Below, piece by piece: positions 1 through 35,704 of a stretch of DNA of 35,704 bases (its first letter is position 1; each line of letters begins with the position of its first letter). The translations under genes and the position numbers were made by a program. This DNA comes from Candidatus Chloroploca asiatica. GTDB lineage: Bacteria; Chloroflexota; Chloroflexia; Chloroflexales; Chloroflexaceae. The notes beneath the pieces are model-generated. The model ran no database searches. It was not told where the DNA came from and was given only the letters and a program-made list of their open reading frames with translations. The stretch covers positions 1-35,704 of the forward strand of contig NZ_LYXE01000126.1 in the NCBI RefSeq assembly GCF_002532075.1, written 5' to 3'.

Positions 1-200
1 GGCGTAGGGGCACGGCTTGCCCGTGCCCGTACGGGGGCGCGGCGGTGGGGGCGTGCCCGGCGGGGGCGTGTCCGGCGGGGGCGTGTCCGGCGTAGGGGCA
101 CGGCTTGCCCGTGCCCGTACGGGGGCGCGGCGGTGGGGGCGTGCCCGGCGGGGGCGTGTCCGGCGTAGGGGCACGGCTTGCCCGTGCCCGTACGGGGGTG
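1..200. repeat. GC-rich direct repeat, three copies, cut by window edge
   Basis: A unit beginning GGCGTAGGGGCACGG starts at 1, 89 and 162, so the copies are 88 and 73 bp apart. The 15-bp difference comes from one extra GGCGGGGGCGTGTCC-like subunit in the first copy. Each unit holds a short palindrome (GGGCACGG, CTTG, CCCGTGCCC) followed by GTACGGGGG. It resembles in style, but not exactly, the GGGTGCCC clusters near 6000 and 35600. Open frames here are by-products of the GC skew and are not called. Confidence 0.85.
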
Positions 201-253
201 CGGGGCGCAGGCGACAATCACAAATGTGCAATTTGCAATCGCCCCAGCGAGCT

Positions 254-1042
254 TCAAGGCACCGGAGTTTCAGTTAACGTCGCCCGTGCTGCTTCAAAGA
301 GGCTGATGAGACCGCGTGCAGTTTCGGCGGCGCGAAACTGTGGATTCCAGGCTTCGCCGGCGAGGACATCGCTGATCACAAAGCCAGCGGCGATCTCGAC
401 CTGGCGGAGGTGGGCAACGGCAAAGAGGGCCGCTGTCTCCATTTCGACGGTTAAGACACCCTCTTGTTGATAGTGGGCAATCTCGGCGCGGGTCTCGCGA
501 AAGGGCGCATCGGTTGTCCAGGTTGAACCGCGGGGCGGCGTGAGGCCATGCTGGTGCAGGGCCGCGGCGAAGTCTTCGGTCAACTGGTGCGCAGGGAGGG
601 CTGGGGCGTGCGGGTCGGCCAGGTAGTGATGTGAGACACCCTCGTCGCGTATTGCCGCAGTGCAGATCGTCAGGTCGCCCACGGTCAGATGGGGGGCAAG
701 GCCCCCTGCGGTGCCAATGTTGAGAAAACGACGTACGCCCATTGCCACGAGCAACTCCATTGTCATCGCCGCGGCGGGTGCGCCAATGCCAAATTCAGCC
801 GCGAGCACGACTGAGCCCCCGGTCGAAGGGAGCGGATAGAGCATCCCGGTCACACAAGGAATGCGTGATGGTTGTTCGGTATCCACGACATGGCGTAAGA
901 GGGTGCGCTGGTAACAAAAAATGGCTGCGGCGGGCTGCAAAGAGCCAGGGGCAAGTCCGACGTTGCGGAAGTAGTCGAGGTGATCCTCGGGGCTGAAATG
1001 GGCTGGTGAGGCGTGTTTCGCGGGGTGCCGCGGAATGGGCAT
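254..1042 (-). CDS. Nucleoside phosphorylase, uridine phosphorylase-like
   Basis: 262 aa. It should catalyse phosphorolysis of a nucleoside (probably uridine or a purine nucleoside) to base and ribose-1-phosphate, a cytosolic salvage step. The PNP/UDP family core is visible: GIGAPAAAMTMELL near residue 86, then the NIGTAGGL turn near 108, and VEMETAALFAVA near 200, which carries the Glu-Met-Glu ribose-contact motif. The N-terminus (MPIPRHPAKH) lacks the GDPxR phosphate loop of E. coli Udp, so substrate and phosphate binding may differ. The ATG is supported by an AAGGAG site 9 nt upstream. It is divergent from pncB across 129 bp, and both genes serve nucleoside/nucleotide salvage. The family assignment is firm; the substrate is inferred. 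Confidence 0.9.
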   Translation of the reverse strand: MPIPRHPAKHASPAHFSPEDHLDYFRNVGLAPGSLQPAAAIFCYQRTLLRHVVDTEQPSRIPCVTGMLYPLPSTGGSVVLAAEFGIGAPAAAMTMELLVAMGVRRFLNIGTAGGLAPHLTVGDLTICTAAIRDEGVSHHYLADPHAPALPAHQLTEDFAAALHQHGLTPPRGSTWTTDAPFRETRAEIAHYQQEGVLTVEMETAALFAVAHLRQVEIAAGFVISDVLAGEAWNPQFRAAETARGLISLFEAARATLTETPVP

Positions 1043-1073
1043 AGTGTGTCTCCTTTTTGCAACCTACCCTTCT

Positions 1074-1102
1074 AGTATAGCCTTTGTTGCGAAGAGAGGC
1101 AA
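1074..1102 (-). promoter_or_regulatory. Sigma70-like promoter of the nucleoside phosphorylase gene
   Basis: Read on the minus strand: -35 TTGCCT (1102-1097), a 17-bp spacer, and -10 TATACT (1079-1074), about 32 bp upstream of the ATG. The -10 is 5 of 6 to consensus and the -35 is 4 of 6. Confidence 0.6.
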
Positions 1103-1108
1103 TGAGGC

Positions 1109-1137
1109 TTGACAGCTTGACGCTTGCCCGCTATGAT
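1109..1137 (+). promoter_or_regulatory. Strong sigma70-like promoter of pncB
   Basis: TTGACA at 1109-1114, exactly 17 bp, then TATGAT at 1132-1137. The expected start lies near 1144, inside the palindrome at 1139-1153. The -35 boxes of the two divergent promoters are only 6 bp apart, so polymerases should compete. Confidence 0.75.
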
Positions 1138-1138
1138 G

Positions 1139-1153
1139 GTGTCTGTTAGACAC
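1139..1153. promoter_or_regulatory. Palindromic operator candidate over the pncB start site
   Basis: GTGTCT-GTT-AGACAC is a perfect 6-bp inverted repeat with a 3-bp centre. It sits directly after the pncB -10 box, where a bound repressor would block initiation. The right half continues as ACTAAT, giving a weaker extended symmetry with GATGGTGTCT. NAD salvage genes are often controlled by NrtR-type Nudix repressors, so such a regulator is a reasonable guess; no regulator gene is in the window. Confidence 0.5.
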
Positions 1154-1171
1154 TAATAGCGAGGGGGCGTC

Positions 1172-2722
1172 ATGCGACCAGAGGATCGGCGTACGGCTGA
1201 AGGCATTCTCTTTACGGATCAGTATCAACTTAGCATGGCCCAGCTCTATTTTCGCCAGGGCTTGCATGAGCAGACCGCGCAATTCGATCATTTTTTTCGG
1301 CGCTATCCTGATTATGGTCTGCATGCCGCCGGTTATTGCATCAGTGCCGGGCTCGCCTGGCTGGTTGACTGGATGCAAGAGGTGTCCTTTCGCGAGGAAG
1401 ATCTCGCCTATTTGCGTGCGCAGCGCAACGCGACGGGCGGCCAGCTTTTTGGTGACGATTTTCTGGCCTACCTGAAGGGCTGTGGTGGCTTTGACAGTCT
1501 TAGCCTCTGGGCGATTCCCGAGGGGCGGGTGGTGCATCCTGGGGTGCCGTTGAGCATTGTGCGAGGGCCGCTCGCCATGGCGCAGATCCTCGAAACGGCG
1601 TTGCTGAATCAGCTCAATTACCAGACGCTGATTGCGACCAAAGCCGCCCGCATCCGTGAAGTGAGCCGGGCGAGCATGGTGCTCGAGTTCGGGTTGCGGC
1701 GGGGCCAGGAGCGCGGCGCGAATGCGGGTACACGGGCAGCGCTGATTGGCGGGGCCGACTTTACCTCGAATGTTGGGCTTTCGAGTACGCTCGGTGTGCC
1801 GCCCAAAGGCACCCATGCCCACTCGCTCGTGCAGGTCTTTCTGGCCCTTGGGTCGAGTGAACTGGACGCCTTTCGCGCCTATGCCGAGGTCTATCCTGAT
1901 GATTGCCTCTTGCTGGTTGATACGCTCAATACGCTTGAGAGTGGCGTGCCGAATGCCATCCGTGTCTTTGAGGAACTGCGGGCGAAGGGGCATCGTCCAG
2001 TGGGCATTCGCCTCGACTCGGGCGACCTGGCCTATCTCGCGATCCAGTCGGCTCTCTTGCTTGACCGGGCGGGCTTCCCCGAGACGGCGATTGTGCTTTC
2101 GAGCGATCTTGATGAACTGGTGATCTGGCAGATTCAGACGCAGATTGTCGAGGAGGCGCGGCGCTATGCGGCTGATGCCGACGCGATTCTGCGGCGTCTG
2201 GTGTATGGGGTTGGAACCCGGTTGGTGACATCGCATGGTGAAGGTGCGCTGGGGGGCGTTTACAAACTGGTAGCGATGCAGCAGGGTGGAACGTGGCGAC
2301 CGGCGATCAAGTTGGCTGACACGCCTTCCAAAATGACTAATCCGGGGCTCAAACAGGCCTGGCGGCTCTATGATGATCGTGGGCAGGCAACAGCCGACCT
2401 CTTGACGCTGGAGGAAGAAAATCCGACGAAGGCCGGGCAGCTTGTCTTGCGGCATCCGAACGATCATACTCAGCAACGCATTCTGGAACGGGCGGCATTG
2501 CGGGCCATTGAGCCGCTGCTGGTCAAGGTGCTGGATCAAGGACGGCTTGTCGCGCCGTTGCCGACGCTTGAGGCGATCAGGGCGCAGCGCGATCATGACA
2601 TTGCCGGCCTTGATGTGGGGGTACGGCGCATTATGAATCCGCACATTTACCACGTCTCGTTATCGCAGCCCCTGTGGGATCTCAAGCAGGAGTTGCTTGC
2701 GCAGTTGAGGCAAAGTCTATGA
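1172..2722 (+). CDS. pncB: Nicotinate phosphoribosyltransferase
   Basis: 516 aa. Joins nicotinate to PRPP with ATP hydrolysis to give nicotinate mononucleotide, the entry step of Preiss-Handler NAD salvage (EC 6.3.4.21). Family hallmarks: the [11 protein letters not shown] start near residue 14, EFGLRRGQE near 172, [11 protein letters not shown] near 199, and the GTHAHS loop (H215/H217) expected to carry the phosphorylated His. [10 protein letters not shown] appears late in the chain, as in the longer bacterial NAPRTases. The ATG follows a GAGGGGG site. A consensus promoter and a palindrome lie immediately upstream. Its stop overlaps the next start (ATGA), implying translational coupling with the dehydrogenase. 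No defects seen. Confidence 0.95.
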
Positions 2723-3687
2723 AGAAGCCCGTTGTTTTTTTGACCCGCCGTTTGCCAACGGCAGCCATGGAGATGCTCGCGGCGGCGTGTACCATTACCC
2801 TCTGGGATGACGAGGTGCGCCCGTGCCCACGTGAGGCCTTGTTGAACGGGGTCGCCGAGGCCGAGGGGCTCTTGTCGCTGCTCACGGATCGCGTTGACGA
2901 AGAGTTGCTGGCTGCGGGGCCTCATCTGCGGATAGTGGCCAACATGGCGGTTGGCTATGACAATATTGATCTTGCGGCATGCCGGAGGCGGGGGGTGACG
3001 GTGAGCAACACCCCTGGCGTCTTGACGGAAACAACGGCGGATCTGGCGTGGGCGCTGATGCTTGCCGCCGCACGGCGGATTGTCGAGGGGCAGAAGTTGA
3101 TCGAAGCGGGCGGATGGGGCCCGTGGTACCCAATGCAGATGGTCGGGGTGGACATCTATGGTAGCAGGCTTGGCGTGGTAGGTGCCGGACGCATCGGCCA
3201 GGCCGTGTTGCGGCGGGCGCAAGGGTTTGGCATGGCTCTGAGCTACCATAACCGCACTCCCAACTCTGTTGTCGAAGCTACCACCGGGGCGACCTACCTT
3301 GCCCTTGATGAACTGCTGAGCAGCAGTGACGTTGTGGTGGTAACGGTACCGTTGAGTGACGAAACCAGGGGCATGTTCGGGGCACGCGAATTTGCCTTGA
3401 TGAAGCCGACGGCGATCTTTGTCAATGTCGCGCGCGGGCCAATTGTGCGCGAGGCCGAACTGGTGGCAGCCCTGCAAGCCGGACGTCCGCAGGCTGCCGG
3501 CATTGATGTCTTTGAGCGTGAACCAATTGGCCCTGATCACCCTCTGTTGCGCCTGCCCAACTGTGTTGCGGTGCCGCACATCGGGAGTGCGACCGTCGGG
3601 ACGCGCACTCGGATGGCGACGCTCGCCGCCGAGAATCTGGTAGCGGTACTGACGGGCAAAGCGGCACCGTCGTTGCTGAACCTGTGA
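2719..3687 (+). CDS. D-2-hydroxyacid dehydrogenase (glyoxylate/hydroxypyruvate reductase-like)
   Basis: 322 aa, cytosolic NAD(P)-dependent oxidoreductase that interconverts a D-2-hydroxyacid and its 2-oxoacid. The Rossmann loop is GAGRIG at 155-160. The catalytic triad is R239 (NVARG), E268 (DVFEREP) and H287 (VPHIG). VGYDNIDL near 78 is typical of GyaR-type glyoxylate reductases / D-glycerate dehydrogenases. The ATG at 2719 overlaps the pncB stop, so an upstream-extended reading inside pncB is not used. The pairing with pncB may simply couple NAD supply to a redox enzyme (inference). The exact substrate is not determinable from sequence. Confidence 0.92.
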
Positions 3688-3975
3688 GGGAGAGAGGGGC
3701 CGCAAAGGGGGCATCTGTCATCCCGTGTGCGTGGGAACGACATAGTGGGCGTAGAGTGGCGCGGCGTGCGGCGGCGGCCATGGGGCGTGCGGCGAGGCGT
3801 GGGGCATCAGCCCGAGATGGCAACCGGGTGGTGGGCAGTTTCGTAGCGCCGTATTCCGGTGGCAGGGGTCTCTGCGGGAAACCTGCCAGGTGCGCGCCGT
3901 AGTGATCCTGGGGATACCGGGGCCATGTCCCGGCGCACACCTGGCAGGCCTGACGGGGATCGCCCGTCAACCGCA
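3688..3975. other. Intergenic region between convergent genes, no gene supported
   Basis: 288 bp. Short frames exist on both strands but none has a ribosome site or recognisable product. The only clear structure is the inverted repeat at 3882-3948, listed separately. Confidence 0.6.
3882..3948. repeat. Long inverted repeat, 17-bp arms
   Basis: Arms CCTGCCAGGTGCGCGCC (3882-3898) and GGCGCACACCTGGCAGG (3932-3948) pair at 16 of 17 positions around a 33-bp loop that is itself GC-rich. It lies between two convergent genes, so it could be a bidirectional terminator, although it has no T run. It could also be a solitary palindromic repeat. Confidence 0.65.
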
Positions 3976-4206
3976 TTACGACCCATGCATGGGCAACTTG
4001 GTCAGGAAGGTTGCCCATGAGAGCGTCTGAACAAGGCGGGGCTCGCCGGGTGCGTAGATGAGGCGGGGGGCAACACAGAAGCAGGTATAGAGCGGATCAG
4101 TGTTGGGTGCCTCTGGGTGCTCTGGCATCATCAAGGCGGTATCGCGCAACGTGGCCTGATCAACAAACCCGTGTGTACGAGGGAAGTATGGTTTTAAGAA
4201 CGTCAT
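3976..4206 (-). CDS. Small protein of unknown function
   Basis: 76 aa, product not recognised. The ATG has a good AGAAGGAG ribosome site about 7 nt upstream, which is the main reason to accept it. The sequence is Pro-rich (MPEHPEAPNTDPLYTC) with two Cys near the middle and no signal peptide or membrane segment. It is divergent from the peptidase gene across 94 bp and convergent with the dehydrogenase. It could be a small cytosolic accessory or a chance frame; the ribosome site favours the former. Confidence 0.5.
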   Translation of the reverse strand: MTFLKPYFPRTHGFVDQATLRDTALMMPEHPEAPNTDPLYTCFCVAPRLIYAPGEPRLVQTLSWATFLTKLPMHGS

Positions 4207-4300
4207 AACCCTTCTCCTTCTTTCTCCAGTTGACCACTCGCGCTTGAAACGAGTACCCAGACTGTGCTAGAGTGTGTTGGGTTGACATGCTTAGGATACC

Positions 4301-5956
4301 ATGATCAAGAGGAAAATGCTACTACCACAGATGCGGTTCTGGCTGTTGATGTTGCTGCTGGTGTTGATGCTCTTGTTGACCAGTTGCACTCCCTTTGTGG
4401 CTGCCCAGCGACGCGATCCTCCCCCAGTTCCTGACCTGTTGGCGCCAGCGGCACTGGCTGTGGTGCAGCCTTCGACTGTTGTTGCCGAGTACGAGACAGC
4501 ATCTGCTGACCGGCAAGCTAAACCAACGCCGACGCCAACCGCTGCCCTGTTTGCGGACGATCCCTTTGTGGCGGCCCAGGTCGCGGCGATGTTGCCTGCG
4601 TACGTGACTGATCTTGAACAGGCTGCGGCGTGGGAGCGTTACACCATTGTGGCGGCGCTGAGCCCTGGCGAGCAGCGCGTGCGTGGAAGGATGCAGGTTC
4701 TCGTCACGAATCGTACCGCAACACCGCATCCACGGCTTGTGTTTCATCTCTATCCAAACCATCCTGATTTTGGCGGGCGACTTGATGTGACGTCGGCGAC
4801 GATCAATGGTGTGCCGGTGGCGTCGGGGACGGCCTATGATGACAGTCTTTTCTGGCTAGAACTGGCCCAACCGTTGCTGCCGGGGGCGACGGTTGAGGTG
4901 GAAATGAGCTTTGTGGCGCGGACGCCGCGCAATGCGAGTGCGCGAACCTTCGGGGCCTTCAACCAGGAAGCCGGCCTCTGGTCGATGGCGAATTTTTACC
5001 CGATCCTGGCGCGTCAAAGGCCTGAGGGTGGTTGGGACGAGCGCCCGATCGAGAGTCGGGGCGATTTTGTGGTGAGCAGTACCGCTCTGTATGATGTCAC
5101 CATTGATGTACCGGTCGAGTGGACGCTGGTGACGACAGGGGTCGGGGTGGCGCGTGAAGCCGTCACTCCAGGCGTGCGGCGCGAGCGTTTTGTGAGTGGC
5201 CCGCAGCGCGAATTTTATCTGGGGGCAACCCGTGGGTTGGCGCAGGTCAGTAGCGACGTCGCTGGGACACGTATTATTAGCCACTATCAACCGGCGCATG
5301 CTGAGGCGGGCAAGCGGGCGTTGCAGGTGACTGAACAGGCGCTGCGGATCTTCAATGCACGGTATGGCCAATATCCGCTCGCTGAACTTGAAGTGATTGA
5401 AGGGGCGATGACCACTTTCCTGGGGATGGAGTACCCAGGGGTTGTCTTGATTGATCAGCAACTCTATGCCCGCAATGCGCGGGGGCTCGAAACGACGGTG
5501 GCGCATGAAATTGCCCATCAGTGGTGGTACAGTCTGGTTGGCAACGATGCGCAGGGCGAAGCCTGGCTGGATGAAGGTATGGCGAGCTACGCACAAATTC
5601 TGTATTATGAGGGTATCGGTGCGTTTGATGTTGCCTTGAGCGAGCTCGAAGGGTTTCGTGACATGTACCGTCAGGTACGCGAGCGAGGGCGCGATGTCCC
5701 GTTGGCAACCCCACCCTCGGAACTCAGGGGCATCTATGTGCCGATTGTCTATGGCAAAGGGGCGCTCTTCTTCCACGCCTTGCGTGCGGAGATCGGTGAA
5801 GCGGCGTTTACCCGGTTTCTCCAGAACTACTATGCGTTTGGGCGCTACCGTGATCTCGTTGGCGACGACCTGTTGCGGGTGGCCGAAGAAGCCTGTGGCT
5901 GTGATCTGGATCGGTTGTATCGTGATTGGGTTTTGACGGCAGCGCCTGTTCTTTAG
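4301..5956 (+). CDS. M1-family zinc metallopeptidase, lipoprotein
   Basis: 551 aa. A positively charged start, a leucine-rich stretch and LTSC with C29 form a lipoprotein signal, so it should be anchored outside the cytoplasmic membrane. A Pro/Thr-rich linker (TPTPTAA) follows. The gluzincin site is intact: HEIAH at 402-406 and the third zinc ligand E425 in WLDEGMAS, 18 residues later, as in M1 aminopeptidases. GMEYPG just upstream corresponds to the GxMEN exopeptidase loop, with Tyr for Asn. It is shorter than typical 850-aa M1 enzymes because the C-terminal helical domain is absent. Role: extracytoplasmic peptide hydrolysis. Aminopeptidase action is likely but not proven. Confidence 0.9.
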   Translation: MIKRKMLLPQMRFWLLMLLLVLMLLLTSCTPFVAAQRRDPPPVPDLLAPAALAVVQPSTVVAEYETASADRQAKPTPTPTAALFADDPFVAAQVAAMLPAYVTDLEQAAAWERYTIVAALSPGEQRVRGRMQVLVTNRTATPHPRLVFHLYPNHPDFGGRLDVTSATINGVPVASGTAYDDSLFWLELAQPLLPGATVEVEMSFVARTPRNASARTFGAFNQEAGLWSMANFYPILARQRPEGGWDERPIESRGDFVVSSTALYDVTIDVPVEWTLVTTGVGVAREAVTPGVRRERFVSGPQREFYLGATRGLAQVSSDVAGTRIISHYQPAHAEAGKRALQVTEQALRIFNARYGQYPLAELEVIEGAMTTFLGMEYPGVVLIDQQLYARNARGLETTVAHEIAHQWWYSLVGNDAQGEAWLDEGMASYAQILYYEGIGAFDVALSELEGFRDMYRQVRERGRDVPLATPPSELRGIYVPIVYGKGALFFHALRAEIGEAAFTRFLQNYYAFGRYRDLVGDDLLRVAEEACGCDLDRLYRDWVLTAAPVL

Positions 5957-5991
5957 TGGGCCTGCGATGCCCAAATCTGACCTCTTACAAC

Positions 5992-6144
5992 GGGGCACCC
6001 GCAAGGGGTGCCCGTACACCGGGATCGGCCCCGCCCCGGTACGGGCACCCCTTGCGGGTGCCCTTGCGGGTGCCCTTGCGGATGGCCCGCCCCGGTAGGG
6101 GCACCCCTTGCGGGTGCCCTTGCGGGTGCCTTGGCGGGGTGCAT
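5992..6144. repeat. Palindrome plus 12-bp tandem repeat cluster (GGGTGCCC type)
   Basis: A perfect 25-bp inverted repeat (5993-6017 with 6039-6063) surrounds a 21-bp loop. Its right arm runs into tandem copies of TTGCGGGTGCCC (6052-6063, 6064-6075, then diverged copies). A second half-element follows at 6095-6144 with two more 12-bp units. It fills the gap between the peptidase and the secreted protein. The same architecture reappears at the right end of the window, so this is a dispersed family. Confidence 0.9.
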
Positions 6145-6251
6145 ACACGGAAGATGCAATCGCCCTGCAAATACTATCCCCAGGGTTAGGGTTGGTCGGT
6201 GGCGGTGATGGTATGGTTTGATCAGGATTCTGTCTAGTTATGGAGTTTGCA

Positions 6252-7961
6252 ATGATGCGAATGAAAACACTTGGCTTTGCCCTTTTGCTTGCCTTTGCCA
6301 TGATCGCGACGCTGTTTGGTCCTGGACATCCGGTGGCGCTTGCTCAGAGCGATGAGCGCTGTTTTGCCGAGACGGGCTATTGTATTCGTGGCACGATTCG
6401 TGAATACTGGGAACAGAATGGCGGTCTGGCGGTCTTTGGGTTGCCGCTTGGCCCCCAGCAGGCGATGATGGGCGAAGATGGGGTCACGCGTCAGGCGCAG
6501 TGGTTTGAGCGCCACCGCCTTGAAATCCATCCGGAGAATGCGGCCCCGTACAATGTGTTGCTTGGGCGCATCGGGGTGGATACGCTTGGACGCCAGGGCC
6601 GCGATTGGCAAAGCTTCCCGCGCCCTGATAGCGCAGCCGAAGCCGATGCCGAGCGCTGTGCGCTCTTCCGCGAGACAGGCTTCATCGTTTGTGACGAATT
6701 TCTGACCGCGTTTCGGAGCTATGGCCTGAACTTTGCCGGGCGCCCTGGGATCACGTTTGAAGAGAGCCTCGCCCTCTTTGGCTATCCCATTTCGCAGCCG
6801 ATGACCGAGGTCATTGAGGGCAAAGCGTATACGGTGCAGTGGTTTGAGCGGGCGCGCTTCGAGTTGCACCCCGAAAATCGGCCACCGTTCAATGTGCTGT
6901 TTGGGCGCCTTGGTGCCGAGACGATTGAGGCTCCGGCAATGGCTCTCCAGCGTGGACCGTGGCAACTGGTGGCCTTTGGCAATGTCAATGCGCCGCAGGC
7001 GGCGTACGCTGGTCAGGCTTCCACGCTTGCCTTTGATGGTTCGCGTGCGAGCGGCTCGACCGGGTGCAATACCTTTGGTGGAGCGTATACGGTCAATAAC
7101 AATCAACTGAGCTTTGGCCCGCTTATTTCGACCTTGATTGCCTGTGCCGAGCCGACGTTGGATGCGCAGGAGCAAGCGATCTTTGCGGGACTGCAAGATG
7201 TGCGTTCGTTCACATTGGCGGGCAACGATCTGCGGATTAGCTATGATGACGGGCGGCAGGCCCTGGTCTATCGGAATATCGGTGCGGCAGCGCTCGAGGC
7301 CGGCGCGTGGCAACTGGTTGCGTTTGGCGATACCAATGCGCCTCGTCCTGCTGCTGAAGAGCCTGCGACGATCATGTTTGATGGGATGCGTGTGATGGGT
7401 CGCACGGGTTGTAACAACTTCAATGGGGGCTACAGCCTGGACGGGACGACCGTGACCTTCCAGCCGCTGGCAACGACGCTGGCATTGTGTACGAGCGATA
7501 CGCTGGCGGCGCAAGAGCAGGCGGTGCTGGCGGCGTTGCAGGGTGCGCGGCCATTTACCATTGTCAACAACGAGTTGCGCATTGCCTATGATCAGGGTCG
7601 CCAGACGCTGGTCTATCGCCCGAGTGCGAGTCGGCAGAGTGTGGTAAGTGGCACCGTGACGTACCTGCCACGGATTGCCCTGTTGCCCAACGCGATTGTT
7701 CAGGTACAACTGGTGGATATCTCGCGGGCCGATGCTCCGGCGGTGGTCTTGGCGAGTGATACCTATGTTTCGGGTGGGCAGCAGGTACCTCTGCCCTTTG
7801 TGTTGCCCTTCAATCCGGCGCAGATCAACCCGGCCTACACCTATGCGGTGCAGGCGCGGATCACGATTGATGGTCAACTTCGCTTTATCTCGACGACCCA
7901 GAACCTGGTGATTACCCGGAACAACCCAACGACGCTTGAGGTTCTGGTGAGTCCGGTGTAA
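6252..7961 (+). CDS. Secreted multi-domain protein with two META domains
   Basis: 569 aa from the ATG at 6252, chosen because GGAG lies 6 nt upstream; an in-frame ATG at 6240 has no site. Residues 1-32 form a Sec signal peptide ending ALAQ. Two related repeats follow (about 37-95 and 130-210), each with REYWEQNGGL/FG.PL and QWFERxRxELHPEN, then FNVLxGRxG. This repeat is common in exported chloroflexal proteins. Two META/HslJ-like domains (about 232-340 and 348-450) share WQLVAFG..NAP, a GxTGCN.F.G core and SFTL.GN.LRI. The last 110 residues (GTVTYLPRIALLPNA, VQLVDISRADAP) match the YbaY/YscW-type beta domain. Probable extracellular or cell-wall role; function unknown. Confidence 0.85.
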   Translation: MMRMKTLGFALLLAFAMIATLFGPGHPVALAQSDERCFAETGYCIRGTIREYWEQNGGLAVFGLPLGPQQAMMGEDGVTRQAQWFERHRLEIHPENAAPYNVLLGRIGVDTLGRQGRDWQSFPRPDSAAEADAERCALFRETGFIVCDEFLTAFRSYGLNFAGRPGITFEESLALFGYPISQPMTEVIEGKAYTVQWFERARFELHPENRPPFNVLFGRLGAETIEAPAMALQRGPWQLVAFGNVNAPQAAYAGQASTLAFDGSRASGSTGCNTFGGAYTVNNNQLSFGPLISTLIACAEPTLDAQEQAIFAGLQDVRSFTLAGNDLRISYDDGRQALVYRNIGAAALEAGAWQLVAFGDTNAPRPAAEEPATIMFDGMRVMGRTGCNNFNGGYSLDGTTVTFQPLATTLALCTSDTLAAQEQAVLAALQGARPFTIVNNELRIAYDQGRQTLVYRPSASRQSVVSGTVTYLPRIALLPNAIVQVQLVDISRADAPAVVLASDTYVSGGQQVPLPFVLPFNPAQINPAYTYAVQARITIDGQLRFISTTQNLVITRNNPTTLEVLVSPV

Positions 7962-7970
7962 GATGGCTCA

Positions 7971-8010
7971 AGGGCGTACGCCCTTCGGCTGAGGTTTGGG
8001 GTTCCAACCC
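7971..8010. repeat. Two small palindromes after the secreted-protein gene
   Basis: AGGGCGTACGCCCT at 7971-7984 is a perfect palindrome. A GGGGTT-CC-AACCCC hairpin follows just downstream. They sit immediately before the main terminator hairpin and look like a short dispersed intergenic repeat; a related AGGGCGTCAGCCCT occurs near 24184. Confidence 0.5.
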
Positions 8011-8018
8011 CCAGGATA

Positions 8019-8061
8019 GCACGCGCACAAAAGCCAGCATAGCTGGCTTTTGTGCGCGTGC
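8019..8061. terminator. Bidirectional-looking terminator with perfect 20-bp stem
   Basis: GCACGCGCACAAAAGCCAGC (8019-8038) pairs perfectly with 8042-8061 around a 3-nt loop. The A and T tracts are embedded inside the stem, so an inner GCCAGC/GCTGGC hairpin followed by TTTT is formed on either strand. Confidence 0.8.
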
Positions 8062-8092
8062 AGAAGCGATGAGTAGGGCGCGAGACGCTTAC

Positions 8093-8134
8093 GTTCACGT
8101 GCAAGGCCAGCGGCCCGTGGCCTTGTGCGTGAAC
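8093..8134. promoter_or_regulatory. Hairpin just upstream of the small membrane protein
   Basis: Arms GTTCACGTGCAAGGCCA (8093-8109) and TGGCCTTGTGCGTGAAC (8118-8134) pair at 15 of 17 positions with an 8-nt loop. The hairpin ends 6 bp before the AAGGAGG ribosome site, so it could influence mRNA stability or initiation. No function is shown. Confidence 0.45.
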
Positions 8135-8154
8135 CCAAGACCAAGGAGGAAGGT

Positions 8155-8568
8155 ATGCGTGATGCACGTGGATCAGCAACCCCTTCGGCGCAGACGATTC
8201 TGGCTGAGGTTGGGGGGGCGATCCTGGGCGGAATACTTGGCGCAGTCGTGATTGGCGGGGCGATCTATCTGGTCGCGGGATTGCTGTTCGCGCAGCAACT
8301 CGGCATGGGTTTGCTGACCGTGGGCGTGCTCGGGGCTTCCTTTGGCTTTGGCGTTGGGGCCGGCCTGGGCACGGCGCTTGTTGGGCGAGCGTTTCAACAG
8401 GGGGGCAACCTCTGGCTGGCCCCGGTTGCGGGGGGCCTCTCGGCGGTGATCGCCCTCTTTGGGATGCGTTTGCTCAACCTGGGTGGTCTGGGTGAACTGT
8501 TGATCGTGGGTCTGCTGCTGCCGCTGGTAGTGGTGGTGGTGGTCTATAACCTGCAAACGCGGCGCTGA
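8155..8568 (+). CDS. Small glycine-rich integral membrane protein
   Basis: 137 aa. The ATG at 8155 has AAGGAGG 7 nt upstream, the strongest ribosome site nearby, so a start further upstream is rejected. About four hydrophobic segments are seen (near residues 18-45, 52-72, 85-105, 110-133), rich in Gly with GxxxG-like runs (GGAILGGILGAVVIGG). The short N-terminus is polar and the protein ends in NLQTRR, suggesting cytosolic termini. The family is not recognised. It is monocistronic between two hairpins, so it may be expressed independently. Confidence 0.75.
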   Translation: MRDARGSATPSAQTILAEVGGAILGGILGAVVIGGAIYLVAGLLFAQQLGMGLLTVGVLGASFGFGVGAGLGTALVGRAFQQGGNLWLAPVAGGLSAVIALFGMRLLNLGGLGELLIVGLLLPLVVVVVVYNLQTRR

Positions 8569-8590
8569 GCTGCTGCTGAGCCAAACCTGT

Positions 8591-8628
8591 GCAAAACCTG
8601 CGTAATTTACGCGGGTTTTGCTTTTTTT
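8591..8628 (+). terminator. Rho-independent terminator after the membrane protein gene
   Basis: GCAAAACCTGCGTAA (8591-8605) pairs with TTACGCGGGTTTTGC (8607-8621), with one G-U pair, and is followed by a run of seven T (8622-8628). Confidence 0.9.
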
Positions 8629-8640
8629 GGCCCCAGGGTA

Positions 8641-8669
8641 TTGACAAAGCCTGTGCATCGCGGTATACT
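8641..8669 (+). promoter_or_regulatory. Sigma70-like promoter of the TetR/efflux operon
   Basis: TTGACA at 8641-8646, 17 bp, TATACT at 8664-8669. The first operator-like site begins 5 bp after the -10 box. Confidence 0.8.
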
Positions 8670-8673
8670 CTTC

Positions 8674-8731
8674 CTGACCGGTCGGTAAGATTTGGGAATT
8701 TTATCGCTTTATATGTTTACTGACCGGTAAG
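8674..8731. promoter_or_regulatory. Two TetR-type operator sites
   Basis: Site 1 is CTGACCGGTCGGTAAG (8674-8689), covering the predicted transcription start. Site 2 is ACTGACCGGTAAG (8719-8731), ending at the ribosome site. Both share CTGACCGGT and GGTAAG, and GACCGGTC is palindromic. This composition is typical of operators bound by TetR-family repressors, and the gene just downstream encodes one, so autoregulation is the natural reading. Confidence 0.7.
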
Positions 8732-8745
8732 GAAGGTTTCGATTG

Positions 8746-9369
8746 ATGCAAGACTTCGAGCCAGTAAGTAGCCCGACTGCGGTCAAGATTGTTGATGCTG
8801 CAAGCAACCTCTTTTTGCAGCGTGGCTACAAGGCTGTTTCGATTAACGACATTATCAGAGAGGCTGACGTTACCAAGCCGACGCTCTACTACTACTTTGC
8901 CGACAAAGAGGCCCTGTTTGTGCAGATGGGGTTGCGGGTGCTGGCCGAGATGGGTGAACGGTTGCGGTATGCGGCGGCAACGCCAGGTGCGCTGGCTGAA
9001 CGTCTGGTTGCCGTGGCGGCTGTTTTGATGGCCAACCGCGATACCGATATGCGCCTGATGCGCCACGAAATGGCGGCACACTTGGGGCCGGGGCACCGGG
9101 CGATGCTTGGCCGGGCCTTTTACGCGCAACTCTTTGTCCCGATTGTCGGGGTGATGGAGGCTGGCCTGGCTGATGGTGAACTGGCGCGCTATAGCGCGTT
9201 GACGCTTGCCAAGATGTTTATGGGCATGGCCGAGGCGTTTCAGGAGTTTGCCCCACGTACGCTGGAGGGTTGGGAACATCAGTCGGAAACAGTTTTTGGG
9301 ACATCTGATCTTAATTTACATACTCTTGTTGATCTTTTTTTACATGGTGTTGGCATAACGAAGGAATAA
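8746..9369 (+). CDS. TetR-family transcriptional repressor
   Basis: 207 aa. The N-terminal helix-turn-helix domain (residues 9-58) reads KIVDAASNLFLQRGYKAVS, then INDIIREADVTKPTLYYYF and ADKEALF, the canonical TetR signature. The remainder is a helical ligand-binding domain with no recognisable specificity. The ATG at 8746 follows GGAAGG by about 9 nt; a TTG three bases upstream is less likely. Only 3 bp separate it from the adaptor gene, so it is the first gene of the efflux operon. It probably represses the operon through the two sites at 8674-8731 and is released by a transported compound (inference). Confidence 0.93.
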   Translation: MQDFEPVSSPTAVKIVDAASNLFLQRGYKAVSINDIIREADVTKPTLYYYFADKEALFVQMGLRVLAEMGERLRYAAATPGALAERLVAVAAVLMANRDTDMRLMRHEMAAHLGPGHRAMLGRAFYAQLFVPIVGVMEAGLADGELARYSALTLAKMFMGMAEAFQEFAPRTLEGWEHQSETVFGTSDLNLHTLVDLFLHGVGITKE

Positions 9370-9372
9370 TAC

Positions 9373-11130
9373 ATGACCACGCTTCCTCAATCGCGTTCAA
9401 CTAGTCGCCGCCGTCTTTCCATTGCGGCCATTATTGCCGGTATCCTTGTTGTGGCTCTGCTTGCCACCCTAGGTTTTCGTACCTTTGCGGCTGGTCAAGC
9501 TGATCCGTTGGCAACAACAACGCTTGCGCCGGTGACGCGCAGTGATCTGCGGCTTGGCGTGAGTGCGACTGGCTCGGTCGAGCCGCGGGTGCAGGCCAAT
9601 CTCGCGTTTGGCCTGGCGAGTGGGCGGGTGGTCGAGGTACTGGTCTCAACCGGTGAGCGTGTGGCCGCTGGCGATATGCTCGTGCGGCTTGATGATCGTC
9701 AGTTGACGGCGGCGCGTGATGCAAGTGCTGCGGCCCTGGCCCGTGCCGAAGCCGATCTGATTGCAGTGAAAGAGGGCGCGACCGAGGCACAGATTGCCGA
9801 AGCAATGGCCCAGATCCAGGCGGCCCAGGGCAATCTGGTGCAGACGCAGGGGAGTGTCACGGCTGCTGATATCAATGCGGCCCGTGCGGCAGTCGAAGAG
9901 GCCCGCGCACGGCTCGCGGTGATCGAGGCTGGCCCGCGGAATGACGCTCGTACCCGTGCAGCCTCGACGCTTGCCGAAACGCAGGCTGATCTTGAGCGTC
10001 AACGCAGTACCCTTTCGGCTGCCAAAGAGCAGGCTAGCAAGAATGTTGAAACCCGCGCGAATGTGGTGCGTAATGCGCAGAGCGCCTATAGCACTGCCTA
10101 CTGGGATCTCGAGCACGTCAAGACCTACGAGACCGATCCGCGTACACTCCGCTCTTTGACTGATGCGCAGGCCCAGGATTATGTGGTTGCGCTTGAACGG
10201 GCGACGCTGGCCCTCACCGACGCCGAAGCGGCGCTACGTCAGGCCGATGTTGAATATCAGAATGCTATCCAGAACGAGATCAGTGGGCTTGCCAGTGCCG
10301 AAGCGCGTGTGCGGGCCGCCCAGACTGACCTTGACACCCTGTTGACCGGTGCCGAGGCTGATGTGCGGGCTTCGGCGCGCGCCCAACTTTCGCGGGCCGA
10401 GGCTGAACTGGCCCGTTTGACGGGGGCGCAGCGCAGCGGGGCCATTGCCGCGCAGGCCGGGAACGTTGAGGCGGCCCGTGCGCGTTTTGAGCAACTGACG
10501 GCTGATCCACAAGCGAGTAACCTTGCCCGGGCCGAGGCAGGTGTGGCGCAGGCACGTGCGCAGCTTGACCAGGCCCAGATCCAGCTTGACGATACAATCT
10601 TGCGGGCACCGTTTGATGGTGTGGTGGCCTCGCTCAATGTTGCCCCCGGCGAGACTGTTGGCAACACGATCCCGCTGGTCTTGATTGATATCAGTCGCTT
10701 TCTGGTCAAAGTGACCGTTGACGAAGTTGATATTGCTCGTGTTCAGCTTGGGCAGAACGTGCAGGTGCTGATTGATGCCCTGGGTGAGACCCTCCCGGGG
10801 ACGGTCGTGAGCCTTGAGTCGCTTCCGCAGAGTGGGAGCAGTGTCACCGCCTATCAGGTGACGGTCGAAATTGACCCTGCCGATAGTGCGCTCAAGCCTG
10901 GCATGACGGCGAGTGCGACGATTGTGGCTGCCGAGCGGAGCGACGTGCTGACGGTGCCAACGAGCGCGGTGCGCAGCGAGGGTACTCAGCAGGTGGTGCG
11001 CGTGGTGGTGACTGATGCCAATGGCGAGCGCACCATTGAAGAGCGGACCGTCGAGGTGGGCCTGCGCACGAGTGAGCGGGTCGAGATTGTTGGTGGTCTG
11101 GTTGAGGGTGATGAGGTTGTTCTAAACTAG
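9373..11130 (+). CDS. HlyD/MacA-like periplasmic adaptor (membrane fusion) protein
   Basis: 585 aa. A single N-terminal membrane anchor (about 16-38) is followed by the first half-lipoyl motif (GRVVEVLVSTGERVAAGDML). A very long Ala/Glu/Gln/Arg-rich coiled coil runs over about residues 110-400, and the second half-lipoyl motif (ILRAPFDGVVASLNVAPGE) follows. A beta-barrel domain (FLVKVTVDEVDIARVQLGQ) and a membrane-proximal domain end the chain. The coiled coil is longer than in MacA. Links the downstream ABC transporter to the cell envelope. As the likely host does not have a standard Gram-negative outer membrane, the partner of the long hairpin is unclear. Confidence 0.92.
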   Translation: MTTLPQSRSTSRRRLSIAAIIAGILVVALLATLGFRTFAAGQADPLATTTLAPVTRSDLRLGVSATGSVEPRVQANLAFGLASGRVVEVLVSTGERVAAGDMLVRLDDRQLTAARDASAAALARAEADLIAVKEGATEAQIAEAMAQIQAAQGNLVQTQGSVTAADINAARAAVEEARARLAVIEAGPRNDARTRAASTLAETQADLERQRSTLSAAKEQASKNVETRANVVRNAQSAYSTAYWDLEHVKTYETDPRTLRSLTDAQAQDYVVALERATLALTDAEAALRQADVEYQNAIQNEISGLASAEARVRAAQTDLDTLLTGAEADVRASARAQLSRAEAELARLTGAQRSGAIAAQAGNVEAARARFEQLTADPQASNLARAEAGVAQARAQLDQAQIQLDDTILRAPFDGVVASLNVAPGETVGNTIPLVLIDISRFLVKVTVDEVDIARVQLGQNVQVLIDALGETLPGTVVSLESLPQSGSSVTAYQVTVEIDPADSALKPGMTASATIVAAERSDVLTVPTSAVRSEGTQQVVRVVVTDANGERTIEERTVEVGLRTSERVEIVGGLVEGDEVVLN

Positions 11131-11145
11131 AAAGCATCAGGTCAG

Positions 11146-11946
11146 ATGACTACCGATTATATAACACGACCAATTGTGCGGATCGAGCAGATGGTCAAAG
11201 ACTTTCCGACGGGCGATGGTATGTTCCGTGCCCTTGATGATGTCTCGGTCACGATCAACCAGGGCGAGATGGTGGCGATCATGGGACCGTCAGGGAGCGG
11301 CAAGAGCACGCTGATGACCCTGATTGGGCTCCTTGATACTCCGACCTCGGGAAGCTACATCCTCGATGATCAGGACGTAAGCAACCTGAGTCGGCTGGAG
11401 CAGGCGCGGGTGCGCAATCAGAAACTCGGCTTTGTCTTTCAGAACTTTAACCTCTTGCCACGGTTGACTGCGTTGCAGAACGTCGAATTGCCGATGGTCT
11501 ACGGGCGGGTTGATGGGCGTGAGCGGCGTCGCAAAGCGCAGGCTGCGCTTGAGGCCGTTGGACTGGGGCATAAGATTGATAATTTGCCCGGCACGCTTTC
11601 GGGTGGGCAGAAGCAACGGGTTGCCATTGCCCGGGCACTTGTCCACAACCCGGCGATCATTCTGGCGGACGAGCCAACCGGTGCGCTTGACACCCGCACC
11701 GGGGCCGAGATTATGGCGCTATTTCGCGAACTCAACCGTGACGAAGGGCGCACGATTGTGATTGTGACCCACGATCCTGAAATTGGGCGTCATATGGATC
11801 GCGTCATCGGCCTGCGTGATGGCCGCCTCGCCGAAAATATTCTGACCGAATACTATGGCGTCGAGGTCTTTGAGCAGGTGGAGCGTGAGCATCACCTTGA
11901 GCCCGTGCCCGTGCCGGTGCCCGTTCCTGTCAACCGCAACGTGTAA
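11146..11946 (+). CDS. ABC transporter ATPase, MacB/LolD type
   Basis: 266 aa cytosolic nucleotide-binding subunit. Walker A GPSGSGKST near residue 47, Q-loop FVFQNFNLLPR, signature LSGGQKQRVAIARAL, Walker B ILADEPTGALD, and H-loop VTHDPE. This arrangement and the D-loop GALDTRTG are typical of MacB/LolD/FtsE ATPases that drive mechanotransmission by FtsX-type permeases. The C-terminus has an unusual (PV)n tail, PVPVPVPVPV, encoded by a small repetitive tract. It starts 15 bp after the adaptor stop and is followed by the permease 151 bp later. Confidence 0.95.
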   Translation: MTTDYITRPIVRIEQMVKDFPTGDGMFRALDDVSVTINQGEMVAIMGPSGSGKSTLMTLIGLLDTPTSGSYILDDQDVSNLSRLEQARVRNQKLGFVFQNFNLLPRLTALQNVELPMVYGRVDGRERRRKAQAALEAVGLGHKIDNLPGTLSGGQKQRVAIARALVHNPAIILADEPTGALDTRTGAEIMALFRELNRDEGRTIVIVTHDPEIGRHMDRVIGLRDGRLAENILTEYYGVEVFEQVEREHHLEPVPVPVPVPVNRNV

Positions 11947-12019
11947 GCCCACTTACCGTTGCGCAGGGCGCATTGTCGCCCTGAGTACCAAATAGCCGGC
12001 GGGCTAGCAGTGCCCGTCA

Positions 12020-12050
12020 GACCGCACAGGTCTTCAAGACCTGTGCGGTC
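12020..12050. repeat. Perfect 15-bp-arm palindrome between ATPase and permease genes
   Basis: GACCGCACAGGTCTT (12020-12034), one centre base, then AAGACCTGTGCGGTC (12036-12050). A smaller CAGGGCG/CGCCCTG hairpin lies near 11970. There is no T run. It may be a dispersed palindromic repeat that also dampens read-through from the ATPase to the permease gene. Confidence 0.7.
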
Positions 12051-12097
12051 TCAAGTAAGTAAGCGCCAGTAGGCCACAGAAGAGGAAAAGAAAATCT

Positions 12098-13348
12098 ATG
12101 CTCAAAGAGCAAATTGGTATGGCCTTTGATAGTTTGCGGGCCAATAAATTTCGTTCCTTGCTGACGATGCTCGGCATTATTATTGGCGCTGGGACGTTGG
12201 TTGCCGTTTTATCACTTGGCAACGCCTTGCAGAGCAGCGTCTTCGAGCAATTCATCGATCTTGGCACCCGGCGCGTTGCGGTACTGCCGGGCGATCCCAA
12301 TGCGAAGGGGGCGCGCAACGTTCCCGGCTATGGCTTGCTCTCGATCCAGGATTATCAGGTGCTCGAAGAGATGGCGGCGCAGCGGCCTGACCTCTTTCGC
12401 CTGGTTGTTCCCGAGGTTGCCATTAGTACGAATGTCCGCGCTGGAACAACGGCGGTGCAGGCATTGCTGGTTGGCACCAACGAAGACTATAAAGCGGTCC
12501 AGACGGTGCCGATGCTCGCCGGGCGTTTTTTGACGGCGGAAGACGAGGCGGCGGGGGCGCGGGTTGGCGTGGTTGGTTACCTCGTTGCCCGTGATCTCTT
12601 TGGGGCCGATGAAGAAGCGTTGAAGGCTGCGCTTGGGCGTACGGTTGAGATCAACGGCCAACCGATTACCGTGATTGGCATTGTTGGTAGCAATGGTGGC
12701 CCTTTTTCGACCGACGGTCGGGTCTTTGCGCCGGTCAGTACGGTACGCCTGCGCTTGATTGGCAACCTTGACCTTCCGGGTCGGGGCCTAGAGATGAGCA
12801 GCATCCTAATTGGCATCACGAGCGAGCAGATTGTTGATGAGGCCGAGACGTTGATTGTGAGTGCCCTGCGGACGTCACGTGAGGTACCACCTGAAGCGAT
12901 TGACGATTTCAGCCTCAACCTGCCGACGCAGGCGCTTGGGGTGCTGGCGGGCATCAACGGCGCGATCACTGGTTTCATCGCCCTGGTTGCCGGAATCAGC
13001 CTGGTGGTGGGTGGCATTGGCATTATGAATATTATGCTCGTTGCCGTCACCGAACGCACCCGTGAGATCGGGGTACGCAAAGCGCTGGGGGCCTCGGATG
13101 GCGATGTGCTCGGGCAATTTGTGTTGGAAGCGCTGGCGCTGAGCTTGGTAGGGAGCTTAATTGGCATTGCTGGTGCCATTAGCATTGTGCTCTTGATTGG
13201 CCTGGCGACCGGCATTGCCGCCGCGATCTCGTGGACAGCCGTGGTCATCGCGCTCGTCTTCGCAGTCTTTGTCGGTCTCGGTTTTGGCTTGTATCCGGCA
13301 CGCCGTGCCGCGATGCTTCAGCCGATTGAGGCGCTGCGTTACGAGTAA
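12098..13348 (+). CDS. MacB/FtsX-type ABC transporter permease
   Basis: 416 aa. One N-terminal membrane segment (about 20-42: LLTMLGIIIGAGTLVAVLSLG), an extracytoplasmic MacB-PCD domain, then three C-terminal membrane helices. The diagnostic FtsX motif is GGIGIMNIMLVAVTERTREI followed by GVRKALGAS. Acts with the preceding adaptor and ATPase as a MacAB-like exporter of a drug, peptide or lipid. A GAAGAGGAAAAG stretch precedes the ATG. The operon ends at the terminator 11 bp downstream. Confidence 0.95.
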   Translation: MLKEQIGMAFDSLRANKFRSLLTMLGIIIGAGTLVAVLSLGNALQSSVFEQFIDLGTRRVAVLPGDPNAKGARNVPGYGLLSIQDYQVLEEMAAQRPDLFRLVVPEVAISTNVRAGTTAVQALLVGTNEDYKAVQTVPMLAGRFLTAEDEAAGARVGVVGYLVARDLFGADEEALKAALGRTVEINGQPITVIGIVGSNGGPFSTDGRVFAPVSTVRLRLIGNLDLPGRGLEMSSILIGITSEQIVDEAETLIVSALRTSREVPPEAIDDFSLNLPTQALGVLAGINGAITGFIALVAGISLVVGGIGIMNIMLVAVTERTREIGVRKALGASDGDVLGQFVLEALALSLVGSLIGIAGAISIVLLIGLATGIAAAISWTAVVIALVFAVFVGLGFGLYPARRAAMLQPIEALRYE

Positions 13349-13358
13349 GGGTATTTTT

Positions 13359-13399
13359 GCGCAGCACAAAAGCCCGCTATGCGGGCTTTTGTGCTGCGC
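13359..13399. terminator. Terminator of the efflux operon, perfect 19-bp stem
   Basis: GCGCAGCACAAAAGCCCGC (13359-13377), loop TAT, right arm 13381-13399. As in the hairpin at 8019, the A and T tracts are inside the stem. Confidence 0.85.
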
Positions 13400-13468
13400 G
13401 AAACACCTCTCCCCGCTGACAGGGGCAAGATGACAATTCCTTCATGGTCGTCTCACGAGGGAATTTTG

Positions 13469-13477
13469 TGCTATACT
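13469..13477 (+). promoter_or_regulatory. Extended -10 promoter of the BTAD-AAA regulator
   Basis: TGC-TATACT, an extended -10 element, lies 110 bp upstream of the start codon. No good -35 box is seen at the expected distance. The 110-bp leader contains a short GTAGATACTC/GATCGAATCTAC imperfect hairpin. Confidence 0.45.
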
Positions 13478-13586
13478 GCGTTCTATCACTTGCAACTCCT
13501 GGCTGTCCCCAATCTATAGCGCATTCCCTTGCCGGGGAGTGTAGATACTCAATGGTGATCGAATCTACGCAGGAGGTCTGAGTACG

Positions 13587-15740
13587 ATGACGGTCATGCT
13601 CAATCTTGAGTTGTTTGGGCACACTCGCATCACGTACGGCGGCAAGCAGGTCACAGGTTTTGTTTCCAATAAAGCCGAAGCATTGCTCTGTTATCTGGCT
13701 ATTACAGGCGAGGCGCACTCGCGTGACGATCTGGCAGCCCTGCTTTGGAGTGAGATGCCAGAAGCCGAAGCCAAGGCAAATTTGCGGGTTGTGTTGTGTA
13801 ATTTACGCCAGCTTTTTCCCGAGCATATGCAGATCAATCGCAAGACAGTTGCGTTGCGAACTGATGAGGCTTGCTGGATTGATGCTTTGCTCTTTCAACG
13901 CTCGGTGCAAACGTACGATGCGACCCGCAGCGATGCGATGAGTGTGTTGCGCGATGTGGTCGCACTTTATCACGGCGATCTGTTGCACGGGCTGCAACCA
14001 CGTGGTGCGTTGCTCTTCGAGGAGTGGCTGCTGCTCCAGCGTGAGCATATGCGTCAGTTGATGATGCAGAGTTGTTATGCGTTAGCCCAATATCATATGC
14101 AGTGCGCCGAATATACCGAGGCACTGCACTATACGATCCGCTTGCTGAAGCTCGAACCCTGGCACGAAGAGGCGCACCGTTATGCCATGCTGCTCTTGGC
14201 GTTGAGTGGGCAGCGTAGTGCGTCGCTTGCGCAGTATAAAACGTGTGAGCAGATTCTTGGGCGCGAACTCGGCATTGAGCCGGAAGAAGAGACGAAAAGC
14301 CTCTACCACCGTATTCTCGCAGGGGAAGTTACGCCTGCACCAGCACGCAGGCCACTCACCATGACCGCAAGCGCCCCTCGTTTGCTGCCGCTCCCCTTTG
14401 TCGGGCGCGGTGCTGATTTTCTCTGGCTAAGAGAGCAGTACGACCTCGTGCAGCGTGGGTGCGGTCGTTTTACTTTGATCCACGGGGTGGCCGGGATTGG
14501 CAAGACTTGTCTGGTTGAGCAGTTCTTGCATTTTATTTCGGGAACCGGGTCGCTGGTGCTGCGGGCACGCTGTGAGCGTTTTCATCAGGCGGTACCTTTT
14601 CAGCCGGTGGTTGATGTGCTGCGGGCTGGTTTCCAGACCAACCCGGAATTGTTCCAGCATCTACCTGAGCATTGGCAATTGGCTTTGCGTCAGTTGTTGC
14701 CCGAGATGCGTGCGTTGACGCCGGGTGTGCCTGAAGCCTACACGATGGTGCCGGTGTTTGAGCGGCAGGCCCTCTTTGAAGCTGTATCGGTCTGCTTTGC
14801 TGAGCTCGAACGCCACTATGGTGAGGTCGTGCTCTGGTTTGACGATTTGCACTACGCTGACGGTGCAACGATTGATCTCCTCAACTACCTGACCCGTCAT
14901 TGTCAGCAGGCCCGTATCTGGTATCTCGGGGCATACCGTTCCGAGTTGCTTGATGTGGCGCATCCACTGCAGCACCTTGCCTCGCGCCTGCGTCGTAGTG
15001 ATGGCCTGGCGGTGTGCGAACTCGGCCTCCTGCACGAGGGGGCGATCAAGAAGCTGGTGGAGAGCCTGCCCGGGCTTGATGCGACGGCGAGGACGCTGCT
15101 GGCGGCGACGTTGGCTGAGGTGTCAGGGGGCAATCCATTTCTGCTCTCGCAGGTCGTTACGCAGCTTGTTGAGCACAAGATACTCGTACGCCACAATGAG
15201 GGCTGGTTTCTGCATCCCCAGCAACTTGTCCATGCGCAGGAGTATATTTCACCGGAGCTTCAGGCATTGTTGATGGAGCAGGTCGGTCGTTTGCCCGATG
15301 AGGCGCAGAGGCTACTCCAGCTTGCCGCGGTCTCTGGTCAATCATTTAGTTTGAGTTTGATGGCGAAAGCGTTTGAAAGCGATCATCACGCGATTATGCG
15401 GATGATGCAACCGCTGCTTGCCTTCGATCTTGTGCGGGAAGTACCGACCGTGGCGTTGATGCAGGAGGGGCTGACGCAAGGCGAGGTGGAGTGGATGGAA
15501 TATGTGGGCAATGTGCGCTACACGTTTGCCTCGCCGCTCATCTGGCGTGCGATTGTGCAGAGTTTGCCTCCCGGCGATCGCCGCCGCCTCGCCGAACAGG
15601 TTGCTCAGGCTCATCGCATTGCCCCTCGCTTTATACGAACCCCGATCCTTGCCCATCAGCATCAGACCCTCAGAACCACCAACCATAATCGCCGAACGAT
15701 TATGGCGTTACCGAAAGATCTGAAGGTATTTGGGGAATAA
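13587..15740 (+). CDS. BTAD/SARP-type regulator with AAA ATPase, lacking the TPR tail
   Basis: 717 aa. N-terminal OmpR-like winged-helix DNA-binding domain (about 1-95: LELFGHTRITYGGKQV, then LLCYLAITGEAHSRDDLAALLW). A bacterial transcriptional activation domain follows (about 100-245, ending LGRELGIEPEEETKSLYHRIL), then an STAND/AAA ATPase from about 270 with Walker A GVAGIGKT (K306) and Walker B VVLWFDDLHYAD. Homologues are usually 900-1100 aa with C-terminal TPR-like repeats. Here the chain stops soon after the ATPase with a basic, low-complexity end (HQHQTLRTTNHNRRT). AGGAGG lies 10 nt before the ATG. Target genes unknown; it does not abut the operon on either side. Confidence 0.9.
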   Translation: MTVMLNLELFGHTRITYGGKQVTGFVSNKAEALLCYLAITGEAHSRDDLAALLWSEMPEAEAKANLRVVLCNLRQLFPEHMQINRKTVALRTDEACWIDALLFQRSVQTYDATRSDAMSVLRDVVALYHGDLLHGLQPRGALLFEEWLLLQREHMRQLMMQSCYALAQYHMQCAEYTEALHYTIRLLKLEPWHEEAHRYAMLLLALSGQRSASLAQYKTCEQILGRELGIEPEEETKSLYHRILAGEVTPAPARRPLTMTASAPRLLPLPFVGRGADFLWLREQYDLVQRGCGRFTLIHGVAGIGKTCLVEQFLHFISGTGSLVLRARCERFHQAVPFQPVVDVLRAGFQTNPELFQHLPEHWQLALRQLLPEMRALTPGVPEAYTMVPVFERQALFEAVSVCFAELERHYGEVVLWFDDLHYADGATIDLLNYLTRHCQQARIWYLGAYRSELLDVAHPLQHLASRLRRSDGLAVCELGLLHEGAIKKLVESLPGLDATARTLLAATLAEVSGGNPFLLSQVVTQLVEHKILVRHNEGWFLHPQQLVHAQEYISPELQALLMEQVGRLPDEAQRLLQLAAVSGQSFSLSLMAKAFESDHHAIMRMMQPLLAFDLVREVPTVALMQEGLTQGEVEWMEYVGNVRYTFASPLIWRAIVQSLPPGDRRRLAEQVAQAHRIAPRFIRTPILAHQHQTLRTTNHNRRTIMALPKDLKVFGE
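15683..15705. repeat. Small palindrome inside the 3' end of the regulator gene
   Basis: CCATAATCG, loop CCGAA, CGATTATGG: a perfect 9-bp inverted repeat within the odd C-terminal coding segment. It may mark an insertion or rearrangement that created the shortened end. Confidence 0.45.
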
Positions 15741-15755
15741 GTGCGATAATGTGTT

Positions 15756-15800
15756 AAGGGCAAGAAAAAAGCCAGCTCTGCTGGCTTTTTTCTTGCCCTT
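15756..15800. terminator. Bidirectional terminator between convergent genes
   Basis: Perfect 21-bp stem: left arm 15756-15776 with AAAAAAGCCAGC, loop TCT, right arm 15780-15800 with GCTGGCTTTTTT. It serves the regulator on the plus strand and the VOC gene, the last of the minus-strand operon. Confidence 0.88.
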
Positions 15801-15813
15801 CCACGGTTTTGGT

Positions 15814-16215
15814 CTAGGCGGCGTCGGTGTAGCCCTGCGAGATTTCGACGATGTTGCCTTCGGGGTCGGCGACCCAGACGGTGCGCCAGCCGGGGATGAA
15901 GTCGTCGAAGCTGAATGGGCCAAGCGTCACCTTGGCGTCGTCGCCCATCGCGGCGAGCGTGGCATCGACATCGTCTACTTTGAAGGCGATATGGCGCCAG
16001 CCTGGGTACCCTGGTCCATCGTTGCCGGCTTTTTCTACCGGCGGCGCTTCTTTCGTCTCGAACAGTTCCAGATAGGCCTCGCCTGCGCGCAGAAAGACGA
16101 TCTTGCTCTCGCCCAGGTCAATGACCCGGGCGCGCTGGAAGCCAAAATGCTTGACATAAAATGCCTCGACGGCTGCGACATCATTGCAGGTGAGGGCCAC
16201 GTGATGAAATTGCAT
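15814..16215 (-). CDS. VOC (glyoxalase/bleomycin-resistance) superfamily protein
   Basis: 133 aa, one vicinal-oxygen-chelate module pair. The four expected metal-ligand positions are recognisable: H4/H5 (MQFHHVALTC), the Glu in YLELFE, the His in GWRHIAFKVDD and the Glu in GNIVEISQ. It probably binds a divalent metal and acts as an isomerase, lyase or dioxygenase on a small oxygenated substrate. The ATG has AAGGAGG just upstream, and only 15 bp separate it from the preceding DJ-1 gene. Last gene of the seven-gene minus-strand run. Glyoxalase-I-like activity is possible given its neighbours, but is not proven. Confidence 0.88.
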   Translation of the reverse strand: MQFHHVALTCNDVAAVEAFYVKHFGFQRARVIDLGESKIVFLRAGEAYLELFETKEAPPVEKAGNDGPGYPGWRHIAFKVDDVDATLAAMGDDAKVTLGPFSFDDFIPGWRTVWVADPEGNIVEISQGYTDAA

Positions 16216-16230
16216 TGAACCTCCTTGGTG

Positions 16231-16800
16231 CTAACGGGCGGCGAGTTGATCAATGATCGAGCGTGCCAGCAAGTGGCAATGCCCGCCCGTGCGGGCTGTC
16301 GTCAGGTCGCCGTCAATGACGAGATCCTGATTGGTATAGAGCGCACCCATATTTTTCGCATCGCTGATCAGGTTGTTATGCACCGTAACCGGGCGCCCGC
16401 GTACCAGTTCTGGGGCCGGGGCAACGAGCCACATCCCGTGGCAGATGATGCCCTTGATGAGGCCCGGCTCGGCAAAAGCGCGTTTGAGAAACGTGGTGGC
16501 GGGCGGGATCTTCTCGGGATCCTCGGTGTAACGCAGGCGATCCGAGACAATGCCCGACGGCACAATGATCGCCGCGTAACTGCGCAACTCCTCATCACTC
16601 ATGCCCTCGAACGTCTCGTGGACGGTCAAGGGTGCGCGGTACTCGTGCCCGAGGAAGGTCAAGGAAGGTTGCCCCCAGAGCCGCGTCAGGAAGTGCAACT
16701 CCATCCCTTCTTCAACAAAACGATGCTTGTAATAGAAGATTTCGTCTTCGTAGAAATCGCTTTCGATCAAGACGCCGACCTTCTGACCTTGCAGCTTCAT
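16231..16800 (-). CDS. DJ-1/PfpI-family protein (short form)
   Basis: 189 aa. The nucleophile elbow is GIICHGMW with C120, and acidic residues near E13/E18 (LIESDFYEDE) sit where the family has its cysteine-supporting Glu. Family members act as glyoxalase III/deglycase-like hydrolases, isonitrile hydratases or proteases. The spacing of C120-H121 matches PfpI-like enzymes. A second, longer DJ-1 protein heads the same operon, so two diverged members may handle successive or parallel substrates. Gap to the upstream MBL gene is 63 bp. Family is firm; the reaction is open. Confidence 0.88.
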   Translation of the reverse strand: MKLQGQKVGVLIESDFYEDEIFYYKHRFVEEGMELHFLTRLWGQPSLTFLGHEYRAPLTVHETFEGMSDEELRSYAAIIVPSGIVSDRLRYTEDPEKIPPATTFLKRAFAEPGLIKGIICHGMWLVAPAPELVRGRPVTVHNNLISDAKNMGALYTNQDLVIDGDLTTARTGGHCHLLARSIIDQLAAR

Positions 16801-16863
16801 CCTTCGTTACCTTTCGCCCCGCTGACGGAGCCCACTGCTTGCTTGCCTCGAACCCTCGCTCTT

Positions 16864-17712
16864 TTACACCTGCAATTGCTTCCAGGTTTCGGGGATCGAG
16901 TGGTGCAGTTCGTAGTCAAGCAGGAAGAGCGTCACATCGTTGGGCAGATATTCCTTGACCGCAGCAATCATCTTCTCCTGCGTGGGGCGCGTTGCGGCCA
17001 GGGCTTCGAGGGACGTGAGTTGTTTGACGGCATCGAGGAAGGTGTGGATGTAGCCGCGCTGCCAGGGAATGATCTCTTTCGACGAGGGCGTCGCGCCGTG
17101 CCCGATGTACAGCAGCGCATCGTCGGGGAGCTCTTTTTCGAGCCGATCAAGTGTACGCAGCCAGTTGGGGGTGTGTCCATCGCGGAAGAAGCAGTGGGTG
17201 TGATTGGCGACGGTATCACCCACAAAGGCGTGCAAGACGCCATCTTTCTCGAAAGTCCACATGCCGTCGCTATCGGATTCAGCCGGGCCGAGGTCGGTGA
17301 AGGTGAAGGTGACGCCATCGAAGGTGATCGTAAAGCCGTCGCTGATGATCTGATCAGGGAAGACGCGCTCGTCGGGGAAGTCGTCGCCAAAGAGGTACTT
17401 GGCAATCGCGGCTTTGGCAACGTCTTCGCGGATGGCAAAGTCGAGACATCCCTGCGAGCCGTAGCGGGGCAGGTCGGCAAATTTCGCCAGGCCAACGTAG
17501 TGATCGGGGTGGCCGTGGGTCATCAAGACCGCCTTGAGCGGCTTGCCAAGCGCCTCGGCTTTGGCCCGGAATTCACTGGCACTCGAGAGGGCCAGCGTGG
17601 CATCAACCAGCACCACCGAGTTTTCCAACTCAACGATGTAGGCATGAACGTGATCACGTGGGAGCTCGACAAATTTGCCGTCAAACGTGTGTACAATTGG
17701 GTAGGTGGACAT
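16864..17712 (-). CDS. Metallo-beta-lactamase-fold hydrolase
   Basis: 282 aa. The first metal motif is HGHPDH at 66-71 (HxHxDH). Later ligands are plausible in VGDTVAN and in YIGHGATPS near the middle to end. The start is the ATG at 17712 with AAGGAG upstream (read on the minus strand); an in-frame start further upstream would run through the hairpin at 17752-17785 and is rejected. Such proteins include glyoxalase-II-like thioesterases, lactonases and quinone-degrading enzymes. No signal peptide. In this operon it could hydrolyse a product of the VOC or ThDP enzyme (inference). Confidence 0.9.
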   Translation of the reverse strand: MSTYPIVHTFDGKFVELPRDHVHAYIVELENSVVLVDATLALSSASEFRAKAEALGKPLKAVLMTHGHPDHYVGLAKFADLPRYGSQGCLDFAIREDVAKAAIAKYLFGDDFPDERVFPDQIISDGFTITFDGVTFTFTDLGPAESDSDGMWTFEKDGVLHAFVGDTVANHTHCFFRDGHTPNWLRTLDRLEKELPDDALLYIGHGATPSSKEIIPWQRGYIHTFLDAVKQLTSLEALAATRPTQEKMIAAVKEYLPNDVTLFLLDYELHHSIPETWKQLQV

Positions 17713-17751
17713 ATGTAGGTACTCCTTGGTTAAAGATGACGTTCCTTGTGC

Positions 17752-17785
17752 GGGACAAAAGCCCGCGTCGCGGGCTTTTTGTCCC
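17752..17785 (-). terminator. Hairpin between SnoaL-like and MBL genes
   Basis: GGGACAAAAGCCCGC (17752-17766), loop GTC, GCGGGCTTTTTGTCCC (17770-17785). Same core as the other terminators. Being inside the minus-strand run, it may split the operon or attenuate downstream expression. Confidence 0.7.
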
Positions 17786-17801
17786 AATGAAGCAAACAGC
17801 C

Positions 17802-18191
17802 TCACCCCTCGCTGATCTGGCGGAGGAAGGGTTCGAATGGTTTCGAGTCGTGGAAGTTGGCCATATACGCGATTTTGCCATCGCGGAATTTGAAGTAGTT
17901 CATCACTTCAGCCTCAATGGCTTCGTCGGGATATTTGGCGGCCAGGGCCGAAATGTGCGAGACGGCGGCACCTTCGTCGCCACTGACAAAGATCGTTTTG
18001 GGCACATTCTGGAATTTGGCGTAGGCCTGGCCCATGCCGGCCATCATGCCGCGCAGGGTGGTCAACCCCGAAATATGCCCGGCGAGCTGCTCGTCCATCT
18101 CTTGATCATCGGTGAAGAGATCACACCAGGCATCCCAGTTGCCTGCATTGGCGTATGCGTAGTACTTTTCGAGAATCTCCCGATTGCTCAT
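17802..18191 (-). CDS. SnoaL/NTF2-like protein
   Basis: 129 aa with the typical NTF2-like cone fold signature: an N-terminal helix with YYAYANAGNWDAWCDLFTDD, then DEQLAGHISGLTTLRGMMAG. The second half is EVMNYFKFRDGKIAYMANFHD, a frequent closing motif of the SnoaL-like polyketide cyclase/ketosteroid isomerase group. The role may be an isomerase, hydratase or small-ligand binder. It has a paralogue-type neighbour upstream (18339-18791). ATG with a GGAGA site upstream. Substrate unknown. Confidence 0.85.
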   Translation of the reverse strand: MSNREILEKYYAYANAGNWDAWCDLFTDDQEMDEQLAGHISGLTTLRGMMAGMGQAYAKFQNVPKTIFVSGDEGAAVSHISALAAKYPDEAIEAEVMNYFKFRDGKIAYMANFHDSKPFEPFLRQISEG

Positions 18192-18204
18192 GCTGTCATT
18201 CTCC

Positions 18205-18339
18205 GTCTAAGGGCAATACTTTTCAAATAAGCTCACGCGAAGACGCGAAGGGTTACGCTCACCTACGCAAAAACCTTTGCGCCTTTGCGCCTTTGCGTCA
18301 AAAGAGCCGCCTTCTTTGCAAGGTATTGCGTCTAAGGGC
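18205..18339. mobile_element. Possible small MITE-like element
   Basis: GTCTAAGGGC occurs as a 10-bp direct repeat at 18205-18214 and 18330-18339. Just inside are imperfect 19-bp inverted ends (18213-18231 with 18311-18329, 16 of 19 matches; consensus GCAATAC..TT..AAA.AAG). The interior carries a second inverted structure made of ACGCGAAG and CCTTTGCG repeats. The direct repeat could be a target-site duplication. No coding capacity. It lies between the two SnoaL-like genes. Confidence 0.4.
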
Positions 18340-18791
18340 TACAACCGGGCGAAGCCGGGTGCATACTTGAAGGGTTCGACCGTGGCGTTATAGCTTTCGA
18401 TGACCATACCAAAGGCATTCTTGTCCGAGCTTCGTACCGTCCAGCGCTGCGTTGCGTCCATCGAGACGCGCTTGCTCTTGGCGGCGGGCGCTTCCCACCA
18501 GCTTGCCTGCCAGCCGACAATCACGTCGAGCACGGCTGTGTCGCCGTCGATCTGCATCTCGACCTGTTGCACGTAGTGGTTTTCGTCGAAGAAGAGGTTG
18601 GTGACACGGTCGTACCAGGCTTTGAAGCTGTTGTAGTCGCGGATGTCGCCGTCGGGGAATTGCATATTGAGTCCCTCGTCGGCGAGCAGGGCATAGGCCT
18701 GTTCGATAGGTACATGGAAATCGAGGGCTTCGTACCAGGCCGCGACGAAGCGCCTGATGGCGGCTTCGGTCAGGGTTGTTGAGTCACTCAT
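18339..18791 (-). CDS. Second SnoaL/NTF2-like protein
   Basis: 150 aa. N-terminal helix VRRFVAAWYEALD-like region (residues 12-24), DGDIRDYNSFKAWYDRVTNL in the middle and RWTVRSSDKNAFGMVIESYN near the end fit the NTF2-like fold. There is no close match to its 129-aa neighbour in the motifs visible, so they are diverged rather than a recent duplicate. Many family members are small-molecule isomerases or binding subunits. The minus-strand gap to the ThDP enzyme is 74 bp and holds a hairpin. Function unknown. Confidence 0.82.
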   Translation of the reverse strand: MSDSTTLTEAAIRRFVAAWYEALDFHVPIEQAYALLADEGLNMQFPDGDIRDYNSFKAWYDRVTNLFFDENHYVQQVEMQIDGDTAVLDVIVGWQASWWEAPAAKSKRVSMDATQRWTVRSSDKNAFGMVIESYNATVEPFKYAPGFARL

Positions 18792-18821
18792 TGGGATCGT
18801 CTTCCTTTAGCTTGTTTCAGG

Positions 18822-18858
18822 CTGAGGCGAGGCCTGCTTAGCTCATACCTCGCCTCAG
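18822..18858. promoter_or_regulatory. Intra-operon hairpin, 11-bp perfect arms
   Basis: CTGAGGCGAGG (18822-18832) pairs with CCTCGCCTCAG (18848-18858) around 15 nt. It lies between the ThDP enzyme and the SnoaL-like gene, 31 bp before the latter's start. Possible mRNA processing or stability element. Confidence 0.5.
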
Positions 18859-18865
18859 GTGCATC

Positions 18866-20575
18866 TTATTGCCCACAGGTTGCGCCAACACGTTCGGGAT
18901 GGACATCGCCTTCAAGCGCGAGGTCGATCAAGAATGGCCCCGGATGGTCGAGCATCTGCTTGATCGCCCCGGCGACCTCTTCCGGTTTTTCGATCCGTAT
19001 GCCCGCAACACCCATCCCTCGGGCCATGTCAACGAAGCCGAGCGGTGGACTCGACAGGTCAAAACTGAGCGGGTAGTCGCGTTTGGGCAGGCCCTGGTCT
19101 TTCCAGTACTGGTCAATATTGAGCTGGAGCAGACGGTAGGACGAGTTATTACAGACGATAAATTTGACGTCAAGGTTGTGCCGTGCGGCGCTCCAGAGCG
19201 ATTGGATCGTATACATCGAGCCGCCATCGCCGCTAAAGCCAAGCACCGTTTTGCTGGGATTGGCGAGTTTGGCTCCGATGGCCCCGGGGAAACCGATGCC
19301 GAGTGAGCCACCGCGGGTCAGGAAGTATGCGCCGGTGCGCTGGGGCGGCCAGTAGCGTACGAGGGCCGGTGACGACGTCAGGGCTTCATCAACAATGATC
19401 ACATCTTCGCTGGGCAACTGGGCGACCAGTTCTTCCATAAAGCGGCTCATCTTGAGCGGCGTTGCCTCGCGGACAGCCTGATCGGCCTGGAGTTGGCTGG
19501 CCCGTTTTTCGGCATTGCGCTGCCCGATGGTGGCGGCGCGAGCCTGGGCGGCGGCGCGTTGTTCGCTTGAGAAGCTAGCATCAATGGCCTCGGCGAGCAG
19601 CCCAAGGGTAAGCTTGGGATCGGCGAGCACCCCGAGATCGACCGGGTGGTTCTTGGCAATCGCCCCCGGATCAAGGTCAATATGGATCACCTTGGCACCT
19701 TCGGCGAAGATCGGGCCAAGCTCGGGAAAGACCTCGGGCAGCATATAGGTGCCGCAGATCAGATTGACATCGCCCTTCTGCGTGATGGGCTTGCTGGCAA
19801 AGCCAAACATATGGCCGGTCATGCCCTGGTAGAGCGGATGATCGTAGGCCATGTTGACCTCGCCCGAATCGGCCTCCCAGACCTCAGCGCCGAGCAATTC
19901 GGCGACCCGCGTCAGTTCGGCCTGGGCACCCGAGTAGGCCACGCCGTCACCAACGAAGATGATCGGCGTGGCCGCGGAAACCAGCATCTGGGCCATCTCG
20001 GCGATCATCGCGCCAGCTGGCGCCACCCGCGTCGAAAAGAGCGACGTAGGCATGACCGGCTCGACGGCGGGTGCATCGAGCACATCGGCGGGGACACAGA
20101 CATAGACCGGCCCCATGGGGGGGGTTGCGGCAATCTTGATGGCCCGCCGGATCACGCGCAGCAAATTCGCCGGTTCGAGCACCATCGTTGACCATTTGGT
20201 GACCGGCTCGGCGAAGGCGACCAGATCGCCATACATCTGCGACTCGGTGTTCATATAGCGCAGCCCGGCGTCGCCGCCGATCACCACGAGGGGCGAATGA
20301 CCGCGTTTAGCCTGGTAGAGTGCGCCGATCGCATTGCCTAGCCCTGGTGAACTATGCATCTGCACCAGCGTTGGACGCTGGGTTGCACGAGCATAGCCAT
20401 CGGCGGCCATGACCGCGACTGACTCCTGGAGCGTCAGAATATACCGCATCTCGGGATAGTCCGCGACCGCATCAAGGAACCCCTGCTCAACGGTGCCGGG
20501 GTTGCCGAACATGAAGTTCATGCCATCGGCAAGAAACTGTTCAATAATGGCTTGATTGCCAGTACGTTTGCGCAT
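18866..20575 (-). CDS. ThDP-dependent enzyme, benzoylformate decarboxylase-like
   Basis: 569 aa, full three-domain architecture of 2-oxoacid decarboxylases/acetolactate synthases. The catalytic cofactor Glu is E51 (TLQESVAVMAADGYAR). H74 in MHSSPGLGNAIGALY corresponds to the active-site His of benzoylformate decarboxylase (HSAAGTGNAMGAL). The ThDP motif runs from GDGG (449-452) to NN (476-477). H255 in TGHMFGF could be the second active-site His. Expected reaction: decarboxylation or carboligation of a 2-oxoacid, releasing or transferring an aldehyde. ATG with GGGAGAG upstream. It is the largest enzyme of the operon and likely defines the pathway. The substrate cannot be deduced. Confidence 0.9.
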   Translation of the reverse strand: MRKRTGNQAIIEQFLADGMNFMFGNPGTVEQGFLDAVADYPEMRYILTLQESVAVMAADGYARATQRPTLVQMHSSPGLGNAIGALYQAKRGHSPLVVIGGDAGLRYMNTESQMYGDLVAFAEPVTKWSTMVLEPANLLRVIRRAIKIAATPPMGPVYVCVPADVLDAPAVEPVMPTSLFSTRVAPAGAMIAEMAQMLVSAATPIIFVGDGVAYSGAQAELTRVAELLGAEVWEADSGEVNMAYDHPLYQGMTGHMFGFASKPITQKGDVNLICGTYMLPEVFPELGPIFAEGAKVIHIDLDPGAIAKNHPVDLGVLADPKLTLGLLAEAIDASFSSEQRAAAQARAATIGQRNAEKRASQLQADQAVREATPLKMSRFMEELVAQLPSEDVIIVDEALTSSPALVRYWPPQRTGAYFLTRGGSLGIGFPGAIGAKLANPSKTVLGFSGDGGSMYTIQSLWSAARHNLDVKFIVCNNSSYRLLQLNIDQYWKDQGLPKRDYPLSFDLSSPPLGFVDMARGMGVAGIRIEKPEEVAGAIKQMLDHPGPFLIDLALEGDVHPERVGATCGQ

Positions 20576-20595
20576 ACGCTCGATCTCTCCCTGAG

Positions 20596-20631
20596 CTCTG
20601 GCTAGCGGGCCGGGGGGCCGGCCAGCCAGAG
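20596..20631. promoter_or_regulatory. Very GC-rich hairpin between DJ-1 and ThDP genes
   Basis: CTCTGGCT (20596-20603) pairs with AGCCAGAG (20624-20631). A GGGCCGG/CCGGCC inner stem extends it. There is no T run on either side. It could attenuate or protect the transcript. Confidence 0.55.
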
Positions 20632-20641
20632 CGTGAACTGG

Positions 20642-21466
20642 TTACCAACCGTAGCGGCGCAGCCCATTTTCGAGCACCTGAACCATCAACTCGCCGACGA
20701 GGCGTGAATCCTGGGTTGAACGTCCGCTCAGGAAGGGATAATCCAGGATGGTCGAAATCGTGCGGCCCACGCCACCGTGGAACTGTCCATCGGGGCCGGT
20801 GGCATCGCGGAGGATGAACTCGAGGGGATAGAAGGCCCACTTGAAGTTGTGGTCAATGCCCAGCACGCCGGTTCCATCGTGCCAGTCGTACTCAATCGCG
20901 TGGCCGGTGACATGCTTGCCCCAGATGATGCTCTTGCGCTCGGTGAAGTCGCGGGCAAAGGCGAGGGCGGTGACGGCATAACACTCGGCGGCAATGAGCT
21001 TGCCCTGGGCCAGGAAGCCGAGAATGACATCGTGCAGACGAATGTTGTTGCACATATCGATCATCGGGCCGCTGCCGCCCACCATCAAGAGGGCATCGTA
21101 CTGCTCGAGTTCTTTCCAGCAGGCATCCCGTTTGGTGTAATAATCCTCGAGGGCATGCCCAAAGTTGGTCGAGTTGAAGTAAGGCCGTTCGGGGAACCAG
21201 GCTTCAAGATTGAGCGGATTGGCAAGACGACCCGAATCATCAACCTCGGTGGTCTTGCGGGCATAGTACTCGTCAACGACCACCTTATCGAGCGGCGGAT
21301 CGAAAAAGCCCGGCTCTTTGCTGGGTGGCAGGGCATAGGGGCGCTTGCCCGTCGGCGTCAGAAAGGTCGCCTCGTAGCCATGCTCGTCAATGACATCAAG
21401 CGGGCCAATCAGTTCCTCGCCCCAATACCCGTACTCCGAAAGGACAACCAAGATCTTCCTGGTCAC
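20642..21466 (-). CDS. DJ-1/PfpI-family protein (long form)
   Basis: 274 aa. The start chosen is GTG at 21466, because GAGGAGG lies 6 nt upstream of it; a TTG six bases further upstream overlaps that site. N-terminal VTRKILVVLSEYGYWGEELIG holds an early Glu (E17/E18), and C162 in AAECYAVTAL is the nucleophile. An insertion of about 60 residues (PGFFDPPLDKVV to PERPYFNSTNFG) makes it Hsp31-like in size. GIDHNFKWAFYPLEFILRD near the end may form part of the pocket. Head of the minus-strand operon. Glyoxalase-III, deglycase and hydratase are all possible. Confidence 0.87.
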   Translation of the reverse strand: MTRKILVVLSEYGYWGEELIGPLDVIDEHGYEATFLTPTGKRPYALPPSKEPGFFDPPLDKVVVDEYYARKTTEVDDSGRLANPLNLEAWFPERPYFNSTNFGHALEDYYTKRDACWKELEQYDALLMVGGSGPMIDMCNNIRLHDVILGFLAQGKLIAAECYAVTALAFARDFTERKSIIWGKHVTGHAIEYDWHDGTGVLGIDHNFKWAFYPLEFILRDATGPDGQFHGGVGRTISTILDYPFLSGRSTQDSRLVGELMVQVLENGLRRYGW

Positions 21467-21670
21467 AGTCAACCTCCTCGTAAATTAAGCAGCGTCCCCT
21501 CATCGATCCTTATGGTCGTTGACTCAGGCGACCTCCCCAAAATAACGTTGGTCACGCTTATGGCGGGCGAGGGCATCTTTGCCAACGCGTAGCGCATGCT
21601 TCTGCGAAGACGATCCAGAACACCCTGGAGGATCTGGCGCGACCCTCGTGGCAACAGTTCGCAGCACTGC

Positions 21671-21900
21671 ATTGCTCGGCCCGGCCAGGGCACACTCAAA
21701 CATTGCAGGACATTGGGATGCCAGGCCTACTATAGTTCGGTGAGCGTTAAACCAGCATTAATTGGTTAGCTGGCCTTACGGCGAGATCGTTAAGAAAAAG
21801 CAAGGCGGTCTCTTAACGTTTCTGGCCGATCGAGTGGGATTGTCTGAACGATCACTTAACGACGTCTCGCCATACTGACTCTGATTGCTCGGCCAGGGCA
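21671..21900. repeat. Direct repeat pair flanking the CGTTAA elements
   Basis: ATTGCTCGGCCCGGCCAGGGCA (21671-21692, with CCCG-type expansion) and ATTGCTCGGCCAGGGCA (21884-21900) are the same 17-bp sequence apart from a 5-bp insertion. They bracket about 190 bp. They could be ends of a decayed element or paired regulator sites. Confidence 0.5.
21745..21871. promoter_or_regulatory. Cluster of four CGTTAA elements with nested inverted repeats
   Basis: CGTTAA at 21745-21750, CGTTAAG at 21788-21794, and its complement CTTAACG at 21812-21818 and 21855-21861. The outer pair sits in longer arms: GGCGAGATCGTTAAG (21780-21794) against CTTAACGACGTCTCGCC (21855-21871), complementary except for a 2-bp indel. 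GGCC(N)CGTTAAGA also pairs with TCTTAACG(N)GGCC. This looks like a multi-site operator for a dimeric regulator of one or both divergent operons, or the ends of a decayed element. Confidence 0.5.
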
Positions 21901-22000
21901 TCGCTTACGTTGCAGCAAGAAAAAGCAGCTTTCCTTGAGGGCTGTGAAATGCGTTTGCATCGTGTATACCGTATGTATGAACAGCCGCCAGATAGCGCCT

Positions 22001-22213
22001 ATGGAAAAACTACCAGAGTACCGGGTCTATCTGCTTCGCTGCTGGCAAGAGCGCAGTCAGAAGGAGCCATCGCAGGCGAAGTGGAACTTCACCATTGAAG
22101 ATCCCAAGACCAGGCAGCGCCATGGCTTTCCTGACCTTGATAGCCTGACAGCCTTTCTCAAGACACAGCTGGATTGTGGTTCTGACGGTGAAGAGAAGAA
22201 CCCCGAGGTGTGA
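22001..22213 (+). CDS. Small conserved protein with YRVYLLRxW...WxFxxEDPxT motif
   Basis: 70 aa from the ATG at 22001. In-frame upstream starts would add a Cys-rich stretch (CVCIVYTVC) that does not look like family sequence; no start has a clear ribosome site, so the N-terminus is uncertain. The core EYRVYLLRCWQER, then WNFTIEDPKTRQRHGF and DSLTAFLKTQL resembles a short protein family common in Chloroflexota and cyanobacteria, probably a small beta-alpha fold with Trp and Asp-Pro at conserved positions. It ends 40 bp before the AGE-like gene. No function is known to me. Confidence 0.6.
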   Translation: MEKLPEYRVYLLRCWQERSQKEPSQAKWNFTIEDPKTRQRHGFPDLDSLTAFLKTQLDCGSDGEEKNPEV

Positions 22214-22253
22214 GGGGTAGCAACACCCGAGTCTATTGTGCAAGGAGCTTGAT

Positions 22254-24074
22254 GTGGACAGTATGCGGTTTTCGTTTGCCGATACAATCTCAGGCTATGT
22301 CACGCAGTTCAACCGAAGCGAAAAGAGCTTTACGCTCAAGACCAGTGATGGACGTGAATTCAATGTCGTGCTCACGCCGGCGGCCTATGGACGCATCATG
22401 CAGAATCTCGAAGAGTCGTACATGGATTGTACGGGTCGCTTTGGGAGCTTGCTTGCCCCCGGCCAGTTTTTGCATGTCCACGGGATCTTCTATCCCAAGG
22501 GGGATAGCTACACCTTTGAAGCCAAGTTCCTGGTCTTTCCGGGTGATAGCCCGACCGCGTACCGCCAGGAAGAGCCCGACTGGTGGGTCAATCAGATCCG
22601 TTCGATCGCCGATAGCTATGTACGCTGGCAATTCAACTATCCCAACGAGGCGATTGACTACCACAACTATCGTACCTTCTTGCACCTCGGGGGTACCAAA
22701 AAGGGTGACTTTTTGCAAGAGACCGATACCATCTCGCGGATGGTCTATGGTCTGGCCTCGGCCTATATGTTGACCGGCCAGGAGCATTTCCTCGAAGCCG
22801 CTGAGAAGGGTACCGTCTATTTGCGCGAGCATATGCGTTTCTATGATCCCGATGAGGATCTGGTCTATTGGTACCACGGTATTCAGGTGACCGGCAACCG
22901 CGAGCAGAAGTTGCTCACCTCGGAATTTGGCGATGACTACGATTCGCTGCCGATGTACGAGCAGATCTACGCGCTAGCCGGGCCTATTCAGACCTATCGC
23001 ATCACGGGTGATCCACGCATCCTCTATGATGCCGAAAAGACCATTGATCTCTTTGATAAATACTATATTGACCGCGAGCAAGGCGGTTACTTCTCGCATA
23101 TTGATCCGATTTCGCTCGACCCACGGGCCGAGACGCTCAACCACAACCGGGCGCGCAAGAATTGGAACTCGGTCGGTGATCACGCCCCCGCGTACCTGAT
23201 CAACCTCTATCTGGCGACGGGTGAGCAGCGCTATGCCGATTTCCTCGAAAATACCTTTGATACGATTGCGCGCTACTTCCCCGACTACGAGCATAGCCCG
23301 TTTGTGCAAGAGAAGTTCTTTGAGGATTGGAGCCACGATACAGCCTGGGGCTGGCAGCAGAACCGTGCGGTGGTTGGGCACAACCTGAAGATCGCCTGGA
23401 ACCTGATGCGGATGCAGAGCCTCAAGCCCAAAGAGGAGTATGAAGCTCTGGCGCGCAAGATTGCCGAGTTGATGCCAGCGGCGGGCAGTGACCAGCAGCG
23501 TGGTGGCTGGTATGACGTGGTTGAGCGGGTGCTCCGCCCAGGTGAAGAGCACTACCGCCATGTCTGGCACGACCGCAAAGCCTGGTGGCAGCAAGAACAG
23601 GCCATTCTCGCCTACCTGATTCTCCACGGCATCCTGAAAGATGACGAATACCTGAAGCTCGCCCGTGAGTCGGCCTCGTTCTACAATGCCTTCTTCCTCG
23701 ATCACGACGATGGCGGTGTCTACTTCAATGTGCTTGCCAATGGCCTGCCCTACCTGACGGGAACCGAACGCCTCAAGGGAAGCCACTCGATGAGTGCGTA
23801 CCACTCCACCGAACTCTGCTACCTCTCGGCGGTCTATACTAATCTGCTGATCACGAAACAGCCCTTGACGCTCTACTTCAAGCCACAACCGGGTGGCTTC
23901 AAAGATAATATCTTGCGCGTCCAGCCTGATATCCTGCCGCCCGGCAGTATTCGGATTGATGAGGTCTGGATTGATGATCAGCCCTATGCTCACTTTGATC
24001 CGGCGGCGCTGACGGTTACCTTGCCAGCCAGCGAGACTTCGCTGCGGGTGAAGGTGACGGTCGTCCCTGTCTAA
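22254..24074 (+). CDS. AGE-fold (N-acylglucosamine 2-epimerase-like) alpha/alpha-barrel protein
   Basis: 606 aa from GTG at 22254, chosen because AAGGAG lies 6 nt upstream; an ATG nine bases later would also be in frame. An N-terminal beta domain of about 100 residues (YVTQFNRSEKSFTLKTSDGR, FLHVHGIFYPKG) precedes the alpha6/alpha6 barrel. Barrel repeats include YNYRTFLHLGG-type, DYDSLPMYEQIYALAGPIQ, NLYLATGEQRYADFLENTF, WSHDTAWGWQQNRAVVGHNLK and WWQQEQAILAYLILHG. H-W-Q rich clusters match the sugar-binding face of AGE epimerases. A C-terminal beta domain closes the chain. Likely acts on a sugar or oligosaccharide, fitting the nearby debranching enzyme. True epimerase activity is not assured. 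Confidence 0.8.
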   Translation: MDSMRFSFADTISGYVTQFNRSEKSFTLKTSDGREFNVVLTPAAYGRIMQNLEESYMDCTGRFGSLLAPGQFLHVHGIFYPKGDSYTFEAKFLVFPGDSPTAYRQEEPDWWVNQIRSIADSYVRWQFNYPNEAIDYHNYRTFLHLGGTKKGDFLQETDTISRMVYGLASAYMLTGQEHFLEAAEKGTVYLREHMRFYDPDEDLVYWYHGIQVTGNREQKLLTSEFGDDYDSLPMYEQIYALAGPIQTYRITGDPRILYDAEKTIDLFDKYYIDREQGGYFSHIDPISLDPRAETLNHNRARKNWNSVGDHAPAYLINLYLATGEQRYADFLENTFDTIARYFPDYEHSPFVQEKFFEDWSHDTAWGWQQNRAVVGHNLKIAWNLMRMQSLKPKEEYEALARKIAELMPAAGSDQQRGGWYDVVERVLRPGEEHYRHVWHDRKAWWQQEQAILAYLILHGILKDDEYLKLARESASFYNAFFLDHDDGGVYFNVLANGLPYLTGTERLKGSHSMSAYHSTELCYLSAVYTNLLITKQPLTLYFKPQPGGFKDNILRVQPDILPPGSIRIDEVWIDDQPYAHFDPAALTVTLPASETSLRVKVTVVPV

Positions 24075-24128
24075 GCCTCTGACCGGTTGGAGTTTGGGGG
24101 CCAGCGACCCTCAGGCATCTTCGGTTCA

Positions 24129-24167
24129 CTGGTCGCCCAAGCTTGAGTCGCTCGCTTGGGTGACCAG
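24129..24167. promoter_or_regulatory. Hairpin upstream of the first STAS gene
   Basis: CTGGTCGCCCAAGC (24129-24142) pairs with GCTTGGGTGACCAG (24154-24167), one G-U pair, 11-nt loop. It sits in the 140-bp gap between the AGE gene and the signalling cluster; a short AGGGCGTCAGCCCT palindrome follows. There is no T tract, so it is a partial attenuator or dispersed repeat rather than a classic terminator. Confidence 0.5.
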
Positions 24168-24214
24168 CGAAGCACCGGATTGCAGGGCGTCAGCCCTCAA
24201 TGGATAGGAGTCTC

Positions 24215-24550
24215 ATGGAAATCACGATTACGACACGCAACCAGCTTACCCTTGCCACCCTTGTGGGTGAACTTGATGGCAAGACGGCGCCGACAGCTCA
24301 AGAGCGGATTGTGCCGCTCTGTCAGGGGGGGAGTCGTGTGCTGCTCGATATGAGCCAGGTGACCTATATGTCGAGCGCCGGTCTACGGCTGATGCTCTTG
24401 CTCTATCGGCAGGCCACGGGCACGGGGGCAACTCTTGCGCTGGCCGGGCTTTCAGAGGATCTGCAGGATACAATGTCGGCCACCGGTTTTTTGACCTACT
24501 TTACGCTCTACGATACCGTCGAGGCGGCTGAGGCGGCGCTGGCTCAGTAA
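24215..24550 (+). CDS. STAS-domain anti-sigma-factor antagonist (first)
   Basis: 111 aa single STAS domain. VLLDMSQVTYMSSAGLRLML (residues 42-61) holds the phosphorylation site; S54 aligns with the regulatory Ser of SpoIIAA/RsbV, while the preceding Asp is Ser here. In partner switching the unphosphorylated form binds an RsbW-type kinase and the phosphorylated form releases it. The candidate kinase is at 27128-27550 and the phosphatase at 27561-28823. The ATG has TAGGAG 4 nt upstream. It begins the 11-kb co-directional cluster and precedes GlgX by 22 bp. Confidence 0.92.
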   Translation: MEITITTRNQLTLATLVGELDGKTAPTAQERIVPLCQGGSRVLLDMSQVTYMSSAGLRLMLLLYRQATGTGATLALAGLSEDLQDTMSATGFLTYFTLYDTVEAAEAALAQ

Positions 24551-24572
24551 CGCTTGAGGCAAAGGGACGCTC

Positions 24573-26699
24573 ATGAGTAATGCAGATCTGCAACGCATTG
24601 ATATTAATCCGACGCATACCTACAACGGCTTCAGGTTGCGTCCCGGCAAGCCGTTGCCGTTTGGGGCGACGCTGGTGCCGGGCGGCGTCAATTTTTCGAT
24701 CTATTCGAGCCATGCGACGGCCTGTACGCTGGTGCTATTTGTCAAAGGTCAGCCGCAACCCTATGCCGAGATTCCCTTTCCCGAGGAGTTTCGGATTGGC
24801 AATGTCTATGCGATGATTGTCTTTGATCTTGACTATGAAAATATCGAGTATGGCTACCGCATGGATGGTCCCTTTGATCCACCAGCCGGCCATCGTTTTG
24901 ACCAGAGCAAGATCCTGCTTGATCCGTATGCCAAGGCGATTGGCGGGCGTGATGTCTGGGGTGTGCCTCCCGATTGGAGCAATATCTATCACTATCGGGG
25001 CCGTCTTACCTTTGATGATTTTGACTGGCAGGGCGACCGCCCGTTGCAGATTCCCAGCGAAGACCTGATTATCTACGAGATGCATGTGCGTGGGTTTACC
25101 CGTCACGCTTCGTCGGGCGTCAAGCACCCTGGTACCTTCGCCGCTATTCGCGAGAAGATTCCCTATCTCAAAGCGCTGGGGGTCAACTGCGTCGAATTGC
25201 TGCCGATCTACGAGTTTGATGAATTCGATGGAAGCCGTCCGCATCCCTGGGAAGAGGACAAGCTCCTGCTGAACTACTGGGGCTATAGCACGGTCGGCTT
25301 TTTTGCCCCCAAAGCGGCGTATGCGGCGACCGGGCGGCTGGGCATGCAAGTCGACGAGTTCAAAGCGCTGGTGCGCGAGTTGCACACCAATGGCATTCAG
25401 GTGTTGCTTGATGTCGTCTTTAACCATACCGCCGAGGGCAACGAGATGGGGCCGATGATCTCGTTTCGTGGCATTGATAACAAAACCTACTATATGCTCA
25501 CGCCCGATGGCTACTACTGGAATTTCAGTGGTACCGGCAATACCCTGAACTGCAACAACCCGCTCGTGCGCAACATGGTGCTCGACTGCCTCCGCTACTG
25601 GGCATCGGAATACCATATTGATGGCTTTCGTTTTGACCTGGCGGCCATTCTGGGGCGTGACCCGATCGGCATTCCGCTTTCGAACCCGCCGCTGTTGGAG
25701 AGTCTGGCGTATGACCCGATCCTGGCCAAGTGTGAATTGATCGCCGAAGCCTGGGACGCCGGTGGTCTCTACCAGGTCGGTTCCTTCCCCGCGTATGGGC
25801 GCTGGGCCGAGTGGAACGGCAAGTATCGCGACGATATGCGCCGCTTTCTCAAGGGCGATATGGATCTCATCGGCGCCGTCGCCCAGCGCCTTCAGGGTTC
25901 GCCTGACCTGTATGCGTGGCGTGGGCCGACCGCGTCGGTCAATTTCTTCTGTTGCCACGATGGTTTCACCCTCGCCGATCTGGTCTCGTATAACGACAAG
26001 CACAACGAGGCCAATGGCTGGGGCAATACCGATGGGGGCAACGACGACCATAGCTGGAACTGTGGGGTCGAGGGACCAACTGATGACCCCGAGGTCAATG
26101 CCCTGCGGATGCGTCAGATGAAGAACGCCTTTGCGCTGCTGCTGGTGAGCCATGGGGTACCGATGTTCCTCATGGGTGACGAGATTGGGCATAGTCAGCA
26201 GGGCAACAATAACACCTATTGCCAGGACAACGAGCTAAACTGGCTCGACTGGGGATTGGTCGAACGCAATGCCGAACTGTTGCGCTTTGTTCAGCGGTGC
26301 ATTGCCTTCCGCCATGCCCATCCTGTCCTGCGCAACCGCGAGCACCTGCGCAACTATGACTATGTTGGCAGCGGCTATGCCGACATTACGTGGCACGGTA
26401 CCCGCGCCTGGCAGTCCGACTGGTCGGGGACGAGTCGCATCATTGCCTTTATGCTCTGCGGCAAACATGCGAAGAGCGGGACGGTCACTGACAACTATAT
26501 CTATGTGGCGGCGAACATGTATTGGGATGCGTTGCCATTTGAGTTGCCCGGTCTGCCCGAAGGGATGCATTGGCATCTCTTTGCCAATACGGGGGCTGTC
26601 CCTGATGCGTATGAACCCGGCAGCGAACCACGGCTTGAGCCGCAGCACGAACTGCTGGTTGGTGGACGGAGTGTGATCATTCTGGTTGGACACGAATGA
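24573..26699 (+). CDS. glgX: Glycogen debranching enzyme / isoamylase-type GH13
   Basis: 708 aa, cytosolic. Hydrolyses alpha-1,6 branches of glycogen or limit dextrins. An N-terminal CBM48-like domain (FRLRPGKPLPFGATLVPGGV, NFSIYSSHA) is followed by the GH13 barrel. Catalytic residues: nucleophile D355 (DGFRFDLA), acid/base E392 (IAEAWDAGG) and D463 (FCCHDGF). LLDVVFNHTAEGNE and LVSYNDKHNEANG are typical of the GlgX/TreX group. Slightly longer than E. coli GlgX (657 aa). It lies between two STAS genes, with an 11-bp gap to the second, suggesting that carbon-reserve use is tied to the signalling genes (inference). Confidence 0.94.
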   Translation: MSNADLQRIDINPTHTYNGFRLRPGKPLPFGATLVPGGVNFSIYSSHATACTLVLFVKGQPQPYAEIPFPEEFRIGNVYAMIVFDLDYENIEYGYRMDGPFDPPAGHRFDQSKILLDPYAKAIGGRDVWGVPPDWSNIYHYRGRLTFDDFDWQGDRPLQIPSEDLIIYEMHVRGFTRHASSGVKHPGTFAAIREKIPYLKALGVNCVELLPIYEFDEFDGSRPHPWEEDKLLLNYWGYSTVGFFAPKAAYAATGRLGMQVDEFKALVRELHTNGIQVLLDVVFNHTAEGNEMGPMISFRGIDNKTYYMLTPDGYYWNFSGTGNTLNCNNPLVRNMVLDCLRYWASEYHIDGFRFDLAAILGRDPIGIPLSNPPLLESLAYDPILAKCELIAEAWDAGGLYQVGSFPAYGRWAEWNGKYRDDMRRFLKGDMDLIGAVAQRLQGSPDLYAWRGPTASVNFFCCHDGFTLADLVSYNDKHNEANGWGNTDGGNDDHSWNCGVEGPTDDPEVNALRMRQMKNAFALLLVSHGVPMFLMGDEIGHSQQGNNNTYCQDNELNWLDWGLVERNAELLRFVQRCIAFRHAHPVLRNREHLRNYDYVGSGYADITWHGTRAWQSDWSGTSRIIAFMLCGKHAKSGTVTDNYIYVAANMYWDALPFELPGLPEGMHWHLFANTGAVPDAYEPGSEPRLEPQHELLVGGRSVIILVGHE

Positions 26700-26710
26700 A
26701 AGGAAGAACC

Positions 26711-27034
26711 ATGGCCTTTACTTGTACCCTCACCCTGAACAACGAGGTTGCGCATATCACGCTGGCGGGCGAACTGGACGCTGCGGTCGCCCCGCAATTT
26801 CGGGCGAAGATCGAAGAGGCCGCCGCTGCCAAGGTCACGCGCCTCGTGCTCTTTATGAGCGAATTAGAATATATGGCGAGTGCTGGTCTTCGTTCGCTTG
26901 CTTTTGCCAAGCAGAAAATGGGTGCGAATGTCGATATTTATATGGTTGGCGTGCAAGAGACGGTTGCGGAAACGATCACGATGACGGGCTTTCACAACAG
27001 CGTGATCATGGTCGAGAGCTATGATGAAGCCTAA
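26711..27034 (+). CDS. STAS-domain anti-sigma-factor antagonist (second)
   Basis: 107 aa from ATG 26711, with AAAGGAAG upstream; an alternative ATG overlapping the GlgX stop is less likely. VAHITLAGELDAAVAPQF is the start of a STAS beta sheet and FMSELEYMASAGLRSLAFA holds the presumed phosphorylated S57, preceded by Ala rather than Asp. It is not a recent duplicate of the first STAS protein; identity is low outside the motif. Two antagonists with one kinase in the cluster suggest two inputs or two targets. Confidence 0.9.
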   Translation: MAFTCTLTLNNEVAHITLAGELDAAVAPQFRAKIEEAAAAKVTRLVLFMSELEYMASAGLRSLAFAKQKMGANVDIYMVGVQETVAETITMTGFHNSVIMVESYDEA

Positions 27035-27060
27035 GGGCAATGCGACGACGCTTGCTGCGT

Positions 27061-27114
27061 GAGCGATACCGAGTGGAGGCTGCGCCGGTGTGGTCACCTG
27101 GGGTAGCCTCGCTC
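27061..27114. promoter_or_regulatory. Folded leader candidate upstream of the HATPase gene
   Basis: Nested complementary segments: GAGCG (27061-27065) with CGCTC (27110-27114), GAGGCT (27076-27081) with AGCCTC (27105-27110), and an inner GGTG/CACC. It occupies the 93-bp gap between STAS and HATPase genes, much larger than other gaps in the cluster. Could be a structured RNA element; weak evidence. Confidence 0.3.
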
Positions 27115-27127
27115 AAGAGAGCAACCT

Positions 27128-27550
27128 ATGCACGTGCTCACTGTACCAGCCGATCTTGATTCACTGGATGCTGTCGGCAAATATGTGGTTGAGGCAGCGT
27201 CTCAGGCCGGGCTTGACCGCAAAGCGGCCTATCGGCTACGCCTGGCCGTTGACGAGATTATGACGAATATTATCAACTACGGTCACACCGAGGTCGGGCT
27301 TACGGGCGACGTGATCGTTCGAGCGGCGATTGAAGCTGACACATTGACGATCATCCTGGAAGATCGGGCGCGCCCCTTTGACCCCCGCGAACGGCCCGAA
27401 CCTGAAGACCTGGATCGCCCCCTCGAAGAGCGCAATATTGGTGGTCTCGGGGTCTATCTCGCGCTCAAAGGTGTTGACCATTTCAACTACGAATATGTTG
27501 ATCAGATGAACCGCAATATTTTTGTGATGTATCGACCTCTGCAAGCATAA
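27128..27550 (+). CDS. RsbW-like anti-sigma factor serine kinase (HATPase)
   Basis: 140 aa GHKL ATPase domain. The N box is LAVDEIMTNIINYGHTE (about residues 38-54), the G1 region LEDRARPFDP (about 78-87), and the G2 loop NIGGLGVYLALKGVD (about 102-116), as in RsbW/SpoIIAB. Such proteins phosphorylate STAS antagonists and sequester a partner, often a sigma factor or an enzyme. No sigma factor gene is in the window, so the target is unknown. The PP2C gene starts 10 bp downstream. Confidence 0.92.
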   Translation: MHVLTVPADLDSLDAVGKYVVEAASQAGLDRKAAYRLRLAVDEIMTNIINYGHTEVGLTGDVIVRAAIEADTLTIILEDRARPFDPRERPEPEDLDRPLEERNIGGLGVYLALKGVDHFNYEYVDQMNRNIFVMYRPLQA

Positions 27551-27560
27551 GGGTGGAGCT

Positions 27561-28823
27561 ATGGCGGCCCAGACGATCCTGATCATTGACGAACAAGCCG
27601 AGCGACGTAATCTGCTCCGCGACCAGCTTGAAGCCTTCGGCTATGTGGTGACGGCCCTCGACAATGGACGCGCAGCGCTTGATGTATTAAAGACCCAGCG
27701 TTTTGATCTGGCCCTGCTTGAACTTGGCTTATGGGGGGCGATCAATAGCTACCAGGTGCTGGATCGGATGCGCGCCACTGGTGCGCTCATGATGACACCG
27801 GTGCTCATGATTGCGCCCGACGATAGTGACCCTGGCCTGGCCCGCTGTTTCGAGATGGGGGCCGTTGATTATATCCCGGCTTCGTGTTTGCCCCCGGTCG
27901 TCAAGGCGCGGGTGCAGGGCATGCTGGCGCAACGTACGTTGCTTGAACATCAACAGAATGATGATCAGCAAGAGACCTTGTTGAAGATCGAGCGTGATGT
28001 CCAGATTGCCCGCCAGATCCAACTCGGTTTTCTACCCAGTCAGTTGCCGCAACTTCCAGGGTGGGAGATCGCGGCCCGGTTTCATCCGGCGCGTGAGGTC
28101 GCGGGCGATTTTTATGATGCTTTCATGCTCACCCAGAACCGGCGCGTTGGCTTTGTGATTGCCGATGTGTGTGACAAAGGGGTTGGGGCGGCCCTCTTTA
28201 TGTCTTTGTCGCGAAGCCTAGTGCGGGCTTTTGCCCAGCAGCACTATAGCTTGAGTGATTGGACCAACGTGCTTGGGGGTTCGGGGGATACCTTTACCCC
28301 GGTCGCACGGCGCGAAAAGGGGCGGCAGGCTCTCCCCACGATTGGGGCGGCCTCGCTCAAGAATGCGATGGTGCTGACGAACAACTATATCACCGACAAC
28401 CATCTGGATATGAATATGTTCGTCACGCTCTTTTTCGGCGTCTTTGATCCAGTGACCGGTGCGCTGATCTATGCGAATGGGGGCCATTGTCCGCCGTTGA
28501 TCGTTGGCCCTGATGGGGTGCGCACGAAGCTCGCGATGACCGGGCCGGCGGTAGGCTTGATCCCCGGGGCCGATTTTAACATTGCCCATGCCCAGATCGA
28601 TCCGGGTGAGATCCTCTTCTGTTATAGTGACGGGGTCACTGATGCTCGTAACCCCGAGCGTCAGTTCTTTGGCGAAAAGCGCCTGCTTCAACTCCTGGCC
28701 CAGCCAGCCGCGTCGGCGACCGAGGTGCTCGATCGGTTCGAACGCAATCTTCAGGCCCATATTGCCAGTGCTGACCAGTTTGATGACATTACTATGCTGG
28801 CGGTTCAACGGATCGCCTCCTGA
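27561..28823 (+). CDS. Degenerate receiver domain fused to SpoIIE-type PP2C phosphatase
   Basis: 420 aa. Residues 5-125 form a CheY-like receiver (ILIIDEQAERRNLLRDQLEA). The phospho-acceptor Asp position reads ALLELGL, with Glu54, and the conserved Lys is Ala/Ser (DYIPASCL), so it probably cannot be phosphorylated and may mimic the active state. A short coiled coil (HQQNDDQQETLLKIERD) leads into the SpoIIE/PP2C domain. Its metal-site motifs are intact: REVAGDFYD, IADVCDKGVGAALFM, CYSDGVTDARN and FDDITMLAV. It should dephosphorylate the STAS proteins. What replaces receiver phosphorylation as input is the open question. Confidence 0.93.
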   Translation: MAAQTILIIDEQAERRNLLRDQLEAFGYVVTALDNGRAALDVLKTQRFDLALLELGLWGAINSYQVLDRMRATGALMMTPVLMIAPDDSDPGLARCFEMGAVDYIPASCLPPVVKARVQGMLAQRTLLEHQQNDDQQETLLKIERDVQIARQIQLGFLPSQLPQLPGWEIAARFHPAREVAGDFYDAFMLTQNRRVGFVIADVCDKGVGAALFMSLSRSLVRAFAQQHYSLSDWTNVLGGSGDTFTPVARREKGRQALPTIGAASLKNAMVLTNNYITDNHLDMNMFVTLFFGVFDPVTGALIYANGGHCPPLIVGPDGVRTKLAMTGPAVGLIPGADFNIAHAQIDPGEILFCYSDGVTDARNPERQFFGEKRLLQLLAQPAASATEVLDRFERNLQAHIASADQFDDITMLAVQRIAS

Positions 28824-28864
28824 GGCTTGATCATGATCCATCCCCAAAGGGAGACTGTGCATTG

Positions 28865-29689
28865 ATGGTTGAGTGTGTCGTCTTTCATTCGGCTCGTGCG
28901 GGCATCGGCAAATCGACGCTCGCCGCCAATACTGCCGCCCTGCTCGCTCGGCGTGGTCAACGGGTTGGCCTGCTTGATGCCAATGTGCAGGAGGGTGGGC
29001 TGACCTCTTTTTTTGGCCTCGGGGCCAAGGCCATTGGCTGCACCCTCAACGACTTCTTGCTTGAGCGCTGCGAAGGTATGGACGCCTGGTATGATGTCAC
29101 CCCCAACTGGCAGCTTGCGCCTGCGTCTGTTATGCTGCCTCAGGCAGGTTCCATCTGGCTGATGCCGGCCAGTCCGCGGCTCCGTGATCGTGCGGCCTTG
29201 TTGCAGACTGGCTTTCGGATCGAGCGGATCACTGATGATCTGATCGCGACGGCAGAGTCGTTGCAGCTTGACACGCTCTTGATTGATACGCATGCCGGTA
29301 TTCAAGAAGAGAGTATGCTGGCGATGCATTCGCTGGCCGTTGCTCAGACGCTCGTCCTGGTGCTTGGGCTTGATCAGCCCGATTATGCGGGGACGGCGGT
29401 GGCGGTTGATATTGCCGAGACGCTGCGGGTCCCCCAGATTGTGCAGGTGGTCAATCAGATCAGTATGCTCTTTGATCCGGTACGGGTCAAACAAGAGTTA
29501 GCTCAGACGTATCGCCATCCTGTGTTGGCGTTGTTTCCGTATCATCCCGAACTTGCCGCGTTGGGTAGTGCCGACCTGTTTGTGTTGCGGTATCCCAAGC
29601 ATGCGATCACCCGTGTCTTTGAGCATCTCGCCGAGGCCTTGCTCACCCACGTTGATCCGCTCCAGTCCATCGAACAACCGCCCGGTTAA
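28865..29689 (+). CDS. MinD/ParA-like P-loop ATPase (first), variant Walker A
   Basis: 274 aa from the ATG at 28865 (a TTG three bases earlier is possible). The deviant Walker A is RAGIGKS at 11-17: Arg takes the place of the signature Lys, which in E. coli MinD (K11) contacts ATP across the dimer. Switch-type motif LIDTHAGIQEES replaces the usual DxPAG. LVLGLDQPDYAGTAVAVDIA and VVNQISMLFDP complete the fold. No C-terminal amphipathic helix is evident. It is paired with a second family member 28 bp downstream. Expected to dimerise and act as a spatial or membrane-linked switch; cargo unknown. Confidence 0.87.
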   Translation: MVECVVFHSARAGIGKSTLAANTAALLARRGQRVGLLDANVQEGGLTSFFGLGAKAIGCTLNDFLLERCEGMDAWYDVTPNWQLAPASVMLPQAGSIWLMPASPRLRDRAALLQTGFRIERITDDLIATAESLQLDTLLIDTHAGIQEESMLAMHSLAVAQTLVLVLGLDQPDYAGTAVAVDIAETLRVPQIVQVVNQISMLFDPVRVKQELAQTYRHPVLALFPYHPELAALGSADLFVLRYPKHAITRVFEHLAEALLTHVDPLQSIEQPPG

Positions 29690-29716
29690 GCATAGTGAAA
29701 CAGAGAAGGGCAACCT

Positions 29717-30481
29717 ATGTCAAAGATTATCTCGATCCACTCGTTTCGTGGTGGCACCGGTAAATCGAATACGACCGCGAATATCACCGCACTCCTGGCT
29801 CAGCGTGGCCTCCGGGTTGGGGTGGTTGACACTGATATTCAGTCGCCGGGCATCCATGTGCTCTTTGGCCTGGATGAAGAGCATATCAGCCGCTCGCTGA
29901 ACGATTATCTCTGGGGCAAGTGCGAAATTAAAGACGCAGCGATGGATGTGACCTCGATTTTGCAACAGTTCAAGCCCGGTCTCAAGGGGCAGGTCTTCTT
30001 GATCCCGTCGAGTATCAAGGCAGGTGAAATCGCCAAGATTCTCCGCGAGGGCTATGATGTAGGCTTGCTCAATGATGGGTTTCAACAATTGCTCGAAGAT
30101 CTGCAACTCGATGTGTTGATGATTGATACCCACCCTGGTCTTAATGAAGAGACGTTGCTCTCGATTGCGATCTCGGATGCACTGGCGATCATTATGCGCC
30201 CCGATAACCAGGATTATCAGGGCACCAGTGTGACGGTCGAGGTCGCCCGCAAGCTTGAGGTGCCTAATTTGCTTCTGGTGGTCAACAAGGTGCCGCCGGT
30301 CTTTGACTTTGACCATGTGCAGCAGAAGATCGAGCAGACCTATAACTGTCGTGTTGGTGCAATTCTGCCCCACTCTGACGAAATGATGGTCTTGTCGAGT
30401 TCAGGCATTTTTGTTTTGAAATATCCCGACCACCCGATGACGGCGCGGCTCGAACGGCTGGCATCGTTGCTCATCGCGTAG
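29717..30481 (+). CDS. MinD/ParA-like P-loop ATPase (second), variant Walker A
   Basis: 254 aa. Walker A is RGGTGKS at 11-17, again with Arg at the signature-Lys position. Other motifs: VVDTDIQSPGIHVLFGL (Walker A' region), LMIDTHPGLNEETLLS, and IIMRPDNQDYQGTSVTVEVA, which parallels the first copy's LDQPDYAGTAVAVDIA. The shared layout (SLNDYLWGKCE versus TLNDFLLERCE) shows that the two arose by duplication and diverged. The pair may form a heterodimer (inference). A GAGAAGGG site precedes the ATG. Confidence 0.9.
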   Translation: MSKIISIHSFRGGTGKSNTTANITALLAQRGLRVGVVDTDIQSPGIHVLFGLDEEHISRSLNDYLWGKCEIKDAAMDVTSILQQFKPGLKGQVFLIPSSIKAGEIAKILREGYDVGLLNDGFQQLLEDLQLDVLMIDTHPGLNEETLLSIAISDALAIIMRPDNQDYQGTSVTVEVARKLEVPNLLLVVNKVPPVFDFDHVQQKIEQTYNCRVGAILPHSDEMMVLSSSGIFVLKYPDHPMTARLERLASLLIA

Positions 30482-30501
30482 ACAATGTTCAAGGGGATGT
30501 G

Positions 30502-31656
30502 ATGGATCGCCCTGCAACACAACCTGGATGGGGGTTTCTGGTGCGGATGGCCCTTCTGGGTGCAGTCCTCTATGCTGCCACCTCGTGGGTGACTGTCTTT
30601 GCGACGACGAGTTCAAGTGCGATTGCAGGTAATCTGCGCCCCGGGGTGGCGATCCCGATCTTCTTCGGGTTTGCCTTTGGCCCGCTGGTCGGGTTTGTGG
30701 TGGGCTTTGGGGGCAATCTGCTGGCTGATACGCTTACCGGGTTTGTCCAGTTTCCCCTTGATGCTTCCTCGCCCCGGGCGCTGGCGGCGAGCCTGCAGAT
30801 CAATTGGCAAGTTGCGAATGGACTGTTGGGCCTGATCCCCGGTTTTGCCGTGCTGCGTCAGTGGTGTTATCAGACGCGGGAAGGCTTGCTGAAAGCGCTC
30901 GCGTTGACGTCGTTCGCTGTTGTTGGCGCCGGTCTCTTTGCGGCGGTGCTCGATCCCTTTGTCTTTGTCTATGAGGATCAGACGACGATCTGGCAGACGG
31001 TTGCGCGTGACAATCTTCCTCTGGTGCTGATTAACTGGATCTATGCGGCCGTTATTGTGCCGATCTTGCTCTTTAATTATGCGTATCGTCACCTCTATGG
31101 GCCAGCGATGTTGCGCGCTGGTTTGATGCAGCGCGTCTTGCTCACCGTCGTGATCTCGGCGGCCGTGCCGATCATTATGCTTAGCATCTTTCTCCTTGAA
31201 GCAAATGCGCGCCTCAATGGAGGGTGGTCGGGTGCCTTTGGCGGGGTCTTTTTTCAACTGGCCGTGACGATTTTGATGACCACGGTCTTTATTCTTACCA
31301 ATGCGGCGTTGATGGCGCAGAGCATGACCAGGCCACTGATCGAGTTGAGCGCGTCTGCCCGTGCGATGGAAAAAAATACGCTCACACTCGCTCAGGCCGA
31401 GACGTTGAAGGCTACCACAGGTGACGATGAAATCGCGCAGTTGAGCCGGGTCTTTGGCACGATGGCTCAGGAGGTGATCCAACGCGAGCAGGAGTTGCGC
31501 AAGCATGTGCAGGAACTCCAGATCATGATTGATGAACATAAACGCAGCGATCAGGTCAAAGAGATTGTTGAAACTGACTTTTTCCGTGATCTGAAGCAAA
31601 AGGCACGCGCGATGCGTGAACGTGGCAAGGCGCAGCCTGCCTCGACCAATGAATAG
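30502..31656 (+). CDS. ECF-S-component-like membrane protein with HAMP domain
   Basis: 384 aa from ATG 30502, AAGGGG just upstream. The first 190 residues have about five or six membrane segments with PGVAIPIFFGFAFGPLVGFV and GFGGNLLADTLTGF, the style of ECF transporter substrate-binding (S) components. Two more helices (LTVVISAAVPIIMLSIFLLE; LAVTILMTTVFILTNAALMA) are followed by a HAMP domain (RPLIELSASARAMEKNTLT, DDEIAQLSRVFGTMAQEV) and a coiled coil (REQELRKHVQELQIMIDEHK). There is no kinase, cyclase or phosphatase output. It looks like a sensor that signals through a partner, plausibly the MinD-like or PP2C proteins beside it. Confidence 0.82.
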   Translation: MDRPATQPGWGFLVRMALLGAVLYAATSWVTVFATTSSSAIAGNLRPGVAIPIFFGFAFGPLVGFVVGFGGNLLADTLTGFVQFPLDASSPRALAASLQINWQVANGLLGLIPGFAVLRQWCYQTREGLLKALALTSFAVVGAGLFAAVLDPFVFVYEDQTTIWQTVARDNLPLVLINWIYAAVIVPILLFNYAYRHLYGPAMLRAGLMQRVLLTVVISAAVPIIMLSIFLLEANARLNGGWSGAFGGVFFQLAVTILMTTVFILTNAALMAQSMTRPLIELSASARAMEKNTLTLAQAETLKATTGDDEIAQLSRVFGTMAQEVIQREQELRKHVQELQIMIDEHKRSDQVKEIVETDFFRDLKQKARAMRERGKAQPASTNE

Positions 31657-31687
31657 CCCAACATGACATAACTAAAGCCGGGTGCTT

Positions 31688-33034
31688 ATGCTGAAACGAC
31701 AACTCCTCCTCCCTGGTGAATTCGGACGGGTGGGCTTGCTGGCTTTTTTGCTCTTTACGAATACGCTGGTGCTCGAGTCGAGCGAGGTGATTGCAACGAG
31801 TGGCTTTGTGAGTCAGGTGGGCGTTGATCAGATCCTGGTGGTCTGGGCAACGGTCATGCTGGTGGCGATGGTGACGTCGAGTCTCTATGCCCTTGTGGTT
31901 GATCGCATTGACCGTGTCTGGCTCGGTGTGGCCCTCTTTTTTGGGGCCAGTCTGGTCTACCTGGCCTTGTATGCGCTCTTTGTTGCCGGTGCGCCGTCCT
32001 TTCTTACCTATGGCTTGCTGGCGATCTTTACCGAACAGCAGTGGACACTGCTGCCATTGCTGGTCTGGACGCTCGCGAATGACCTCTTTTCCGTCGCTGC
32101 TGCCAAGCGGCTCTTTCCGCTCTTGTCGGCGTCGGTGATTATCGGTGGCGTGGTTGGCAATGCACTGGCCGCCGCCCTTGGTCAGTGGCTTGGTGAGGCG
32201 ACGCATCTGCTGCTGGTGCTCAATGGGGTGCTTCTGTTGCTCGGGGCAGCGGCGCTTGCGGTGATACGCCCCCGTCTGACGCTGCCCCCACCCTCTGCGG
32301 AGGCCGGTGATCACGTGAGAGATATGGTCAAAGAGGGCTTCGAGTTTGTCCGCGAGGTGCCAGCGTATCGTTTTCTTGCGCTCATCATGATTTTGATGGG
32401 TTTTGCGCTCAATACGATCCAGTATCAATTTCTGGTTGACCTGGCGGCGCACTCTACCGGCCCGGGCCAGTTGCAGACCTTTTATGGGCTTTTCAAAATC
32501 GCCAGCGTTCCGGTGCTGCTCGTGATCCAGGCCTTCCTGACGCCCTGGTTGCTCAAACAGCCCGGGTTCAAAGGGATTTTTGCTGTGATGCCTGGCAGTA
32601 TGTTCCTGGCGTTGCTGCTTATGCTCTTCTGGATTGCGCCCGTGGGTGGCTTGATGTTGACCGGCGCCATCATTGGCAACTACGTCATCCGTCTCGTGCT
32701 GACGGGCATTGATCAGCCGGCGCGCCAGGCCTTCCAGGGCCTGATCCCTGATCAACGCCGTGGTCGTGTCAGTACCTTTATGGAGGGCTATCTCTATCCG
32801 GCGGGTTCGATCCTGAGTTGTCTCGTGACCGGAGGGGTGGTGCTGCTGATGCAGCAGGGTTGGCTTGCGCCCCTGGTGGGGCGTAGTCTCTATCTTGGGA
32901 TTGCCACGATCAGTGCGCTGGTTGCCCTGATGCTGGCGCGTCAACTCTATCGCAGTTATGACCAGAGTATGCTCAATTGGCGGCTCAAGCGCCGCCAGCA
33001 TCGGCGGAGTGTGCTCGATCAATTGGAATTCTAA
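31688..33034 (+). CDS. NTT/Npt-like (ATP/ADP translocase-related) membrane protein
   Basis: 448 aa, about 11-12 membrane helices with an MFS-like two-half layout. LESSEVIATSGFVSQVGVDQ near the start and LPLLVWTLANDLFSVAAAKR, then LFPLLSASVIIGGVVGNALA, are reminiscent of the nucleotide transport (TLC/NTT) family of plastids and intracellular bacteria. Free-living homologues often serve other roles. A basic tail (LKRRQHRR) faces the cytosol. ATG at 31688 is used; an in-frame GTG six bases upstream is possible. Position among signalling genes suggests a sensor or transporter of nucleotides or related compounds (inference). Confidence 0.72.
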   Translation: MLKRQLLLPGEFGRVGLLAFLLFTNTLVLESSEVIATSGFVSQVGVDQILVVWATVMLVAMVTSSLYALVVDRIDRVWLGVALFFGASLVYLALYALFVAGAPSFLTYGLLAIFTEQQWTLLPLLVWTLANDLFSVAAAKRLFPLLSASVIIGGVVGNALAAALGQWLGEATHLLLVLNGVLLLLGAAALAVIRPRLTLPPPSAEAGDHVRDMVKEGFEFVREVPAYRFLALIMILMGFALNTIQYQFLVDLAAHSTGPGQLQTFYGLFKIASVPVLLVIQAFLTPWLLKQPGFKGIFAVMPGSMFLALLLMLFWIAPVGGLMLTGAIIGNYVIRLVLTGIDQPARQAFQGLIPDQRRGRVSTFMEGYLYPAGSILSCLVTGGVVLLMQQGWLAPLVGRSLYLGIATISALVALMLARQLYRSYDQSMLNWRLKRRQHRRSVLDQLEF

Positions 33035-33040
33035 ACGTCT

Positions 33041-34414
33041 ATGCGTGCACTTTCATGGCGCGAACATCTTGCTTTGCTTGTTCAGTTTGCCCTGTTCTCT
33101 CCGGCTGTGGCACGCTTTCCTTTTCTTGATCAAGAAATAGTGAAAGCATATCAATTGAAACGACTTCAAAAACTGGTTACACTTGCCTATGATCATACAT
33201 GGTTTTATCATCAAAAGTATGCAGCCGCAGGTATGCATCCTTCGGATATCCAGAGCTTCGAGGCTTTCAAGGCCTTGCCGACCGTGACCAAGGACGAGTT
33301 GATTGCCCATGGCGAGGCGATGATTGATCGGCGTATCCGGCGCGACCGCTTGATCGTCTCGCGCAGTTCGGGATCGTCGGGGAAGTTTGTGTCGGTCTAT
33401 CTCGATAGCCAGAATTTTATTACGCAAGCGTTGCAGGTTATGCGTATGCTCAAAGAGTTTTATCCTGCTTATCAACCAACCGATCGCGAGTTGCTTGTCT
33501 ATACGTCGCCCTATCCGGTGCGCTCGCTGGGGGGCTTTTACCGGGTTTACTATGTCCATAATCTCTGCCCAGCCGCCGAGATCTTTGCCACGATGCGCCG
33601 CCTGCGTCCGGCGATTCTGGCGATCTATCCCTCGATCCTGCGCGAGCTCGTTACGCTCTATGGGGCGCAGTGTGCTACCCTGGGTGTCAAGGTCATTGTC
33701 ACCAATTCAGAACACGCGACGCAAGAGGAACGCGATTATTTTGCCGCGGTCTTTGGCTGCCCGGTCTTCGATGAGTATTCGTCCGAAGAACTCGCCAGCA
33801 TTGCCCAGCAGTGTGTTCACAAACGCTATCATCTTGTCCAGGATTGTTCCTATATCGAGTTGCTCCATCCTGATTGTGATGGCCCGGTGGCGCCTGGTCA
33901 ACTTGGCGAGCTCGTTGGAACCTGTTTGATCAATGCGGCGATGCCGATCATTCGCTATCGTCAGGGCGATATGGCGATCGCGGCTGACCATGACGCCTGT
34001 TCGTGTGGCAAGACGGCTCCGGTGTTGGCTGAATTGTCGGGACGCAAAAATACGGCCTTCAAGCAAGCCAATGCCCCCGATATCCCGTCGGGGCGGATCC
34101 TCGACTGGTCGTACGATCTGGTGCTGAAGCTGGCACTTGATGTTCGTGAGTTCCAGATCATCCAGGAAGAGCTCCATAGCGTCAGGGTACGGCTTGTCAC
34201 CGGCCAGCACTATCAGGCTGAACGTGACAATGCCCTTGTTACCCAGCATTTTTGCCAGACGTTCGGCCACCATTTTCAGGTTCGCGTGGAATGCGTGCCG
34301 TCTATTGCCAGAACCCGTTCGGGCAAACACATCCCGATTCAGTCGCTGCTGGGCGCTGCTTCCGGGGCGGGCGAGGCGGCAGGATCGATGACCAGAGGAG
34401 AAACCACATCATGA
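33041..34414 (+). CDS. PaaK/CapK-like adenylate-forming enzyme
   Basis: 457 aa. A phenylacetate-CoA ligase-type ANL enzyme: P-loop SRSSGSSGKFVSVY near residue 109, LAIYPSILRELVTLY, EYSSEELASIAQQC, and PIIRYRQGDMA with the ATP-ribose Asp. A Cys-containing DACSCGKTAPVLAELSGR segment matches the PaaK hinge and metal-type region. The C-terminal lid ends without an obvious catalytic Lys that I can assign. Could activate a carboxylate as acyl-AMP/CoA, perhaps to modify a protein or lipid. Start is 6 bp after the NTT-like gene; its stop overlaps the next start (ATGA). The first 150 bp are more AT-rich than the neighbours. Confidence 0.85.
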   Translation: MRALSWREHLALLVQFALFSPAVARFPFLDQEIVKAYQLKRLQKLVTLAYDHTWFYHQKYAAAGMHPSDIQSFEAFKALPTVTKDELIAHGEAMIDRRIRRDRLIVSRSSGSSGKFVSVYLDSQNFITQALQVMRMLKEFYPAYQPTDRELLVYTSPYPVRSLGGFYRVYYVHNLCPAAEIFATMRRLRPAILAIYPSILRELVTLYGAQCATLGVKVIVTNSEHATQEERDYFAAVFGCPVFDEYSSEELASIAQQCVHKRYHLVQDCSYIELLHPDCDGPVAPGQLGELVGTCLINAAMPIIRYRQGDMAIAADHDACSCGKTAPVLAELSGRKNTAFKQANAPDIPSGRILDWSYDLVLKLALDVREFQIIQEELHSVRVRLVTGQHYQAERDNALVTQHFCQTFGHHFQVRVECVPSIARTRSGKHIPIQSLLGAASGAGEAAGSMTRGETTS

Positions 34415-35460
34415 GCAGCGAAACCGACTCTGATGATTTGACGGCTCTCGTTCGTGGCATGAAGACGGTCACGTCTCCGATGCGGACGTTGCTTGCAGAT
34501 CTGCACCGCAAACTGGCCCCGTTGTCTGATGGCCATCTTGCCGCGACTCTGCCCGAGTTGATGCGGGCCGATCCGAACTGGTTTGCTCTCTGTGTGGTTG
34601 ATACCAAAGGGCGGCTGTATGAAAGCGGTGATAGCCAGCAGGCGTTTACCATGCAGGCGCTGGCGCATCCGTTTGTGTACGGTCTGGCCTTGATGGAAGA
34701 AGGTCGAGACGCGATTCTGGCGCATGTCGGGGTCGAGCCCGTTCACGAGGGGTTTCGCTTGAGCGATGAGGCGGTGTTGCCGTTGCCCAATCCGTTGGTC
34801 GCCTCGGGTGCGCTGGCAACGATGGCGTTGCTGCGTGGCGCGAGTGTCACCGAGCGTCTCGAGAAGAATCTGGCCTTTTTTCGCCGTCTTGCGCACCGTG
34901 AACTCGCCATTGATGCGACGATCTTTACGGCAAGCCGCGCTGCTGGTCATCGCCACCGTGCTCTGGCCCATCTGATGTGTGAACGTGGGTTGCTCGCTGA
35001 TGGGCTGGAAACGACGCTCGATCTCTTCTTTCAGCAGCAGGCCCTGCTGGTGAATACACGTGATCTCGCGATGATGGCGGCGACCCTGGCCAACCAGGGG
35101 CGCAATCCGGTGAGCAATGAAGAGGTGCTTGCCCCGGCCTATGTGCGCGATGTGCTGAGTGTGATGTATACCTGTGGTATGCATGCGCTGGCCGGCCACT
35201 GGGCTTATCGGGTTGGCTTGCCTGCCGAGGGCAGCAGTACCGGCGCGATGATGCTGGTGGTACCGGGGCAACTGGGCCTGGCGGTCTTTTCGCCGCTCCT
35301 GAATGACCAGGGCCTCAGCTTGCGCGGCATCAAGGCCTGCGAAGCCTTCACGGATCACTTTGGCCTCCATATGCTCGCTCCGCCCGAACAACGCACCAAA
35401 CTCCAGGAAGCACTCAGTATGCGTGGATCTGCCGCAGCGGCGCGTTCGTCAACGCCGTAG
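34411..35460 (+). CDS. Glutaminase-fold protein without the catalytic dyad (likely pseudoenzyme)
   Basis: 349 aa. Matches the GlsA family along its length: AFTMQALAHPFVYGLAL, PNPLVASGALATMALL, TRDLAMMAATLANQGRNPVS, MYTCGMHALAGHWAYRVGLP and VVPGQLGLAVFSPLL. The Ser-Lys dyad of glutaminases (SxxK in QSISK) reads A83-L-A-H86. Other substrate-contact positions also differ: the Asn of NPxxNAGA is A131, the SE motif is lost near 174, NRA is HRA (H182), and the Tyr of GMYD is H258. Glutamine hydrolysis is therefore unlikely; binding of a ligand or a structural/signalling role is proposed. ATGA overlap with the PaaK-like gene implies coupling. AGAGGAG lies upstream. Confidence 0.85.
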   Translation: MSSETDSDDLTALVRGMKTVTSPMRTLLADLHRKLAPLSDGHLAATLPELMRADPNWFALCVVDTKGRLYESGDSQQAFTMQALAHPFVYGLALMEEGRDAILAHVGVEPVHEGFRLSDEAVLPLPNPLVASGALATMALLRGASVTERLEKNLAFFRRLAHRELAIDATIFTASRAAGHRHRALAHLMCERGLLADGLETTLDLFFQQQALLVNTRDLAMMAATLANQGRNPVSNEEVLAPAYVRDVLSVMYTCGMHALAGHWAYRVGLPAEGSSTGAMMLVVPGQLGLAVFSPLLNDQGLSLRGIKACEAFTDHFGLHMLAPPEQRTKLQEALSMRGSAAAARSSTP

Positions 35461-35504
35461 CCAGGTTAGACTAGGGCGATTGCATTATGCGAAACCGGAT
35501 ACAA

Positions 35505-35704
35505 CGAGGCACCCGCAAGGGGTACCCGTACCGGGGCGGGGCACCCGCAAGGGGTACCCGTACCGGGGCGGGGCACCCGCCAGGGGTGCCCCTACACCGG
35601 GCCCGCCCCCCGGCCCTGTAGGGGCACCCCTGGCGGGTGCCCTGGCGGGTGCCCTGGCGGGTGCCCTGGCGGGTGCCCTGGCGGGTGCCCTGGCGGGTGC
35701 CCTG
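35505..35704. repeat. Palindrome plus 12-bp tandem repeat cluster at the window end
   Basis: Two direct copies of a 33-bp unit (starting GGCACCCGCAAGGGGTACCC) lead into a perfect 26-bp inverted repeat (35571-35596 with 35617-35642; 20-bp loop). At least six exact tandem copies of TGGCGGGTGCCC follow (35631-35702), running off the edge. Same architecture as 5992-6144. It follows the last gene of the signalling cluster and could form a very stable transcript end. Confidence 0.92.

Follow-up and report, generated by a model that had tools for sequence, protein, structure and literature searches.

What might a member of the GlsA family of serine-dependent glutaminases (PF04960) do once its active site has been replaced? 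The question is raised by a gene of Candidatus Chloroploca asiatica, described as a filamentous anoxygenic phototroph [PMC6180586], located on the forward strand at 34411-35460 of the window, by which we mean the whole 35,704-nucleotide stretch analysed. The window makes up the entire source contig (G000:C125) of a 5.84 Mb genome. The open reading frame starts with an ATG at 34411, its stop codon ends at 35460, and it encodes 349 aa, so the original prediction had its coordinates and strand right. From Pfam alone the product would be named a glutaminase; such a name is not reason enough to place it in glutamine metabolism. We lean towards the view that it is a pseudoenzyme of this family, serving as a non-catalytic adaptor in a module of HAMP-tail sensors, MinD-like ATPases and partner-switch proteins.

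Catalytic residues and predicted fold

The Pfam Glutaminase profile (PF04960) matches residues 41-321 over profile positions 1-285 of 286, with 276.2 bits against a cut-off of 27 (E 3.5e-82). This full-length match above the Pfam cut-off places the protein within the GlsA homology family. Its score against the NCBIfam glutaminase equivalog TIGR03814 (224.0 bits) lies below the cut-off of 255.4, which is passed by an intact sister (L007, 371.2 bits) and the canonical paralogue of the same cell (L014, 330.9 bits).

Alignment to human GLS from the PDB puts T46, A83, H86, A131, S175, H182, F206 and H258 in the place of human Y249, S286, K289, N335, E381, N388, Y414 and Y466, the last five of which we take to be the human numbers of the substrate contacts. 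All eight catalytic or substrate positions checked are replaced. In human glutaminase, Ser286 is the nucleophile, Lys289 is the base, and Tyr249 belongs to the lid loop [PMC10912226]. The place of the Ser-x-x-Lys dyad is taken by A83-L84-A85-H86 (34657..34668, forward strand), as judged from S286 and K289 and from the intact sisters. Every substitution named in the original prediction was recovered (A83, H86, A131, the lost SE, which is A174-S175, H182, F206 and H258), and the replacement of the lid Tyr by T46 adds one more. The glutaminase loop PAKSGV has also become PAEGSS. Judged from this alignment, the catalytic residues have been lost, and the protein very probably has no glutaminase activity.

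Our pocket table and trees comprise 31 glutaminase domains, and leave out the fragments L011 and L017, duplicate loci, G394 and the viral-contig copies L131-L138. The residues S, K, N335, N388, Y414 and Y466 are kept in 26 of these domains and all lost in the other five, hereafter the dead proteins. These are the window copy, its counterparts in two congeners (86 and 85% identity; genomes G001 and G002, Ca. Chloroploca mongolica and Ca. Chloroploca sp. Khr17), and two copies (54 and 47%) from G025, the uncultured Chloroflexaceae SRR4030105_bin.95, a metagenome-assembled genome of short contigs that is 85% complete. Five sequences from four genomes make a small set, on which conservation tests have low power. 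None of the five holds the Ser-x-x-Lys of active glutaminases; all carry Ala, with H, T or N at the Lys site. The Ala/His pair, whose conservation among homologues had been proposed as a check, recurs in all three Chloroploca species and breaks down in the other two dead copies, where the Lys site is T or N. A conserved Ser-Lys dyad elsewhere in the pocket, which the original prediction had named as evidence against itself, was rejected: no lysine occurs among the 125 positions invariant across the five dead proteins, so these sequences share no dyad at a new place.

The glutaminase fold is predicted to be retained. An AlphaFold2 model of moderate confidence from an 8-row alignment (pLDDT 77.5, pTM 0.80) was used throughout, and one from a 5-row alignment (pLDDT 39.8) was set aside. 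The top structural matches of the model are glutaminases, among them mouse glutaminase C (3ss5_A; Z 39.7, 1.9 Å over 301 residues) and Micrococcus Mglu (Z about 38), with a best Foldseek E of 1.9e-24. Stretches below pLDDT 50 include 110-122, aligned in sequence with the loop ahead of the N335 site, and 255-271, aligned with the Y466 segment; both are pocket-closing loops in glutaminases. Eight intact relatives share 70 invariant columns; the five dead proteins all keep 43 of these and all depart from them at another 14. Together with the full PF04960 match and the structural Z-score, the kept columns bear out, as far as a model allows, the claim that the fold outlived the residues of its chemistry. 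The 14 changed columns include all eight catalytic or substrate positions (hypergeometric 3.2e-7), an enrichment that is partly circular because these positions were examined for the very reason that the window copy lacks them.

A different active site built on the same fold would also account for a replaced pocket. The 125 invariant positions do include polar residues, e.g. T80, H180, R183 and C255. However, no conserved nucleophile/base pair could be named among them, none of them is a lysine, and the pocket-closing loops are poorly predicted, which makes a neofunctionalised enzyme very improbable.

Loss, retention and the former pocket

Relatives of the protein are sparsely distributed. Matches at E 0.001 were found in 9 of 61 kin genomes (the source genome counted), 19 of 158 class genomes passed E 1e-40, and PF04960 occurred in 13 of 400 Chloroflexota genomes with 17 matches, among which the three Chloroploca dead copies scored lowest (277-283 bits vs 304-422 for the other 14), a ranking that does not depend on the choice of pocket positions. 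The search for dead relatives beyond Chloroflexota consisted of scans of genome contigs, viral contigs and plasmids; the plasmid scan returned relatives in 205 records, all below 60% identity, the best among those listed having 37.7%.

The five dead proteins form a single clade (support 100/99), also when 16 pocket and nearby columns are masked. This clade is nested among intact sisters, and all eight proteins together are supported at 98/95 in the masked tree. The closest intact proteins, from G015, G085 and G030, are 46-47% identical to the window copy. The single clade suggests that the active-site residues were lost once, in one lineage. A distant subclade holds 18 of the 26 intact-looking domains; these have Ala at the E381 site and no fixed residue at the lid position, so changes at those two sites alone are no mark of a dead enzyme.

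A separate glutaminase with the S/K/N/N/Y/Y set is present in all three Chloroploca genomes, meaning that catalysis can be covered elsewhere. The dead protein might also form mixed oligomers with this intact-looking paralogue and tune its activity as a dominant-negative or modulating partner. Human glutaminase forms filaments in a manner coupled to catalysis [PMC10912226], which lends this scenario some appeal. Yet the two share only about 31% identity, and the paralogue sits on a distant branch and is encoded elsewhere. In G025 (85% complete), home to two dead copies, no such paralogue was found. We regard such a partnership as quite improbable.

The gene is retained by purifying selection, as judged from codon comparisons. 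Its dN/dS over the three Chloroploca species pairs is 0.146, 0.191 and 0.088, that of nine neighbouring genes is 0-0.19, and the open frame has equal length in the three species. The claim that the gene is under selection for retention thus held up, and decay was rejected. An old glutaminase decaying and kept by chance would fit the lower protein identity to the congeners (85-86% vs 90.5-100% for full-length neighbours) and the broken form in which a related genome carries the cluster (L047). We give it hardly any credence in view of the same-length frames, the dN/dS of 0.09-0.19, the 43 formerly invariant columns kept in every dead protein, and the fact that the raised divergence extends to synonymous sites (dS 0.84 and dN/dS 0.13 in codons 84-330), so that it is not simply relaxed selection.

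The divergence of the window copy from its congeners jumps within the gene; in the comparison with C. mongolica, dS goes from 0.17 in codons 1-83 to 0.84 in codons 84-330 (34660-35400), against 0.15-0.30 in the nine neighbouring genes. This jump looks like allele replacement by recombination.

If the fold is selected, is the former pocket still used? The main rival to an adaptor role holds that a different small molecule now occupies the former glutamine pocket and that the protein passes this signal on to the cluster, the kind of role that the original prediction had put forward as an example. The pocket was replaced rather than the fold, the cluster is rich in sensors, and one intact relative carries STAS and cNMP-binding domains in the same chain, a fusion that makes ligand control plausible in this family. 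Within Chloroploca, five of the eight positions (T46, A83, H86, H182 and F206) are identical in all three species, as a lineage-specific ligand might require. Across the dead clade, however, only A83 and F206 are constant and the other six vary: the K289 site reads H/H/H/T/N, the N335 site A/P/P/P/A, the E381 site S/A/A/S/M and the Y466 site H/R/R/R/P. Pocket columns average 2.2 states each, compared with 1.35 in the rest of the formerly invariant columns and 1.96 across all core columns. These means use ten pocket columns, which include two loop positions, one of them (K273) added after inspection; the enrichment test above used the eight catalytic or substrate positions. Such variation speaks against a single ligand site, newly adapted and common to all five dead proteins; a pocket freed from constraint accounts for it better. 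The idea that the old pocket senses a ligand fared poorly here, with weak power from five sequences, and the loops that would close the pocket (model 110-122 and 255-271) are among the poorly predicted stretches. We consider a ligand sensor unlikely.

Gene neighbourhood and the sensor tail

All genes described here lie on the forward strand. A second STAS-domain protein (24200..24550; Pfam) precedes the glycogen debranching protein GlgX (24573..26699; NCBIfam TIGR02100, 690.9 bits against a cut-off of 640.9). Three genes with Pfam assignments follow: a STAS-domain anti-sigma-factor-antagonist-like protein (26696..27034), an RsbW-type serine kinase (HATPase_c_2; 27128..27550) and a response regulator joined to a SpoIIE-type PP2C phosphatase (27561..28823). 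With STAS, serine kinase and PP2C genes together at 26696-28823, this is an Rsb-type partner-switch cluster. Two MinD/ParA-like ATPases come next, the first at 28862..29689 (Pfam) and the second at 29717..30481 (Pfam; NCBIfam minD_arch below its cut-off). Relatives of the second occur at E <= 1e-60 in 37 of 158 class genomes.

A membrane sensor (30499..31656) combines an ECF-S-like region and a HAMP domain, both from Pfam, with a conserved C-terminal tail of 43 aa (31501..31629), detected by hmmsearch with a profile of five tails including its own. Between the sensor and the glutaminase-fold gene lie an MFS-like membrane transporter (31682..33034; MFS_1 at E 2.9e-7, below the Pfam cut-off) and a PaaK-like adenylate-forming protein (33041..34414), the latter recognised by phmmer to the phenylacetate-CoA ligase 4r1l (E 2.9e-19), with all NCBIfam matches below their cut-offs and no Pfam match at 0.001. 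The stop codon of the PaaK-like gene and the ATG of the glutaminase-fold gene overlap by 4 bases. The contig ends at 35500-35704 in G+C-rich interspersed and tandem repeats (GGCGGGTGCCCT units), and related G+C-rich repeats occur downstream of the gene in L018 and L019.

The gene order from GlgX to the glutaminase-fold gene is identical in both congeners. The copy of the cluster in L047 (G009:C470) is broken: the response regulator is truncated, the kinase is matched in several pieces, the end of the MFS gene is joined to the last part of the glutaminase gene, and there is no PaaK-like match. Genuine decay and an assembly problem are both possible causes.

A gene for a protein with the sensor tail lies within three genes of the glutaminase gene in all eight clade members, dead or intact, which count as six loci when the three Chloroploca copies are taken once. 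Together with the gene order shared by the congeners, this agrees with the placement in a signalling cluster on which the original prediction relied. The tail gene is directly upstream in both G025 loci and in G015, there only as a fragment at the contig end with the sensor cut off; one gene separates the two in G030 and G085, and two genes (MFS-like and PaaK-like) in the three Chloroploca genomes. No tail gene was found at the 23 other tabulated glutaminase loci, seen over 4-20 kb for 15 of them and about 3.9 kb (~1.5 kb flanks) for eight. The stretches are of unequal length and the clade loci are related, so that the tail associations are non-independent events and the linkage should be read as an association and not as a functional test.

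The tail profile matched 16 of 44 sources searched, five of which had trained it: the window (31501-31629), L034-L038, L047, L086, L087, L094, L096-L100 and L104. The tail, of ~43 residues, is found in sensors of varied input (ECF-S-like, CHASE3-GAF, cNMP-binding, HisKA-receiver), mostly behind a HAMP-like domain; HAMP was detected at E 0.001 in 11 of 12 tail proteins run against Pfam, in two of them below the Pfam cut-off. A MinD-like ATPase gene is on the same stretch as the tail in 13 of the 16 sources, and the tail may be a docking or ATPase-activating part for this ATPase. In L104 (G085:C2), a HisKA-receiver-HAMP-tail protein is encoded directly upstream of a MinD-like ATPase, possibly a phospho-signalling version of the same tail/ATPase module.

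The ATPase also accompanies some of the glutaminases. At the intact loci of G030 and G085, a MinD-like ATPase gene stands between the glutaminase gene and the tail gene, whose product carries a cNMP-binding domain. The tail protein at the two dead G025 loci is CHASE3-HAMP-GAF, and the two short contigs that bear these dead copies gave no match to MinD-like ATPases. Among 26 ATPase-centred loci, nine had a tail, 17 had none and none had a glutaminase match, indicating that the module is not obligatory; MFS-like relatives (38-47% identity) lie beside the ATPase in four of these loci (L086, L087, L098 and L099). That sensor tail, MinD-like ATPase and glutaminase-fold protein make up one Chloroflexia module, which worked first with an enzyme under cNMP-type sensors and then with a dead adaptor under membrane or CHASE3-GAF sensors, is a tentative proposal that we hold with some doubt.

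A proposed adaptor role and known systems

Since the catalytic residues are gone and selection persists, the protein is most likely a non-enzymatic part of the nearby signalling system. An adaptor is the best-supported candidate because dead and intact members share a neighbourhood and not a pocket. We infer the following course for this role and its choice of partner. An active-looking glutaminase would already have been encoded near a sensor bearing the conserved tail, in many cases alongside a MinD-like ATPase. In one lineage a single loss would then have removed the nucleophile, the base and the substrate contacts, after which selection would have preserved the protein for a task that needs the fold and not the pocket. 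Most likely, it would act within the module of sensor tail, MinD-like ATPase and partner-switch proteins as an adaptor that binds other proteins or as an oligomeric scaffold, with its surface making contact with the tail or the ATPase.

Searches of open-licence PMC papers, judged by title and abstract start, turned up no pseudo-glutaminase of the GlsA family and no tie of this family to STAS, cNMP or MinD genes; the same literature, as far as it was covered, held nothing useful on MinD/ParA with partner switching or on MinD-like proteins with HAMP. If the adaptor role is correct, the glutaminase fold has turned into a signalling part in Chloroflexia. The natural series from intact to dead proteins, in one clade and one type of neighbourhood, makes non-chemical roles of this fold directly testable.

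The GlsA-type glutaminases, serine-dependent and beta-lactamase-like (Micrococcus Mglu 3if5/3agd, E. coli YbaS 1u60, B. subtilis YbgJ 1mki, human GLS/GAC), match the window protein over its whole length in sequence and fold. Unlike them, it has all eight checked positions replaced and falls below the TIGR03814 cut-off. The intact Chloroflexia glutaminases of G015, G030 and G085 come closer, sharing its clade, a nearby tail-sensor gene and 46-47% identity; they differ from it in their full active site, and the tail proteins of G030 and G085 have a cNMP-binding domain in place of a membrane or CHASE3-GAF input. The RsbU/RsbW/RsbV partner-switch systems likewise have the STAS, serine kinase and PP2C genes of the window cluster, and to our knowledge no glutaminase-fold member belongs to the systems of this type described so far. 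Finally, a glutaminase is tied to signalling modules, as in the window, in the glutaminase-STAS-cNMP-binding fusion of G463 (L114) and the glutaminase-STAS protein of G099 (L041). The STAS domains of these two are Pfam matches, whereas those of L039 and L023 were recognised by eye, with none reported by Pfam at E 0.001. Both fusions keep an intact active site and join in a single chain what the window encodes as separate genes.
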